Assembly (NCBI RefSeq): GCF_030499535.1 | Contig: NZ_JASTLB010000001.1 | Location: 3,348,001 to 3,412,000, forward strand | Source of the DNA: Streptomyces sp. TG1A-8 | GTDB lineage: Bacteria > Actinomycetota > Actinomycetes > Streptomycetales > Streptomycetaceae | Direction: 5' to 3' | Length of the DNA: 64,000 nt | The notes under the pieces: generated by a model | Seen by the model: the letters and a program-made list of their open reading frames with translations, nothing else | Databases searched by the model: none | Told to the model about the DNA's origin: nothing | Made by a program: the position numbers and the translations under genes | In this document: in pieces, positions 1-64,000 of the stretch | Layout: the number at the start of each line of letters is the position of its first letter | Position numbering within the stretch: position 1 is the first letter of the stretch

Positions 1-1
1 C

Positions 2-979
2 GTCGAGGCGATCACTGAAGACGTGGCGTTCCGCGCGCCCCGGATCTCGGCGGCACTGGACACGCTGTGGCCACATGTCCCGGGTCTGCTCGCCCGGCTG
101 GACGCCCATGCCCAGGGCCTCACCGGGCTGTCCCCGCAGGGCGACGGCCGTTTAGAGACGCGGGTGCAGCGCAGCCGTGGGCGTGAGTTCGCTGACTGGG
201 AGGGCCTGCGCGGCTGGTTCAACGACACCGACGGGCAGGGCAGCCAGGTCGATCAACTGCGGGATGCCACTCTGCGCGCGTTGCAGTCGCTGCTCGCCAA
301 CGCCAAGCGGATGCTGCGGTCGGCCACCGGGGAGATGTCCCGGCGCAAGGACCTGCTGCGGCTGGCCCGGTGGTTCGAGGAAGCGGCGCCGCAGGACGCG
401 CACGACATCGCCGTCGCCGCCTTCGGGCTGTACGGCGCCCGTCATCTGGGCATACCCCCGGCCACCGACAAGGTGGTGCCCGCCTACACGAGCTGGTGGA
501 CCGGGCCGGTGGTTGAAGTGCCGGTGGCCCTGCGGGAAAGGGGCAGCCGCGCCCAGCGTGGCCGGACCGCCACTGTGGAGGACCACTCCGCACAGAAGCA
601 GCGGCTGCGGGAGGCAGCCCGTGAGCGAGCAGCGGCCAGGGCAGCGGCGGCGGACGAACTACGCAGCGCCTCGGGCCACTTCGGCGAGGTGCGCCTCACC
701 TCGGCTGCGCTCGATCTGCTTCTGGAGCTGCTGGCCACCGCACTCGGGAATGCGCAGTTGAGGCGTCGCGCCGGAGCGGGCGCGACGGAATTCGACCTCG
801 ACCAGGCACACAGCGAGGACGCCGAGCTGGGCATCCGGCTCACCGTGCGACGCACGGCGGGCGCCCGGTGCGTCTTGCACTCGGTCGACGGCAACCTGCT
901 GCTGGACAACCTAGAGCTGGACGTCGGCCGCACCTCCTCCGACGCGGCCGACGGCGATGCGGAGGTGAACGTCTCATGA
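2..979 (+). CDS. jetA: Wadjet JetA-type kleisin subunit (TIGR02677/DUF2397), 5' end outside window
   Basis: The reading frame is open from the first bases, so the gene starts upstream; 325 C-terminal residues are visible of a family that is usually about 500. Motifs typical of TIGR02677/DUF2397 are visible, such as SRRKDLLRLARWFEEA, AFGLYGARHLG and a TSWWTGPVVEVPVALR block followed by a basic RGR segment. In Wadjet (MksF/EptF-like) systems this subunit is the kleisin that joins the SMC heads. Its TGA overlaps the ATG of the next gene (ATGA), showing translational coupling. Family assignment comes from motif memory plus the diagnostic gene order. Confidence 0.85.
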   Translation, partial: VEAITEDVAFRAPRISAALDTLWPHVPGLLARLDAHAQGLTGLSPQGDGRLETRVQRSRGREFADWEGLRGWFNDTDGQGSQVDQLRDATLRALQSLLANAKRMLRSATGEMSRRKDLLRLARWFEEAAPQDAHDIAVAAFGLYGARHLGIPPATDKVVPAYTSWWTGPVVEVPVALRERGSRAQRGRTATVEDHSAQKQRLREAARERAAARAAAADELRSASGHFGEVRLTSAALDLLLELLATALGNAQLRRRAGAGATEFDLDQAHSEDAELGIRLTVRRTAGARCVLHSVDGNLLLDNLELDVGRTSSDAADGDAEVNVS

Positions 980-2301
980 CCCTCCCTTCGACACACGACG
1001 TGGCCTTAGCCGCCGAGCGCCGCAGCGCCGCCCGGCTGCTGCTCGCACATCCGCTGGTCACCTCGGACGGCCCGCACGCCGACCTCTTCCCGCTGATCCG
1101 CAGGCATGCCGACTGGCTGGGCAAGCGGTTCCAGCAGGTGCTCGGCTACCGCCTGCTGATCGACAGCTCCTACGCCCGGCTCTTCAAGGCGGGCCTGGGA
1201 GCAGGCGCGGGCCGCCGGCTGGAGCGCTCCACCGGCACCCCCTTCACCCCGCACACCTACGCCTGTCTCGCGCTGGCCCTGTCCGTGCTGGTGACCGCAC
1301 CCGAACAACTGCTGCTGTCGCAGCTGGTGGCCGACATCAGGGCCGCCGCGGCCGACGCGGAGATCGAGCTGGACGAGACGGGTAGGGCTGCCGGGAAACG
1401 GACCTTGGTAGCAGCTCTGCGCCTGCTGGTCGGGTGGGGCGTCCTCATCGAGACCGAGGGCCATGTGGCCGCTCTTGCACAGGATGCGGGCGGAGAGGCT
1501 CTGATCACAGTGGACCGCGAGCTGGCCCGTGTCGTCGTAGCCGGCCCACTCGCCCAGGCCCGTGATGGCGCCGACCTGGTCCGGCGGGCAGCGGACCCGG
1601 GGTTCGGCGGACCTCGCACCTATGTGCGCCGGATGCTCGTCGAGACACCCGTCGTCTACCTTGACGAGCTGACCGACGCCGAACGCGACTGGTTGCGCAC
1701 CCGGCAGCGCCGCGAAGCGCAGGCGTTCTCCGAACTTCTGGGCCTGGAGATGGAGATCCGCGCCGAGGGAGTGGCGCTGGTGGATCCAGAGGACGAGCTG
1801 ACGGACCTGCACCTGCCCGGCACCGGGACGGTCGCGCAGGCCGCGCTCCTGCTGGTGGAACGGCTCGTGGAGCGCCTTCGGCCGCGGGAGCCCGGCCACC
1901 CGGCGACCGGAGGGACGCTCGTCATCGGCGTGGCTGTTCCGGACAGCCTGGTGGACGAGTTGCTGGCCGAACTGGTCGCTGAGTACGGACAGCGCAGCAA
2001 CTGGCAGCGTGACTACCTGGAAGACATCCGCGCCCTGCGGGAGGCCGTGCTGGACCTGCTGGCCCGCATGCGGCTGATGGCCCGGACTGGCCGGCTGCGT
2101 GCCGAGGGCTATGGCCTGCCGGAGGGGTACGCCGATGAGGCACCGGAGGGGCGCACCGTGACCGATGTCCGCGGGGTACGTCCCGGCGGTGACGGCTGGG
2201 TGCTGCTGGCCGCGGCGGCGCGCTACGCCACCCACGTGACCGTGAGCCCGGCCACCGCAGTCGGCAAGGGCACGGATGTTCAAGAGGAGTTGCCGTTGTG
2301 A
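976..2301 (+). CDS. jetB: Wadjet JetB-type subunit (TIGR02678/DUF2398)
   Basis: This 441-aa protein corresponds to the KITE-like accessory subunit that binds the kleisin in MukBEF-like Wadjet complexes. The ATG at 976 is chosen because GGAGGTG lies 8-9 bases upstream and the start overlaps the jetA stop; an upstream in-frame start at 868 would run deep into jetA. DUF2398-like features are an N-terminal AERRSAARLLLAHPLV segment, a central winged-helix-like GRAAGKRTLVAALRLLVGWGVL block, and a TYVRRMLVETPVVYLDEL segment. It is somewhat longer than the roughly 380 aa I remember for the family. The stop overlaps the jetC GTG. Confidence 0.85.
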   Translation: MTLPSTHDVALAAERRSAARLLLAHPLVTSDGPHADLFPLIRRHADWLGKRFQQVLGYRLLIDSSYARLFKAGLGAGAGRRLERSTGTPFTPHTYACLALALSVLVTAPEQLLLSQLVADIRAAAADAEIELDETGRAAGKRTLVAALRLLVGWGVLIETEGHVAALAQDAGGEALITVDRELARVVVAGPLAQARDGADLVRRAADPGFGGPRTYVRRMLVETPVVYLDELTDAERDWLRTRQRREAQAFSELLGLEMEIRAEGVALVDPEDELTDLHLPGTGTVAQAALLLVERLVERLRPREPGHPATGGTLVIGVAVPDSLVDELLAELVAEYGQRSNWQRDYLEDIRALREAVLDLLARMRLMARTGRLRAEGYGLPEGYADEAPEGRTVTDVRGVRPGGDGWVLLAAAARYATHVTVSPATAVGKGTDVQEELPL

Positions 2302-5300
2302 CCACCGATGCGCGTGGCCTCGTCCCGCTGCCGCGTTCCGGCCCCACGACCACCGCCGGCACCCGCTTCCGGCTGCACCGGGCGGGCATCCAGAATGTGT
2401 GGCAGTACGACGAGCAGGAGTTCGCCTTCGGTGACGGACGGTTGCTCCTGCGTGGCAAGAACGGCGCGGGCAAGTCCAAGGCCCTGGAAATGCTGCTCCC
2501 GTATCTGCTGGACGGCGACTCACGGGCGCTGGACGCGACGGGCACCGGCAGGACCACTCTCGCCTGGCTGATGCTGGACGGGTTCGAGCAGACCAACCGT
2601 CTCGGCTACCTGTGGGTGGAGTTCCAGGGCACGACCGACGGCGGCGACCATCGCCACCTCACCCTCGGCGCCGCCATCCGCGCCTCGAAGTCGACGCAGA
2701 AGGCGCTGCCGACGTTCTTCGTCACGCCGCTGCGCGTCGGTGAGGACCTGCACCTAGTCGAGAGCGGAAGGCCCCTGCCGGTCGACCGGCTCAAGGAGAT
2801 CGTCGGCTCCGACAACGTCACTGACCGCGCGGTCGTCCACCGCTCGCGGGTGGCCCGGGAACTGTTCGGCATCACCGACGCGACCCGCTACCGCAACCTC
2901 ACCCAGCTCCTCCACCGGCTGCGGCGGCCCACCGTCGGGGACCGTATCGAGCATGGAGGACTCGCCTCCCTGCTGAGCGAGACCCTGCCGGGACTCGACG
3001 AGGACGTGGTCGAGAAGGTCGCGCGCAACCTCCACGACCTCGACGCCGTACGCGACGAACTCGGCCGCCTGGAGCGCACCGATACGGCGTTGCGCACCTT
3101 CCTCACCAGTTACCGCGGCTACCTGTCCGGTGTCCTGCGCACCTCCGCGCAGGCGGTGAGCCGGGAGCTGGAGATCCTCGCGCAGCGACGCCGGGCGACC
3201 GGAGACGCCGCACAGCGGACCAGCGAGCTGAGGACACAGGAGGAGGAGTCAGAAGCCCGGCTGGAGGCTCTGCGCGAAGAGGAAGAAGCCGCCCGGACCG
3301 ACCTCGCCGCCCTGCATGCCAGCCACGCCTATCGCAGCCTGCGCGAGCTGTCGGAACGCCGCACCACGGTCGAGGCGCTGCACACCGCCGCCGTGGCTGC
3401 CTTCACTGCGCTCAGCAACGCACACGGCGCAGAGGAGGGTGCGGCCGAGCGCCTGTCCGACGGTGTCGACCACCTCGGGAGCCGGCTCGCCGAACTGGGC
3501 ACTGAACACCGGGAACTGCTGACGCAGGCGGAGAAGGCCGGACTTCCCACCGGCCATCTCGGCGAGGCAGTCGCCCTGCCCCGCACGGTTCGCTCCCAGG
3601 CCGGCGAGACGGAGCTGACCGCTCCGGACGGGGAGACGCACATCGTGCAGCACCGGTCGGCCGTCCGTGTGGACACGGCGGCGGTGCAGGACGGACTGCG
3701 GTCATGGCAGGGGCAGCTGGAGGACGCCGAGACGGTCGTGAAGAACCGGACCCGGATGGTCCAGGAGGTGACGCGTCTCACCGCGCAGGCCGAGAAGGCC
3801 CGAAGCCGGGCGGAGCAGGCCGACACCGAGCGGGAACGGTGGGAGGGCGAGGCGGAAGAGGCCGCCGGCCGTCTCGACGCCGGCCGCGAGAAGGTCGCCG
3901 AGGAGAGCGGTGCCTATGCCCGCCAGGTCGCCGAGTGGGTCACCCGCACGCGAGCCGCCGTCGGGTCCGACTGCCTGCCGCTGGATGCCGTCCACGTAGT
4001 GGTTGCCTTCGAGAGCTCCGCCGACGCCGCGTTCGCGGACCGCACGCTCCCGCCCGACACCGACAGCCAGGCGTGGCAGGCCGCCCATGCCGCACTGGAT
4101 CCGTACAGCGAGGAACTCACCAGCCGCCGCGACGCCCTCGCACTCACCGTCGGCCGGCTCGATGAGGAAGTCGGGCACCTGGCGCGTCAGAAGCGTGACT
4201 GGGAGCGACGTACGGATCCCGAGCCGCCGGTCCCCCACCACCGCGTCGCCGAAAGGACACCTGGCACCGGAGCGCCCTTCTACCGGCTGGTGGACTTCGT
4301 GGATGATCTGAGCCACGCGCATCGAGCCGGTCTGGAAGCAGCGCTGGAAGCCAGCGGAATCCTGGACGCGTGGGTCGGTGCAGACGGCGCCCTTGTCGAT
4401 CCCGGCACTCGTGACACTCTGCTCCGTCCAGGCCCCGCGCTGCCGGATGGGGCGACCCTCGCCTCGGCCTTGCGCCCAGCGCCGCAACCGGGGTGTGGAG
4501 TCACGTCCGAGCAGGTGGAACACCTGCTGGCCACTATCGCGCTCGCACCGGCCGAGGAAACGACCGCTCATGACGCGGTGGACTACAACGGAAGCTGGCG
4601 TCTGGGCATCCTCAGCGGCCGGCACCACAAGAGTGACGCCGAGTATGTGGGAGCTGCTGTACGCGCCGAGACCCGACGGCGCATCCTGGCCGAGCTGGAA
4701 CAGCGGCTCACGCAGACGGAGCAGCGGCTGGCTGACGCCCGTCACGAACTCACCGAGGCCGACGCCCGGCGTCGGGCTCTCAGGCTCGCGGAACAGAACT
4801 TCCCCCGGGCACGCGGTCTCGCCGACGCCTGGAGCAGAACCGAGTCGGACGAGAGGAGACTGCGTGACCTGACCGCCAAGGCCACCAGCGCGGCACGGCT
4901 GGCCGAGGAGGCCCGCGCCCTCGCCGTAGCCGCACGCACCGAGGCGGACGCCACCGCCACCGCTCATGACCTGCCTAGCGACCCCGCCGAGCTGGAACGC
5001 GTGCGCACCGCGCTGGCTGCCCTTCTCACCGGCATCGGACATCTTCGCCGAGCGATCGGCAGCACGAGCGAGCGGCTCGGCACCCATCACGCCGATGCCG
5101 AGCGATACGAACGCGCCCGTACAGAACGCCTGGCTGCGGAGGAGAACTACCGGCTTCGCCTCACCGGGCTGCATACCGCGCAACAGGACCTGCGCACCCG
5201 CGAGGAGGCCATCGGGGCGACCGAAGAAGAGATCCTCACCCGCGAGCAGGAAACCAGACAGCGCATCGCGCACGCCGCCCAGGCCCTTCCGGCGGCACAG

Positions 5301-6536
5301 CGGGCCCGCGACGACCTTCATGACCGGCGCGTGCGTGCAGAAGAGGAGGAGAAGCGTCTGCGCGAGAACCTGGCCGCGCAGGAGACGGCGGTCATCGCAA
5401 CCGGCAGCGCACTTCGCGGCGCACTCGGCCGGCCGGAGGTGATGCGCGGCGCCGGGCTGGACCGATCCTCACTGCCCGAGGACGTGGCGGACGATCCCGG
5501 CTCGGGCGTCCGCAGCCGTCTGCGGGCACTGCGGACACTGGCCGACGCCGTGGAACAGGCCCTCGGCCGTCCGAAGGGCGAGGTCTCGGACAGCACCCTG
5601 CTCAACCGGCACACTGAACTGCGCGACCAGCTGGCCGGCGGTTACGACGCGCAACTGGAGGAACGCGACGGGATCAAGGTGTGCCGCCTGATCGACGACC
5701 ACGGCTCCCACGACGTCGCGGCCGTGGGCGAGCGGATCGCCGTCCAGGCGGCAGAGGCCCGAGGACGGCTCACCGAGCGCGAACGTGAGGTGTTCCAGCG
5801 GTTCCTGACCGGCGAGCTCGGCGACCATCTCTCGGCCCAGGTCATCACCGCGGCGAACCTGGTCGCGGCTCTCAACGACACCCTGCGGACCGTACGCACC
5901 TCCCACGGTCTCGGCGTGGAACTGCTGTGGAAGCTGGACGAGGACGTCGACGCGGACGTGCGGGCGGCTGTCGAGCTGCTGCGCAGTCCGTCAAGCCTGC
6001 GCACGCGTGAGCAGACCGAGCAGCTCCGCGAGGTGCTGCAACGCCGGATCGAGGATGCCCGACGGGCCGATCCCTCAGCCGGTTACGCCGCTCATCTGCG
6101 AATCGCGCTCGACTACCGCGACTGGTTCCACTTTCACACCTTCGTGGTCGAGGACGCCGCCCCGGGACGCAGGCGGAAACTGACCGGCCGCACCGGGCTC
6201 AGCCAGGGCGAGCAGCGAGTGCTCTCCTACCTCGTTCTCTTCGCCGCGGCCGCTGCCCACTTCACCAGCCTCGCCGAGTCCGCACCCCACGCCCCCCGGC
6301 TGATCCTCCTGGACGACGCCTTCGCCAAGGTCGACGAACCTACCCACGGGCGGCTGGGACGCATCCTCGTCGACCTCGATCTCGACTTCGTCCTCACCAG
6401 CGAACGGCTCATGGGCAACTGGCCGGAGGTGCCGTCCCTGCACATCTACGAGTGCCTCCGCGATCCCCATGTGCGCGGGGTGGCCACCCTGCACTACACC
6501 TGGAACGGCCGGCACCGGCGCCTGGTGCCCGTATGA
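2298..6536 (+). CDS. jetC: Wadjet JetC-type SMC ATPase (TIGR02680, SbcC/MukB-like)
   Basis: This 1412-aa SMC-like ATPase is the motor subunit. Walker A GKNGAGKS is at residues 53-60, followed by a very long Glu/Arg/Ala-rich coiled coil interrupted by a hinge-like globular region around residues 640-760. The ABC signature LSQGEQ starts near residue 1301, Walker B LILLDDAF near 1335, and an FVLTSERLMGNW segment follows. Known family role: ATP-driven DNA loop extrusion that senses small circular DNA. The GTG start overlaps the jetB stop (GTGA) with AGAGGAG upstream; the stop overlaps the jetD ATG. No catalytic motif looks damaged. Confidence 0.9.
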   Translation: MTTDARGLVPLPRSGPTTTAGTRFRLHRAGIQNVWQYDEQEFAFGDGRLLLRGKNGAGKSKALEMLLPYLLDGDSRALDATGTGRTTLAWLMLDGFEQTNRLGYLWVEFQGTTDGGDHRHLTLGAAIRASKSTQKALPTFFVTPLRVGEDLHLVESGRPLPVDRLKEIVGSDNVTDRAVVHRSRVARELFGITDATRYRNLTQLLHRLRRPTVGDRIEHGGLASLLSETLPGLDEDVVEKVARNLHDLDAVRDELGRLERTDTALRTFLTSYRGYLSGVLRTSAQAVSRELEILAQRRRATGDAAQRTSELRTQEEESEARLEALREEEEAARTDLAALHASHAYRSLRELSERRTTVEALHTAAVAAFTALSNAHGAEEGAAERLSDGVDHLGSRLAELGTEHRELLTQAEKAGLPTGHLGEAVALPRTVRSQAGETELTAPDGETHIVQHRSAVRVDTAAVQDGLRSWQGQLEDAETVVKNRTRMVQEVTRLTAQAEKARSRAEQADTERERWEGEAEEAAGRLDAGREKVAEESGAYARQVAEWVTRTRAAVGSDCLPLDAVHVVVAFESSADAAFADRTLPPDTDSQAWQAAHAALDPYSEELTSRRDALALTVGRLDEEVGHLARQKRDWERRTDPEPPVPHHRVAERTPGTGAPFYRLVDFVDDLSHAHRAGLEAALEASGILDAWVGADGALVDPGTRDTLLRPGPALPDGATLASALRPAPQPGCGVTSEQVEHLLATIALAPAEETTAHDAVDYNGSWRLGILSGRHHKSDAEYVGAAVRAETRRRILAELEQRLTQTEQRLADARHELTEADARRRALRLAEQNFPRARGLADAWSRTESDERRLRDLTAKATSAARLAEEARALAVAARTEADATATAHDLPSDPAELERVRTALAALLTGIGHLRRAIGSTSERLGTHHADAERYERARTERLAAEENYRLRLTGLHTAQQDLRTREEAIGATEEEILTREQETRQRIAHAAQALPAAQRARDDLHDRRVRAEEEEKRLRENLAAQETAVIATGSALRGALGRPEVMRGAGLDRSSLPEDVADDPGSGVRSRLRALRTLADAVEQALGRPKGEVSDSTLLNRHTELRDQLAGGYDAQLEERDGIKVCRLIDDHGSHDVAAVGERIAVQAAEARGRLTEREREVFQRFLTGELGDHLSAQVITAANLVAALNDTLRTVRTSHGLGVELLWKLDEDVDADVRAAVELLRSPSSLRTREQTEQLREVLQRRIEDARRADPSAGYAAHLRIALDYRDWFHFHTFVVEDAAPGRRRKLTGRTGLSQGEQRVLSYLVLFAAAAAHFTSLAESAPHAPRLILLDDAFAKVDEPTHGRLGRILVDLDLDFVLTSERLMGNWPEVPSLHIYECLRDPHVRGVATLHYTWNGRHRRLVPV

Positions 6537-7804
6537 GCAAGCTGCCCGCGGCGACACAGGACTGGCTGGCCGGTCCCGGGCTGACCAGGCTCTGGGAAGC
6601 CGTACGCAAGCGCCTGGAAAGCAACGGCGTGCAGGCCACCGGCTCCCTCCGGCTGACCTCGCTGAGCACCCAGGAACGCAACGACCTGTCGCTCCTGCTG
6701 GGCAAACCCGTCACGGGTGCTGCCGTAACTGTGCGACTCGACGGCCTCGACACGCGGCTGCGCGCCTCGGCGGCCGGACTCGGACTCAGAGAGGTGCTGG
6801 AGGAACTGGGCCCCCCGCTCATCGACCGCCGTGCCGTCCGCGCGGGTACCGCGGCACGGCGCGAGCACGTCTGGTCGTCGCTCGCCTCGGCGCTGGACGC
6901 CTCTCCGCTCGCCGGACAGGACTGGACCGGGCAGTGGTACGACCTGCTGCGCCGCACCGGCGTACCGAGAGGAGTGACACCCGAAACGGCGGTACGCACG
7001 CTTCAGCAGGCAGTGCAGGTCCTCACCGTACTGCTCGGCCCGGAACGGGGTGGCACCCGAGGCCGAGGAGAACTCGCCGCCCTGGCGACCGGGTCCGCAC
7101 ACGGCCTGGACGACGGCACCTGGCTCGCACGTCTCGTCCAACGCGGCATTGCCCTCGCCCACAGCACCGAGTTCCCCGGCGACGCGGCCGGTCGGCGCGC
7201 ACTCTGGCGGCTGGTGTCCGTCACACCGGACGAGGTCTCCAGCACAGTGCTGACCTACGGGCTGCGGCCCATCGGCGGGGGCTGGCGGGAGCAGGCTCTG
7301 AGGCAGCGAGCCGACCATCACGCCGAAGCCCACCTCACCTCCCGGGACCTGCACGACCTGCAACTGCAACTGCCTGCCGGAACAGTGATCCACATCTGTG
7401 AGAACCCACGCGTGGTGGAGGCTGCGGCGGACGCTGCCGGTGTCCACGCCCTGGTGTGCACCTCCGGCAGCGCCGCCACGGTGGTCCTCACACTCCTCGA
7501 CGCCCTCGCCGCCACCGATTGCCGTTTCGCGTATCACGGGGATTTCGACTGGCCGGGCATCGCTCTAGCGAACCGGATCATCCGCCGCTACGGAGCCCGG
7601 CCATGGCGCATGGGCGCCGAGGACTACGAGCACCTGGCCGCTCGCAGCCAGGCCGATGGAATCCCTCAGCTGCCGCTCGACGGGCAGCCCGTCAGCGCGG
7701 CCTGGGACCCGGGTCTCGCCCCCGCGATGACCGCTCTCGGGGTCGCGCTCCATGAGGAGGTCACCCTCGACCTTCTGGTGAACGACTTGTCGGGTCTGGC
7801 GTAA
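6533..7804 (+). CDS. jetD: Wadjet JetD-type nuclease (TIGR02679/DUF2399, toprim fold)
   Basis: This 423-aa protein is the presumed nuclease that cuts the plasmid held by the SMC complex. The C-terminal DUF2399 region shows toprim-type acidic residues: Glu290 in HICENPRVVEAA and Asp337/Asp339 in YHGDFDWPGIALANRI, matching the E...DxD metal site of topoisomerase VI-like nucleases. The N-terminal half resembles the DUF3323-type arm. ATG 6533 overlaps the jetC stop, so all four genes form one coupled operon. The gene ends 172 bp before a tRNA-derived attachment scar, so it is the last gene of the element on this side. Confidence 0.88.
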   Translation: MSKLPAATQDWLAGPGLTRLWEAVRKRLESNGVQATGSLRLTSLSTQERNDLSLLLGKPVTGAAVTVRLDGLDTRLRASAAGLGLREVLEELGPPLIDRRAVRAGTAARREHVWSSLASALDASPLAGQDWTGQWYDLLRRTGVPRGVTPETAVRTLQQAVQVLTVLLGPERGGTRGRGELAALATGSAHGLDDGTWLARLVQRGIALAHSTEFPGDAAGRRALWRLVSVTPDEVSSTVLTYGLRPIGGGWREQALRQRADHHAEAHLTSRDLHDLQLQLPAGTVIHICENPRVVEAAADAAGVHALVCTSGSAATVVLTLLDALAATDCRFAYHGDFDWPGIALANRIIRRYGARPWRMGAEDYEHLAARSQADGIPQLPLDGQPVSAAWDPGLAPAMTALGVALHEEVTLDLLVNDLSGLA

Positions 7805-7851
7805 GGACACCCTGGACACGCGACAAATGCTCAGGGTAGGAGTGCCGGTGC

Positions 7852-7872
7852 TGGGAGCCATCTGGGAGCCAA
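7852..7872 (+). repeat. Paired GGGAGCC repeats left of the att core
   Basis: Two direct copies of TGGGAGCC(A) lie 10 bp apart, about 100 bp left of the tRNA-derived core. The same double motif recurs at 8089-8109 to the right of the core, with an inverted copy at 8121-8129. Short repeats flanking an attachment core are what arm-type integrase binding sites look like; that role is inferred. Confidence 0.5.
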
Positions 7873-7975
7873 CCCGCTCCCCGAGCCCCTTCCCGGCCGC
7901 GCGACACCAACCGAGTCCACTGCTCCGACCTGCGGAGATGCCATCAAGGCTGGCAGTCTCCCCAACCGAACCTCA

Positions 7976-8017
7976 TTCGGGACGAAGAGGTCGTGGGTTC
8001 AAATCCCGCCACCCCGA
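7976..8017 (+). other. attR-like scar: 3' fragment of tRNA-Pro(CGG)
   Basis: The segment carries the 3' side of a tRNA: the anticodon-loop half TTCGGGACGAA, the T-arm GTGGGTTCAAATCCCGC and the acceptor strand CACCCCG with discriminator A. It matches the 3' half of streptomycete tRNA-Pro with anticodon CGG as I remember it; the 5' half (CGGGGTG acceptor strand, D-arm) is absent, so it is not a functional gene. Such 3' duplicates arise when an integrative element inserts into a tRNA gene and restores it at the other end. The orientation places the intact tRNA and the rest of the element upstream, to the left of the window. Confidence 0.85.
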
Positions 8018-8033
8018 CAGAGAAACACCAGGT

Positions 8034-8067
8034 CAGGCCCGGTGCTGAGAAATCAGCACCGGGCCTG
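8034..8067 (+). terminator. Perfect 15-bp hairpin downstream of the tRNA fragment
   Basis: A perfect inverted repeat (arms 8034-8048 and 8053-8067) encloses a GAAA loop, with no U-run, as is common in actinobacteria. It sits 16 bp after the tRNA 3' end, where the native tRNA-Pro terminator would be. This supports the view that the right side of the scar is original chromosome. Confidence 0.75.
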
Positions 8068-8088
8068 GTTCGCTTTGTGTCCCTGATG

Positions 8089-8129
8089 TGGGAGCCATCG
8101 GGGAGCCGACTCCTGGAACCGGCTCCCAG
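8089..8129 (+). repeat. GGGAGCC repeats right of the att core, with an inverted copy
   Basis: TGGGAGCCATCGGGGAGCC repeats the arrangement at 7852-7872 almost exactly, and GGCTCCCAG at 8121-8129 is an inverted copy. The repeats therefore flank the tRNA-derived core on both sides, as in an intact attP or at a junction between two tandem elements. Confidence 0.5.
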
Positions 8130-8163
8130 GGCCCGTCTGTGACGAGCGCGCAGGAGCGTGCGG

Positions 8164-9100
8164 TCAGAGCCAGTCCCAGTGCTTGAAAGCGAAGTACAGC
8201 GTCAGAGAGGCAACGACGATGACGACGCTGGAAACGATGAAACCCCACTGGTGTGCGAAGCCGGGGCAGGGAAGGTTCTGTCCGTAGAAGCCGGTGATCG
8301 CCGTGGGCACGGCGGTGATCGCGGCCCAGCTCGTCACCTTCTTCGTGATCAGGTTCATCCGGCTCGCCTGCACCGACAAGTTGGTCCCCATCACCGGGGC
8401 CACCCGGTCGCGCAGCGACTCCGTCCACTCGCCGGCACGCAACACGTGGTCGTACACGTCTCGGTAGTACGGCAGCAAGGGGCCGTCGACGACGTCGAGG
8501 TCGGGGCGCATGAGGGCGTTGACGACCTCCCGCACGGGCAGGACCACGCGGCGGAACCGGACCGTCCTCGGGCTCGTGGTGTTCCTCGCCGCTCCGGGGC
8601 CCTCCACGGGGACCGTGTGTGCCTGGTGGGTGCCGGCGGTGTCGATGAGGATCTGTACGGCATCGGTGACGTCGTCAGCCCGGACAGCCCTGGCCATCGC
8701 GGCACGGGCGGCCTCGACTGTCGCGTGCGGCGGGACCACGAGAAGAGAGAAGTGGTCCTGGTCGCCCCCAGTGATCAGGACGGTGCCGTCACCCAACGGA
8801 AAGGAGTCGATACGGACGACCTGGTCGCCGATCACCAGGCGCGTGGGAAGTTCATCCCAAGCGGTGGCGTCCAGACCGACGCGCGTGATGGGGCCGAGGT
8901 GCCCGGTCAGCGCGTGGACGGGGCCGGGCAGCTCAGCACCGATGTCGCGGGAACCGGGAACGCGGCCGCCACGCACCGTCGAGGTTGCCTTCCCGGGATC
9001 GTGTCGTCTCCAGCCGCAGAAGGACCGTCCCGGGTTTCGCGGCCCGATGGATCGCGTCCGGCAGGAGCCCGGGGGCACGAGGGGCGTCGGATTCGATCAT
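8164..9100 (-). pseudogene. DUF5994-CorA fusion pseudogene with a 7-bp duplication frameshift
   Basis: Translation from ATG 9100 gives a typical DUF5994 N-terminus (MIESDAPRAPG... GNLDGAWRPRSR), then the frame breaks where CGGGAAC is tandemly duplicated at 8948-8954 and 8955-8961. Removing one copy restores the expected RPRSRDIGAELPG. The downstream frame continues DUF5994 (VVRIDSFPLGDGTVLITG), then runs without a stop into the last 130 or so residues of a CorA-type Mg/Co transporter, with REVVNALMRPDL, TEWTESLRD-like GEWTESLRD, FYGQNLPCPGF and a final transmembrane helix ending KHWDWL. The CorA cytosolic domain is missing, so two genes were fused by deletion and then frameshifted. Confidence 0.85.
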
Positions 9101-9376
9101 GATGTGTCCGCCTGTCCGCGGGATTCGGTACCGCCGCCGACCGCGGGACCTCGTCCTCCCACCGTGAGCCGTGCTTCGCCGCAGCAACCGCGCCGACGGT
9201 CCCGGGCCTCGTTGCCCATCAGTGCAATGCCTGTTCACGCACATGTCCCGGGACCTCCGCAGCGGCGTAGAGTGAAAGCACCGGGAGTACTTCGCACACC
9301 GGCCGCCACGCCGGTGCCGTTCTCGGCGAGCAACAACACCGGCCTCCGCGAGGAGGCTCGGGGACAGGTCCGCGTC

Positions 9377-9937
9377 ATGACCGCGACCATCGAACCCACG
9401 ATCATTCAAGAGCGACTGCTGTCGGCGCCGGCCCGGCTGTCCCTGGCGCCGGCCGGCTCGGTTCCAGGTCTCCTGGACGGTGCCTGGTGGCCCCGCTCCC
9501 GTGATCTCCTCCGCGAGATCCCCACTCTGACGGACGCGCTGGACGCGTGCTGGGGCCGGATCACCCACGTCACCGTGAACCCGACCCACTGGCCCGTCAT
9601 CCCGCGCAAGGTCCCCGTCACGGGGCACACGGTGCGTGTCGGCTGGTTCGCCGCCGAGCAGGACCCGAACAAAGTGATCCTCCTGTCCTACGCGGTGGGC
9701 CGCCTGGACCTGCTGGTGATCCCTCCGCAGACGGACCCGGCCGCCGCCGCCCGGCTGATGGCAGCGGCAACCGTTCCGAGAGGTATCCGCACCGCCGGCG
9801 GTCTGATGGCCGACGAGGCCATCAGCCACGACGCGACAGGTACTCAGATCCGGGAAGAGGAAGGGGAGACCGACGGTGGAGCCGCTTCGACGGCAGGAGC
9901 CGCGACCGGGGTCCTCCGTTCCGCCCTGAGGGGATGA
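9377..9937 (+). CDS. DUF5994 family protein
   Basis: This 186-aa protein shows the DUF5994 core: RLSLAPAG, then LDGAWWPRSRDLLREIPTL, a W-x-RITHVTVNP segment, GHTVRVGWF and a LDLLVIPPQTD block. It is paralogous to the DUF5994 half of the adjacent pseudogene on the opposite strand. Function is unknown; these small proteins are common in Streptomyces, often in several copies. The ATG at 9377 is the only start that fits the domain; the ribosome site is weak. About 35 C-terminal residues are low complexity. A small membrane-protein gene follows 4 bp later. Confidence 0.75.
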   Translation: MTATIEPTIIQERLLSAPARLSLAPAGSVPGLLDGAWWPRSRDLLREIPTLTDALDACWGRITHVTVNPTHWPVIPRKVPVTGHTVRVGWFAAEQDPNKVILLSYAVGRLDLLVIPPQTDPAAAARLMAAATVPRGIRTAGGLMADEAISHDATGTQIREEEGETDGGAASTAGAATGVLRSALRG

Positions 9938-9941
9938 AGAC

Positions 9942-10166
9942 GTGGAAACGGCCGTCACCGTTGCCGTGATCCTCTTCGTGATCGTCGCGGGCATGTTCCT
10001 GATCCACCGGCTCAACGTGCAGCACGCCGAGAGGATCGGGGCGTTCCGCTACAGCGATGCCCTGCCGGGAATCCGTCAGCGGACCCGTAAGGGCCCGGGC
10101 GCCACCGTGTCGAACGGCCCTCCGGCCGACACCACACGTCGTGAGCACCGACAGGGGGGCCGCTGA
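9942..10166 (+). CDS. Small single-pass membrane protein, hypothetical
   Basis: A 74-aa protein from GTG 9942, preceded by GGGGATGAAG at a suitable distance and 4 bp after the DUF5994 stop. Residues 4-21 form one hydrophobic helix (VTVAVILFVIVAGMFLIH) followed by a basic cytosolic tail. I recognise no domain. Tight spacing suggests cotranscription with the DUF5994 gene. Confidence 0.55.
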   Translation: METAVTVAVILFVIVAGMFLIHRLNVQHAERIGAFRYSDALPGIRQRTRKGPGATVSNGPPADTTRREHRQGGR

Positions 10167-10270
10167 TGCCGCAGACCTGCTTCCAGTCGGGGTGGGTGTG
10201 AGGCGACGGCCGTCACGCCCATCGGCACGTCGCCCCCGCTGCACGACTTCCTGCAGGAGCAAGGGACACC

Positions 10271-10708
10271 GTGAAGTCACCGGAACCGCCGTCAGCCGGG
10301 CACGCGGAGGTCCGTGTCGTCGCCGCGGACCCGGAGGCGGCTCGCCAGGTCACGGAGGTTCTCCGGCGTTGTTTCGCCACCACCGGGGCGCGCGGCTACC
10401 CCGCATCCACCGACGGCGGAACACGCCTCCACCTCACCGTGGACACCACGCGCATGGCGGAGGCGGTGCGTACCTGGCTGTTGACCAGCCAGTCCTCCCG
10501 GGACGGTCACCCACACCCGGACGAAATCCGGGAGACGGGCCTCGGTGGGAGAAGGACGCTGCCCCAGACGTACGGGTTTCCGTCGGTGCCGCACGAGAGG
10601 CGGCGACCGGAGGAACCCCAGGCACTGGAACGGCGGGCCGGCAAGCCCGTGGGCGAAGCCGGTGCGCCGGTCGCGGGCGCAGGAGGAGTTGCGGCCCGGA
10701 CAGCATGA
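10271..10708 (+). CDS. Hypothetical protein
   Basis: This 145-aa product starts at GTG 10271 with AGGAG about 13 bases upstream. The first 80 residues look like a real small alpha/beta protein (VRVVAADPEAARQVTEVLRR, then GTRLHLTVDTTRMAEAV); the remainder is charged and low complexity and may be frame drift or disorder. I do not recognise the family. It lies between the DUF5994 pair and the HNH endonuclease in the accessory zone. Confidence 0.5.
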   Translation: MKSPEPPSAGHAEVRVVAADPEAARQVTEVLRRCFATTGARGYPASTDGGTRLHLTVDTTRMAEAVRTWLLTSQSSRDGHPHPDEIRETGLGGRRTLPQTYGFPSVPHERRRPEEPQALERRAGKPVGEAGAPVAGAGGVAARTA

Positions 10709-10739
10709 TGTGCGGCCAAGCATCACTACGATCACGGTC

Positions 10740-11633
10740 ATGGATTGGCTGGAGCGTGCCGCGAAGCTGAGGCAGTGGAGTCGGGATGGTGCGCGGGCGC
10801 CGCACAAGCCGTTGCTGCTGCTGTACGCGCTGGGCCGTTTTCAGGCGGATGCCGCGGACGAGCTGCCGTACAGCGCGGTGGAGTCGGATCTGAAGAAACT
10901 GCTGGTGGAGTACGGTCCGCCGCGCGGGACCACGCCCGCCTACCCCTTCCACCATCTGGTCAGCGACGGGGTGTGGGAAGTGCGGACCGAGCACGGCGCT
11001 GGCAGCCCGGGCACCGGGGTGCGGGAACTACGGGCCAGCCGGGCCACCGGGCGGCTGGCGCCGGACCTTCAGGTGGCGCTCCGGCGGGAACCGTCGCTGT
11101 TGGGCCGCATGGCAAGGGTGCTGCTGGATCTGCACTTCCCGGCGTCGCTGCACCAGGACCTGTGCGACGCGGTGGGCCTGGAACCGGAACTGGCGGAGAC
11201 CAACGCTCCGGCAGCGCCCGAGAGGCGGCAGCGGGACCGCCGGATGCGGGAGGTGGTGCTGACCGCGTACGAGTACCAGTGCGCCTTCTGCGGTTACGAC
11301 GGCATGATCGGCACGGCGCCCGTGGGGTTGGAGGCGGCACACGTGCGCTGGTGGGCGTTCGACGGCCCGGACGACGTCGACAACGGACTGTGCCTGTGCT
11401 CGCTGCACCACAAACTCCTCGACAAGGGCGTCCTCGGCATAGGTGACGGCCACCGCATCCTGGTCTCGCAGCGATTCACCGGTCGCAGCCAGATTGCCCG
11501 CGAGCATGTGACGGCGCTCGCGGGCCGTCCGCTCATAGGCCCCCAACCCGGCATCCCGCCCATTGCGGCAGCCCACCGCTCCTGGCACACCAGCCAGGTC
11601 TTCCACGGCAGCCCCCGCCCGACGGCCGCCTGA
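10740..11633 (+). CDS. Phosphorothioated-DNA-binding HNH restriction endonuclease (McrA-like, type IV)
   Basis: This 297-aa protein has an N-terminal sulfur-binding-domain signature (residues 1-60: DWLERAAKLRQW, then RAPHKPLLLLYALGRF) and a C-terminal HNH nuclease: CAFC at 181-184, LEAAHVRWW with His201, then DNGLCLCSLHHKLLDKG with Asn215 and His223/224. This matches the ScoMcrA/SprMcrA type, which cuts foreign DNA bearing phosphorothioate (Dnd) modification. The start at ATG 10740 is placed at the conserved MDWLERA; upstream in-frame residues are not family-like. It adds a second anti-invader function close to the Wadjet operon. A host carrying it should lack Dnd modification at its target sites. 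Confidence 0.85.
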   Translation: MDWLERAAKLRQWSRDGARAPHKPLLLLYALGRFQADAADELPYSAVESDLKKLLVEYGPPRGTTPAYPFHHLVSDGVWEVRTEHGAGSPGTGVRELRASRATGRLAPDLQVALRREPSLLGRMARVLLDLHFPASLHQDLCDAVGLEPELAETNAPAAPERRQRDRRMREVVLTAYEYQCAFCGYDGMIGTAPVGLEAAHVRWWAFDGPDDVDNGLCLCSLHHKLLDKGVLGIGDGHRILVSQRFTGRSQIAREHVTALAGRPLIGPQPGIPPIAAAHRSWHTSQVFHGSPRPTAA

Positions 11634-11865
11634 CCCGGTGTTCAGCGCGGGACGTCAAGGGCGGGGTGCACCTAGCAGCCCCGATCGCTCCTCATGTTGC
11701 TTCAAACGCGCGTGCGTGATCCGGTCCGTCGCCCCGGGCAACGCTCCACCTCCCGCCCCGTCGAGGTGCAGGAGGCCACGCACGTGTGGAAAGGGCCTCG
11801 GCCGGAAAACGGTCGAGGCCCCCCACCGCATCGCGTGCACCCCCGTCACCGGCTGTTTCACCGCT
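11634..11865. other. Short non-coding stretch
   Basis: I see no credible gene in these 232 bp. It separates the HNH gene from a truncated regulator and is probably where the 5' part of that regulator was lost. Confidence 0.4.
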
Positions 11866-12346
11866 TCACGGCGCGCTGGTTCTCGACGAGGCGGTGCTCA
11901 GGCGTCCCATCGGTGGCCAGGTGGTGATGCGTGAGCAGTTGGCGCGGCTGCTGAGGACCACGGAGGAGCCGCACACCACCGTGCAGGTACTGCCGTTCCA
12001 CCAGGGCGAGCACGATGTCATGGGCGGCTCGCTCACGGTGCTCACCATGCCGGACGGCTCGGAGACCGCTTACACGGAGGGCGCGCACTACGGCCAACTC
12101 ATCGAGGATCCGGACGAGGTGGGGAGTTTCGCGCTGACCTACGATCGGCTGCGGGCGGCAGCCCTGCCCCCGCTCATGCCGCTCGACGTGATCCGATCCG
12201 TGATGGAGGACAACCACCGTGGAGCGAAGGTCCCGTCCCGATCCGACCGGCGCCGCCTGACGCAAGAGCAGTTACAGCAATCAGGAGGGGGGCGACTGCG
12301 CGGAGGTGGCCGACGGGTTCCGAGGGGCCGTCGTCCCCGTCCGTGA
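11866..12346 (+). pseudogene. C-terminal fragment of an XRE/DUF5753 regulator
   Basis: The translated segment matches only the C-terminal half of DUF5753 proteins: LVLDEAVLRRPIGG, REQLARLL, TVQVLPFHQGEH, FALTYDRLRAAALPP. The N-terminal helix-turn-helix (about 130 residues) is absent, and the sequence before about 11866 is unrelated. Intact DUF5753 regulators are about 280 aa and pair with a downstream DUF397 gene, which is present here but also broken. The fragment is open to 12346, overlapping the DUF397 remnant in another frame. Confidence 0.8.
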
Positions 12347-12440
12347 CAGCAAGGTCCCGCACGGTCCGGCGCTGTGCTTCGAAGCCGCCGTCTGGGCCGC
12401 CTTCATAGGCGGGTTGAAGGCCGGGCACCACCGTCCCTGA
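12219..12440 (+). pseudogene. DUF397 gene with an in-frame TGA replacing Trp
   Basis: From GTG 12219 the frame reads MERRSRPDPTGAA, stop, then RKSSYSNQEGGDCAEVADGF and VPVRDSKVPHGPALCF to a final TGA at 12438. In the DUF397 family the residue before RKSSYS is Trp, so TGA at 12258-12260 is best read as TGG changed to TGA. The remaining 59 codons are intact. DUF397 proteins are small partners of XRE/DUF5753 regulators (bldB/whiJ-like systems). Both members of this pair are disabled. Confidence 0.82.
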
Positions 12441-12722
12441 AGCGGCCGGACGCCGGCCCCCGGCCGTCTTCCGGGCGCACCGGGTCCTTGTCCGCGAGGA
12501 CCCGGCGAGCCGCTGACCTCCTGAAAGAACCGGGGGACAGAACCACCCGCCCACCCACCCTCCCCCGCGAGGAAGCCTGCGCCACCCGTCCGGGTGACCG
12601 GCTTGCAGGTCCGGGACGCGGACGGTTACGTTCGCCGCGACAACCGCACACAGACGACGGCCCCCGGCCGGGACTGGCATCCCGATCGAGGGCCTGACCG
12701 ATCAGGAAGAACGCACTTCCCG

Positions 12723-13310
12723 ATGGCTGACCCGCAGTCTAACGCGCGCCTGCGCGCCGGCGCCGGAGCTCCGACCTCCGGCGTGATCCACGTCCGCACC
12801 CGGCTGAGGCCGACTTCACCGTGATCTCCAACGCCCTCGCCCAGCGGCGCGGCAGCGCGGTCACGGTGGGCGTCGCGGCGTACATCTCCTCCCCGCCCGA
12901 CGGCTCCCCGTGAGCATCGCCGCCCTGTGCGAGCACTTCAGCGAGGGCGAGATCCTCATCTCACGAGCGCTCAGGGAGCTCGAAGCGGCCGGGTACCTGG
13001 AGCGCCGCCGCGAGCGAACGCCCACCGGGCAGGTCCGCACCCGGACGTACTTCCACGACGTTCCCGCGGCGGCGCGGACCCGGACGGCCCGCCGAATCCG
13101 CCGAAGCCGCACCGGCCCCGCAAGCCGTCCGCAACCGAGAACGCGACGCCCACCACTGAAGCGGGCCCCGGGGATCTGCGCAGAGCCCGGGACGGTCAGG
13201 CCCCCTCCACGAGGTGGTACCCGACTACCGGTGGAAGCTGCTGCGGACGCTGGTCGCGTCCGGCCCGTCTACGAACGCCACGGAACCAGGACGTGTCCGG
13301 CGGACCGTGA
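12723..13310 (+). pseudogene. Winged-helix (replication/transcription-type) gene broken by three frameshifts
   Basis: A single family-like protein is spread over three frames. From ATG 12723 it reads MADPQSNARLRAGAGAPTSG then VIHVRTR; the frame shifts near 12812 to DFTVISNALAQRRGSAVTVGVAAYIS; it shifts again at 12906-12911, where one G seems lost (DGSP then VSIAALCEHF), to a winged-helix SEGEILISRALRELEAAGYLE block. A third shift near 13065 leads to a PPNPPKPHRPRKPSATENA-like tail. The C-terminal part is lost. The gene is unusable as it stands. Confidence 0.75.
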
Positions 13311-13404
13311 CGACTCCCGTGCGGGACGTGCTGCGCCCCGCGAGGACGGGGCAACCGCCTGACTACGATGTCCCACGCCTGCACAGGGCGGCGGGAGGGG
13401 AGAC

Positions 13405-13899
13405 ATGGGCGAGAGGACCAATGGTCCGGCTGCCGGAAGGGGAAGCGCCGGGACTTCGCATTCGGCCCTGCGGCACCTTGGCGCCATGCATCTGAGCGGG
13501 GCCGTACTCCTGCTCACGTTCTTGGTGCCCCCGTGGTGGATGCTGGACTTCGGCTATGCGACCTCGCCAGGCGATCCCACTGCGGATGCCCCCTTCGCCC
13601 TCCTCCTCGCCGTGCCGCTGGCATGCGCGAGTCTCCATGTGACGGTGCAGGTCCCGGCTGGGCTTTTGGGAGCCTGGCTGGGCAGGGGCCGCACGGCACC
13701 CGTCAGGTACGGGAGCGCAGTCGTAGCGGCGGGCGCACTGAGTTCGCTCCTCTTCTGGAGCCTGGGGTGGAATGCCGGGGGCAGCGTTTTGCCAGCATGG
13801 GCTGACGCGATGGTGCGAGTATCGATTGGTCTGGCCGGGCACATGTGGGTCATGCGGGTGCGGCCCGGATCCGCGCAGCACGACGAGGCACTGTCCTGA
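13405..13899 (+). CDS. Four-helix membrane protein, hypothetical
   Basis: This 164-aa protein starts at ATG 13405 behind GGGAGGGGAG. Four hydrophobic stretches are visible: around residues 27-43 (AMHLSGAVLLLTFLVPP), 64-84 (PFALLLAVPLACASL), 103-122 (GSAVVAAGALSSLLFWSLG) and 134-150. No motif points to a function. It lies between degraded genes, but its own frame looks intact with normal codon use. Confidence 0.6.
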   Translation: MGERTNGPAAGRGSAGTSHSALRHLGAMHLSGAVLLLTFLVPPWWMLDFGYATSPGDPTADAPFALLLAVPLACASLHVTVQVPAGLLGAWLGRGRTAPVRYGSAVVAAGALSSLLFWSLGWNAGGSVLPAWADAMVRVSIGLAGHMWVMRVRPGSAQHDEALS

Positions 13900-13914
13900 G
13901 GATCACGGTCTGAG

Positions 13915-14100
13915 TCATAGGCGGACCGCTGCTGCGGTGACGGTGCCGGGGAAGACGTGGGCCGGTTTGTCGTAACGGGTTGCGACGGCGCGGAAGTTCT
14001 TGAGTCGGTTGGTGGTTCGCTCGACCTCGTTGCGACGCCGGCAGCGGTCGCGATCGAAGCCGGTGGGCCTGCCGCCGTACTGCCTTTGCGTCGACGGTTG
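13915..14100 (-). mobile_element. IS5-family transposase, C-terminal remnant
   Basis: On the minus strand the frame reads YGGRPTGFDRDRCRRRNEVE, then RLKNFRAVATRYDK and GTVTAAAVRL-stop. This is the characteristic end of IS5-type (IS1647/IS112-like) Streptomyces transposases, including the last catalytic-domain Glu in RNEVE. The upstream two thirds and any inverted repeats are not recognisable. It marks the border between the degraded zone and the core genes from 14.27 kb. Confidence 0.8.
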
Positions 14101-14266
14101 GCCCGCTGGTCCTCCGGCTTTCGAACTGCCAGGGGGTACCAGGGCCCTCCGGGCCCTCCGGGTCACCGGTGCTGCCGGGTGAAGGTTCCTCCGGGTGCGG
14201 GGGGTGGGTCGGGGCGGCGACGCCTCGCCGGTGTGTGGGCGCGGTCCGCGCGAACGGGGCCCGGCT

Positions 14267-15049
14267 TCAGTTGTTCCAGGTCTCGTCGTACGGGTCGTGC
14301 GGGGTGGGTGCCGGTTTCGACGAGGTGACCCTCAGGTACGGGATCGGGCCGTCGTTGACCGGGTCGTGGGTCAGGGCGGGGGTGTAGGTGCCCGTGACCT
14401 CCAGCCAGGCGTCCGGGCGCAGGACCGGGGGCAGTGTGCCGGTCAGGGCGATCTTGACGGGCTGGGCGTCCGCCGCGCAGCAGTTGAGGGCCATGCGGAC
14501 CAGGTACGGGGCGCCGGTGCGGTCCAGGGCGAGGAAGCCGGTGACGCGGACCGGGCGGCCGTGCAGGGAGCGGCCGTGGTCGTAGGCCGCGCGGGAGGCG
14601 TAGTCGACCACCGTGAGCGGGACGGGGTCGCCGGCGGGCGGGGGGCCGTAGCCGTACGGCTTCTGCAGGGCCGTGCCGGCGCGCACGGCGCTGTAGGAGC
14701 CGAGGGCCGGCGGGGCGACGAGGATGAGGGAGAGGAGGGGGAGCAGCAGGAGCCAGGCGCCCCGGGGTTCGGGGTGGGGGCCGGCGGGCGCGGACCGCGG
14801 GTGCGCGTGGGCGGGGCCGGGGGTCCCGGCCGGGGTGCCGGCCGTTGCGGCTTTCCGGGCGGCTTTCCGGGCGCGTCCGCACTCGTACCGTGCCGTCGCC
14901 AGGGACGTCGCGATCAGGACCGCGCCCGCCGCCAGGAGCAGGGGACGCAGGCCCGCCTTGACGTAGCGCAGGTACAGGTCGGTGGTGGCCGCGTGCAGGA
15001 GGGCCGCTCCCAGGAGGAACAGCACGGCCGCCTGGGCCTGCCGGTTCAC
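14267..15049 (-). CDS. TIGR03943 family membrane protein (DUF1980-like), permease partner
   Basis: This 260-aa protein has two N-terminal helices (AVLFLLGAALLHAAT and LRPLLLAAGAVLIATSL), a central helix (WLLLLPLLSLILVAPPAL) and an extracytosolic domain with VTGFLALD, MALNCCAADAQPVKIAL and LEVTGTYTP. The CC pair and OB-like region are typical of TIGR03943/YcgQ-type subunits that accompany YcgR/UPF0718 permeases. The GTG start overlaps the permease stop (GTGA), so the two are cotranscribed. Metal or thiol-compound efflux is suspected for the family but unproven. Confidence 0.8.
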   Translation of the reverse strand: MNRQAQAAVLFLLGAALLHAATTDLYLRYVKAGLRPLLLAAGAVLIATSLATARYECGRARKAARKAATAGTPAGTPGPAHAHPRSAPAGPHPEPRGAWLLLLPLLSLILVAPPALGSYSAVRAGTALQKPYGYGPPPAGDPVPLTVVDYASRAAYDHGRSLHGRPVRVTGFLALDRTGAPYLVRMALNCCAADAQPVKIALTGTLPPVLRPDAWLEVTGTYTPALTHDPVNDGPIPYLRVTSSKPAPTPHDPYDETWNN

Positions 15050-16274
15050 AGCAGCACCGTCCCGGTCAGGACCGCGCCCGCGACGGCCAGGGCGAAGGCG
15101 GCGGGCGCGAAGCGCAGGGCGAAGCCCCGGCCGAAGGTGCCCGCCTGCATGGCGAAGAGCTTGAGGTCAATCATCGGTCCCACCACCAGGAACACCAGCC
15201 TGGCCGTCGGGGAGAACTGGGTGAGGGACGCCGCGACGAAGGCGTCCGCCTCCGAGCAGATCGACAACACCACCGCCAGCACCGCCAGGGCGAGCACCGC
15301 GACCACCGGATTGTCCGCGGCCGTCCGCAGCCAACTCGCCGGAGCCACCGCCTTCAGCGTCGCCGCGGCCGTCGCGCCCAGGACCAGGAAGCCGCCCGCG
15401 TGCGCCGTGTCGTGCCGGACCGAACCCCAGAACGCCTCCCCCTGGTCTCCCCCTCGTGCGCCGCGTGCCGCGGCGGGCGCAGCCGGTCCGTGCGGCCCAG
15501 CCACTGCCACAGCCAGCCCATCGTGCACGCCACCAGCAGGCTCCCGGCGAACCGGGCCAGGACCATCGCGGGGTCGTGGGGGAAGGCGACGGCCGTCGCG
15601 GTCAGCACGACCGGGTTGATCGCCGGGGCGGAGAGCAGGAACGCGATCGCCGCGGCCGGGGTGACCCCGCGGCGGACCAGGGCGCCGGCCACCGGTACGG
15701 ACGCGCACTCGCAGCCCGGCAGCACCGCGCCCGCGAGCCCGGCCACCGGTACCGCCAGCGCCGGGCGGCCGGGCAGCGCGCGGGCGAAGAACGACGGCGG
15801 GACGAAGACGGCCAGGGCCGCCGACAGCAGCACGCCCAGCACCAGGAACGGCAGCGCCTGCACGACCACGGCCACGAACACCGTCATCCAGCTCTGCATC
15901 ACCGGCCCGGCCAGCGCCCCGCGGATCGGCCCCTGCAGCACCACCGGTCCGACCAGCAGCAGAACGAGGAGGAGGGGGGAATCCGGCCGGTGGCCGTCGC
16001 GGTCCGCCCGGCCCCGGCTCGCACCGGCCGTGCCGGGGACCGGCCCGCCCGGCAAGGACGGGACGTCCGAGGAGGGTGGGACGGACGGGGAGGGTGGAAC
16101 GGACGGGGAGGGTGGGACGGACGGGACGGACGCGGAAGAAGGTGGAGGGGACGGGGCGAGCGCGGAGGGTGGAGGGGACGGGGCGGGCGGGGCGCAGGAC
16201 GCCTCCGGGGGCCTCGGCTTCTCCGGCGGCCGGTGCTCCTCTCCCGTCGAGGGCGCTGTTTCGGTGCTGGACAC
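15046..16274 (-). pseudogene. UPF0718/DUF318-family permease with an apparent single-base frameshift
   Basis: From GTG 16274 (GGGAGG 10 bases upstream) a 100-residue Pro/Ser-rich cytosolic leader precedes membrane helices, including LPFLVLGVLLSAALAVFVPP and the signature LPGCECASVPVAGALVRRG with FLLSAPAINPVV. After HAAHEGE the frame breaks near 15444-15462, and the protein continues in another frame (EAFWGSVRHDTAHAGGFLVL to the stop at 15046) with ICSEADAFVAASL and VGPMIDLKLFAMQ. All family motifs are present when both frames are joined. The break lies in short G-runs with a CCAGG, so a sequence error is possible. Confidence 0.75.
16073..16130 (+). repeat. 18-bp tandem repeat in the permease leader
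   Basis: An 18-bp unit (GGGTGGGACGGACGGGGA and variants) occurs about three times and encodes the repeated hexapeptide SVPPSP in the disordered N-terminus of the permease. Unit-number changes would keep the reading frame. Confidence 0.7.
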
Positions 16275-16417
16275 GAGCCGGGTACCTCCCACGAAGCGGC
16301 GACGGCGGGCCTGCCTCCCCCTCAGTACGGGCGGTCGGCGGCCGCGTCTCAACGCGGGCGGCGGTGGCCGCGGTCCCCGCTGGAACCGGTCGTCGGCCTG
16401 GGGCAGTCTTCTGTCCC

Positions 16418-18322
16418 GTGGGGAGCGTGCCGAATCAAGCGGGGCCCGGTGGGCCGGTCGCGCACATGGTGGTGTGCGGGGACGACGGGCTGGCGTACCG
16501 GCTGGCCGCCGAGCTGGGCGGGGTCCACCGGGAGCGGGTCACCCTGGTGGTGCCGCCGGACAAGAGCGCGGTGCGGCCCCCCGCGGCCGGGCGGGCCCGG
16601 ACCGCCTCGGCGGCGCTGTTCGACCGGGTGGTCGGCGTCACCGTCGGGCGGGGCGCCGGCACCGCGCACGTCACCGGTGCCGGGGGCGCGGGACAGGGGG
16701 CCGGCGCGGGGAGCGGGCAACAGGGCGACGGTGTCACGGTGGTGGAGGCCGCCGGCCTTTCCGAGGCCGTCCTGTCCGGGGCCGGGGTGGAACGGGCCGC
16801 CGCGCTGGCGCTCGTGTACGACGACGACGAGACCAACATCCGGGCCGCCCTGACCGCCCGCCGGCTCAACCCGCGCCTGCGGCTGGTCCTGCGGCTCTAC
16901 AACCGGCGGTTGGGGCAATACATCGAGGAACTCCTGGACCAGACCGCCGCGTTGGCGGCCGGGGAGGACGGTGGCGGGGCCGAGGCGTCCACGACCGTGC
17001 TGTCCGACGCCGACACCGCCGCGCCCGCGCTGGCCGCCGGTGCCGTCGCCGGCACCACCCGGGTCGTCCAGACCGAGGGGCTGCTGCTGCGGGCCGTGGA
17101 ACGGGGGCCGTCCGACGGCGCCCGGGCCGCCGGGGCCGGGCTGTGCACGCTGGCGCTGCTCTCGGCGAGCGGCGCCGAGCGCGCCGGGACGGCGGACGGG
17201 ACCGGGCGCGGGGCGGAGCAGGAGCCGGTGCTGCTGCCGGACGACGAGGACGTGCGGCGGGCCGGGGGGCGGGCCGCCCTGATCCTGGAGCAGGTGTCCG
17301 CGTCGGACGGGCCGGCGTCGGACGGCACCGGGCGGGCGAGGGGGGTCGTGCCGCCGCTGGCCTCGCTGTTCTCACGGCGGCTGCGGTGGTCGCTGGCCGG
17401 GCTCGTGGGGTGCGTGGTCGCGCTCGCCGTCGCGCTGTGGGTGGTGACCGGGGTCCACCCGCTGGGAGCCTTCTACCTGACGTTGCTGGACCTGTTCGCG
17501 ATCGACGATCCGGCGATCGGGGAGTCGACCGGGCGGCAGGTGCTGCAACTGCTGTCCGGACTGGTCGGGTTGCTGCTGCTGCCGGTGCTGCTGGCGGCCG
17601 TGCTCGAAGGGCTGGGGACCTTCCGGACCGCCTCCGCGCTGCGCAAGCCGCCGCGCGGCCTCGGCGGGCACGTGGTGCTGCTCGGACTCGGGAAGATCGG
17701 CACGCGGGTGCTGACGCGGCTGCGGGAGCTGCACATCCCCGTGGTGTGCGTGGAGTCCGATCCGGAGGCGCGGGGACTGGCGACCGCGCGGCGGCTGCGG
17801 GTGCCCGTGGTGCTGGGGGACGTCACGCAGGAGGGGGTGCTGGAGGCGGCGAAGATCCACCGAGCGTACGCGCTGCTGGCGGTGACCAGCTCGGACACGA
17901 CGAACCTGGAGGCCGTGCTGTACGCGCGGTCCGTGCGGCCGGACCTCCGGGTGGTGCTGCGGCTGTACGACGACGACTTCGCCACGGCGGTGTACCGGAC
18001 GCTGCGGGCCGCGCACCCGCAGGCGCAGACGCGCAGCCGGAGCGTGTCGCACCTGGCCGCGCCGGCCTTCGCCGGGGCGATGCTGGGCCGGCAGGTGCTG
18101 GGGGCGATCGCCGTGGAGCGGCGGGTGCTGCTGTTCGCCGCGGTCGACGTGGCGGGGCGGCCGGAGTTGGAGGGGCGGACCGTGGCCGGGGCGTTCCGGG
18201 CCGGTGAGTGGAGGGTGCTGGCGCTGGAGGGGCGGGCCGGGGTGGGCGGCGAGCACGTGCTGCGGGCCGGGGACCGGGTGGTCGTCGCCGCCACGCGACG
18301 GGGGCTGGCGGCGCTGCGCTGA
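16418..18322 (+). CDS. CASTOR/POLLUX-like channel protein with two TrkA-N (RCK) domains
   Basis: A roughly 634-aa protein. An N-terminal Rossmann-like domain begins HMVVCGDDGLAYRLAAELGG. A membrane section follows (LRWSLAGLVGCVVALAVALW, a short pore-like loop, then VLQLLSGLVGLLLLPVLLAAV), then a C-terminal TrkA-N domain with GHVVLLGLGKIGTRVLTRL, an acidic ESDPEAR after the second strand, and VLGDVTQEG. The pore loop lacks the TVGYG filter of K channels, as in CASTOR/POLLUX-related putative ion channels. The start is uncertain: GTG 16418, GTG 16427 or ATG 16466 all fit. It is divergent from the permease pair. Confidence 0.8.
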   Translation: MGSVPNQAGPGGPVAHMVVCGDDGLAYRLAAELGGVHRERVTLVVPPDKSAVRPPAAGRARTASAALFDRVVGVTVGRGAGTAHVTGAGGAGQGAGAGSGQQGDGVTVVEAAGLSEAVLSGAGVERAAALALVYDDDETNIRAALTARRLNPRLRLVLRLYNRRLGQYIEELLDQTAALAAGEDGGGAEASTTVLSDADTAAPALAAGAVAGTTRVVQTEGLLLRAVERGPSDGARAAGAGLCTLALLSASGAERAGTADGTGRGAEQEPVLLPDDEDVRRAGGRAALILEQVSASDGPASDGTGRARGVVPPLASLFSRRLRWSLAGLVGCVVALAVALWVVTGVHPLGAFYLTLLDLFAIDDPAIGESTGRQVLQLLSGLVGLLLLPVLLAAVLEGLGTFRTASALRKPPRGLGGHVVLLGLGKIGTRVLTRLRELHIPVVCVESDPEARGLATARRLRVPVVLGDVTQEGVLEAAKIHRAYALLAVTSSDTTNLEAVLYARSVRPDLRVVLRLYDDDFATAVYRTLRAAHPQAQTRSRSVSHLAAPAFAGAMLGRQVLGAIAVERRVLLFAAVDVAGRPELEGRTVAGAFRAGEWRVLALEGRAGVGGEHVLRAGDRVVVAATRRGLAALR

Positions 18323-18400
18323 CGCCGGGGGCCCGCCGCCGGACCCCGGCCCCGCCCACCGCTCACCGGGTCCGGCCGGGACGGGTGAGCGGAGGGCCCC

Positions 18401-20221
18401 CTACGCTCCCGGCAAGTGCTTCGCCGCGAACTCCATCTCCAGTTGCACCTGCTTGATGCGTTCGTCGACCACCAGGGAGCCGTGGCCCGCGTCGTAGCGG
18501 TAGACCTCGTGGACCGCGCCGCGTGCCTCCAGTCGCTCGACGTAGTTGTCGATCTGGCGGATGGGGCAGCGCGGGTCGTTGACGCCCGCGGAGATGTAGA
18601 CGGGGGCCTGCACCCGGTCGACGTAGGTCAGCGGGGAGGACGCCGCGAAGCGGTCCGGGACCTCCTCCGGGGTGCCGCCGAGCAGGGTGCGGTCCATGGC
18701 CTTCAGCGCCTCCATCTCGTCGTGGTAGGCGGTGACGTAGTCCGCGACGGGCACGACCGCTATGCCCACCGCCCACGCGCCGGGCTGGGTGCCGAGGCCG
18801 AGGAGGGTGAGGTAGCCGCCCCAGGAACCGCCGGTGAGGACCAGGCGCTCGGGGTCGGCGAGGCCGGAGGAGACCGCCCAGTCGCGGACCGCGGCCACGT
18901 CCTCCAGCTCGATCAGGCCGACCCGGTGCTTGAGGGCGTCGGTCCAGGCGCGGCCGTACCCCGTGGAGCCGCGGTAGTTGACGCGGACCACCGCGTAGCC
19001 GTGGTCCACCCAGGCCGCCGGGCCCGCGGCGAAGGAGTCGCTGTCGTGCCAGGTGGGGCCGCCGTGCAGGTCGAAGACCGTGGGCAGGGGACCGGTCGCG
19101 CCGGCCGGCTTCTGGACGAGGGCGTGGATGCGGCCGCCGGGGCCCTCCACCCAGACGTCCTCCACCGGCACCGACGGCGGGCACTTCATGCCGGGCGGGT
19201 CCAGGACGATCCGGCCGGCCGTGGAGCGCACCACGGACGGCTCGGCGGCCGACGACCACAGGTACTCCACGCTGCCGTCGGGCCGGGCCGTCGCCCCGGA
19301 GACCGTGCCGGGCGGGGTGGGGATGCGGGCCAGGGCGCGCGCCGCCAGGTCGTAGCGGTACAGCTCGCTGCGGGCCTCGTGACTGTGGGCGATCAGCAGG
19401 GCCGCGCCGTCCGGGTACCACTGCGCGCTCACGTCGCCGGGCAGGTCGAGGGGCAGGTCCGTCTCCTCGCCCGTGACCACGTCCCACACCAGGGGCTCCC
19501 AGCGGCCACGGCGCTGGTGGCCGACGAGCAGACGGGTGTCGCCGTCGACGGGGGCGAAGCCCAGGACCTCCAGGCCCAGTTCCTCCGTGCCGCCCCTGGT
19601 GTCGTCCAGTTCGGCGACCGTCGTGCCGTCCGGGCGCAACACGCGCAGGGCCGCGTGCATCGCGTCGCCGTGCTCGGTGTGCTCGACGGCGATCAGGGAG
19701 CCGTCGTGCGAGAGGTCGCCGACGCCCGCCGACTCGCGGTGCCGGTAGAGCACGACGGGCGTCTCCCCCTCGCGCGCCAGGTGGATCGTGGTGCCCTCGT
19801 CGTCGGTCGAGCGGCCGACGACCGCCGTGCGGCCGTCGCGGGCCAGGGCCAGGCCGGCCGGGTAGGAGGGGCCGAGGCCGGGGACGGCCGGCTCGTCCGG
19901 GCCGCCCCCGAAGGGCTGGCGGCGCCAGACACCGAACTCGTCGCCGTCCTTGTCGTCGAACCACCAGATCCACGCGCCGTCCGGGGAGAGCACGCCGTCC
20001 GTCGTGCCGTTCGGCCGGTCCGTCACCCGCCGCTGCTCGCCGCTCGCCCGGTCCCACGCGTACAGCTCGTACGTCCCCGTGGCGTTCGACACGAACAGGG
20101 AGCGGTCCGGTGCGTCCTCCGCCCAGTCGGGCAACGACACCCGCGGCGCCCGGAAGCGCTTCTCCCAGTCCGGCATGTCCGGCGCGTCCGGCGTCCTGCT
20201 GTCACTCATGGCCCCAGTCAT
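18401..20221 (-). CDS. S9 family (prolyl oligopeptidase-like) serine peptidase
   Basis: This 606-aa cytosolic peptidase has an N-terminal beta-propeller (WD-like repeats such as ISPDGAW-type LSPDGAWIWWF) and a C-terminal alpha/beta-hydrolase domain. The catalytic triad is visible: Ser in LTGGSWGGYLTLLG, Asp in GVNDPRCPIRQ, His in DAGHGSLVVDERIK. The oxyanion region VFDLHGGPTWHD is also present. It would cleave short peptides or act as an acylaminoacyl peptidase. ATG 20221 (MTGAMSD) is chosen over 20209 because the GGGG at 20209 lies too close to be a ribosome site. It is divergent from the SURF1 gene. Confidence 0.88.
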   Translation of the reverse strand: MTGAMSDSRTPDAPDMPDWEKRFRAPRVSLPDWAEDAPDRSLFVSNATGTYELYAWDRASGEQRRVTDRPNGTTDGVLSPDGAWIWWFDDKDGDEFGVWRRQPFGGGPDEPAVPGLGPSYPAGLALARDGRTAVVGRSTDDEGTTIHLAREGETPVVLYRHRESAGVGDLSHDGSLIAVEHTEHGDAMHAALRVLRPDGTTVAELDDTRGGTEELGLEVLGFAPVDGDTRLLVGHQRRGRWEPLVWDVVTGEETDLPLDLPGDVSAQWYPDGAALLIAHSHEARSELYRYDLAARALARIPTPPGTVSGATARPDGSVEYLWSSAAEPSVVRSTAGRIVLDPPGMKCPPSVPVEDVWVEGPGGRIHALVQKPAGATGPLPTVFDLHGGPTWHDSDSFAAGPAAWVDHGYAVVRVNYRGSTGYGRAWTDALKHRVGLIELEDVAAVRDWAVSSGLADPERLVLTGGSWGGYLTLLGLGTQPGAWAVGIAVVPVADYVTAYHDEMEALKAMDRTLLGGTPEEVPDRFAASSPLTYVDRVQAPVYISAGVNDPRCPIRQIDNYVERLEARGAVHEVYRYDAGHGSLVVDERIKQVQLEMEFAAKHLPGA

Positions 20222-20400
20222 GCGCCCATAGTGCCTGGTCGCACCCACTTCGCGCTGGCGAGTGCGCGCAGCCCGCGGACGACTTTCCCCGCCCGTCCGC
20301 GTCCGCCGCGCCGGATGCCGCCGGCCGGCCCGCGCCATCCGGCGGGAAACGGCTCACCCCCGGGCCGGCCCCCGGCCGCGGGCGCCGTACCGTTGTGGGC

Positions 20401-21264
20401 GTGTACCGGTTTCTGCTGACACCCCGCTGGTGGGGCATCAACGTCTTCGTGCTGCTCGCCATCCCGTTCTGCGTCTTCATGGGGTCGTGGCAGCTGAGCC
20501 GGTTCGAGGGGCGGGTGCAGGACCACCGCGCCGCGACCGAGCAGGTCGCCGCCGGCCGGCACGAGGAGGCCCGGCCGCTGGACCGGATGCTGCCCGTCGA
20601 CAAGAGCACCTCGGGACGGCGGGTCACCGCGAGCGGCCGGTACGGCGAGCAGCTCCTGGTGCCGGGCCGGGAGCTGGACGGCAAGCGCGGCTTCTACGTC
20701 CTGACGCTGCTGCGCACCGGCTCGGGCAGGGCCCTGCCGGTCGTGCGCGGCTGGCTGCCCGGCACGGCGGACGCGGCCGGGGCGCCGGCCCCGCCGGCCG
20801 GGCAGGTCACCGTCACCGGCGCGCTGCAGGCGTCGGAGACCCCCGGTGACGACGGGGTCAGCGCCCGGGGCGGGCTGCCGGCCGGGCAGACGGCGGCGAT
20901 CAGCTCGGCCTCGCTGGTGAACCTGGTGCCGTACCGGCTGTACGACGCCTGGGTCACCCTCGACCGGGCCGACGCGGGCATGAAGACCGTGCCCGCGACC
21001 GTGCCGGAGGGCACCGGCCTGGACCTGAAGGCGTTCCAGAACCTCGGCTACACCGGGGAGTGGTTCGTCTTCGCGGGCTTCGTGGTCTTCATGTGGTTCC
21101 GGCTGCTGCGCCGCGAGGCGGAGTCCGCCCGCGACGCGGCGCTCGGCCTGGTGCCCGAGGAGGGCGAGGGGGGCGGGGGGACCCCCGGACGGGACCGCGC
21201 GGCCCCCGGGCGGGACGACGCCGCTCCCGGGCAGGGGAGCGCCTCCGCCGCCGGCACCGTCTGA
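20401..21264 (+). CDS. SURF1 family cytochrome oxidase biogenesis protein
   Basis: This 287-aa membrane protein belongs to the SURF1 family, which helps assemble haem-copper cytochrome c oxidase. One N-terminal helix (WWGINVFVLLAIPFCVFMGSWQLSRF, with the family W-Q-x-x-R motif), an extracytosolic domain containing GFYVLTLLRT and VVRGWLP, and a C-terminal helix (WFVFAGFVVFMWFRLLRRE) give the usual two-helix topology. GTG 20401 matches the conserved YRFLLTPRWW start. A 40-residue Gly/Pro/Asp tail after the last helix is poorly conserved. Confidence 0.88.
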   Translation: MYRFLLTPRWWGINVFVLLAIPFCVFMGSWQLSRFEGRVQDHRAATEQVAAGRHEEARPLDRMLPVDKSTSGRRVTASGRYGEQLLVPGRELDGKRGFYVLTLLRTGSGRALPVVRGWLPGTADAAGAPAPPAGQVTVTGALQASETPGDDGVSARGGLPAGQTAAISSASLVNLVPYRLYDAWVTLDRADAGMKTVPATVPEGTGLDLKAFQNLGYTGEWFVFAGFVVFMWFRLLRREAESARDAALGLVPEEGEGGGGTPGRDRAAPGRDDAAPGQGSASAAGTV

Positions 21265-21328
21265 GCGTGGCGGCGCAGGCGGCACCGCCGGCGCCGTCCG
21301 GGGGCCGCGGCGCCGCCTCCCCCGGTCG

Positions 21329-22681
21329 CTACGACGCCGCCAGGAGCCCGGTGTAGTACACCGTCCCCGCGCACGCGCCGGTCACCACCGCCGTCACCGC
21401 GGGCGAGCCGCCCTCGGCGGTGTGGGTGACGAGAACGCTGCCGTCGGCCGTGCCGTCCTCGGTGACGAGCTGCGGGGTGACGCCCTGGGTGCCGCTGGTG
21501 TCCGTGCCCCCGGTCGCACTGGCGTCCTGGCTGGGGGACGGGTCCGGCGAGGGGGTGCCGCCACCGGTCGTGCCGCCCGTGGTGCCGCCGCCGGTGGTGG
21601 GGCAGGTCTGGGAGGGTACGAAGGCGAACTTCTCCTCGTAGGCGGCGCCCGGCTTCAGGACTAGACCGTCGGCCTCCAGCGAGGGGTCGGGCAGGCCGGC
21701 CGCCGCGTCCCCGGCCACGTGCCGCGCGCCGCTGACCAGGGCCGGTTCCGCCGCGCCCTGCGCGCTGACGTCCACGGAGCCCGCGCCGCGGACCGTGCAG
21801 GCGGTGGCGGAGACGTTGGTGACGCGGAAGGTGCCGTAGACGACGCCCGCGGAGTCGGGGGCGCCGACGCTCTGCGTGGGCGAGCCCAGTTGGGCGGTCG
21901 TGCACAGCGGGGCGCCCGCGGCCGGGGTGGCGGAGGGGCCGGCGCCGCTGGACGGGCCGGTGCCGTCGCCGCCGCTCCCGCCCCGGGTGCCGCCCTTGCC
22001 GCCGGCCCCGCCCCGCGTGGTGGAGGTGCCGCCCTCGTCCTGCGGGGAGCCGGAGCCTGCGTCGACGTTCTTGCCCCGGCCGCCGGCGCCCTGGGTCTGG
22101 GAGGACTGGCCGGCCATGGCGGTGTTGGGGTCGGAGCCGGCGGAGTGGGAGACGTGGATGAGCGCCGGGACGGCGGTGCCGACGAACAGGGCCGCGGCCG
22201 CCATGCCGACGAGGGCCTGGCGCTTGCGCGCCCGGCGGGCCGGAACCGCGCGGCGCAGGTGGTCGAGCGTGCCGGCGCGCGGTGCGACGTCGTCGACCGC
22301 CGAGTGCAGCATCCGGCGCAGGACCAGCTCGTCCGGGGCGAGCCCGAGCCCGGCGTCCCGCGGGCCGGTGCCGTCGAGGGCCCCGCCGGGGAGCCCCGTG
22401 CCGCCGGCACCGCCGTCGCGGCCCTCGTCGTCGTGGCCGGGGCCACGGGATGCCGTGCCGTCGGATGCCCCGCCGTCCGGACCGGTGCCGCCGGCCCTCC
22501 TGCCGTCGAGGCCCTTGCCCGTGGGGCCCTTGTCTTCGGGGCCGTGGTTCACAGTTCCGTTCCCAGCGTGCGGTGGCATGTGCTCTTGGTCGTGCCCGGT
22601 CGGTTCGTGCCAGGCGTAGGGCTCGTGGCGCTCGTGGGAGTGCCGCTCATGGGAGTCGCCCCCTTCCGTGCGCGCGCTCAT
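21329..22681 (-). CDS. Sigma-factor-coupled membrane protein, hypothetical
   Basis: A 450-aa protein with a Gly/Asp/His-rich, probably disordered N-terminus (1-115), a short helical segment LVLRRMLHSAVDDVAP, one transmembrane helix (about 156-175), a Gly/Ser/Thr linker and an extracytosolic domain with paired cysteines (APLCTTAQLG, TACTVRGAG, SQTCPT, TGACAGT). The domain resembles DUF4232-type beta sandwiches. Its ATG overlaps the stop of the sigma-factor gene (ATGA), so it may be a membrane regulator or output of that sigma factor. No ZAS anti-sigma motif (HxxxCxxC) is seen. Confidence 0.7.
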   Translation of the reverse strand: MSARTEGGDSHERHSHERHEPYAWHEPTGHDQEHMPPHAGNGTVNHGPEDKGPTGKGLDGRRAGGTGPDGGASDGTASRGPGHDDEGRDGGAGGTGLPGGALDGTGPRDAGLGLAPDELVLRRMLHSAVDDVAPRAGTLDHLRRAVPARRARKRQALVGMAAAALFVGTAVPALIHVSHSAGSDPNTAMAGQSSQTQGAGGRGKNVDAGSGSPQDEGGTSTTRGGAGGKGGTRGGSGGDGTGPSSGAGPSATPAAGAPLCTTAQLGSPTQSVGAPDSAGVVYGTFRVTNVSATACTVRGAGSVDVSAQGAAEPALVSGARHVAGDAAAGLPDPSLEADGLVLKPGAAYEEKFAFVPSQTCPTTGGGTTGGTTGGGTPSPDPSPSQDASATGGTDTSGTQGVTPQLVTEDGTADGSVLVTHTAEGGSPAVTAVVTGACAGTVYYTGLLAAS

Positions 22682-23388
22682 GCCGACGCCTCCATCGCCA
22701 CGCGCAGCGCGGCGATGCCCCGCGAGCCGTAGGCCTTCACGGAGCCCAGCGATATGCCGAGCGTCTCGGCCACCTGCGCCTCGGTCATGTCCGCGAAGTA
22801 GCGCAGCACCAGGACCTCGCGCTGCCGGCGCTGCAGGCCCTTCATCGCCTTGATGAGGTCGCGCCGCTCCAGCCGGTCGTAGGCGCCCTCCTCCGCGCTC
22901 GCCATGTCGGGCATCGGCTTGGAGAGCAGCTTCAGGCCGAGGATGCGCCGGCGCAGCGTGGAGCGGGAGAGGTTGACGACCGTCTGCCGGAGGTAGGCGA
23001 GGGTCTTCTCGCGGTCGCGGACGCGTTTGCGGGCCGAGTGCACGCGGATGAAGGCCTCCTGGACGACGTCCTCGCAGGAGGCGGTGTCGTCGAGGAGGAG
23101 CGCGGCCAGGCGGAGCAGCGAGCGGTAGTGCGCGCGGTAGGTCTCGGTGAGGTGGTCGACGGTCGTGCCGGCGACCACGGGCTGCGCGCCGTCCGTGGTG
23201 GTGGCGACGGTCGCGATGTCGTCGGAGCCGTCGCGCTGGCCGGGTATGCGGGCGGGCCGCGCTGCGGGCATGGGCGCGATCACCGGCATGCCGCCGGACG
23301 CTCCGGGCAGGCGCGGCCGGAGGGCCGCGCGAGGCGGCCGGAGGGCCGCGGTGCCGCGGGCCGCACTGAGTTCGAATACCTCTGCCAC
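22678..23388 (-). CDS. ECF RNA polymerase sigma factor (SigE-like family)
   Basis: This 236-aa group 4 sigma factor has region 2 (TETYRAHYRSLLRLAALLLDD, then CEDVVQEAFIRVHS, and RTLAYLRQTVVNLSRS-like TLAYLRQTVV) and region 4 (LQRRQREVLVLRYFADM, then TEAQVAETLGISLGSVKAYGSRG with the helix-turn-helix). An 80-residue N-terminal extension of low complexity precedes region 2, so translation could also begin at an internal ATG near 23280. It is coupled by ATGA overlap to the membrane protein gene downstream. Confidence 0.88.
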   Translation of the reverse strand: MAEVFELSAARGTAALRPPRAALRPRLPGASGGMPVIAPMPAARPARIPGQRDGSDDIATVATTTDGAQPVVAGTTVDHLTETYRAHYRSLLRLAALLLDDTASCEDVVQEAFIRVHSARKRVRDREKTLAYLRQTVVNLSRSTLRRRILGLKLLSKPMPDMASAEEGAYDRLERRDLIKAMKGLQRRQREVLVLRYFADMTEAQVAETLGISLGSVKAYGSRGIAALRVAMEASA

Positions 23389-23712
23389 GCCAGTTGGACA
23401 CGCTTCCCCCCGTCAGGGTTGTACGTGCCGGGCGTCACATGTGCGACAACCGACGGTGCCTCAAGTGCCGTCATGTGTCCCGCTCTTCCCTTGTATCCCA
23501 TTTGAACGGGCGTCCCCACGCCCCGATCACGGCGTCCCCACGCCAGGATCCCCACGCGCCCCGCGACGGTGTCCGCAAAGACGCTCCCCGCCCTCCACGC
23601 GGTTGCGGGGGACGGGGAGGAAAATCCTCTGTCGGCGGCGGGCCCGGCTCAAGTGATTTGGACCATGCTTCCGGCCACATTTCCTGAATGCGTACGACAA
23701 GCGGTCCGGGGT
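23389..23712. other. Intergenic region between the sigma factor and asd
   Basis: In these 324 bp I find no gene. Both flanking genes are on the minus strand, so this contains the sigma-factor promoter and the end of the asd-lysC transcript. No clear hairpin or known operator was recognised. Confidence 0.5.
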
Positions 23713-24786
23713 CTAGCCGCGGCCCGGCGGGCGGCCCGTGATCTCGGCCGCCACCAGCTCCGCGATCTGCACGGTGTTCAGCGCGGCACCCTTGCGCAGG
23801 TTGTCGCCGCAGACGAAGAGCTCGAGCGCGCTCGGGTCGTCCAGCGCCCGCCGCACCCGGCCGACCCAGGTCGGGTCGGTGCCTACCACGTCGGCGGGGG
23901 TGGGGAACTCGCCGGCGGCCGGGTCGTCGCAGAGCACCACGCCGGGCGCGGTGGCGAGGATCTCGCGGGCGCCGTCGACCGTCACCTCGTCCTGGAAGCG
24001 GGCGTGCACGGTCAGGGAGTGCCCGGTGACCACGGGCACGCGCACGCAGGTCACGGCGACGGGCAGGGCCGGCAGCCCGAGGACCTTGCGGGACTCGGCC
24101 CGCACCCTCATCTCCTCCGACGACCAGCCGTCCGCCCGGAGCGACCCGACCCACGGGACGACGTTCAGCGCGACCGGTTCCGGGAAGGGCCCGGTGGCCT
24201 CCCCCACGGCCCGCCGCACGTCACCGGGGCCGGTCCCCAGCTCGGTGCCGGCGACCAGGGACAGCTGGGCCCGCAGCGCCTCCACGCCGGCCCGCCCGGC
24301 CCCGCTCACCGCCTGGTACGACGACACCGCCAGCCCGCGCAGCCCGAACCCGGCGTGCAGCGCGGCCAGGGCCACGATCATCGACAGGGTCGTGCAGCCG
24401 GGTCCGGCGACGATCCCGCGCGGGCGCGAGCGCACCGCGTGCGCGTTGACCTCGGGGACGACGAGCGGCACGTCCGCGTCCGTCCGGAAGGCGTCCGAGT
24501 CGTCGACGACGACCGCGCCGCGCGCGGCGGCGACCGGCGCCCACCGGGCGGAGACCTCCTCGGGCACCTCGAACACCGCGACGTCGACCCCGTCGAAGGC
24601 CTCCTCGCCCAGGGCCACCACCTCGACCTCCTCGCCGCGCACGGTCAGCTTGCGGCCGGCCGAGCGCGGCGAGGCGACCAGACGGATCTCGCCCCAGACG
24701 TCCGCCCTCTGGGACAGGATCCCGAGCATGACCGCGCCGACGGCCCCGGTCGCTCCCACGACCGCGAGCGTCGGGCGCGGCGTCAT
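23713..24786 (-). CDS. asd: Aspartate-semialdehyde dehydrogenase, divergent paralogue
   Basis: This 357-aa enzyme reduces aspartyl phosphate to aspartate semialdehyde, the branch to Lys, Met, Thr and DAP. The nucleotide-binding GATGAVG is at residues 11-17; the active-site Cys131 is in [10 protein letters not shown], where most family members have NPNC; the substrate Arg/His region ([25 protein letters not shown]) and the C-terminal [16 protein letters not shown] are conserved. ATG 24786 overlaps the lysC stop (ATGA), so the two are one operon. The altered motif suggests a divergent copy; a second asd elsewhere is plausible. Confidence 0.88.
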
Positions 24787-26060
24787 CGGCCGGTGCCTCC
24801 GTAGACCACGGCCTCGTCGGTGTCGGAGTCCAGCCCGAAGGCGGTGTGCACGGCGCGCACGGCGTCCGGCACCTCGTCCTTGCGGGTGACGACGGAGATG
24901 CGGATCTCGGAGGTCGAGATCAGCTCGATGTTCACGCCCGCGTCGCTCAGCGCCTCGAAGAAGGAGGCGGTGACGCCCGGGTTGGTCTTCATGCCGGCGC
25001 CGACCAGGGAGATCTTGCCGATCTGGTCGTCGTAGCGCAGGGATTCGAAGCCGATGCCGGAGCGGTTCTTCTCCAGCGCGTCGATGGCCTTGCGGCCCTC
25101 GGTCTTCGGCAGGGTGAAGGAGATGTCGGTGAGTCCCGTGGACGCCGCCGACACGTTCTGCACGACCATGTCGATGTTGATCTCGGCATCGGCGATGGTC
25201 CGGAAGATCGCGGCCGCCTCGCCCGGCTTGTCCGGCACGCCGACGACCGTGATCTTGGCCTCGGAGGTGTCGTGCGCGACACCGGAGATGATGGCCTGCT
25301 CCACCTTCTTGTCCCCTTGCTCGATCGGCTCGCTGCTGACCCACGTGCCCTGCAGCCCGCTGAAGGAGGAGCGGACGTGGATCGGGATGTTGTACCGGCG
25401 CGCGTACTCCACACAGCGGTGGAGCAGCACCTTGGAGCCGGAGGCCGCGAGCTCCAGCATGTCCTCGAAGGAGATCCAGTCGATCTTCTTCGCCTTCTTC
25501 ACCACGCGCGGGTCGGCGGTGAACACGCCGTCGACGTCGGTGTAGATCTCGCAGACCTCGGCGTCGAGCGCGGCGGCGAGCGCCACGGCGGTCGTGTCGG
25601 ACCCGCCGCGCCCCAGCGTGGTGATGTCCTTCTTGTCCTGGCTGACGCCCTGGAACCCGGCGACGATGGCGATGTTGCCCTCGTCCAGCGCCGTGCGGAT
25701 GCGGCCCGGCGTGACGTCGATGATCCGGGCTTTGTTGTGGACCGAGTCGGTGATGACGCCCGCCTGGCTGCCGGTGAACGACTGGGCCTCGTGGCCCAGG
25801 TTTTTGATCGCCATGGCCAGCAGGGCCATGGAGATGCGCTCTCCGGCGGTCAGCAGCATGTCGAACTCGCGTCCGGCAGGCATCGGCGACACCCGCTCGG
25901 CGAGATCGATCAGCTCGTCCGTCGTGTCGCCCATCGCGGAAACGACGACAACCACCTGGTTGCCGTTCTTCTTCGCTTCCACGATCCGCTTGGCGACGCG
26001 CTTGATGCCCTCGGCATCGGCTACGGAGGAGCCTCCGTACTTCTGCACGACAAGGCCCAC
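24783..26060 (-). CDS. lysC: Aspartate kinase
   Basis: This 425-aa aspartokinase catalyses the first step of the aspartate family pathway. The N-terminal kinase domain has [47 protein letters not shown] and the [13 protein letters not shown] motif. Two C-terminal ACT domains (from about residue 265, [13 protein letters not shown] and [13 protein letters not shown]) give feedback control by Lys/Thr. GTG 26060 has GAGGAG about 7 bases upstream. In related actinobacteria an internal start yields a separate beta subunit of the ACT region; that is possible here too. Confidence 0.95.
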
Positions 26061-26231
26061 GTGCGCTCCTCGCTCGGTTCGTGTGTGTCGGCCCAGTCTA
26101 TCGAGCGTCCGAATTTCACCGTCCTGCTCCCGCATGGTGAGACATCGGCCGTCCGGGCCGGCACCCGCACGGCGACGCCCACCGGGTGCGGGCCGCCCCG
26201 GAACACCGCGCCGCCGGCCCGGAGGGACGCG

Positions 26232-26888
26232 CTACGCGCCCTGCAGCCCCAGGGGGCCGCCGATCTCCTGCGCCATCACGCGGCCGGCCTCGATCTCCAG
26301 GGTCTCGTCGCCGATCTCCTGGTCGGTGTCCAGGCCGTCCAGTTCCTCCAGGGGCTGGTTGAGGCGGACGTGGGCGACCAGGGACTGCAGGGCGCGCAGG
26401 GTGGCGGAGGCGGTGCCGCCCCAGTTGGAGAAGTAGGAGAACTGCCACCACCACAGGGCCTCCGTGGTGCGGCCGGCGCGGTAGTGGGCCATGCCGTGGC
26501 GCAGGTCGGTCATGACGTCGGCCAGGTCGTCCGAGATCCGGGCGGGCACCGGCGCCCTGCGGGGCTCGTAGGGGTCGAACACCTCGGAGTAGACGTCGAT
26601 CGGCTCCAGCAGGCGCGCGAGGTTCTCGCGCAGTCCGTCCACGTCCGGCTCGGGGCCGAGGTCGGGCTCGTAGCGCTCGTCGGGGAGGATGTCCTCGTGG
26701 GCGCCGAGACGGCCGCCGGCCAGCAGCAGCTGGGAGACCTCCAGGAGCAGGAAGGGGACGGCCGAGTCGGGCTCGTCGCCCCTCGCCACCTCCGTGACGG
26801 CCACCAGGAAGCTCTCGATCTGGTCCGCGATCTGGACCGCGAAGTCGTCCGGGTTCCGCGTCGCGTCGTGCACTGTGGCGTCAGACAT
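26232..26888 (-). CDS. DUF5063 domain-containing protein
   Basis: A 218-aa acidic protein ([38 protein letters not shown], then [20 protein letters not shown]) that matches the DUF5063 family found beside recR in Streptomyces. The function is unknown; it looks cytosolic and helical, without catalytic motifs. Its ATG overlaps the recR stop by 8 bases, so it is translationally coupled to recR and may act with the RecFOR recombination pathway. Confidence 0.82.
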
Positions 26889-27480
26889 CTAGGAGTCGTC
26901 TCCCCTCGAAGGCGCGGCCGAGGGTCACCTCGTCCGCGTATTCCAGGTCGCCACCCACCGGGAGGCCGCTGGCCAGGCGGGTGACCTTCAGGCCCATGGG
27001 TTTGATCATCCGGGCGAGGTACGTCGCCGTCGCCTCGCCCTCCAGGTTGGGGTCCGTGGCCAGGATCAGCTCCGTGACCGTCCCGTCCGCCAGCCGCGCG
27101 AGGAGTTCCCGGATGCGCAGGTCGTCGGGGCCCACGCCCTCGATCGGGCTGATCGCTCCGCCGAGGACGTGGTAGCGGCCGCGGAACTCGCGGGTGCGCT
27201 CCACCGCGACCACGTCCTTCGGCTCCTCCACCACGCAGATGACCGACGGGTCGCGGCGCGGGTCGCGGCAGATGTTGCACAGCTCCTCCTGTGCCACGTT
27301 GCCGCAGACCGCGCAGAAACGGACCTTCGCCTTCACCTCCAGGAGGGCCTGCGCGAGCCGCTTCACGTCCGTCGGCTCGGCCTGCAGGATGTGGAAGGCG
27401 ATCCGCTGCGCGCTCTTGGGACCGACGCCGGGCAGCCGCCCCAGCTCGTCGATGAGGTCCTGGACCACGCCTTCGTACAA
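26881..27480 (-). CDS. recR: Recombination mediator protein RecR
   Basis: RecR, 199 aa, a ring-forming mediator of RecFOR repair. An N-terminal helix-hairpin-helix ([20 protein letters not shown]), a four-cysteine zinc finger ([18 protein letters not shown]), a toprim domain ([16 protein letters not shown] and [16 protein letters not shown]) and a C-terminal Walker-like [18 protein letters not shown] segment are all present. Gene order ybaB-recR is conserved in bacteria. Length is normal. Confidence 0.96.
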
Positions 27481-27531
27481 CGGACTGCCCTTCCTGGAGA
27501 CCTTTCGGTACGTACGGTAGTGGGCCGGGCG

Positions 27532-27876
27532 TCAGAACGGCAGACCGGGGATGCCGCTCCCGCCGCCCAGTCCCTGGGCCAGCGGGCCGAGCTTCTGCTG
27601 CTGGAGCGCCTGCGCGTTCTCGTTGGCCGCCTGTACGGCCGCCACGATCAGGTCGGCGAGGGTGTCGGTGTCCTCCGGGTCCACCGCCTCCGGGTCGATC
27701 TTCAGCGCGCGCAGCTCGCCGGAGCCGGTCACGGTGGCCCTCACCAGGCCGCCGCCCGCCTGTCCGTCGACCTCCGTGTTCGCCAGTTCCTCCTGCGCCC
27801 GCTGCAGGTCCTCCTGCATCTTCTGGGCCTGCTGGAGCAACTGCTGCATGTTGGGCTGGCCACCACCGGGGATCAC
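27532..27876 (-). CDS. YbaB/EbfC nucleoid-associated protein
   Basis: A 114-aa member of the YbaB/EbfC DNA-binding family, small dimers that coat DNA and help organise the nucleoid. The typical N-terminal Gln/Met-rich helix ([20 protein letters not shown]) is followed by [20 protein letters not shown], then [12 protein letters not shown] and a C-terminal helix. The start is GTG 27876 with AGGAG 7 bases upstream. The gene is 51 bp upstream of recR in the same operon. A 9-bp tandem repeat lies just upstream of the ribosome site. Confidence 0.92.
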
Positions 27877-28251
27877 GATCAGCTCCTGGTTCTTGGCGTT
27901 CTTGGCGTTCTTGGCGTTCTTGGTGCGCTACGGGTCTGCGTCTTCCCGCCGTGCCGCGCCGTTCACCGCTGTGCACGAGCCTACGTGGTCCACGCGGCCA
28001 TCGCCGCGCCACTCTTTCGGGTGAGACGGATGCCCGGCGTATACCTGATCAAGACGCACTTACGGGCGGAACAACCGGGAAAGCCACGTGCGGGCCACCC
28101 ATTGGGCGGTAGGAAGGGTGCCCCGCGCCGGCAGGTGACGTGACGCACCGTGACCGGGCGGGGTCCGTTCCGTGGACCCCGCCGTGCGCCGTGCCGGGTC
28201 CGGTGCCGCGACCGGCGCCGCGTTCGTGTCGTGTTCAGTAGGGAGTGCCGG
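27877..28251. other. Divergent promoter region of ybaB-recR and the SLATT gene
   Basis: This 375-bp region holds the 9-bp repeats and presumably both promoters. I find no credible gene in it. Confidence 0.5.
27889..27924 (-). repeat. Four 9-bp tandem repeats in the ybaB leader
   Basis: The plus strand reads GTTCTTGGC four times (last unit ends in T), immediately upstream of the ybaB ribosome-binding site. On the coding strand the units read in frame as Lys-Asn-Ala, but a TAG precedes them and no start codon exists, so they are leader sequence. Copy-number change could alter spacing or mRNA structure. Confidence 0.85.
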
Positions 28252-29002
28252 GTGGGTCAGCCGGAGATGCAGCCCGAGGGTCCGCCTCAGGACGGGCGGG
28301 GCGAGGGCGCGGCCGGGCTGCGGCCGGACGACCTGTCCGGGCGGGTGTTCCCGCTCGGGGACTGGGGGGAGCCCGCCGAACGGCTCGACGAGCTGTACCG
28401 GTGGGTCGAACACGGCGCGCTGGGGACGGCGGCCTGGTACCTGGCGGACCGGGTGTGGAAGAGGCGGGGCGCCCGCGCGCTGCGCGCCGGGGCGGCGGCG
28501 GGGGCCGTGGCCGGCGCGACGCTGCCCCTGCTGGACCTGACCGGGGTGGCCGGCGGGGCCGCGCCCTGGGGGTACCTGGCGCTGCTGCTCGCGGGGGCGT
28601 GCGCCGGCGTCGACCGGTTCTTCGGCGTCAGCCTCCGGGTGGATGCGGGACGTGGCCACCGCGCAGGCCGTGCAGCGCCGGCTGCAGTCGCTGCAGTTCG
28701 ACTGGGCCTCGGAGAGCGTCCGGGAGGTGCTGGGGCCGGCCGAGGGCACGGCGGGCGAGGCCGCCGAGCGGTGCCTGGGGATGCTGCGGCGGTTCTCGGA
28801 GGACGTGACGGAGCTGGTGCGCACCGAGACGGCCGACTGGATGGTGGAGTTCCGGACCGGACCGGCCCCGCTGGGCATCCAGGCGGCGGTGTCCTGCGGT
28901 CACCGGCCGGAGGCCGGGGCCCCGGCCGGCAGGTTCCCGCTGCCGCCCGCGAGCGGCGCCCGCCCGAACATGCCCAGGCAGCGGCCGCCGGAGCCCCGGT
29001 GA
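28252..29002 (+). pseudogene. SLATT-type two-TM protein with an apparent frameshift
   Basis: From GTG 28252 (AGGGAG 6 bases upstream) the protein reads RVFPLGDWGEPAERL, WYLADRVWKRRGAR, then two hydrophobic helices and GVDRFFGVS; this is the SLATT (SMODS- and SLOG-associating two-TM) pattern. At about 28634 one extra base appears, and the conserved remainder (MRDVATAQAVQRRLQSLQFD, RFSEDVTELVRTETADWMVE) continues in another frame to the TGA at 29002. Joined, it gives a normal product of about 250 aa. This chromosomal copy beside ybaB-recR seems common in Streptomyces, so the shift may be a recent mutation or a sequence error. Confidence 0.72.
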
Positions 29003-29024
29003 GGGCGCCCGCCCCCGGCACGGC

Positions 29025-31034
29025 TCACCGCTTCGTGTAGGTCAGGCTCTCCCCGCCGCCCGCCTTCGTCCGCCTCAGGCGGCCGTCGGACAGCAGCGCG
29101 ACCTCCGTGGCCTCGCCCGGGGAGCAGGACGACGCCGGCTCGCCGCTGGTCACCGTGGACGGCCCGATCTCCAGCGGGCCGTCGCCGCCCGGCTCCCCGG
29201 CGAGCGGTGCCTCGAAGACGCAGTGGTAGGTGCCGCCCGCGGCGGGGCCGTCCGCGACGAGCGTGAGGACCGTGTCGCCGACCTCACCCTGCCGGATGGT
29301 GAGTTCGCGGGTGGCGGAGCCGTCGGAGTTCTCGATCGTGGTCCGCCAGGTGCCCAGGTAGGCGGCCGGGACCGCGCCGTCGGAGGGAGCGGAGGAGGTC
29401 GGCACCGGGGTCGTCGGGGCGGGCGGGTCGGACGTCGTGGGCGAGGCGCGGGTGACGGTCGGCACCGGGCCGGCCCTGCCGTCGTCCCCGGCGCCGCCGC
29501 GCTGCATCAGCGCGTACACCGAACCGCCGGCGCCCAGCGCCACGACCAGCGCGATCACGACGAGCAGCGCGGTGGAGCGCCCGTTCCCGCGCTCCGGCTC
29601 CTGCCCGGCGGCGACCGGTGGCGGCCCGTACGGCGGGGTGGAGCCGGGGTCGCCGCCGTAGGGGTGGTACGGCTGCTGCGGATACCCGTAGGGACCGGGG
29701 GACGCGGCCGGGGGCGCGGCGGGCAGGGCATGCTGCTGGACGTACTGCTGCGGATGGCCGTACGGGCCGGGGGTGCCGTACGCGGGAGGCGTCGCGGGCC
29801 CGGCGGGCGGGGTCCGCCCGTTGACCACGGCGGGCGGACGGCGGACGGGCTGCCCGTGCTCCGGGGCCCCGCCCGGACCGCCTCCGGGCCACTGGGCCCG
29901 GGCGGGCGGGGGCACGGCGGCGGCCGGCCCGCTGTCCGCACCCCCCGCGCCGCCCGCGTCCACCGCCGGGCCGTTCGCCGGGCCGAAACCGCCCGCACCC
30001 GCCGGCGGCCCGTCCGCCGCAGCGGGGCCGTCCCCGTCCGGTGACGCCGGCCGCGCGGGGCGTGCGGACCGCGCGGTCTCCCCCTGCGGGTCCTCCACCT
30101 CCAGCAGCTGGACGGCGTGCCGCCCCAGCTGGGCCACCAGCGCCGCCGGCAGCCAGGGGTCGCGGGAGCGCCCCCCGGACACGGTGTCCTCCGCGCCCGT
30201 CCGTTCCAGGACCGCGTCCAGCGAGGGCCGCGCGGCGGGGTCCTTCCTCAGGCAGTCCCGGATCAGGTCGGCGATCCCCTCCGGCACCCGCTCCAGGTCC
30301 GGCTCCTCCTGCGCGATGCGGAACATCAGGGCGTGCACCCCGCTGTCGGCGCCGCCGAAGGGCTGCGCCCCGGTCGCCGCGTAGGCCAGCACGGAACCGA
30401 GGCAGAAGACGTCGCAGGCCGGGGTGATCCGGTCCCCCCGCACCTGCTCCGGGGCCATGAACCCGGGCGACCCCACCAGCGAGCCGGTCCGGGTCAGCCC
30501 GTCCCCCGCCGACGTCTCCAGCGCCCGCGCGATCCCGAAGTCGATCACCCGCGGCCCGTCGATGGTCACCAGCACGTTGGACGGCTTGAGGTCCCGGTGC
30601 ACGATGCCCGCCGCGTGGATGTCCTTCAGCGCGTGCGCGAGCCCGGCCGCGAGGATCCACACCGACCGCTCGGGCAGCGCCCCGTGGTCGTGCCCGACGA
30701 CCCGTTCGAGGCTGGGCCCGGCCACGTACCCGGTGGCCACCCACGGCACCGCCGCCTCGGTGTCCGCGTCCAGCACCGGCGCGGTCCAGTACCCGCCGAC
30801 CCGCCGCGCGGCCTCCACCTCCTGCCGGAACCGCGCCCGGAACTCCTCCTGCTCGGCCAGCTCCTCGCGGACCAGTTTCACGGCGACGGTACGGCCCCGG
30901 TCCGACCGGGCCAGGTACACCTGCCCCATCCCGCCCGCGCCCAGCCGCGCCAGCAGCCGGTACCCGCCGATCCTCCCCCAGGGCTGAACGCCCGGGGGGA
31001 CCCCCACCGGATCCCCCGCCCCCGGCTTCTCCAT
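29025..31034 (-). CDS. Membrane Ser/Thr protein kinase (PknB-like)
   Basis: A 669-aa Hanks-type kinase. The glycine loop LGAGGMGQVYLAR (31-43), catalytic Lys53 in VAVKLV, HRDLKPSN (146-153), DFG (165-167) and the APEQ segment are intact, so it should be active. A 200-residue Pro/Gly/Ala-rich juxtamembrane linker leads to one helix (STALLVVIALVVALGAGGSVYAL) and an extracytosolic C-terminal domain (YLGTWRTTIENSDGS, LTIRQGEVGD, CVFEAPLAG) without PASTA repeats; this looks like a ligand-sensing beta domain. ATG 31034 is used. Divergent from an aminotransferase gene. Confidence 0.9.
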   Translation of the reverse strand: MEKPGAGDPVGVPPGVQPWGRIGGYRLLARLGAGGMGQVYLARSDRGRTVAVKLVREELAEQEEFRARFRQEVEAARRVGGYWTAPVLDADTEAAVPWVATGYVAGPSLERVVGHDHGALPERSVWILAAGLAHALKDIHAAGIVHRDLKPSNVLVTIDGPRVIDFGIARALETSAGDGLTRTGSLVGSPGFMAPEQVRGDRITPACDVFCLGSVLAYAATGAQPFGGADSGVHALMFRIAQEEPDLERVPEGIADLIRDCLRKDPAARPSLDAVLERTGAEDTVSGGRSRDPWLPAALVAQLGRHAVQLLEVEDPQGETARSARPARPASPDGDGPAAADGPPAGAGGFGPANGPAVDAGGAGGADSGPAAAVPPPARAQWPGGGPGGAPEHGQPVRRPPAVVNGRTPPAGPATPPAYGTPGPYGHPQQYVQQHALPAAPPAASPGPYGYPQQPYHPYGGDPGSTPPYGPPPVAAGQEPERGNGRSTALLVVIALVVALGAGGSVYALMQRGGAGDDGRAGPVPTVTRASPTTSDPPAPTTPVPTSSAPSDGAVPAAYLGTWRTTIENSDGSATRELTIRQGEVGDTVLTLVADGPAAGGTYHCVFEAPLAGEPGGDGPLEIGPSTVTSGEPASSCSPGEATEVALLSDGRLRRTKAGGGESLTYTKR

Positions 31035-31362
31035 GAACCGCCCCGCCTTCCCCAGCGCGCGCCCCCGGTACCCGCACCCCGTGCGCGCATCCCGCTCGCG
31101 CGGCCCCTGCACCTGCGACGCACCGAGGATAGTGCGGGCGCGCCGGGGGCCGCCCGGGCCGGCGTCTACGGTTCCGTAACAGCTCGTCCCGCCCGTCACG
31201 GCCGGTCCGGGGCCACCGCCGGCCGCACCGGCGGCCGGTGCGGCCGGACGCCGGGCGGCCCCGGCACCGCCGGCGGGGTCGACACCCTGTCGCGGAACCG
31301 CCCCGTCCACGGAACAGGACGCCGGTACCCCCTCCGCGTCCCGGACCTCTACCCTCGCGGGC
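31035..31362. other. Divergent promoter region of the kinase and the aminotransferase
   Basis: These 328 bp contain no credible gene. Very GC-rich sequence around 31195-31290 has no clear operator. Confidence 0.5.
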
Positions 31363-32721
31363 ATGACCCCTCAGCCCCATCCCGAAGCCGGCGCCGCGGT
31401 GAAGGCCGCGGACCGCGCGCACGTCTTCCACTCCTGGTCCGCGCAGGACCTCATCGACCCGCTCGCCGTCGCCGGCGCCGAGGGGTCCTACTTCTGGGAC
31501 TACGACGGGAAGCGGTACCTGGACTTCACCAGCGGGCTCGTCTTCACCAACATCGGCTACCAGCACCCCGAGGTCGTCGCCGCGATCCAGGAGCAGGCCG
31601 CGCGCCTGACGACGTTCGCGCCCGCGTTCGCCGTGGAGGCGCGCTCGGAGGCGGCCCGGCTGATCGCCGAGCGGACGCCCGGCGACCTGGACAAGATCTT
31701 CTTCACCAACGGCGGCGCCGACGCCGTCGAGCACGCGGTGCGCATGGCCCGGCTGCACACGGGCCGCCCGAAGGTGCTCTCGGCCTACCGCTCGTACCAC
31801 GGCGGCACCCAGCAGGCGGTGAACCTCACCGGCGACCCGCGCCGCTGGGCCTCCGACAGCGGCGCCGCCGGGGTCGTCCACTTCTGGGCGCCGTTCCTCT
31901 ACCGCTCCCGCTTCTACGCCGGGACCGAGGAGCAGGAGTGCGCGCGGGCGCTGGAGCACCTGGAGACGACGCTCGCCTTCGAGGGCCCGGGGACGGTCGC
32001 CGCGATCGTCCTGGAGACCATCCCCGGCACCGCCGGCATCATGGTGCCGCCGCCGGGCTACCTGGCCGGCGTCCGGGAGATCTGCGACGAGCACGGGATC
32101 GTCTTCGTCCTGGACGAGGTCATGGCCGGGTTCGGGCGGACCGGTGAGTGGTTCGCCGCCGACCTCTTCGGCGTCGTGCCCGACCTGATGACCTTCGCCA
32201 AGGGCGTGAACTCGGGATACGTGCCGCTCGGCGGTGTCGCCATCTCGCAGCGGATCGCGGAGACCTTCGGCAAGCGGCCGTACCCGGGCGGGCTCACCTA
32301 CTCCGGGCACCCGCTGGCCTGCGCCGCCGCCGTCGCCACGATCGGGGTGATGGCGCGGGAGGGCGTCGTGGAGAACGCCAGGCGGCTCGGCGAGTCGGTC
32401 CTCGCCCCCGGGCTCGCGAAGCTGGCCGAGCGGCACCCGAGCGTGGGCGAGGTGCGCGGCACCGGCATGTTCTGGGCGCTGGAACTGGTGCGCGACCGGG
32501 AGACGCGCGAGCCGCTGGTGCCGTACAACGCGGCCGGCGAGGCGAACGCCCCCATGGCCGCGTTCGCCGCCGCCGCCAAGCGGCACGGGCTGTGGCCCTT
32601 CGTGAACATGAACCGCACCCACGTGGTGCCGCCGTGCACGGTCACCGAGGAGGAGCTGGAGGAGGGCCTGGCCGCGCTGGACGCCGCGCTGACCGTGGCC
32701 GACGAGCACACGGTGCGGTGA
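31363..32721 (+). CDS. Class III PLP-dependent aminotransferase
   Basis: A 452-aa class III aminotransferase (omega-amino-acid or taurine-pyruvate type). The PLP lysine is in MTFAKGVNSGYVPLGG; the aspartate that binds the pyridine nitrogen is in FVLDEVMAGFGRTGEWF; the phosphate-contact NGGADAVEHAVRMAR and SYHGGTQQAVNLTGD are normal. The N-terminal HVFHSWSAQ with YFWDYDGKRYLDFTSG is family standard. The substrate cannot be told from sequence. A GntR/FCD regulator follows 142 bp downstream on the same strand, suggesting catabolic use of an amine. Confidence 0.88.
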   Translation: MTPQPHPEAGAAVKAADRAHVFHSWSAQDLIDPLAVAGAEGSYFWDYDGKRYLDFTSGLVFTNIGYQHPEVVAAIQEQAARLTTFAPAFAVEARSEAARLIAERTPGDLDKIFFTNGGADAVEHAVRMARLHTGRPKVLSAYRSYHGGTQQAVNLTGDPRRWASDSGAAGVVHFWAPFLYRSRFYAGTEEQECARALEHLETTLAFEGPGTVAAIVLETIPGTAGIMVPPPGYLAGVREICDEHGIVFVLDEVMAGFGRTGEWFAADLFGVVPDLMTFAKGVNSGYVPLGGVAISQRIAETFGKRPYPGGLTYSGHPLACAAAVATIGVMAREGVVENARRLGESVLAPGLAKLAERHPSVGEVRGTGMFWALELVRDRETREPLVPYNAAGEANAPMAAFAAAAKRHGLWPFVNMNRTHVVPPCTVTEEELEEGLAALDAALTVADEHTVR

Positions 32722-32863
32722 GCGCCCCGGCCGCGGACGGCCACGGCGGGTGGTCCGGCCGCTCCTGCCCGGGCGGGGCGTGAACGATTAAGGTGACGTG
32801 CTCGTAGGAGACAGGCGAGTGCGTACGAGTACGTCACCCGAACGCGTGAGGAGAGCCTCGACG

Positions 32864-33565
32864 ATGCCCGGCACCGGCGCCGTGACGCGCAGCACCCTGC
32901 GCCAGCAGATCGCGGACGCGCTGCGCGACGAGGCCCTGGCGGGGCGGCTGCGGCCGGGCAGCGCGTTCACCGTCAAGGAGATCGCCGAGCAGTACGGCGT
33001 CTCGGCGACCCCGGTCCGCGAAGCGCTGGTCGACCTGTCCGCGCAGGGCGTCCTGGAGGCCGACCAGCACCGCGGATTCCGCGTCCCGGAGTGCACCCCC
33101 GCCGACTACCGGGGCATGATCGAGGCCCGCAGCCTGGTCACCGACGGCATGTTCCGGGCGCTCGCCGCGGGCCACCCGGCCCTCTCCGGCACCGACGGCG
33201 CGCGGACGGCGGCGGCCCTCGCCGTGGTGCGCCGGCGCGGCGAGGAGGCGCAGCGGGCCGCGGCGGCCGGCGACCTGACCGTGCTCATCGGCTACGACCT
33301 GCGGTTCTGGCACGAGCTGAGCGGCCTGTTCGGCAACCCCTACCTCGCCGACTTCCTGCACCGGCTGCGGGTGCGGTCCTGGGTGTGCGCGGTGCAGCAC
33401 CTGCGCCGCCTGCCCGACGTGCGCGGCCGGCTGTGGGCCGGGCACACCGAGCTGGTCGACGCGCTCGCCCGCCGCGAGGAGGAGACCGCCCGCGCGATCG
33501 TCGCCGAGGCCAACGCGCACTCCCTGGCCCTGGTGGAGCAGTTGGCGCAGGCCGGCCGGACGTGA
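32864..33565 (+). CDS. GntR family regulator (FCD type)
   Basis: A 233-aa regulator. The N-terminal winged helix is LRQQIADALRDEALAGRLRPG, FTVKEIAEQYGVSATPVREALVDLSAQG, and FRVPE; the C-terminal FCD helical domain carries metal/ligand residues (DLRFWHELSGL, RRLPDVRGRLWAGHTELVDAL). ATG 32864 has GAGGAG 9 bases upstream. Its position after the class III aminotransferase suggests it controls that gene in response to a small carboxylate, but this is inference. Confidence 0.85.
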   Translation: MPGTGAVTRSTLRQQIADALRDEALAGRLRPGSAFTVKEIAEQYGVSATPVREALVDLSAQGVLEADQHRGFRVPECTPADYRGMIEARSLVTDGMFRALAAGHPALSGTDGARTAAALAVVRRRGEEAQRAAAAGDLTVLIGYDLRFWHELSGLFGNPYLADFLHRLRVRSWVCAVQHLRRLPDVRGRLWAGHTELVDALARREEETARAIVAEANAHSLALVEQLAQAGRT

Positions 33566-33680
33566 GGGGCGGCGGACCGCACGTCCGCGTCGTCCGCACG
33601 TCCCGCACGGGGGGAGCCGACCCCGCGCCGCACCGCTACCCTTCCCTTTCCTGACCGCCCCGCTGTGTGAGGAGCCCTCT

Positions 33681-34331
33681 TTGGCCTGTGACCTGTGGCT
33701 GGTACCGCTCGTCGACGTGTTGTGCCACACGCCGGACAACCCGTTCGCCGAGGAACTCGCGCACTACAACAACGCGCTGGCCTCGGCCGGACTCCCGCCG
33801 GTGCCGGTGTACCAGTACATGCCGGGCCTGTCCGGGGAGGTCGCGCCGGTCGCCGGATTCGACTACGACGCGCTGCACTTCCTGCGCCGGGTCTACCTGC
33901 TCCAGGTGTGCGGGCTGCCGGTGACCCCGGTGGACGACCTGGGCGGCGACTACGAGCAGTTGCTGGAGATGTTCGAGTCGACCGCCCAGCAGTCCCACCT
34001 GGTCTGGCACTACGACCACGCGGGCGCGTACGTGCCCGTGGACTTCCCGCACCCGCTGTCGAACGACGAACTGCTCGCGGGCGGCGGCCCCCTGGGCTCC
34101 GCCCAGGCCCTGCTGCGGGAACTGGAGTACGTAGCGCCGTCGATCGGCATCGATCCGGCCAACCCGCCCGCGGCGCCACAGCCGCCCGCCGGCCCCACCG
34201 AGCTGGAGGAGCCGGCCGTCCCGGCGCCGTACGACCCCAGCCCCTTCGCCCGCGAACGGCACGTGTGGCTGGGCCTGCACGCGGCGGCGACGCGGTCCCT
34301 GGCGCAGGGGTCGATGATCGTGTTCAGCTGA
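33681..34331 (+). CDS. Conserved hypothetical protein
   Basis: A 216-aa protein starting at TTG 33681 with AGGAG 6 bases upstream. It is rich in aromatic residues (DYDALHFLRRVYLLQVCGLP, LVWHYDHAGAYVPVDFPHPL) and ends with HVWLGLHAAATRSLAQGSM. No transmembrane helix or catalytic motif is recognised; I believe it is a Streptomyces core protein of unknown role. It is 115 bp after the GntR gene. Confidence 0.75.
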   Translation: MACDLWLVPLVDVLCHTPDNPFAEELAHYNNALASAGLPPVPVYQYMPGLSGEVAPVAGFDYDALHFLRRVYLLQVCGLPVTPVDDLGGDYEQLLEMFESTAQQSHLVWHYDHAGAYVPVDFPHPLSNDELLAGGGPLGSAQALLRELEYVAPSIGIDPANPPAAPQPPAGPTELEEPAVPAPYDPSPFARERHVWLGLHAAATRSLAQGSMIVFS

Positions 34332-34355
34332 GCACCGGCGGGGCTCCGGCCGCCG

Positions 34356-34568
34356 TCAGGGCCGGCCGGTCATCGAGATGCCCGGCGGCCACAGCACCCC
34401 GCCGCCCAGCAGCAGCGCGGGCCCCAGGTGGACCGGGCACACCCGCAGCGGCGGCCTGCCGTGCCGGGCGGCCTCGAAGACCGCGGGGGCGCCGCAGCCG
34501 CTCCCGCCGGACCGGCCGCCCTCACCGCCGTACGGGCCCCGGCACCGTACGTCCCGGTGCGCGCTCAT
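34356..34568 (-). CDS. Small Cys/Gly-rich hypothetical protein
   Basis: A 70-aa product from ATG 34568 with three cysteines (DVRCRG, GSGCGAP, RVCPVHLGP) and a hydrophobic C-terminal half. There is no recognised domain. Its placement between convergent genes and normal codon bias make it plausible but unproven. Confidence 0.45.
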   Translation of the reverse strand: MSAHRDVRCRGPYGGEGGRSGGSGCGAPAVFEAARHGRPPLRVCPVHLGPALLLGGGVLWPPGISMTGRP

Positions 34569-34640
34569 GCCTCCAGTGCACCGCGCACGGCGCCGGACCG
34601 CCCGAGGATCACGTCCGGGGGCGGACCGGCGGGCGGCCGG

Positions 34641-34736
34641 CGCGCCGGCCGGGACCGGCTCGGGCGCGCCGGCCGGGACCGGCTCGGGCGCGCCGGCCGG
34701 GACCGGCTCGGGCACGCCGGCCGGGACCGGCTCAGA
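34641..34736 (+). repeat. Four 24-bp tandem repeats at the 3' end of purA
   Basis: The unit CGCGCCGGCCGGGACCGGCT plus CGGG repeats four times (third-to-fourth unit with one base changed) and runs into the purA stop codon at 34732. Each unit is self-complementary enough to fold, so the array could form a series of hairpins that end the purA transcript. Exact recent tandem duplication is evident from near identity. Confidence 0.85.
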
Positions 34737-36015
34737 GGAACGAGTTGACCTCGATCGTCTCGTCCCGGCCCGGGCCCACGCCGATCGCGGAGATCGGGGC
34801 GCCGGACATCTCCTCCAGCGCCTTGACGTAGTTCTGGGCGTTCTTCGGCAGGTCGGAGAAGGACTTCGCCTTGGTGATGTCCTCCGACCAGCCGGGCAGC
34901 GTCTCGTAGACCGGCTTGGCGTGGTGGAAGTCCGACTGCGAGTACGGCAGTTCCTCGACGCGCCTGCCGTCGATCTCGTACGCCACGCAGACCGGGATTC
35001 GCTCCCAGCCGGTGAGGACGTCCAGCTTGGTGAGGAAGAAGTCGGTCAGGCCGTTCACGCGGGTCGCGTAGCGGGCGATGACCGCGTCGAACCAGCCGCA
35101 GCGGCGGTCGCGGCCGGTGGTGACGCCCCGCTCGCCGCCGATGCGGCGCAGCGCCTCGCCGTCCTCGTCGAACAGCTCGGTCGGGAACGGTCCGGCGCCC
35201 ACCCGGGTCGTGTACGCCTTGAGGATGCCGATGACCCGGCTGATCCTCGTCGGGCCCACGCCGGCGCCGGTGCAGGCGCCGCCCGCGGTCGGGTTGGAGG
35301 AGGTGACGAAGGGGTACGTGCCGTGGTCGATGTCCAGCAGCGTGCCCTGGCCGCCCTCGAAGAGGACGACCTTGTCGTCCTCCAGCGCCTGGTTGAGGAC
35401 CAGCACGGTGTCCGCGACGTACGGCTCGATCTGCTCGGCGTAGCCCAGCAGTTCCTCGACCACCTGGTGCACGGCGATCGCGCGCCGGTTGTACAGCTTG
35501 GTCAGGATCTGGTTCTTGACGTCGAGGGCCGCCTCCACCTTCTGGGTGAGGATCGACTCGTCGTACAGGTCCTGGACGCGGATGCCCACGCGGTTGATCT
35601 TGTCGGCGTAGGTCGGGCCGATGCCGCGGCCGGTGGTGCCGATCTTGCGCTTGCCCAGGAAGCGCTCCGTCACCTTGTCGACGGTGACGTTGTAGGGCGT
35701 GATCACGTGCGCGTTCCCGCTGATCAGGAGCTTGGACGTGTCGACGCCGCGCTCGTTCAGACCGCTCAGCTCGGAGAGCAGGACCGATGGGTCGACCACG
35801 ACGCCGTTGCCGATGACCGGCGTACAGCCGGGGGAGAGGATTCCGGAAGGGAGGAGGTGGAGCGCGTACTTCTGGTCGCCGACGACGACCGTGTGGCCGG
35901 CGTTGTTGCCGCCCTGGTAGCGCACTACATAGTCCACCGAGCCACCGAGCAGGTCGGTCGCCTTCCCCTTGCCTTCGTCACCCCACTGAGCACCGAGCAG
36001 CACAAGTGCGGGCAC
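34732..36015 (-). CDS. purA: Adenylosuccinate synthetase
   Basis: A 427-aa PurA that joins IMP and aspartate using GTP in AMP synthesis. The P-loop QWGDEGKGK holds catalytic Asp13, and His41 lies in NNAGHTVV, both at the canonical positions. Other signatures are [17 protein letters not shown], the IMP-binding [17 protein letters not shown] and [12 protein letters not shown]. Length is normal. The start GTG 36015 gives the [15 protein letters not shown] consensus. An inverted repeat lies 128 bp upstream in the divergent promoter region. Confidence 0.97.
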
Positions 36016-36142
36016 GCGCGTACACCCCTTCCGGGCGGGGCATGTCCAAGGCCAGGGGTGCGGGCGTAAGGTTCACCGCCGCGCGCCACCGCGACCGTCG
36101 TTGGCCGCACAACCGTCGGACCGGATGCCCCGGAATAGACGA

Positions 36143-36170
36143 AGCCCCTGGCGCAACAGCGCAAGGGGCT
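36143..36170. promoter_or_regulatory. 12-bp hairpin in the purA divergent promoter region
   Basis: AGCCCCTGGCGC, loop AACA, then GCGCAAGGGGCT form a stem with one G/A mismatch. It lies 128 bp upstream of purA and 43 bp before the divergent lipid-kinase-like gene, so it cannot be an ordinary end-of-gene terminator for either. It could be a leader attenuator or an operator; no known motif was matched. Confidence 0.6.
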
Positions 36171-36212
36171 CTTGCACAAAGATGCTACCCGAGGAAGCGA
36201 GGCAGGACCGAG

Positions 36213-37097
36213 GTGGCGACCTTCGCGACGTCCGATCAGCTGCTGGTGATCATCGATCCGGCGGCCCGGCAGACGGACGGGGAGTCCGTACGGATCGCGA
36301 AGGACGTGCTCACCGCGGGCGCGGCCGCGAAAGTGTGCCTGCCGGACGGCCCGGAGGAGTTCGCCCGGGTGCTCGGCAGGCGCGGCTCCCGGCGCCCGGT
36401 GGTGATCGGCGACGACCGGGCACTGGTCCGCGCGGTGACCGTGCTGCACCGCCAACGGGAGCTGGCCGGCTGCGCCCTGTCGGTGGTGCCGGTCGGGGAC
36501 GCGCGCCTGGCCCGGTCGCTCGGTGTGCCCGCCGGGGCGGTGGCCGCCGCGCGGGCCGTGCTGGACGGGACCGTGCGCCGCCTGGACCTGCTGGTCGACG
36601 ACAGCGACGGCGTGGTGCTGGGCACGCTGGGCATCCCGCCGGAGCCCGTGCGGGAGGCGGCGGAGCCGTTCGCCGGCGCCCCCGGGGGGCCGTGGCTGCG
36701 CACGACGTACCGTTCCCTGGTCCGCACCCTGGCCACCCGCCCCGTCCGGCTGCCCGCGATACCGGCCGCCGGGCCCACCCGGCTCCGGGTCGAGGTCGAC
36801 GGCGCCACGGTCGTGGACCTCGACCAGCCCGTGCGGGCGGTCTCGGTGGTGCCGGGCGCGTCCGGCGTGGCACGGGTGGAGGTGCGGCCCCTGCCGGTGG
36901 GCGCGGAGGCGACCTTGCTGCGGGTCTCGGGACGGGCGGTGACGGTGGTCGGCACGGACTTCCGGTACCGCGCCGACGCGCTGGTGTCGGGCCCGGTGCG
37001 GCGGCGGACGTGGCAGGTGGCCGAGGGGGCCTGGGGGCTCACGCTGCCCCCGGCCCAGACCCGGACCCGGACCCAGACCCCGGCCCCGGCGCCGTGA
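36213..37097 (+). CDS. Diacylglycerol kinase catalytic-domain-like protein
   Basis: A 294-aa protein that resembles the DAGK/sphingosine kinase fold. It opens LLVIIDPAARQTDGESVRIAKDVL, with an ID-P-A-A in place of the family N-P-x-S/A. A VVPVGDARLARSLGVP segment and a C-terminal beta-rich half (VVPGASGVARVEVRPLPVG) follow. The GGDGT nucleotide motif of true DAG kinases is not seen (GDDRAL occurs instead), so catalysis is doubtful. GTG 36213 follows AGGACCGAG. The C-terminus ends in an RTRTQT repeat. Confidence 0.65.
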   Translation: MATFATSDQLLVIIDPAARQTDGESVRIAKDVLTAGAAAKVCLPDGPEEFARVLGRRGSRRPVVIGDDRALVRAVTVLHRQRELAGCALSVVPVGDARLARSLGVPAGAVAAARAVLDGTVRRLDLLVDDSDGVVLGTLGIPPEPVREAAEPFAGAPGGPWLRTTYRSLVRTLATRPVRLPAIPAAGPTRLRVEVDGATVVDLDQPVRAVSVVPGASGVARVEVRPLPVGAEATLLRVSGRAVTVVGTDFRYRADALVSGPVRRRTWQVAEGAWGLTLPPAQTRTRTQTPAPAP

Positions 37098-37115
37098 GGG
37101 GGCTTGCGCGAGCGC

Positions 37116-38336
37116 TCAGACCACTTCCACGCTCAGTCCCCGCAGGCCCCGGATCACGAAGTTGGGGGTGCGTTCCGGCTCCGCCGCCGGCGCCAGGGTC
37201 GGGGCCCGCTCCAGCAGGGCCGTCATCGAGGCCGCCAGTTCCATGCGGGCCAGCGGGGCGCCGATGCAGTAGTGGATGCCCGCGCTGAAGGAGATGTGCG
37301 GGTTGTCCCGGCGGGCGAGGTCCAGGGTGCCGGGATCCTCGAAGACGTCCGGGTCGTGGTTGGCGGAACCGAAGAGCATGGCGATCTCCGCGCCCCGCGG
37401 GATCGTCGTGCCGCCGATCTCGATGTCGTCCAGCACCCAGCGCTCGAAGAGCTGCAGCGGGGTGTCGTAGCGCATCAGCTCCTCCACGGCCGTGGGCACC
37501 AGGGAGTGGTCGGCGCGCAGGGCCGCCAGCTGGGCCGGGTTGCGGAACAGGGCCCACCAGCCGTTCACCGTGGCGTTGACCGTGGCCTCGTGGCCCGCGT
37601 TCAGCAGGAGCACGGCCGTGGAGACCATCTCCTGCCCGGTCAGCCGGTCGTCCTCGTCGTGGGCCGCGATCAGTCCCGAGATCAGGTCCTCCCCGGGCTC
37701 CTCGCGGCGGGCCGCGATCAGCTCCGTGAGGTAGTCCGAGAACTCCACCGACGCCCGGACCGCCCGCGCCGCCGTCTCCTCGGACGGGTTCAGCTCGTAC
37801 ATCCCGCAGATCGCCGCCGACCAGGGCCGCAGCAGCGGCCGGTCCGCCTCCGGGATGCCCAGCATCTCGGCGATCACCGCGACCGGCAGCGGTTCGGCCA
37901 CGTCCGCGAGCAGGTCGCCGCCGCCCGCCGCGACGAGCGCCCCCACCAGCTCGTGCGCCAGGTCCCGGACGTAGGGCCCGAGCCGCTCCACCGTGCGCGG
38001 GGTGAACGCCCTGGACACCAGGCGCCGGATGCGGGTGTGGTCCGGCGGCTCCAGGTCCAGCATGCCGTGGTCGTTCAGCACGTGGAACGGCTCGTGCTCC
38101 GGCGGGGGCGGGGTCCGGCCGAACTCCTCGTGCGTGAAGCGGTGCCGGTAGGTGCGGCCCAGCCGGCGGTCCCGCAGCAGCGCCGAGACGTCCGCGTGGT
38201 GCGGGACGAGCCACTGGTCGGTCGGGTCGTGGCGGATCACCCGGCCACGGGCCCGCAGTTCGGCGTAGGCCGGGTACGGGTCGGCGACGAACGCCGGGTC
38301 CCACGGGTCGAAAACGAGGTCCGAAGCAGCTGCCAT
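37116..38336 (-). CDS. Cytochrome P450 (CYP107-like)
   Basis: A 406-aa soluble P450. The oxygen-activating I-helix has NAGHEATVN (about 246-254, with an acid-His pair in place of the common GxxT variant), ExxR is at 286-289, and the haem-Cys357 is in FSAGIHYCIGAPLARME. The PPDHTRIRRLVSRAFTPR segment is typical of CYP107/105 types. Location beside purA in Streptomyces matches CYP107T1 of S. coelicolor from memory. The native substrate is not known. No ferredoxin gene is adjacent, so it must use shared redox partners. Confidence 0.9.
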   Translation of the reverse strand: MAAASDLVFDPWDPAFVADPYPAYAELRARGRVIRHDPTDQWLVPHHADVSALLRDRRLGRTYRHRFTHEEFGRTPPPPEHEPFHVLNDHGMLDLEPPDHTRIRRLVSRAFTPRTVERLGPYVRDLAHELVGALVAAGGGDLLADVAEPLPVAVIAEMLGIPEADRPLLRPWSAAICGMYELNPSEETAARAVRASVEFSDYLTELIAARREEPGEDLISGLIAAHDEDDRLTGQEMVSTAVLLLNAGHEATVNATVNGWWALFRNPAQLAALRADHSLVPTAVEELMRYDTPLQLFERWVLDDIEIGGTTIPRGAEIAMLFGSANHDPDVFEDPGTLDLARRDNPHISFSAGIHYCIGAPLARMELAASMTALLERAPTLAPAAEPERTPNFVIRGLRGLSVEVV

Positions 38337-38404
38337 GGACGGACGCTAGCCCGCCCCCGCCCGTCCCGACCAGGGGCGCCCCGATCCGCCGCGGCCGGGG
38401 CGGC

Positions 38405-39056
38405 TCAGCCGGGCGTGACCAGCCGGACCTCGCAGGCGAACACCGCCGCCTGCGTGCGGTCCCGCAGGCCCAGTTTCACCGGATCCGGCTCACGTGCGTC
38501 TTGACCGTCGACTCGGCCGCCACCAGCCGCCCGGCGATCTCCGCGTTCGCCAGGCCCTGCGCGATCGGGACCAGCCCCTCCGTCCCCCGCTCCGCCAGCT
38601 CCCCGTACGCCGCCCGCGCCGCCTGCGTCGGGCGGGGCGCCTGCGACAGCCGCGAGGACTCGGCGATCAGGCGCCGGGTCACCGACGGCGCCAGAGCGCC
38701 TCCCCGGACGCCACCACCCGCACCCCGTCGGCCGGCTGCCGCGCCGGGGCGTCCTTCAGCAGGAATCCGGAGGCGCCCGCCCGCAGCGCCTGGCAGACGT
38801 ACTCGTCCAGGTCGAACGCGGTCAGCACCAGCACCTTGGCCGCCGCGTCCGCGGCCACGGTCTCCCGGGTCGCCCCGATGCCGTTCAGGTCCGGCATGCG
38901 GATGTCCCTCAGCACCACGTCCGGGCCCAGTTCCCGGACCCGCTCGACCGCCTCGCGGCCGTTGACGGCCTCGCCGACGACCTCGATGTCCGGCATCGCG
39001 TTCAGCAGGACCGAGAAGCCCTCGCGGACCGTCATCCGGTCGTCCGCGATCAGCAC
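38405..39056 (-). pseudogene. NarL/LuxR response regulator disrupted by two frameshifts
   Basis: The receiver domain starts MLIADDRMTVREGF with phospho-acceptor Asp in VVLRDIRMPDLNG and Lys in FLLKDAP. At about 38694 a base is lost (GEAL then LAPSVTRRLIAES in another frame), and again at about 38482 (KTHVSRI then KLGLRDRTQAAVFACEVRLVTPG to the stop at 38405). Both losses fit a deletion within CCTGG. The HTH (GLANAEIAGRLVAAESTVKTH) is otherwise normal. It overlaps the 3' end of a kinase gene that is also broken. Confidence 0.8.
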
Positions 39057-39793
39057 GCGGATGGTCGTGCCGCGCCCTCGCCCGCACCGGGGACCGGCAG
39101 GAACACGGTCACCTCGTGGCCGCCGTCCGCTGGGCGGTCACCTCCCGCTGGGCCTGCCGGCGGATGTGCCGGACGGTGACGGCCAGCAGGACCAGCGCGG
39201 CAGGAACACCGTGGGGCCCGTGCCGGTGCCGGAGTGGCCCCGGCCGAAGGCGGCCTCGGCCCAGAAGCCGTACAGCGCGGTCAGCCCCCACAGCCAGGCC
39301 GCCGTGCGCGGACGGGTGCGCAGGGCCACGACCGTGAGGACCCTCAGGTGCGACGGGAAGCTGCTCGGCGGCCAGGGCCAGGTGTCGCGGCCGGCGCCGG
39401 TGACCGCGGTGAGCGCGGTCGCCACGAGCGACAGCAGAACACCCCGGCCGGGCGCACCAGGGTCAGCAGGACCGGGCCCAGGGCCAGCGGCGCGCACAGC
39501 AGCGCCGACGGGCCCGTGTGGCCGTCCGCCAGCGCGACGAGCGCCGCCGCCCCGCCGGCGGCCGCCACCGCCGCGTGCGGGGCCCGCCCCGCGTACTGCC
39601 GCGCGCGGTCCGGCAGGCGGCGGCCGAGCGGGCCGTCGGCGGCGGCGCGGGGCAGCGGGCGGTGGGCGAAGGCGTCGTGGAACAGGTCCTGCCGCAGCCC
39701 CCGCAGGGCGTCCGCGGCCAGCCGGAACGCGGGGCTGCGCGGCCTGCCCGCCGCCCCCGGCCCGGTCGTCTGCGTGTGCGTCGTCTCGGCCAC
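39050..39793 (-). pseudogene. Histidine kinase remnant lacking its catalytic core
   Basis: From GTG 39793 the N-terminal membrane region is readable: FRLAADALRGLRQDLFHDAF, ALVALADGHTGPSALLCAPLA, then after a one-base loss near 39437 LLSLVATALTAVTGAG and PHLRVLTVVAL-like SHLRVLTVVALRTRP, and after a second loss near 39200 LLAVTVRHIRRQAQREVTAQ. At about 39115 the sequence jumps directly to GGHEVTVFLPVPGAG, the very end of such kinases. The whole dimerisation/phosphorylation domain and ATPase domain (about 250 residues) are gone. The end overlaps the regulator gene, as in intact pairs. Confidence 0.82.
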
Positions 39794-39918
39794 GTACGAA
39801 CGGTAGGCCGGACCCCGCGTCCGGTCGTCCCCTTGGAGGGGGTGCCGGGGGTCCGTCCCAGGTACTACGCGTACCACGCGGCGGGGGCCGCCGCTCCGCC
39901 GGTCGCCGCGCACCCGTC

Positions 39919-40836
39919 TCACCGGGCGAGCCGGGCGATCTCCTCCGCCACCACCGCGCAGGCGCCCGCCGCCGGGTCGATCAGCGGGAAGTGGCCGGTG
40001 TCCTCCAGCAGCGTCAGGCCCACCGCCTCGCCCGCGTCCGCCGCGGCGTCCGCGTAGGACTCGGCCACCGCCTGCGGGACCACCCGGTCCGCACGGCCCT
40101 GGACGAGGGTGGTCGCGATGCCCGTCGGCAGGAGGAGGGCGGGGTCGGCGTACGGCCGGCGCTCCGCGAACGCCCCGTGCCCGCCGAGGAGCTGCACCGA
40201 CGCGTCGCCGCAGACGTTCAGCCTCGTCGCCACGGCCAGGTCCGCGATGGGGGCGAGCGCGACGACACCCCGCAGGGGGGCCGGTTCGTCGGTGCGCCAG
40301 GGGGCGTCGGCGGGCAGGACGTGCCGGGCCGCCGCCCACAGCGCCAGGTGGCCGCCCGCCGAGTGGCCGGTCAGCACGGTACGGCGCAGGTCGGCCCGGG
40401 GCAGGGCCGCGCGGGCCAGGGCGGGGAGGGCGTCCAGGGCGGCGGCGACGTCGTCGAAGGTGTCGGGCCAGCGGCCGGCGGGGAGGACGGGTCCGGTGCC
40501 GGGCGCGGGCCCCGCGCCGCCGGCGGGGACGCGGGGCGTGCCGCCCCGCCGGTACTCGACGCAGGCCACGGCGAAGCCCCGGCGGGCCAGGTGGTCCGCG
40601 AAGGGGGTGACGTGGCGGCGGTCGTGAGCGGCCCGCCAGGCCCCGCCGTGCAGGACGACGACGAGGGGGGAGGCGGGGGCTGCCCCGGGGCCCCGGCCGG
40701 GGCGGGGGACGTAGAAGTCGATCACCTGGTCGGGGTGGTCGCCGTAGGCGGCGGTGGCGTCGGGCACGACCGGGGCGTGCGAGAAGGCCGACGCCTCCTC
40801 GGCGGCGGCGCGGGCTGCTGCGGCGTCGTCCGGCAT
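39919..40836 (-). CDS. Alpha/beta hydrolase, probable kynurenine formamidase
   Basis: A 305-aa hydrolase with the oxyanion motif VVLHGGAWRAA, nucleophile Ser in LTGHSAGGHLALW, acid in VQGRADRVVP and His in DTGHFPLID. The HGGxW and context downstream of kynU and kynA on the same strand make N-formylkynurenine hydrolysis the likely job; the S. coelicolor gene at this place has that role as I remember. ATG 40836 is the start that fits; the 264-bp gap to kynU means it may have its own promoter. Confidence 0.82.
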   Translation of the reverse strand: MPDDAAAARAAAEEASAFSHAPVVPDATAAYGDHPDQVIDFYVPRPGRGPGAAPASPLVVVLHGGAWRAAHDRRHVTPFADHLARRGFAVACVEYRRGGTPRVPAGGAGPAPGTGPVLPAGRWPDTFDDVAAALDALPALARAALPRADLRRTVLTGHSAGGHLALWAAARHVLPADAPWRTDEPAPLRGVVALAPIADLAVATRLNVCGDASVQLLGGHGAFAERRPYADPALLLPTGIATTLVQGRADRVVPQAVAESYADAAADAGEAVGLTLLEDTGHFPLIDPAAGACAVVAEEIARLAR

Positions 40837-41099
40837 GCTCCGGCCTCTCAGCGGGGGGAACGGGTTCGGTGGGGGGACCAGGTGGAGGACCGGTCGCCGG
40901 CCGGGACGGTACCGGGCCGGTGACGTGGGGTCCCCCGGTCGGGAGCGGGCGGTCACGGGGGCGGACTGGTCGGGAGCGGGGGCCACGGGGGACGCCGGCC
41001 GGAGCGGGGGCCGCCGGGGCGTCGGCCGGGGGCGGTGGCGGTGCCGCCGGGGCCCGGCCCCGGCGCCCGGGCCGCAGCACGCCGGCTGCGGCGTCCCCG

Positions 41100-42341
41100 T
41101 CACCCCGCCCGGGCCGGCTCGGCCGTCGCCGCGCCCCCGGCCGGCCCGTCGCGGTCCGCCACGACCTCGCCCAGCACCCGGGCCGCCCTCTCCACGTCCG
41201 CGAAGCTCACGTACAGCGGGGTGAAGCCGAAGCGGAGGACGTCCGGGGCGCGGTGGTCGCCGACGACCCCCCGGGCGATCAGGCGCTTCATGACGTCCGC
41301 GGCGTCGGCACAGCGCAGGGCCACCTGGCTGCCCCGCTGCCCGTGGGGTCCGGGCGTCACGGAGGTGAGCCGGCCGGGCTCGGTGTACGCGGTGACGCAC
41401 TCCAGGAAGAAGTCCGTCAGGGCCAGGGACTTGGCGCGCACCGCGGCGAGGGAGACGCCGTCCCAGACCTCCAGCGCCGCCTCCAGGGCCAGCATGGACA
41501 GGATGTCCGGGGTGCCGACCCGGCCGCGCGCGGCGCCCGGTGCCGGGGTGTAGGACGGGGCCATGCCGAAGGGTTCGGCGTGGGAGTTCCAGCCGGGCAG
41601 CGGGGAGTCGAAGCGGGGCTGCAGCGCGCGCCGGACGTACAGGTAGGCCGGGGCGCCGGGGCCGCCGTTCAGGTACTTGTACGTGCAGCCGACCGCCAGG
41701 TCGACCCCGTGCTCGTCCAGGCCCACCGGCAGCGCGCCCGCGCTGTGGCACAGGTCCCACACCGCGAGCGCGCCGGCCGCGTGGCTCGCGGCGGTGAGGC
41801 CGGGCAGGTCGTGCAGGCGGCCGGTGCGGTAGTCGACGTGGTTCAGCAGTACCGCCGCCGTGCGCCGGCCCAGCGCGGCGGGGACCTCCTGCGGCGTCAC
41901 CGCGCGCAGGGTGCGGCCGGTGAGGCGGGCGGCGGACTCGGCGAGGTAGCCGTCCGTGGGGAAGGTGGTGGCGTCGACGAGGAGCTCGTCGCGGTGCTCG
42001 CCGGCCATGCGGACCGCCGCGACCAGTGCCTTGAAGACGTTGACGCTCGTCGAGTCGCCGACCACGATCTGGCCCGGTGCCGCGCCGACCAGCGGGGCTA
42101 TGCGGTCGCCGATCCGCTCGGGCGCCGCCCACCAGCCGCTCTCCTCCCAGGAGCGGATGCGCAGTTCGCCCCACTGCCGGCGCACGACGTCCGCCACCCG
42201 GTCCGGGACGTGCGCGGGCAGGGCGCCGAGCGAGTTGCCGTCGAGGTAGACGGTGCCGGGGTCGAGGACGAAACGGGAACGCAGCGGCGCGAGGCCGTCC
42301 GCGGCGTCCAGTTCCTTCGCCCGCAGGGACGGCTCAGACAT
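41100..42341 (-). CDS. kynU: Kynureninase
   Basis: A 413-aa PLP enzyme that cleaves kynurenine to anthranilate and alanine. Family motifs: VYLDGNSLGALP, WEESGWWAAPERIGDRIAPL, STSVNVFKAL, the PLP-binding HVDYRTG and WDLCHSAGALPV, and Lys222 in GCTYKYLNGGPGAPA. The ATG at 42341 overlaps the kynA stop by 8 bases. Its neighbours give a complete Trp to anthranilate route. Confidence 0.95.
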   Translation of the reverse strand: MSEPSLRAKELDAADGLAPLRSRFVLDPGTVYLDGNSLGALPAHVPDRVADVVRRQWGELRIRSWEESGWWAAPERIGDRIAPLVGAAPGQIVVGDSTSVNVFKALVAAVRMAGEHRDELLVDATTFPTDGYLAESAARLTGRTLRAVTPQEVPAALGRRTAAVLLNHVDYRTGRLHDLPGLTAASHAAGALAVWDLCHSAGALPVGLDEHGVDLAVGCTYKYLNGGPGAPAYLYVRRALQPRFDSPLPGWNSHAEPFGMAPSYTPAPGAARGRVGTPDILSMLALEAALEVWDGVSLAAVRAKSLALTDFFLECVTAYTEPGRLTSVTPGPHGQRGSQVALRCADAADVMKRLIARGVVGDHRAPDVLRFGFTPLYVSFADVERAARVLGEVVADRDGPAGGAATAEPARAG

Positions 42342-43182
42342 GGGACCTCGCCGTCCACAGCTCGGGGAACACGTTCTTGCGGGCGCGCTTCTCCAGCCAG
42401 GCCACGCCGGCGGAGCCGCCCGTACCGGGCTTGGCGCCCATCGCGCGCCGGGTGGCGACCAGGTGGTCGTTGCGCCAGCGCCACACCAGTTCGGCCACGT
42501 CGCTCAGCGCCTCCCCCAGACGGGCGAGCTCGGCGTCCTGGTCACCGGAGTAGATCTCCGCCCAGGCGGCCTCCACGGCGTCGCAGGGCTCGTAGGGCCG
42601 GGAGACGTCACGGCCGAGGACGGACGCCGGGACCGTGTGGCCGCGGCGCGCGAGGAGCCGTACGGCCTCGTCGTACAGGCTCGGCTCGTACAGGGCCTTC
42701 TCCAGTTCCGCGTGGACGCGCGGGGTGCCGCGGTGCGGGACGAGCATGGACGCGGACTTCTCGCCGAGCAGGAACTCCAGGCGGCGGTACATCGCGGACT
42801 GGAACCCGGAGCCCTCGCCGAGGGCGCCGCGGTACGCGTTGAACTGCGCGGGGGTCAGCTGGCCGAGCGGCTTCCAGGAGGCGTTCAGCGCCTCCAGCTC
42901 CCGCACCGAACGCTTCAGCGCCGCGACGGCGACCGGGACGTCGTCCGAGCGGAGCGCCTTCGCGGCCGTCTCCCACTCGTGCACGAGGACCGTGAACCAC
43001 AGCTCCATGACCTGGCTCGTGACCAGGAAGACCATCTCCCCGGGATCGTCGGACAGGGTGTGCTGGAGGTGGGTGAGCACGTCCGCCCTGACGTAGTCCT
43101 CGTACGGCGTCGTACCCGCGAAGTCGAGGTGCGGGGTCTCGGGCTCAGCGGCCTCGGCAGGGGGGTGAGCCTGGTGGGACAT
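42334..43182 (-). CDS. kynA: Tryptophan 2,3-dioxygenase
   Basis: A 282-aa haem dioxygenase that opens the indole ring. Signatures: TPYEDYVRADVLTHLQH, FLVTSQVMELWFTVLVHE (distal pocket), LTPAQFNAYRGALGEGSGFQSAMYR split over residues about 120-143, and the proximal haem ligand His in WRWRNDHLVATRR. ATG 43182 has AGGAG 6 bases upstream. It is the first gene of the kyn operon. No dedicated regulator is adjacent. Confidence 0.95.
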   Translation of the reverse strand: MSHQAHPPAEAAEPETPHLDFAGTTPYEDYVRADVLTHLQHTLSDDPGEMVFLVTSQVMELWFTVLVHEWETAAKALRSDDVPVAVAALKRSVRELEALNASWKPLGQLTPAQFNAYRGALGEGSGFQSAMYRRLEFLLGEKSASMLVPHRGTPRVHAELEKALYEPSLYDEAVRLLARRGHTVPASVLGRDVSRPYEPCDAVEAAWAEIYSGDQDAELARLGEALSDVAELVWRWRNDHLVATRRAMGAKPGTGGSAGVAWLEKRARKNVFPELWTARSHV

Positions 43183-43341
43183 CGCTGTCTCCTGTTGTTG
43201 CTCCGGGTGGCGGTCCGCCCCTGCCGATGCCGGCACGGGGGCCCCGGTCCCCAACCGAATCCTCCGCAATTCCCGCGGGCGCGGCAAGGCCCGTCCGCCG
43301 CCGGACGGGCCGCACCGCACCCCTCACGGGCCGTCCCGGGG

Positions 43342-43755
43342 TCAGCCGAGGGTCTGCGCCGCCGTCGGCGAGGAGTCCTCCAGGAACTGCGCGCAGCGCT
43401 CGTACTCCTCCTGCTCGCCGATCGCCTGCGCGGCGCGGGCGAGGGCGTGCAGGGCGCGCAGGAAGCCGCGGTTGGGCTCGTGCTCCCAGGGCACCGGGCC
43501 GTGGCCCTTCCAGCCACTGCGGCGCAGGGCGTCCAGGCCGCGGTGGTAGCCGGTGCGGGCGTAGGCGTACGACTCCACGACCGCGCCCCGCTCGTACGCC
43601 TCGTCGGCCAGCCGGGCCCAGGCGAGGGAGGAGGTGGGGTACTTGGCGGCGACATCCGCGGGCGCGGTGCCGGACGCCAGCAGCTCGCGGGGCTCCGGGA
43701 CGTCCGGGAGGTGGGTGGGGGGCGGGCCGCCGAGGAGGTTCTCGTGAATCGTCAT
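43342..43755 (-). CDS. DUF3151 family protein
   Basis: A 137-aa helical protein with the DUF3151 pattern: VAAKYPTSSLAWARLADEAY, SYAYARTGYHRGLDALRRSG, WKGHGPVPWEHEPNRGF, then LARAAQAIGEQEEYERCAQFL. These repeats look TPR-like. It is widespread in actinobacteria next to fba, with unknown function. ATG 43755 fits the conserved start. Confidence 0.9.
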   Translation of the reverse strand: MTIHENLLGGPPPTHLPDVPEPRELLASGTAPADVAAKYPTSSLAWARLADEAYERGAVVESYAYARTGYHRGLDALRRSGWKGHGPVPWEHEPNRGFLRALHALARAAQAIGEQEEYERCAQFLEDSSPTAAQTLG

Positions 43756-43852
43756 GGGCCCAGTCTGTCACCGGCGGCCGCGGCCGGCCGGTGGGTGCGG
43801 GCTCCCCGGGGGTTCCCGGACACCGGCCCGGCGTCCGGGCGCCCCCGGGCGC

Positions 43853-43903
43853 ACGGCGGGCCCGGCGCCGCGGACGGCGGGCCCGGCGCCGCGGACGGCG
43901 GGC
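43853..43903 (+). repeat. 21-bp tandem repeat between DUF3151 and fba
   Basis: The unit ACGGCGGGCCCGGCGCCGCG plus G occurs twice and partly a third time. It is rich in self-complementary GGGCCC/GGCGCC and may act as the terminator of the fba transcript. Confidence 0.7.
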
Positions 43904-43939
43904 CGGGCCCCTCGGCGCGCGCCTCGCGGCGCCCGGTGC

Positions 43940-44962
43940 TCACTTGATCCGGTTGCCCGCCGAGCGCAGGTGCCGCGTGGCCTCGACGACACGCTTGGCC
44001 ATGGACGCCTCGGCCAGCTTGCCCCAGGTGCGCGGGTCGTAGGCCTTCTTGTCGCCGACCTCGCCGTCGACCTTCAGGACGCCGTCGTAGTTCCTGAACA
44101 TGTGGTCGGCGACCGGGCGCGTGAAGGCGTACTGGGTGTCGGTGTCGAGGTTCATCTTCACGACGCCGTTCTCCAGCGCCGTCAGGATCTCCTGTTCGGT
44201 GGAGCCGGAGCCGCCGTGGAAGACGAAGTCGAACGGGGACTGCTTGCCGAACTTCGCGGCCACGCCCTCGCTCAGCTCCTTCAGCAGCTCGGGACGGAGC
44301 ACGACGTTGCCCGGCTTGTACACGCCGTGCACGTTGCCGAAGGAGGCGGCGAGCAGGTAGCGGCCCTTCTCGCCCAGGCCGAGGGCCTCGGCGGTGCGGA
44401 TCGCGTCCTCGACCGTGGTGTAGAGGGAGTCGTTGATCTCGTGCGAGACGCCGTCCTCCTCACCGCCGGTCGGGGTGATCTCCACCTCCAGGATGATCCT
44501 GGCGGCACGGGCCTGCTCCAGCAGGTCCCGCGCGATCTCCAGGTTGTCGGCGAGGGTCTCGGCCGAGCCGTCCCACATGTGGGACTGGAACAGCGGGCCG
44601 AGGCCGGCGTCGACGCGCTTCTTGGAGAGCGCGAGCAGCGGGCGGACGTACCCGTCGAGCTTGTCCTTCGGGCAGTGGTCGGTGTGCAGCGCGATGTTGA
44701 CCGGGTACTTCTCGGCGATGACGTGGGCGAACTCCGCCAGCGCGACCGCGCCGGTCACCATGTCCTTGCTGTACTGGCCGCCGAGGAACTCCGCGCCGCC
44801 GGTCGAGATCTGGACGATGCCGTCGCTCTCCGCCTCCGCGAAGCCGCGCAGAGCCGCGTTCAGGGTCTGGGTCGAGGTGACGTTGATGGCCGGGTAGGCG
44901 AACTTGCCTGCCTTCGCCCGGTCGAGCATCTCGTTGTAGACCTCGGGGGTTGCGATGGGCAT
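43940..44962 (-). CDS. fba: Class II fructose-bisphosphate aldolase
   Basis: A 340-aa zinc aldolase of glycolysis and gluconeogenesis. Zinc ligands lie in LHTDHCPKDKLDG, VEITPTGGEEDG, SFGNVHGVYKPGN and FHGGSGSTEQEI; the phosphate site is in MNLDTDTQYAFTRP. The N-terminal YAYPAINVTSTQTLNAALRG-like segment (FAYPAINVTSTQTLN) is standard. The single strong gene of central carbon metabolism here, preceded by a clean promoter gap. Confidence 0.97.
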   Translation of the reverse strand: MPIATPEVYNEMLDRAKAGKFAYPAINVTSTQTLNAALRGFAEAESDGIVQISTGGAEFLGGQYSKDMVTGAVALAEFAHVIAEKYPVNIALHTDHCPKDKLDGYVRPLLALSKKRVDAGLGPLFQSHMWDGSAETLADNLEIARDLLEQARAARIILEVEITPTGGEEDGVSHEINDSLYTTVEDAIRTAEALGLGEKGRYLLAASFGNVHGVYKPGNVVLRPELLKELSEGVAAKFGKQSPFDFVFHGGSGSTEQEILTALENGVVKMNLDTDTQYAFTRPVADHMFRNYDGVLKVDGEVGDKKAYDPRTWGKLAEASMAKRVVEATRHLRSAGNRIK

Positions 44963-45108
44963 CTGTCCGCTCCTTGGGTGTGCGGGTGAACGTTCTGCGT
45001 ACTACGGCCCTGACCTAGACCTTGGGGGTGACGTCATCGTCGGCCCCATCTTTCCAGACCGGACGCGCCGGCCGACGCCCCCGGTCGAGTCCGGGTCGGA
45101 GGAGCGCG

Positions 45109-45657
45109 TCAGTCCAGACCCAGTTCGTCCTTCGAGAAGGCGAACCGGTACGGCACGCCCGCGCCGGCCTCGATCTTCTCCGCGGCGCCGGTCGCCCGGT
45201 CGACGATGGTGGCGACGGCGACGACCTCGGCGCCGGCCTCGCGCACGGCCTCCACGGCGGTGAGCGGCGAGCCGCCGGTGGTGGAGGTGTCCTCCACCAC
45301 CAGGACGCGGCGGCCGGCGATCTCGGGCCCCTCCACCCGACGCTGCAGCCCGTGCGCCTTCGCCGCCTTGCGCACGACGAAGGCGTCCAGCTTCCTCCCG
45401 CGCGCGGCGGCGGCGTGCAGCATGGCGGCGGCGACCGGGTCGGCGCCCATGGTCAGTCCGCCCACCGCGTCGAACTCCAGGTCCGCGGTGAGGTCCAGCA
45501 GCACCCGGCCGACCAGCGGGGCGGCCTCGCCGTCGAGCGTGATGCGGCGCAGGTCGACGTAGTAGTCGGCCTCCAGACCCGAGGAGAGCGTCACCCTGCC
45601 GTGCACCACGGCCTTGTCCTTGATCTGCTGCAGCAGCGCGCCGCGTACGTCCGTCAT
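45109..45657 (-). CDS. pyrE: Orotate phosphoribosyltransferase
   Basis: A 182-aa enzyme that adds the ribose phosphate to orotate in pyrimidine synthesis. The PRPP-binding motif VLVVEDTSTTGGSPLTAVEA is normal, with SSGLEADYYVDLRRI, GGLTMGADPVAAAM and FVVRKAAKAHG (flexible loop). Length and position between fba and an aldose epimerase are typical of Streptomyces. Confidence 0.95.
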   Translation of the reverse strand: MTDVRGALLQQIKDKAVVHGRVTLSSGLEADYYVDLRRITLDGEAAPLVGRVLLDLTADLEFDAVGGLTMGADPVAAAMLHAAAARGRKLDAFVVRKAAKAHGLQRRVEGPEIAGRRVLVVEDTSTTGGSPLTAVEAVREAGAEVVAVATIVDRATGAAEKIEAGAGVPYRFAFSKDELGLD

Positions 45658-45667
45658 GGCAGCCAGC

Positions 45668-46456
45668 TTAGAGGCGGCGCCAGCTCCAGGTGGTCGTGGC
45701 CTCCAGCGGCTCCAGCGGCGTGACCAGGCGGGGCAGGGTGTTGAGCCCGTTGGGCGGGCCGGTCTGCGGCTCCACGCACACGGCCTCCTCCTGCTCGTCG
45801 TAGACCACGACCCACTGCTCGCGGCTGGTCACCCTCAGCTCCAGCCGCCCGGGCCAGGTGAGGGTGACGTCGACGCCGTCGGGCATGCCGAAGCAGTCGT
45901 CCCAGGGGCCGGGCCGGGGGTCGATCCGGTTGCCGGTGGGCAGGTGGTCGTCGCCGCGCTCCTCCTGCCAGGCCGGGGTGAAGTCCAGCCGTACGTCCTC
46001 GCCGCCGAGGTTCCGGCGGAACCAGGGGTGCCAGCCGATCTGCGCCGGGAAGGAGGAGTCGTACGTCTCCACGGACATGGTCAGCGTCAGGCTGTCCCCG
46101 GTCAGGGTGACCACCTGGGTGACGCGGCCGGAGTGCGGCCAGGGGTCGGTCAGTTCGTGGGTGAGGACGGCCTCGTGGGCGGCGGTGCGGGCGGTGCGCC
46201 AGACACCGTCGCGGGCGGTGCCGTGGATGGCGTGCGGCGGGGAGTTGAGCGGCATCCGGCGGACGGTGGCGCCGTCCAGGAAGCGGCCGTCCCGGATCCG
46301 TCCGCACCAGGGCACCATCGGGAAGCAGCCGAAGCGCTCGCCCTGCCGCAGCAGCTCCGTGCCGCCGATCCGCAGCCCCCCGATGCGGCCGCCGTGGCCG
46401 GGCCGCACGGTCGCTTCCGCGTCGCCCGCGGTCAGCGTGATGTCTTCGTTGCTCAC
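45668..46456 (-). CDS. Aldose 1-epimerase (galactose mutarotase) family protein
   Basis: A 262-aa beta-sandwich protein. Family residues: GGRIGGLRIGGTELL, MVPWCGRIRDGRF, HAIHGTARDGVWR (catalytic His region), and a C-terminal catalytic-acid area VCVEPQTGPPNGLN. It interconverts sugar anomers or acts on sugar phosphates (YeaD-like). It ends 11 bp after... upstream of pyrE on the same strand, so cotranscription is likely. Confidence 0.88.
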   Translation of the reverse strand: MSNEDITLTAGDAEATVRPGHGGRIGGLRIGGTELLRQGERFGCFPMVPWCGRIRDGRFLDGATVRRMPLNSPPHAIHGTARDGVWRTARTAAHEAVLTHELTDPWPHSGRVTQVVTLTGDSLTLTMSVETYDSSFPAQIGWHPWFRRNLGGEDVRLDFTPAWQEERGDDHLPTGNRIDPRPGPWDDCFGMPDGVDVTLTWPGRLELRVTSREQWVVVYDEQEEAVCVEPQTGPPNGLNTLPRLVTPLEPLEATTTWSWRRL

Positions 46457-46716
46457 GGGACGACCCTACTGGGGCGATCAAGGGGGCGCCGCCGGGCGCG
46501 GAGCGGCGTCCGGCCGGCGTCCGCCGGGGGAACGGGGCCGCCCGGAGGCGGGCGAGGGCGCCGGCGGACGCGTCCGGCACCGCCCGGGCGGGCGGCGCCA
46601 CGGCGGTGCTCCCGGACGGAGGCGGGCCGCACCGCGCTGCGCGGGACGGTCCCCGGTCCCGGTGGCTGCCGCGCGGGGCACGGACGCGGGGGCGCCGCAC
46701 CCGCGGCGGCGCTCGG

Positions 46717-47787
46717 CTAACCGCGCCTGCGCAGGGCGCGGCCGACCACGATCGCCGAGGCCAGGGCCAGGGCGGCGGCCGGGGCCGCCCAGCGCAGGGC
46801 CTGGCTCGTGACCGGGGTCCGGGGAGCCGGTACGGGGGCGTAGCGGCCGCGCGGCGGAGCGTGGTCGACCTCCTCGGCGCTGCGTCCGATCATTGTGCGG
46901 CGCGCGTGCGCGGCCTCGGCGGGGGGCTCGCCCGCGCCGGCGAAGCCCCCGGGGAGGGGGGCGCCGGCCGGGGCCGCCCCGCCGGAGCCGGGTCCGGCAC
47001 CGGGAGCGGCGTCGGCGTCCGCTTCGGCGTCCGCGTCCAGGGAGGGCGGGGGGACCTCGGTGTCGAACACGGAGACGTGGCCGGCCGCTTCGGAGTCCGG
47101 TCCCGCCTCCGGCCCGGTCCGAGCCCGGGGATCGCCCTCGGCACCGGAGTCGCCCTCGGCATCGGCATCGGCATCGGCATCGGCATCGAAGTCAGCCGCG
47201 GACCCGGAGTCGTCCTCGGCGTGCGGCACGGCCTCGGGTCCGGACCCGTCCTCGGCCCCGGACCCGTCCTCGGCACCGGGCCGGGCCCCGGCACCGGAGT
47301 CGGCCGCGGACCCGGTCCCCGCCCTGTCCCCCGCCTCCGGTTCCGCCTCGTCCCCGGCTTCCGGTTCCGCCCTCTCCCCCAGCCCCTCCGCGAAGCGCGT
47401 CAGCAGGCGGGTGAGTGCCGCGTTCACCGTGTCCCCCGGCAATTCCGCGATCCGTCCGTCCGCCTCGGCCGTGCCCTCGGCCGTGACGGTGGTGCCGCCC
47501 TCCGCGGCGGCGAGGCGCAGGGTGAGGGCGAGGGCGGCCCTGCCGGTGCCGCGGGCCTCGGCGGCCTCGCCCTCGACGGCGTACGCACCGTCCCCGCGCG
47601 GCGTGATCCGGACCGTTCCGCGGTAGGTGACGGAGTGTCCGCCGATCCGCAGCTTCAGCCGCCCGGAGACCGGTTCGGCGCCGGCGTCCTGCTGGAACCC
47701 GGGGACCGCCCGGGCGACTCGCACGGGATCGGCGAGCGCTTCCGCGAGCCGCTCGACCGCTGCCGGGACGAAGACCTGGTGCTCCAT
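46717..47787 (-). CDS. Tail-anchored SRPBCC (CoxG-like) protein with an acidic linker
   Basis: A 356-aa protein. Residues 1-140 form an SRPBCC/CoxG-type lipid-binding-like domain (MEHQVFVPAAVERLAEALADP, VTYRGTVRITPRGDG, VNAALTRLLTRFAEGL). Residues 140-300 are an extreme Asp/Glu/Gly/Ala linker with a run of Asp-Ala pairs. The C-terminus is a single helix (LRWAAPAAALALASAIVVGRAL). CoxG homologues tether maturation factors to the membrane. The hexamer GGCATC repeats encode the Asp-Ala run. Confidence 0.8.
   Translation of the reverse strand: MEHQVFVPAAVERLAEALADPVRVARAVPGFQQDAGAEPVSGRLKLRIGGHSVTYRGTVRITPRGDGAYAVEGEAAEARGTGRAALALTLRLAAAEGGTTVTAEGTAEADGRIAELPGDTVNAALTRLLTRFAEGLGERAEPEAGDEAEPEAGDRAGTGSAADSGAGARPGAEDGSGAEDGSGPEAVPHAEDDSGSAADFDADADADADAEGDSGAEGDPRARTGPEAGPDSEAAGHVSVFDTEVPPPSLDADAEADADAAPGAGPGSGGAAPAGAPLPGGFAGAGEPPAEAAHARRTMIGRSAEEVDHAPPRGRYAPVPAPRTPVTSQALRWAAPAAALALASAIVVGRALRRRG
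47159..47189 (+). repeat. Hexanucleotide (GGCATC)n in the SRPBCC linker
   Basis: About five copies of GGCATC encode the alternating Asp-Ala stretch of the acidic linker. Copy-number changes would keep frame and change only linker length. Confidence 0.8.
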
Positions 47788-47850
47788 GTCGGTGCAGCCT
47801 ACCCACCGGTGTCCGGATCGTACCCCCGTCCGCGCGGCACGTCGTCCCGG

Positions 47851-49467
47851 TCAGTACCGCGGATGCACCAATGTCGACGCGGCCAGCCCCTCCCGCCGGG
47901 TGCGCTCCGCCGCCGCCCCGTCCGCGCGCAGTCCGTCCTCGGTCAGGGTGCGCGGGCGCGGCCCTGCGGCGTCCAGGCGCGGCGGCGGTGCCGACCGGCC
48001 CGGCGCGGCCAGCAGGAACCCCCAGTCGCGCGGGGCTCGGGAGGCGCCGGCCGGGTGGCCGGGGACGCGGTAGGGGGAGGCGGCGAGGCCGGCCGCCCGC
48101 AGCGTCGCGGCGACCGTCCAGAAGGCGCGGGGACGGCTGACGGGCCCCCCGTACACGACCAGGCGGCCGTCGGCGGCGAGGACGCGGCGGACCAGGCCGT
48201 AGAACTCCTGGGAGTACAGCTTGGCGCCGGCGGTGACACCGGGATCGGGCAGGTCGGCGACGACGACGTCGTACGGCCCGCCGTGCGCCCGTCGCAGCCA
48301 GGTCAGGGCGTCGGCGATGGTGACGTGGACACGGGTGTCGCCGTAGGCGTGGTGGTTGAGGGCGGACAGGCCGGGGTCGTGGCGGGCCAGGCGGACCAGG
48401 CCGGCGTCGAGCTCGACGACGTCGACGCGGCGCACGTCCCGGTGGCGCAGTACTTCGCGCGCGGCCAGGCCGTCGCCGCCGCCGAGGACGAGGACGCGCG
48501 CGTGCGGGCCGGTCATCGCGGGGTGCACCAGGGCCTCGTGGTACCGGCGCTCGTCGTGGCCGCCGACGCGCAGCCGGCCGTCCAGGAAGAGGTCGAGGGG
48601 GCGGCCGCGGGTGCCGCCGGTGAGGACGACCTCCTGGACGCCGGTCCGCAGGGCGACCCGGACGTCCTCGCCGTACACCGCGTGCCGGGCGGCCCGCTCG
48701 AAGTCGGCGGCGAAGGCGGCGGCGCAGGCGAGGACCCCGAGCACGAGGAGGCCGGTGAGGACCAGCGTCCAGCGGGCGCGGTGGGTCAGGTCGCGGCCGA
48801 ACAGGCCGAGGACCAGGGCACCGCCCGCCACGACGTTGACCGTGCCGGTGAGCAGCGCGCCGGTCAACTGGCCCAGGAACGGCAGCAGCAGGAAGGGGAA
48901 GGCCAGGCCGCCGGCCAGCGCGCCCACGTAGTCCGCGGCGAACAGGTCGGCGACCGCACCGCCCGCGTCCTGCCGGCGGATGCGCTGGATCAGCTCCATC
49001 AGCAGCGGGACCTCGGCGCCGACGAGCAGGCCGATGGCCAGGGAGAAGGCGACCAGGGTGCAGCGCGGGCCGTCGGCCCACAGCCCGCCCCAGTCGCCGG
49101 TCCAGGCGAACACGGCGTACAGCGCCATCGCGCTGCACCCCCCGACCAGCGCCAGCGCGGCCTCCACCGCGCCGAGGCCGGCGGCCGCGTGCCGGCGCAG
49201 CCGCTTGGCGGCGAGGGAGCCGATCCCCATCGCGAACACCATCACGGACAGCACGACGGACGCCTGGGTGACCGAGTCGCCGGTCAAGTACGAGGCGAAC
49301 GCGACGAGTTCCAGTTCGTAGACGAGTCCGCAGGCCGCGCAGACGAAGGCGCACACGAGGACCAGGAACCGCCCGGCACCGGGTCGCACGGGCAGTCGGG
49401 CGGGCAGTCGGGCGGGGTCTGCCCGGGGCGGGGCGGCCGGTGGCGCGGGGGCGTACGGATCGATCAC
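47851..49467 (-). CDS. Membrane-bound spermidine synthase-like protein
   Basis: A 538-aa protein with seven or so N-terminal membrane helices ([78 protein letters not shown]) and a C-terminal aminopropyltransferase domain ([63 protein letters not shown]). This fusion type is common in actinobacteria; true polyamine synthesis is unproven. Starts at GTG 49467, GTG 49485 or ATG 49512 all fit; the first is the most conservative. Confidence 0.85.
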
Positions 49468-49546
49468 CTTGCGACCGTACGTCACGCACCGGGTGCGTTC
49501 CGTCACCCACACGCGCGGAACTCCGGGCGGTTGACCTGTTACGGGT

Positions 49547-50143
49547 TCACGCCGGTGCGGTCCGTTTCGCGTCCGTGGAGCCGGCGCCGTCCCCCGGGAC
49601 CGGCCGCCGCCCGCCTCCCCGGCCCCGTCGCCCCGCGGGCACCCGCGCCCCGACCCGCGTGCGGGTGGCGACCAGTTGGCCGTCCTGCGGGTAGGCGTGC
49701 CAGGTGCGCCAGTGCACCTGGCCCTCGTGCCGGTGGGCCAGCATCGCGGTGAAGGCGTGCGGGCTGCCGGGGAAGACGCCGGCGAGGCCGTGCGGGTGGT
49801 CGGAGACGAGGGCCAGCAGCTCCTGGGCGCGGCCCGCGAACGACCCCGGGGTGAGCACCTCGACGCGCGCCGCGAATTCGTATTCCCAGTCGCCGGCCCG
49901 CTTGGTGACGCCGAGCGGCAGCGGGGTGCTGGACCCGGGGATGCACGCCACCGTCTCCGAACAACTGCCGCGCTCCTGCTGGAGCAGTACCTGGTGGGAA
50001 GCGCCGAGCAGCCTCAATTGCACTTTCGCGTCCGGCAGTTCCAGGTCGAGGGTGGCCAGGGCGGGGAGCGGCTCGCGGCCGAGGGCCCAGGCGAGGTCGG
50101 CGGCGCGGGTGTCGGTGTAGGAGGTGTTCAGGGTCGTGAGCAT
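49547..50143 (-). CDS. DUF2617 family protein
   Basis: A 198-aa protein with the DUF2617 pattern: [58 protein letters not shown] and [19 protein letters not shown]. Function unknown; it often accompanies the membrane spermidine-synthase-like gene, as here. ATG 50143 is well supported. The C-terminal 40 residues are Gly/Arg-rich. Confidence 0.88.
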
Positions 50144-50453
50144 GGATCGGCTCCGCTAACGCGCAAGGAGAGGGGGAGATCGGCCATGTCAGCCCGTTCG
50201 GCCCGGCCGTCCTGGCCGGGGAGGGGGGTCTGCGGAACGTCCGCGGGGCTGCGCTGGTGAGTTAGAGGGAACCACGAACCGTGGCCGCACCACAGCGTTT
50301 TTACCCAACTTCGGAGGGTTTCCATCCCTCAGAGGGCTCCACAGCTCAACTGTTCAACTACGGCGTGCGCCGGGCGCGGTTCCGGACGCGGCCGGGCGCC
50401 CGCCGGATGCCTCCCCGGCGGGCGCCCTCGCGCGAGAGCTCAGCCGCCCCGTG
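50144..50453. other. Intergenic region upstream of DUF2617
   Basis: The 310 bp hold the DUF2617 promoter and the end of the small Gly/Cys gene's transcript. I see no RNA gene; a stretch at 50260-50370 is unusually AT-rich for this genome and probably carries the promoter. Confidence 0.5.
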
Positions 50454-50741
50454 TCAGCTGCCTCCCCCGCATCCGCCCCCGCCGCCGCACGAGGACCCCC
50501 CGCCGCACGACGACCCCCCGCCGCACGACGAGTGGCCCCCGCCCCCGCAGGAGTGGTGGCCGCCGGACGAGCCGCCGGAGTCGCCGGCCCACCAGCTGGT
50601 GCTCCCGTCGTACCCGCCCCGGGGCGAGGACCACGGGCGGGGCCTCCCGCCCCCCTTGCCGCGTCCTCCCCTGGAGGCCGCGGACGCGACGATCACGAAG
50701 CACACGACCGCGATCACCGCCACGACGAACACGGTGCCCAT
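50454..50741 (-). CDS. Small membrane protein with a Gly/Cys-repeat tail
   Basis: A 95-aa protein: helix at residues 2-22 (GTVFVVAVIAVVCFVIVASAA), a basic/Gly/Trp linker (SRGGRGKGGGRPRPW, STSWWAGDSGG), then a tail in which Cys recurs every 4-8 residues within Gly/Ser/His (SCGGGGHSSCGGGSSCGGG and on). Such a tail could bind metal or form disulfides. The repeats look like microsatellite growth. Function unknown; not a secreted Cys-motif toxin I recognise. Confidence 0.7.
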   Translation of the reverse strand: MGTVFVVAVIAVVCFVIVASAASRGGRGKGGGRPRPWSSPRGGYDGSTSWWAGDSGGSSGGHHSCGGGGHSSCGGGSSCGGGSSCGGGGGCGGGS

Positions 50742-50891
50742 GGCGTCACCCACCTTCCGTTCCCCCCGAAGCGGCCCCCCGTGGGCGCCCCGCCGGTTCC
50801 GCGTCTGACGCGGTGACCGGGAGATGCCCGGGCGCCCGCGCGGCCAAAGCAGAGTTGAGGAAGTCCAGAGCTTGGGCGCAGGATGGCTGCC

Positions 50892-52091
50892 ATGACCTCC
50901 AGCCCGCGCCCGCACCTCAACCGCCGTCTGACCGAGTTCGGTACGACGATCTTCGCGGAGATGTCCGCCCTCGCCCTGTCGACCGGGTCCATCAACCTCG
51001 GTCAGGGCTTCCCCGACACGGACGGCCCCGAGGAGGTCAGGGAGGCGGCCGTGCGGGCGCTGCGCGACGGGCGCGGCAACCAGTACCCGCCGGGCCCGGG
51101 CGTCCCCGAACTGCGCGCCGCGATCACCGCGCACCAGCTGCGCCGCTACGGGCTGTCGTACGACCCCGACACCGAGGTCCTGGTCACGGCGGGCGCGACG
51201 GAGGCCATCGCCGCCTCGCTGCTGGCGCTGCTGGAGCCGGGCGACGAGGTGGTCGCGCTGGAGCCGTACTACGACTCCTACGCGGCGAGCATCGCGATGG
51301 CGGGCGGCCGGCGCGTGCCGGTGACCCTGCGCCCGGACACCGGCGGCGGGACCGGGGAGGCCCGCTTCCGGCTGGACCTGGACGAGCTGCGCGCGGCGGT
51401 CACGGACCGGACCCGCCTGCTGCTGATCAACACCCCGCACAACCCGACCGGCACGGTCCTCACCCGCGCGGAACTGGCCGCGATCGCCGATCTGGCCGTG
51501 GAGCGGGACCTGCTGGTGGTGACGGACGAGGTCTACGAGCACCTGACCTTCGACGGCGCCGAACACCTGCCGCTCGCCTCGTTCCCCGGGATGCGCGAGC
51601 GGACGGTGACCATCAGCTCGGCCGGCAAGACGTTCTCGTTCACCGGCTGGAAGGTCGGCTGGATCACCGGCGCCCCCGATCTCGTCGCCGCCGTCCGCTC
51701 GGCCAAGCAGTTCCTGACGTATGTCGCATCCGGGCCCTTCCAGTACGCCGTGGCCGAGGCCCTGCTCCTGCCCGACTCGTACTTCGCGGACTTCCGCGCG
51801 GACATGCTGGCCAAACGGGACCTGCTCGCGGGCGGCCTGGAGCGGGCGGGCTTCAAGGTCTTCCGCCCGGCCGGCACGTACTTCATCACCACCGACATCC
51901 GGCCCCTCGGCGAGAGCGACGGTTTCGCCTTCTGCCGTGCGCTGCCGGAGGGCTGCGGGGTGGTCGCGATCCCCAACGCGGTCTTCTACGACCACCGCGA
52001 GCAGGGCGCACCCTTTGTCCGCTTCGCGTTCTGTAAGCGGACGGGCGTGCTGGAGGAGGCGGCCTCCCGGCTCAAGACGCTGGCCGCCTAA
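50892..52091 (+). CDS. Class I PLP-dependent aminotransferase
   Basis: A 399-aa fold-type I aminotransferase (kynurenine/aspartate/DapC-like). It contains NLGQGFPDTDGPEEV, NQYPPGPGVPELRAAI, VTAGATEAIAAS, the NTPHNPTGTVL motif, DEVYEHLTFDG, and the PLP Lys in TISSAGKTFSFTGWKVGW. ATG 50892 is used because AGGA lies 8 bases upstream. A relic of a second copy lies at 55.0 kb. It might transaminate kynurenine, but the sequence alone does not settle the substrate. Confidence 0.88.
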   Translation: MTSSPRPHLNRRLTEFGTTIFAEMSALALSTGSINLGQGFPDTDGPEEVREAAVRALRDGRGNQYPPGPGVPELRAAITAHQLRRYGLSYDPDTEVLVTAGATEAIAASLLALLEPGDEVVALEPYYDSYAASIAMAGGRRVPVTLRPDTGGGTGEARFRLDLDELRAAVTDRTRLLLINTPHNPTGTVLTRAELAAIADLAVERDLLVVTDEVYEHLTFDGAEHLPLASFPGMRERTVTISSAGKTFSFTGWKVGWITGAPDLVAAVRSAKQFLTYVASGPFQYAVAEALLLPDSYFADFRADMLAKRDLLAGGLERAGFKVFRPAGTYFITTDIRPLGESDGFAFCRALPEGCGVVAIPNAVFYDHREQGAPFVRFAFCKRTGVLEEAASRLKTLAA

Positions 52092-52467
52092 CAGCCACAG
52101 ACGTACCAGCGGATGCACCGGTCACACGGCCCGGTTGCTCCGAGCCGCCGCGCACCCGCACCCGACTGCCGCCTGGTGGACCGGGACACCGGTGATCGGC
52201 AGTCATATCACGCAGCCCGTCTGTCGGCGGACACGCTTCCACCAGCGATCAACCGGCGCCGCCAGGCCCGGTGACAGCGCCCCCGGATCATGTGACAGGG
52301 GCAGCAGGGAGTCATACCGGCCCCGAAGGATACGAACCCGAGCCGGGCTCCACGAAGGAGGTGACGTGCGGGCAGTAGCCCTCCTCTGCCAGCCAGGCGC
52401 GGGTCCGGCCGCGCCGTCGCTCATCGCTGAGCCGGTGGTACTGGCGCCGGGGGCGGTCACGCCCTGG
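52092..52467. other. Left border of an atypical insert
   Basis: This 376-bp stretch contains no credible gene. It starts right after the aminotransferase stop and shows no transposase ends or direct repeats that I can see. In frame after the downstream gene's TGA there is a short open run (LSDERRRGRTRAWLAEEGY) that may be chance or an old C-terminus. Confidence 0.45.
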
Positions 52468-54561
52468 TCAGCGGTGCCGCTTGCGGCCACTCTTGCCGAT
52501 GGTGCGCCGACGCTTCCGGGCGCGGCCGAGCCGAGCGGCAGGAGTACGCAGTGCCCGGGCCGCGAGCTGCCCGAGCTCTTCGAGTCCGGCCCGGTCCGGG
52601 TGCGCGGAGTCCAGCGCGGCGGCAACCGCGTCCCTGGCATCGCGGCCCTGGGCACGCAGCACCTCCTCGGCACCGTCCCCGCCGCCCGCCAGTTCCACGA
52701 GCTGGAGCAGGCTCTCGGCGACCAGCAGCAGTTGCTCGGCGTCGGTCATGTCCTCGGGGGACAGCAGCTCATGGTGCGCCAGCGCGGTCAGCACGAGCGG
52801 CGCCAGCGCTGCGTCGCCGCGCAGCCCGCGCAGCAGCCGCTCGCCCTCGCCGTCCGGCAACGCCGTCAGCAGTACAGCGAGCATCGCCTGCGCACGCACC
52901 CGGAAGGGCATGGACCGTACCGCATCGACGAGTTGCCGCAGCGCGGCACCCCGCTCGCCGCGGGCCGTGATCCAGCCGGCCAGCTCCGTGCGGGCGGCGT
53001 CCGGGTCGTAGTCCTCGGCCAGCACTCCCAGCAGGCCGGCCGCCGGTGCCTGGGCCAGTTCACCGACCAACGGTGCGTCCCTGCCGGCCGCCAGCAACCG
53101 CTGTCGTACGGCCCGGGTACCGAGCTCGGTGAGACGGATGAGCTCGACCGGCCCGGCGGTCAGCTCCTCTCGCCGGGCGTCGGCACGCTCCCGCGCCGCC
53201 GGGTCCGCCGCCGTCCCCGCGACGCCCAGTAGTTCCGCGAGCTCCGGCGGCATGTCCGCGAGCGGTTCGGGACCGGCATCGGAGAGGTCGATGTCGAGGA
53301 ACACCGGATCGGCCATCCCACGGTCACGCTCGATCGCGCCCAGGTCGTCCAGCAGGTCGAGCACCGCGCGCAGGCCCCGGTCGGCGTGCTCGAACCACAT
53401 CCGGTGCTGAAGGTCCAACCGGGCGTCGAGCTGGAAGGAGGTCCGATAGGCAAGGTGTACCGTGTCGCGCAGCCGCGGCCAGGGCATCGGGTACGGCAGG
53501 CCGTAGAGCGTGTTCAGCACGTCGTCCAGGATGTGGTTGTAGACATCGAAGAGCATCGACTCGGCGTGCCACCCGCTGCGTGCCCCGATCAGGGCCTGCC
53601 GCAGCTCGAAACACGCGTCGAAGGCGCGCAGCCACAGCTGGAGCGGGTCGGCCAGCACCGGCCGGGCCTTGGCCACCGCGTACAGCCGCCCCTTGACCAC
53701 CCGGACCAGCCGTGCCTTCTTCGCCCACTCCATCAGCAGTCCCAGCCGCGGCAGGTCGGCCGAAGAGCGCACCCCCTCGATCCTGTCGCCGGTGCCGAGC
53801 ACGTCCACCAGCTCGCGGGCCTCCGCCATCCGCAGCCGTCCCGTCGCCGTCACCGGGCGGCCGCCCTGCCCCGCCCATTCGGCGAGTCCGCGCAACTGGG
53901 CCACGGTCGTCGACGCCTCGGCCCGTCGGCGCAGTTCGTCGTCCGGGGGAAGCATCACGGGCAGTTGCGGCTCGGCCCGGGCCACGCCGGACAGTGCGCG
54001 GCCGGTCAGCCGCCGTTCCATGATCGCGGCGAGAGCCTGCTGGTCGTAGGCGACCTCCCCGCGCTGCGCTCGGTCCGCGAAGCGCTGAAGCGCCGCCCCG
54101 TCCTGGACGTCCACGCCCTGCTCCGCGGCCGTCATCGCCCAGAACTTCGCCAGTCCCCAGCGAGTGCGGTCCGTCATCGCCGCCGGATGCTGTTCCGCGA
54201 CCCTGTCGACCGCGGCAAGGGAATCCTGGAGTGAGGGGCCGCGCGGGTCCGCCAACTGCGCGGCGTGCAGATAGCGCAGTAGCGTGCGCAGTGTGCCCGG
54301 GGCGTCGGCGCGTTCCTCCCCGGGAAGCTCGGTGACCTGCTGGGGAAGCCAGGAGAGCAGTAGCTCCTCTACTTGGCGCGGCTCCCACAGCCCCAGCCGG
54401 CCGTCGGCAGTCGCCAGGTGCCGGTAGTCCAGCGCCGTCTCGGCCATGTACCCGTCCACCGGCAGTCCCTGCTCCCCGGCCCACCGGACCAGGCGGTCGA
54501 CCAGCAGCCCACGCGCCGCCTCGAACTCCTCCTCGGCCTCGGGTTCGAACCGCATCCGCAT
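52468..54561 (-). CDS. Large helical protein of unknown function
   Basis: A 697-aa soluble, mostly helical protein rich in Leu/Ala/Arg/Glu. It begins MRMRFEPEAEEEFEAARG, has segments such as LPVDGYMAETALDYRHLA, WAKKARLVRVVKGRLYAVAK (winged-helix-like) and WLRAFDACFELRQALIG, and ends in a very basic RKRRRTIGKSGRKRHR tail. ATG 54561 follows GGGA at 5 bases; a start at 54603 lacks a ribosome site. I do not recognise a family. It is isolated in an insert with only a Uma2 relic as neighbour. Confidence 0.7.
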   Translation of the reverse strand: MRMRFEPEAEEEFEAARGLLVDRLVRWAGEQGLPVDGYMAETALDYRHLATADGRLGLWEPRQVEELLLSWLPQQVTELPGEERADAPGTLRTLLRYLHAAQLADPRGPSLQDSLAAVDRVAEQHPAAMTDRTRWGLAKFWAMTAAEQGVDVQDGAALQRFADRAQRGEVAYDQQALAAIMERRLTGRALSGVARAEPQLPVMLPPDDELRRRAEASTTVAQLRGLAEWAGQGGRPVTATGRLRMAEARELVDVLGTGDRIEGVRSSADLPRLGLLMEWAKKARLVRVVKGRLYAVAKARPVLADPLQLWLRAFDACFELRQALIGARSGWHAESMLFDVYNHILDDVLNTLYGLPYPMPWPRLRDTVHLAYRTSFQLDARLDLQHRMWFEHADRGLRAVLDLLDDLGAIERDRGMADPVFLDIDLSDAGPEPLADMPPELAELLGVAGTAADPAARERADARREELTAGPVELIRLTELGTRAVRQRLLAAGRDAPLVGELAQAPAAGLLGVLAEDYDPDAARTELAGWITARGERGAALRQLVDAVRSMPFRVRAQAMLAVLLTALPDGEGERLLRGLRGDAALAPLVLTALAHHELLSPEDMTDAEQLLLVAESLLQLVELAGGGDGAEEVLRAQGRDARDAVAAALDSAHPDRAGLEELGQLAARALRTPAARLGRARKRRRTIGKSGRKRHR

Positions 54562-54699
54562 GAAATCCCGTCCACCTGTCCGCAGCAGTCGTTGCCGTGC
54601 CACGTTATCGCCGAACCGGGGCCGGCAACTCGGCCGAGGACAAGCGGGCCCCCTGCCTCAGGGCGGTACGTGGTGGTTGTCGCCCGCAGCAAACGCGGC

Positions 54700-55003
54700 T
54701 TCGAACCTCCTTGCGGCGTCGTGGTCCTTGCGTGTGGAAGAGGTCGGGACGACCTCGGAGATCAGCAGGACGTCCTCGAAGCCGTAGCGCTCGCCCTCCT
54801 TGCGTGCGTCCTCGCGCAGGATCGCGAGGTCGGGGGCGGAGTTATCGTCGGCGGGGAAGTCGGTGTAGACATCGGAGGTGACCTTCGCGTGACGGCCGAG
54901 GGCGGGAGCGGAGTCGATCCGCATCGACCTGATGGTGCTGGAGTGCTCTTCGCTCCGCGGGGTCGTGATCACCTTTCCGTCGGCCCCGAACGGGACCGTG
55001 CAC
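54700..55003 (-). pseudogene. Uma2-family (PD-(D/E)XK) endonuclease relic
   Basis: The minus strand reads a piece of a Uma2/DUF820 protein: KVITTPRSEEHSSTIRSMR, then TSDVYTDFPADDNSAPDLA, ILREDARKEG and DVLLISEVVPTSSTRKDHD, including the catalytic APDLA Asp and EV Glu region. The N-terminus stops near 55003, and the C-terminal third (normally continuing KxxxYAxxGIPxYLLVD) is missing after about 54700. It is a fragment, not a working gene. Confidence 0.75.
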
Positions 55004-55019
55004 CCCTTGGGGAACACGG

Positions 55020-55187
55020 GACGGCTTCGCCTTCCGCCGCGCCCTGCCCGGGCGCGCGGGCGTGGTGGCCGTCCCCGACGCGGTCTTCCACGACGACCGC
55101 GGGGCGGGCGCGCCGTTCGTGCGGTTCGCGGTCCGCGAGCGGGAGGAGGTCCCGCGGGAGGCGGCGGAGCGGCTGCGCCGCGTGTAG
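55020..55187 (+). pseudogene. C-terminal relic of a second class I aminotransferase
   Basis: Fifty-five codons before TAG 55185 read DGFAFRRALPG, VVAVPDAVFHDDRGAGAPF and VRFAVREREEVPREAAERL. This aligns with the end of the aminotransferase at 50892-52091 (DGFAFCRALPE, VVAIPNAVFYDHREQGAPF, VRFAFCKRTGVLEEAASRL) with no gaps but many changes. The remaining 340 residues are absent; the break coincides with the edge of the Uma2 relic. Confidence 0.85.
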
Positions 55188-55265
55188 CGCGGGACGCGGG
55201 AACGGCGGGACGGGAGCGCGGCGGGGCCCGGGGGCGGCGGCTCCCGGGCCCCGGCGGCGGGACGG

Positions 55266-55796
55266 CTACTCGCCGTCCTCCTCGGGCTTCTCGGAGTCGT
55301 CGACCTCCTGCTCCAGGCCCAGCTGCTCCACCAGCCACTTGTCGAACTCGATCGCGGCCCTGACCCAGCTGACCGTGGAGGAGACGAAGTGGTTGATGTC
55401 GACACCGGTGCCGATCAGCATCTGCGCCTCGCCGATGAGGCGGACGGTGCCGTCGTCATGGGTGTGGGTGTACACCTTGGGCCACAGCGTGCGGCGGTTC
55501 CAGTCGTCGACGGACTCCAGCAGCTGGGACTTCTCGTCGATCGGGTGGGGGCGGTCGTAGAAGGTCCGCACCGAGAAGACGGCCTGCTCGGCCTCCCCGC
55601 GGAACATGAAGTAGGTGCGGAACTGCTCCCACGGCGCGGCGAGGTCGCCCTCCTCGTCGACGACGTACTTCAGCTCCATCTGGTCGAGGAGCTGCTTCAC
55701 GAGGTCCTGATCCGGGACGACGGGGCCCGCCGGTCCTTGGGGCTGCGGCTCGGGCTGGCCCCCGAAATTCGGAATCGAGGACGGGTCGATGGTCAC
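55266..55796 (-). CDS. YbjN domain-containing protein
   Basis: A 176-aa protein of the YbjN/DUF1790 type, related to type III chaperone folds (MYFMFRGEAEQAVFSVRTFY-like YFMFRGEAEQAVFSV, DDWNRRTLWPKVYTHTHDDG, EAQMLIGTGVDINHFVSSTV). GTG 55796 follows AAGGGA at 8 bases. It lies next to clpB in Streptomyces, which fits a chaperone-like or stress role, though this is inference. Confidence 0.87.
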   Translation of the reverse strand: MTIDPSSIPNFGGQPEPQPQGPAGPVVPDQDLVKQLLDQMELKYVVDEEGDLAAPWEQFRTYFMFRGEAEQAVFSVRTFYDRPHPIDEKSQLLESVDDWNRRTLWPKVYTHTHDDGTVRLIGEAQMLIGTGVDINHFVSSTVSWVRAAIEFDKWLVEQLGLEQEVDDSEKPEEDGE

Positions 55797-55953
55797 CGTG
55801 ATTTTCCCTTCGTACGGATCTCGCCATCCTCCCCCATGCGGGGAGGGGGGTGGCAAGCCCCGGCGACCCTGTCAGCCCAGGGCTGACACGATCCGGTCAC
55901 CGGGGCGCGGCCACTGACGAGTACCCCGCCGACGGGGCCCTCCCCCGCCCCGC

Positions 55954-58551
<2,598 letters not shown>

Positions 58552-58622
58552 GTCTGCGTTCTCCTGTTCGGGTCGGCTCGTCGGCCACGTCTCCCATTGC
58601 TGACTTAACCAGCGTACACAAA

Positions 58623-58643
58623 GTTGAGTCTATTCCACTCAAG
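58623..58643. promoter_or_regulatory. HAIR operator (HspR-binding inverted repeat)
   Basis: GTTGAGT, 7 bases, ACTCAAG matches the HAIR consensus CTTGAGT-N7-ACTCAAG in 13 of 14 positions. It lies 72 bp upstream of clpB and 36 bp before the divergent F420-type gene. HspR is the known repressor of dnaK, clpB and lon in Streptomyces, and its gene ends at the right edge of the window. Confidence 0.93.
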
Positions 58644-58678
58644 GCGGTGGGGTTCGGTTCGGCACTAGATTTCGGGAC

Positions 58679-59092
58679 ATGGCCACGTACTCCGTAGACC
58701 CGGCTGCCCCCGACGAGCCGTACCTCGCCTTCTGGCGGGAGCGGCACCTGTGCACCCTGACCACGCTCCGGCCCGACGGCAGCCCGCACGTGGTGCCGGT
58801 CGGGGGGACGTTCGACCCCGGGGCGCGGCTGGCCCGGGTGATCACGAACCGGACGAGCGCGAAGGTGTCCCACGTGCTGGCGGCCGGCCCCGAGGGGGCC
58901 CGGGTCGCCGTGTGCCAGGTGGCCGGGCCCCGCTGGGCCACGCTGGAGGGCCGGGCGCGGGTGCGCACGGAACCGGAGCGGGTGCGCGAGGCGGAGCGGC
59001 GCTACGCCGAGCGCTACGGGCGCACGCCCGGCCCCAACCCGGCCCGCGTGGTGATCGAGATCGAGGTCGAGCGGGCGCTCGGACGGGGCTGA
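58679..59092 (+). CDS. PPOX-class F420-dependent oxidoreductase
   Basis: A 137-aa split-barrel protein (flavin/F420-binding). It contains LCTLTTLRPDGSPHVVPVG, FDPGARLARVITNRTSAKV, RVAVCQVAGPRWATLEGRARV and ends with ARVVIEIEVERALG, typical of TIGR03618-like F420-dependent enzymes. ATG 58679 fits. It lies divergent from clpB across the HAIR site, so HspR may also affect it. Confidence 0.85.
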   Translation: MATYSVDPAAPDEPYLAFWRERHLCTLTTLRPDGSPHVVPVGGTFDPGARLARVITNRTSAKVSHVLAAGPEGARVAVCQVAGPRWATLEGRARVRTEPERVREAERRYAERYGRTPGPNPARVVIEIEVERALGRG

Positions 59093-59243
59093 CGCGCCGT
59101 CTCCGCGGAGCCGGACGGAGGCCGGGGCGGGATCGGCGCGGGATCGGCGTGAAATCGCGCACAGACGGTGATCGAGCCGCCGCGCAGCCGATTTTCAGCC
59201 ACCGTGGGCGCCCACGCATACGGTGAAATGTCGCCACAAATCA

Positions 59244-59282
59244 CAGCGGCGTCACCGTGTTCAGGTCACGGTGACGCCGCTG
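59244..59282. terminator. 16-bp bidirectional terminator
   Basis: A perfect inverted repeat (arms 59244-59259 and 59267-59282) with a 7-base loop lies between two convergent genes. It is well placed to end both the F420-type gene and the Rieske-like gene. No U-run on either side, as usual in Streptomyces. Confidence 0.88.
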
Positions 59283-59327
59283 CGGGGGGAAGTGCCTGCG
59301 CGATCTGTTTACGACGGGGGAATCGCG

Positions 59328-59663
59328 TCAGGCACTGCGGGGGGTGGCCGAAATAGTCCTCACATCCGGTACCTCCGGTTCCGCCAGCCGGTGGTCGCGT
59401 TGGTCCAGGTTCACGAAGATCATGCCGTACCGGACGGCGCACCGCACGGGTTGGGGGGCCCCGCGGGGTTTGCGCAGGCACCGGTACGCCCGCACGTCCT
59501 CGTCCTCGTCCCTCGCGACGACGACCGGTTCACCGAAGACGGTCACCATCAGCGAGTCACCGCTGTGGGGGATGGCGGTGACCAGGTCGATGAAGTGCCA
59601 GCCGGAGCGATAGGCGGTGGCCATCTCGCGACGGAAGGATCGGTCGTCGGGTGGAGTGGCCAC
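59328..59663 (-). CDS. Small Rieske-oxygenase-like protein without cluster ligands
   Basis: A 111-aa protein from GTG 59663 (GGGAGC 5 bases upstream). SGWHFIDLVTAIPHSGDSL, VTVFGEPVVVARDEDEDVRAY and YGMIFVNLDQRD resemble the N-terminus of Rieske ring-hydroxylating oxygenases, but the CxH...CxxH ligands are replaced (YRCLRKPRGAP), so no 2Fe-2S centre can form. It begins just after the small peptide gene on the same strand. Possibly a ligand-free regulatory offshoot; function unknown. Confidence 0.65.
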   Translation of the reverse strand: MATPPDDRSFRREMATAYRSGWHFIDLVTAIPHSGDSLMVTVFGEPVVVARDEDEDVRAYRCLRKPRGAPQPVRCAVRYGMIFVNLDQRDHRLAEPEVPDVRTISATPRSA

Positions 59664-59664
59664 G

Positions 59665-59850
59665 TCAGCTCCCGGCTCCGGCCGCCGTCGCGTCGGTGTG
59701 CGCGGCCACCGAGGGCCACTCGGTGACCGCCCTGACGTCACCCTTCCCGCCGGAGACGCCACTCAGCACCCCGAGGGCCACCAGGGCGGAAAAGGCGGCG
59801 CCGAGCACCGAGCGAAGCAGTCTGTTACGCATGGTCGGCTTCGTCCTCAC
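59665..59850 (-). CDS. Small putatively secreted peptide
   Basis: A 61-residue product from GTG 59850 (AGGGGA 8 bases upstream) or 55 residues from ATG 59832. A basic start (RNRLLRS) and hydrophobic core (VLGAAFSALVALGVLSGVSG) form a signal-peptide-like helix, leaving about 30 polar residues (VRAVTEWPSVAAHTDATAAG). It is 1 bp ahead of the Rieske-like gene and divergent from a LuxR-type regulator. A peptide signal or small lipobox-free secreted factor is possible. Confidence 0.6.
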   Translation of the reverse strand: MRTKPTMRNRLLRSVLGAAFSALVALGVLSGVSGGKGDVRAVTEWPSVAAHTDATAAGAGS

Positions 59851-59963
59851 TTGAAGGTCCCCTTTTCCCCCGTCAGGTACGACGATGGCTCATTCGGGCA
59901 CGTGATGGCCACAGAATCAGTGCATCATGTTCCTGCACGTTCAGGAGCCTGGGGGGTGGAGAT

Positions 59964-60971
59964 TTGGCAACAAATCATGCGCAAACGGGACATCCTCATT
60001 CGGTGACCGAGCTGTGCGAGGAAGGCGGCCGCCTTTACGCCATTGCGCTGCGTTCGGGACGCATCGCCCGGTCCGACGCGGAAGCGGCCCCCTGCCTGCT
60101 GGAATTCGCCCTGCTGCACCCGGACCCCGACGATCCCGCGTGGCTGCGTCCGGTGCCCCCGACGGTCGCCCTGGCCCGCCGGCTCCACCCCATCGAGCAC
60201 GAGATCACCGAGCGCCGCCAGCTGTCCATCCAACTCTCCCGCGCCTTCGAGCCGTTCATGGCGCTGAGCGCGGAGGTGCACGCCCCCGGCGACGCCATCA
60301 CCGTCCTGGAGGGCGGTGAGCGCATCAACGCCGCGCTCAACCTCGCCACGTCCCAGTGCCAGAGCGACCTGCTCACGGTGCAGCCCTCCGACCGCATCTC
60401 GGAGAGCAGCCTGCTGCAGGGGCTGGAGCGGGACCGCGCCCTGATCGAACGTGGTGTGAAGATCCGGAGCCTGTACCAGCACACGGCCCGCTACAACCCG
60501 GAGAAGCTGGCGTACGCCGCCCAGCTCTCGGAGGGCAAGATCGAGTACCGCACCATCGACGAACTGGTGGAGCGCCTCATCATCTGCGACGGCGCCGTCG
60601 CCTTCATCCCGGCCCGCGACGACCAGAGGATCGCCCTGGAACTGCGCCACCCCGGACTGGTCCGCTACCTCACGAAGGTCTTCCAGTACCTGTGGGACCG
60701 GGCCGTGCCGATGAGCGCGGGCGGCCCGTACGAAGTCGACGCCGTCGGCATCACCGAGATCCAGCACTCCATCGCCAAGCTCCTGGTGGAGGGCCACGTC
60801 GACGAGGCCATCGCGCGCCGCCTGGGCATGAACGTGCGCACCTGCCGCGCCCACATCGCCAAGCTGGCCCAGGCCCTCGGCAGCGGCAGCCGCGCCCAGC
60901 TCGGCTACCTCATCGCCGAGTCGGGCATCCTGAAGCAGGACACGACCCCCTCCGGGGCCCGCCGGTCCTGA
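59964..60971 (+). CDS. LuxR-type regulator with TrmB/PLD-like sensor domain (first paralogue)
   Basis: A 335-aa regulator. The TTG start at 59964 is supported by alignment with its paralogue (MATNHAQTGHPHS against MAGHGTEQHPHGA). N-terminal CLLEFALLHPDPDD and a central TrmB/PLD-like block (LLTVQPSDRISESSLLQGLE, IRSLYQHTARYNPEKLAYAA) precede a C-terminal LuxR HTH (SIAKLLVEGHVDEAIARRLG, NVRTCRAHIAKLAQALGSGS). No phospho-acceptor is present. It diverges from the secreted-peptide/Rieske-like operon, which it may control. Confidence 0.85.
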   Translation: MATNHAQTGHPHSVTELCEEGGRLYAIALRSGRIARSDAEAAPCLLEFALLHPDPDDPAWLRPVPPTVALARRLHPIEHEITERRQLSIQLSRAFEPFMALSAEVHAPGDAITVLEGGERINAALNLATSQCQSDLLTVQPSDRISESSLLQGLERDRALIERGVKIRSLYQHTARYNPEKLAYAAQLSEGKIEYRTIDELVERLIICDGAVAFIPARDDQRIALELRHPGLVRYLTKVFQYLWDRAVPMSAGGPYEVDAVGITEIQHSIAKLLVEGHVDEAIARRLGMNVRTCRAHIAKLAQALGSGSRAQLGYLIAESGILKQDTTPSGARRS

Positions 60972-61012
60972 GGCGGACCGCCGGTGCGCGACGGCGGCCG
61001 GGTCCGGGCGTC

Positions 61013-62047
61013 TCACCGCACGCTCGGGGAGCCCTGGTCGGGCACGGCGAGCACGGCCGTGTGCGGCGGGCCGTCCAGGCCCGCCTGGGCGATGCGCACG
61101 CCCAGCTGGGTGCGGCTGGCGGCGCCGAGCGTCTCCGACAGGCGGGCGATGTGGGCCCGGCAGGTGCGCACGCTGATGCCGAGCCGCTCGGCGATCACCG
61201 CGTCCTGGTGGCCCTCGGCGAGCAGCGCGGCGATGGACCGCTCGCGGTGCGAGATGCCCTCGATGCCGGTGTCGGGCAGGGGGGTGGTGAGCGGGATCGC
61301 GAGGCGCCAGAGGCGCTCGAAGACCGTCACCAGGTAGTCGACCAGCGCCGGGTGACGCAGTTCCAGGGCCATCGTGCGGTCGGAGTTGGCGGGGACGAAG
61401 GCGACCGTGCGGTCGAAGAGGATGAGGCGGTCGATGACCTCGTCCAGGGTGCGGGCCTCCACCGCGTCACCCATGAGTTCCAGGTAGTTGAGCAGTCCCT
61501 GCCCGTGCCGGGCCACGTGCGTGTACAGGTCGCGCATGCGCACGCCCCGGCCACGCAGTGCCAGTGCCCGGTGCAGTCCCTCGGTCAGCTCCTCCTCGCG
61601 CCGGATGCCGCCGGGCTGCACCGTGAGCACCTCGGTGGTGCAGGCCGCGGTCGCCTCGTCCATCGCGGCCCGGATGCGGGACAGTCCGTCCAGGACGCGG
61701 ATCGAGGTGCCCTCGGCGGGCACCGTGAGCGCCTGCAGCCGGCTGCCGAGGCCGGCGTACCGCTCGAAGGCGGTCACCGCCGAGCCCACCCGCCGCTGGC
61801 TCTCCACGACCTCGTCGTAGACCCCGCGCAGCAACCGGGTCATGACCTCCTGCGGGGAGGTCGGCACCAGCCAGTCCATGTCGTCCGGGTCGGGGTGCAG
61901 CAGGGCCAGTTCCAGCAGGCAGGGCACCACGTCGGCGTCCGTGCGCGGTACCCGTCCCCGCCGTACGGCCCGGGAGTACACGCGGTCCCCGGCCTCGCAC
62001 AGTCGGTCGGCACCGTGTGGATGCTGCTCCGTCCCGTGCCCGGCCAT
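61013..62047 (-). CDS. LuxR-type regulator with TrmB/PLD-like sensor domain (second paralogue)
   Basis: A 344-aa paralogue of the preceding gene placed tail to tail with it (42-bp gap). The same blocks occur: CLLELALLHPDPDDMDWL, EVLTVQPGGIRREEELTEGL, RDLYTHVARHGQGLLNYL, FVPANSDRTMALELRHPAL, and the HTH SIAALLAEGHQDAVIAERLG, SVRTCRAHIARLSETLGAAS. ATG 62047 has GGTGGA upstream. Divergence is moderate, suggesting an old duplication with distinct targets. Confidence 0.85.
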   Translation of the reverse strand: MAGHGTEQHPHGADRLCEAGDRVYSRAVRRGRVPRTDADVVPCLLELALLHPDPDDMDWLVPTSPQEVMTRLLRGVYDEVVESQRRVGSAVTAFERYAGLGSRLQALTVPAEGTSIRVLDGLSRIRAAMDEATAACTTEVLTVQPGGIRREEELTEGLHRALALRGRGVRMRDLYTHVARHGQGLLNYLELMGDAVEARTLDEVIDRLILFDRTVAFVPANSDRTMALELRHPALVDYLVTVFERLWRLAIPLTTPLPDTGIEGISHRERSIAALLAEGHQDAVIAERLGISVRTCRAHIARLSETLGAASRTQLGVRIAQAGLDGPPHTAVLAVPDQGSPSVR

Positions 62048-62297
62048 CGCCCATTCCACCCCCGGTTTGCTGCCACTTCCGTGGCGCAACTATGCGCGGC
62101 CCCGTCCGGGTCCGCAACACGGCTCTCCGCGCGGGGGCCGCCGTAAACCACCGCTTCGGCCCGGTGCCGACGGGCCGTGTCACCGACCGGGGCCGCCTTC
62201 CACGCCGTTGGGGTGGGGCGGCGCGGCACGGTGCGGGAGGGGAGGGGACGGGGGAGGACGGAGGAGGGCGGGAAAGGCAAGGAGGGGGAGGGGAAGG

Positions 62298-63404
62298 CTA
62301 CTTCAGGCCGATGGCGGTGCAGGCCGCCTTGAACTTGGCGGTGCAGATCTCGGAGACCTTGTAGATCCCGTCCGCGATGACCGTGTCCCTGATCTTGTCC
62401 TTGGTCAGGGCGCTCACCTGGACCAGCTTGGACGGGATGTTCTTCCGGGTGGGGCTGTCGACCTGGTCCTGGGTGAGGGCGTCGAACTGGATGTCCTTGC
62501 CCTGCACCTTGGTGACGGCCATCTCGGCGGCGGCCTCGGCCTCGTCCGGGTAGGACTTGTAGACGCTCATGTACTGCTCGCCCGTCACGATCCGCTGCAC
62601 CGCGTCCAGTTCGGCGTCCTGGCCGGTGACCGGGGGCAGGTGGGTGACGCCGGCGGCCTTGAGGGCCCTGATGACCCCGCCCGCCATGCCGTCGTTGGCC
62701 GAGTAGACCGCGGCGATGTTGTCCTTGCCGATCCGGTTGACCGCCTCGGTCATGTTGGCCTCGGCGTTCTCGGGCTTCCAGTCCTTGGTGTCGAAGCTCG
62801 CCGCGATCGTCACCTTGCCGTTCAGCTCCGACAGCGCGCCCTGCTTGAACTGCTTGGCGTTCGGGTCGGTGGGCGAGCCGTTCATCATCACGATCTTGTC
62901 GGAGGTGTTGGCGTTCGGGCCCAGGGCCTCCAGCAGCGTGCGGCCCTGCACCTCGCCGACGAGCTCGTTGTCGAAGGAGACGTACGCGTCGATCGGGCCC
63001 TCGGCCAGCCGGTCGTAGGCGATGACCGGGATGCCCGCGTCCTTGGCCTTCCGCACCTCGCCGGCGATGGCGTGCGCGTCGACCGCGTCGACCAGGATGA
63101 CGTCGACCTTGCCGTCGATCATCTTCTGCATCTGCCCGGCCTGCCGGTCGGCGTCCGCGTCGGCGTTGGCGTACTCCACCCTGCCCTGCTTGTGGGTCAG
63201 TTCGGCGACCTTGGCCTTGATGATGGGGTAGTCGAACTTGTCGTAGCGGGTGTTCGCCCTCTCCGGCAGCAGCAGCCCCACGGTGAGGTCGTCGCCCTTG
63301 GTGGGGCTCGCGCTCGCGCCGTCGTCCGTCGCGTTCAGGACGCCGCAGCCGGCGAGCGAGAGGGTCATCGTGGAGGCGGCCACGGACATGGCGATACGAC
63401 GCAT
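62298..63404 (-). CDS. Sugar ABC transporter substrate-binding lipoprotein
   Basis: A 368-aa periplasmic-type binding protein (XylF/RbsB class) with a lipoprotein signal ending LSLAGCGV at residues 16-22. Two Rossmann-like lobes are seen (LTVGLLLPERANTRYDKFD, VDVILVDAVDAHAIAGEV, GIPVIAYDRLAEG, DNIAAVYSANDGMAGGVIRA, VTGQDAELDAVQRIV). It probably binds xylose or another pentose/hexose. No permease or ATPase gene is adjacent, so it is orphan or uses a distant transporter. It lies next to hspR. Confidence 0.9.
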   Translation of the reverse strand: MRRIAMSVAASTMTLSLAGCGVLNATDDGASASPTKGDDLTVGLLLPERANTRYDKFDYPIIKAKVAELTHKQGRVEYANADADADRQAGQMQKMIDGKVDVILVDAVDAHAIAGEVRKAKDAGIPVIAYDRLAEGPIDAYVSFDNELVGEVQGRTLLEALGPNANTSDKIVMMNGSPTDPNAKQFKQGALSELNGKVTIAASFDTKDWKPENAEANMTEAVNRIGKDNIAAVYSANDGMAGGVIRALKAAGVTHLPPVTGQDAELDAVQRIVTGEQYMSVYKSYPDEAEAAAEMAVTKVQGKDIQFDALTQDQVDSPTRKNIPSKLVQVSALTKDKIRDTVIADGIYKVSEICTAKFKAACTAIGLK

Positions 63405-63788
63405 TCAGGGCTCACTTCAGGTGCGTTCCGGACGAGGTTGCTGCTTTACGACCCAGGTGTCTGAAAAGACAACGCGGACGACACACCCGGCGTCAAGCGG
63501 CAGCACTTAACGAGTACGCAACACCACGCGCCGCCGCCCGTGTGAACATCCGGCGCAACCCCCTTCAAACACTCTGCACGAGCCCTCCGGACAACGACGC
63601 CCCACAGGACGGCCGAAAGCGGAACAACCAAGTCCATTCCACACCGCTCGTGGCCACCGGCGGCCGTGCGCCGCCGCCCGGCACCGCGGCGGGAGGACCG
63701 AACGAACCCGGCCACGCGCAGAGCGCCGCCGGGGATGCCGGTGCCCTCCGGGAACCGGCCGCACGGAACCGCACGGAACCGCACGGAA
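63405..63788. other. Intergenic region upstream of the sugar-binding gene
   Basis: About 380 bp contain the promoter of the lipoprotein gene and, at 63761-63790, three 10-bp repeats (GCACGGAACC). No credible gene was found. Confidence 0.5.
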
Positions 63789-63814
63789 AAGGGGCCGGGA
63801 TGTCCCGGCCCCTT
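63789..63814 (-). terminator. Terminator of the dnaK-hspR operon
   Basis: Perfect arms AAGGGGCCGGGA and TCCCGGCCCCTT with a 2-base loop lie 49 bp after the hspR stop on its strand. Flanking CGG/CCG can extend the stem. Confidence 0.85.
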
Positions 63815-63862
63815 CCGTTCCATTCGGTTCCCCGTACCGCCCGGTCCGGCGCGCGGCCGGGC

Positions 63863-64000
63863 TCAGTCCTGCGGGGTCTGCTGCCGCTTCGGCCGCCACA
63901 CCACCAGGGCGCTGGTCTGCTGGACCTCCTGGTACGGGACCAGGTCGCGGCGGTAGGAGGCGTGGACGGCCGCCTCGCGCTGCCGCATCGCCGCCGCCGC
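63863..64000 (-). CDS. hspR: Heat-shock repressor HspR, C-terminal end
   Basis: The last 45 codons before TGA 63863 read MRQREAAVHASYRRDLVPY, then QEVQQTSALVVWRPKRQQ, the recognisable C-terminus of streptomycete HspR. The MerR-type DNA-binding domain lies outside the window. HspR with DnaK represses the dnaK operon, clpB and lon through HAIR sites; one such site is in front of clpB 5 kb to the left. The dnaK-grpE-dnaJ genes should precede it off the right edge. Confidence 0.88.
   Translation of the reverse strand, partial: AAAAMRQREAAVHASYRRDLVPYQEVQQTSALVVWRPKRQQTPQD

Follow-up and report, generated by a model that had tools for sequence, protein, structure and literature searches.

Type II Wadjet operon as the probable right-end module of an integrative, probably mobilizable element in a tRNA-Pro(CGG) gene of Streptomyces

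The window, that is, the whole stretch of 64,000 nucleotides analysed here, covers positions 3348001 to 3412000 of contig C1 of the soil bacterium Streptomyces sp. TG1A-8, whose 7.66-Mb genome is assembled in four contigs (this genome is referred to as G000, compared genomes by other G-numbers and jet loci by L-numbers). At its left edge lie four forward-strand genes that encode the components of a Wadjet system: JetA, a kleisin (DUF2397) open at the window edge, of which the C-terminal 325 of 548 amino acids fall within window 2..979; JetB, a KITE protein of 441 amino acids (DUF2398; 976..2301), assigned by profile match; JetC, an SMC ATPase of 1412 amino acids (TIGR02680; 2298..6536), assigned by profile match and motifs; and JetD, a Toprim nuclease of 423 amino acids (DUF3323 and DUF2399; 6533..7804), assigned by profile match and alignment. 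The full JetA frame starts at C1:3347333, 668 bp to the left of the window. The three junctions are 4-bp overlaps (ATGA between jetA and jetB, then GTGA and ATGA), and these ORF coordinates bear out the four fully coupled genes described in the initial annotation. The protein identities given there (kleisin, KITE, 1412-residue SMC protein and toprim nuclease) agree with the NCBIfam, Pfam and PADLOC matches. When the profiles TIGR02677 to TIGR02680 proposed for comparison were searched against the window ORFs, TIGR02678, TIGR02679 and TIGR02680 scored above their curated cut-offs, whereas TIGR02677 reached 114 bits against a cut-off of 165.85 on the JetA fragment that the window holds; the full-length JetA is spanned by Pfam DUF2397. 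In these profile scans JetB was taken as a longer ORF (868-2301), as was JetD (6452-7804).

The catalytic motifs are intact, as first stated. JetC contains GKNGAGKS, LSQGEQR and LILLDDAF, which we take to be the Walker A, signature and Walker B motifs, and JetD contains CENPRV and HGDFDWPG, with residues E290, D337 and D339 unchanged in all 11 aligned JetD sequences. The match of JetD to the Toprim nuclease fold is carried by its C-terminal half and says little about the N-terminal half, and structure comparison with Foldseek returned low TM-scores (0.31/0.35 for 8b7f). Searches of PDB sequences with JetB and with the JetD alignment gave no match, and a search with the single JetD sequence gave matches at chance level only.

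Each of JetA, JetB, JetC and JetD has its best PADLOC match in a type II model, and the operon lineage is Wadjet type II, with JetA2, JetB2, JetC2 and JetD2 in one operon. The label of type III, given to the DUF2397/2398/2399 lineage in the initial annotation, is rejected here, as no type III model was among the matches to a library that presumably includes such models. Characterised Wadjet systems are described as extruding circular DNA by JetABC and cutting it by JetD, with a size cut-off quoted, in the extract available, at about 50-100 kb (PMC12287153). The remark that experiments have centred on other types holds in that Wadjet research has dealt mostly with type I, according to the accessible part of a 2023 review (PMC10586767), but a type II complex from Neobacillus vireti, nvJET, has already been purified and put through assays; it is reported to cut naked circular DNA, and a paper on its structure is cited (PMC12647877, as excerpted). 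JetC and JetA match PDB entry 9qe0, which we infer to be nvJET. The operon studied here resembles nvJET in its four families and gene order and differs in belonging to an actinobacterial lineage and lying on a tRNA-Pro(CGG) element. A survey found Wadjet enriched at the ends of Streptomyces chromosomes (PMC10482375, in the passages available), whereas the present copy has a roughly central position on a contig of 7.1 Mb.

An intact tRNA-Pro(CGG) gene lies outside the window at C1:3293517-3293591, and a 43-bp copy of its 3′ end, designated attR, is found by sequence match at window 7976..8018 on the forward strand; around this copy 65 bp match the 3′ end of the intact gene at 94%. The duplicated tRNA-Pro 3′ end beyond the operon is thus confirmed, though the JetD stop codon is separated from it by 171 bp and not by 172 bp as first given. 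Measured from where the tRNA ends to where the copy ends, the distance is 62,427 bp (62.4 kb). The DNA in between, flanked by direct repeats from the tRNA 3′ end, has a GC content of 0.698, lower than the 0.728 of the left flank and the 0.741 of window 18400-64000. No third copy was found with up to 12 mismatches in 43 positions on either strand of the 92 kb around the island and of the window, so the copy at attR is not a chance match; genome-wide, among the 40 of 88 candidates that were scored, one further match was seen, in a tRNA-Pro(TGG) gene. The search to the left of the window therefore found the intact tRNA-Pro(CGG) gene 62.4 kb away with element genes in between, and the initial annotation's view of a tRNA-Pro-integrated element with the operon as its last cargo stands: recombinase and mobilization genes lie to the left, and the jet genes directly precede attR. 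The comparison with a genome lacking the element agrees with this view. In the related genome G058 the site is nearly empty, with left core genes from among g007-g018 followed by the tRNA and then by right core genes; it has no JetD match at E <= 1e-20 and no second tRNA copy in the 32 kb read.

Read from left to right, the element encodes a 1438-residue helicase with a restriction-endonuclease-like domain, a DUF4145-like and a PDC-S60-like protein, the tyrosine recombinase on the reverse strand, MobC/NikA and a MobA/VirD2-type relaxase. These are followed by mixed cargo that includes a JmjC protein, an FAD oxidoreductase, a methyltransferase, a 2′-5′ RNA ligase-like protein and a beta-lactamase-fold serine hydrolase, and then by BrxHI, BrxD, PglZ, PglY/BrxC, PglX, PDC-M28A, a ParA-like ATPase, PDC-M28C, PglW and JetABCD. 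The BREX type 2 set is complete, comprising PglW, PglX, PglY/BrxC, PglZ, BrxD and BrxHI, the six genes that we take to define membership. It shares these six genes with known BREX type 2 (Pgl) systems and differs in adjoining Wadjet on one element and in holding PDC-M28 candidate genes between PglX and PglW. The latter, the candidate defence genes PDC-M28A and PDC-M28C together with the ParA-like gene, occupy C1:3339259-3342658 within the BREX-2 cluster and are seen in this genome and in G071. The helicase near the left end (C1:3295086-3299402), whose endonuclease-like domain is of the MTES_1575 type, has an 87% identical relative 3.3 kb after JetD in locus L082.

With a relaxase and its accessory protein MobC present, the gene content is that of an integrative and probably mobilizable element. 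Self-transfer is not supported, since no type IV secretion gene was found among the scanned cargo proteins, a scan in which several small ORFs lay outside the Pfam set and PglY was covered by PADLOC only. Taken together, the operon is very probably a type II Wadjet system that serves as the right-end module of an integrative, probably mobilizable element, 62.4 kb long, in tRNA-Pro(CGG).

The element resembles integrative and mobilizable elements and defence islands in its recombinase, MobC, relaxase and tRNA 3′ end target, and exchangeable defence cargo is common to both. It is set apart from known tRNA-hotspot islands by its site, a Streptomyces tRNA-Pro(CGG) gene, and by a recombinase with a LacI-type HTH insert, and its family by a Wadjet operon found repeatedly on the tRNA strand and often ahead of the right-hand copy. 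A preference for one hotspot is reported for E. coli elements that carry Wadjet and Zorya (PMC10121019, in the part available). Streptomyces AICEs are described, in the available part of the source, as using tRNA targets, accreting in tandem and including defective elements, with an FtsK-type TraB as their mark (PMC9513070). A 14-kb element in G055 uses the integrase family of the present element. Unlike AICEs, for which the criterion was an FtsK-type TraB together with a replication protein of the RepSA, RepAM or Prim-Pol families, the present element has a MobA/VirD2-type relaxase with MobC, and neither an FtsK-type TraB nor any of these replication proteins was among its Pfam-scanned cargo proteins. 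No description of the family was found in the titles and abstract openings of the matches listed from the open-licence literature; the systems it carries are known, and the element family is apparently undescribed.

The recombinase (C1:3301933-3303186, reverse strand) was identified as a tyrosine recombinase by Pfam on the protein; its catalytic region is interrupted by a LacI-type HTH. A PF00589 search of the genome had given 21 matches, none of them in the island, and the recombinase stayed under the cut-off at 21.4 versus 27.1 bits, probably because of this insert, which, as judged by eye, all 12 fully read relatives retain. R, HxxR, H and Y, which we take to be the catalytic residues, were seen by eye, yet the frame extends over 417 amino acids and the N-terminal domain lies upstream in another frame. 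In all three close relatives compared the integrase gene is open throughout; with its N-terminal domain out of frame, the element is probably stranded in its own genome unless the assembly is in error.

This out-of-frame integrase would fit a decayed or silent cargo with no current function for the operon, as would in-frame stops in the JetC translations of 8 of 80 jet loci (some of these perhaps due to indels between alignment pieces) and a split JetD in G046. Against it, the four jet genes of the present operon are full length and coupled and have kept their motifs, and we regard such a loss of function as very unlikely.

At E <= 1e-60 the integrase has matches in 15 of 61 genus genomes, counting G000, and sorting by hand placed 14 of the 15 on the tRNA contig, within about 23 kb of the tRNA and all antisense to it, the exception being G011. 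Near the ends of the element lie paired repeats that we propose as integrase arm sites: a right-end pair GGGAGCC-N4-GGGAGCC at window 7853..7870 on the forward strand, and a second pair like that of the left end, preceded by a hairpin, to the right of attR at 8090..8107 (forward strand). One forward pair GGGAGCC-N3to5-GGGAGCC is found near each end in G000, G071, G086 and G083; G000 and G071 share the extra pair right of attR, G086 and G083 an extra reverse pair near the left end, and no such pair was found elsewhere in the stretches read or in G058. By eye, the end repeats fall into two main classes, GCC and GAA-like (16 elements at the left end, 13 at both ends, with only half of the left pair seen in G043). 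The left and right classes agree in 12 of 13 elements, and G060 is set apart as a third, weakly matching type. The 17 integrase columns that separate the classes lie mostly in residues 9-52 (14), the remaining 3 at the C-terminal end and none in the LacI insert; a role of this insert in reading the end repeats is thus not supported. This count rests on 12 full integrases, G057, G043 and G060 not among them, and Fisher's p of 1.3e-11 assumes an independence that related species lack. Since its relatives lie near the same tRNA in other genomes and the N-terminal domain covaries with the end repeats, the recombinase is likely the integrase for the tRNA-Pro(CGG) site. On our reading, an N-terminal arm-binding domain would be exchanged together with its DNA sites, the paired end repeats being the predicted binding sites, with the tRNA-recognising part held constant.

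Three Streptomyces relatives (G071, G086 and G083) share a common order of tRNA, integrase, conserved genes, relaxase, further genes, JetABCD and tRNA copy, with mobility genes to the left, Wadjet at or near the right end and a central defence cargo that is partly different. Their tRNA copies lie 63.7, 62.6 and 67.3 kb apart, respectively, and JetD is followed by the copy at 3.0, 0.16 and 5.6 kb. Among the proteins scanned, the middle of G086 holds type I restriction-modification and a QatC-like protein and that of G083 DpdE- and DrmMI-like proteins, and G071 has BREX-2 and PDC-M28 in common with the present element. Between G000 and G071, DNA identity is 88-93% for JetA-D and 89-94% for the five BREX genes that align end to end, with 93.1% over 44% for PglX, 80.4% for M28A and 89.5% for the integrase; the relaxase (81.5%), g025 and g033 stand at 80-82%, and the core genes g017 and g018 at 82-83%. 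As the jet and BREX identities exceed those of the core, and relaxase, g025 and g033 are no closer than the core, these values suggest that the defence block moved between lineages, alone or by exchange between elements; with the relaxase no closer than the core, a recent transfer of the whole element is without support.

To the right of attR, GC values of 0.69-0.71 persist as far as about window 14000, and the core is again syntenic with G058 from about window 18400 onward. Given its left-end-like DNA, its low GC and the late return of core synteny, the stretch after attR is probably an older neighbouring element or remnant, with the pair at 8090..8107 as its left end. Window 8018-14000 is lower in GC and non-core, and includes a CorA/DUF5994 gene at 8164-9078 on the reverse strand; between about 18400 and 21200, core DNA with, by eye, S9 peptidase and SURF1-like genes is inverted relative to G058 and adjoins collinear genes on the lysC side. 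The left-end-like DNA right of attR in both G000 and G071, the lower GC up to about window 14000 and relatives with several tRNA copies in a row raise the question of whether the island is a composite of at least two elements or modules stacked or recombined at the tRNA, with a Wadjet operon of other origin than the left integrase. The identities between G000 and G071, which differ between jet and most BREX genes (88-94%) and relaxase, g025 and g033 (80-82%), likewise indicate that modules of the island have different histories. Such a composite is nevertheless unlikely: the 62.4 kb contain neither a third tRNA copy, even with 12 mismatches allowed in 43 positions, nor an additional repeat pair, and the same left and right modules stand together in three other genomes. 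Viewed as a hotspot, the tRNA site shows a distance to lysC of 8.9 to 94.9 kb (median 27.4), with 12 kb or less in 6 of 41 genomes; in the other 20 of the 61, lysC went unmatched, the two genes lay on different contigs or their order was rearranged, as sorted by hand.

The association of Wadjet with this tRNA was followed in 80 JetD relatives, the best of 155 from named records and mostly from Streptomyces. A tRNA-Pro(CGG) copy with at most 3 mismatches lies within 10 kb of 25 of the 80 loci, always on the jet strand (0 of 80 have an opposite-strand copy within 10 kb), after JetD in 15 and before JetA in 10. Linkage is found in 24 of 57 loci at JetD identities of at least 69% versus 1 of 23 below, and, in loci with full flanks, in 20 of 42 versus 1 of 18. 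In a survey of 28 genomes (L045-L072, the first 28 of the best 80 loci), JetD and a copy share one contig and strand within 65 kb in 16, against about 0.8 expected at random from 51 tRNA copies (52 on recount, with the same value) under an assumption of independence that is absent among related species; none has a copy on the opposite strand of a shared contig. A 17th genome, G077, carries a partial copy of 26 bp, 164 bp past JetD, and 11 of these 28 close jet loci have no tRNA copy on the same contig, 4 of the 11 lying within about 13 kb of a contig end. In four loci (L078, L082, L085 and L089) the jet genes directly follow an intact tRNA-Pro, and an extra tRNA (Cys GCA/Trp CCA) lies on the opposite strand about 1-3 kb past JetD.

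In a JetC tree of 64 rows, built by a quick method with no bootstrap and leaving out 17 of the 80 loci (8 for an in-frame stop within the stretch translated, 9 for JetC coverage below 90%), all tRNA-linked rows fall inside one 47-row clade. The side of the tRNA switches at least 5 times, yet the labels are more clustered than in most shuffles (22 and 11 of 500 were as low). A separate 13-row Streptomyces clade (L095-L099, L101, L104-L108, L111 and L112; about 60-64% JetD identity) has no tRNA-Pro(CGG) copy within the flanking DNA examined.

The confinement of all tRNA-linked rows, deep branches included, to the 47-row clade, the clustered position labels and an operon placed 0.3-2.6 kb past a tRNA or copy in 10 of the 25 loci would also suit an operon that is an old vertical resident of the tRNA-Pro(CGG) neighbourhood in Streptomycetaceae, flanked by mobile elements by chance. 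We consider this quite unlikely, as the operon lies between two tRNA copies with an integrase in G000, G071, G086 and G083, the tRNA side changes at least 5 times on the tree (quick method, no bootstrap), and the jet and five BREX genes of G000 and G071 are 88-94% identical in DNA against 82-83% for core g017 and g018. JetD at 80% identity or more, moreover, occurs in only 2 of 61 genus genomes, G000 and G029, which are also the only two among the 15 integrase genomes and carry it inside the island. Seen from the side of the element, Wadjet is rare, which counts against carriage of the operon as element cargo, though this remains the preferred reading.

By analogy with characterised Wadjet systems, the complex would load on circular DNA and extrude it, with JetD cutting at the end of extrusion, and incoming plasmids and rivals excised as circles would be lost as a result; the predicted anti-plasmid activity of the operon rests on the same analogy. 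An element with BREX type 2 and Wadjet would thus protect its host, and thereby itself, from phages and plasmids. Unless some other integrase can work on its ends, the element is probably locked into its present position in its own genome. A further reading, which we hold to be doubtful, is that Wadjet serves as the competition arm of tRNA-Pro(CGG) elements, destroying plasmids and the excised circles of rivals at the same tRNA but sparing the element's own circle. If so, that circle (62-67 kb in the four elements compared) would escape through its size, a short-lived excised state or the timing of expression. The conserved strand of jetABCD and its frequent location at the end would then reflect function, with the central defence module being exchangeable.

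These observations place a little-studied Wadjet type on a definable element family, together with its ends, its integrase classes, a near-empty site and open-integrase relatives. With these in hand, it can now be tested how an element that encodes a destroyer of circular DNA survives its own circular stage, its 62.4 kb lying within the cut-off of 50-100 kb quoted in the extract of PMC12287153. The answer would bear on how readily Streptomyces strains with such elements take up plasmids.
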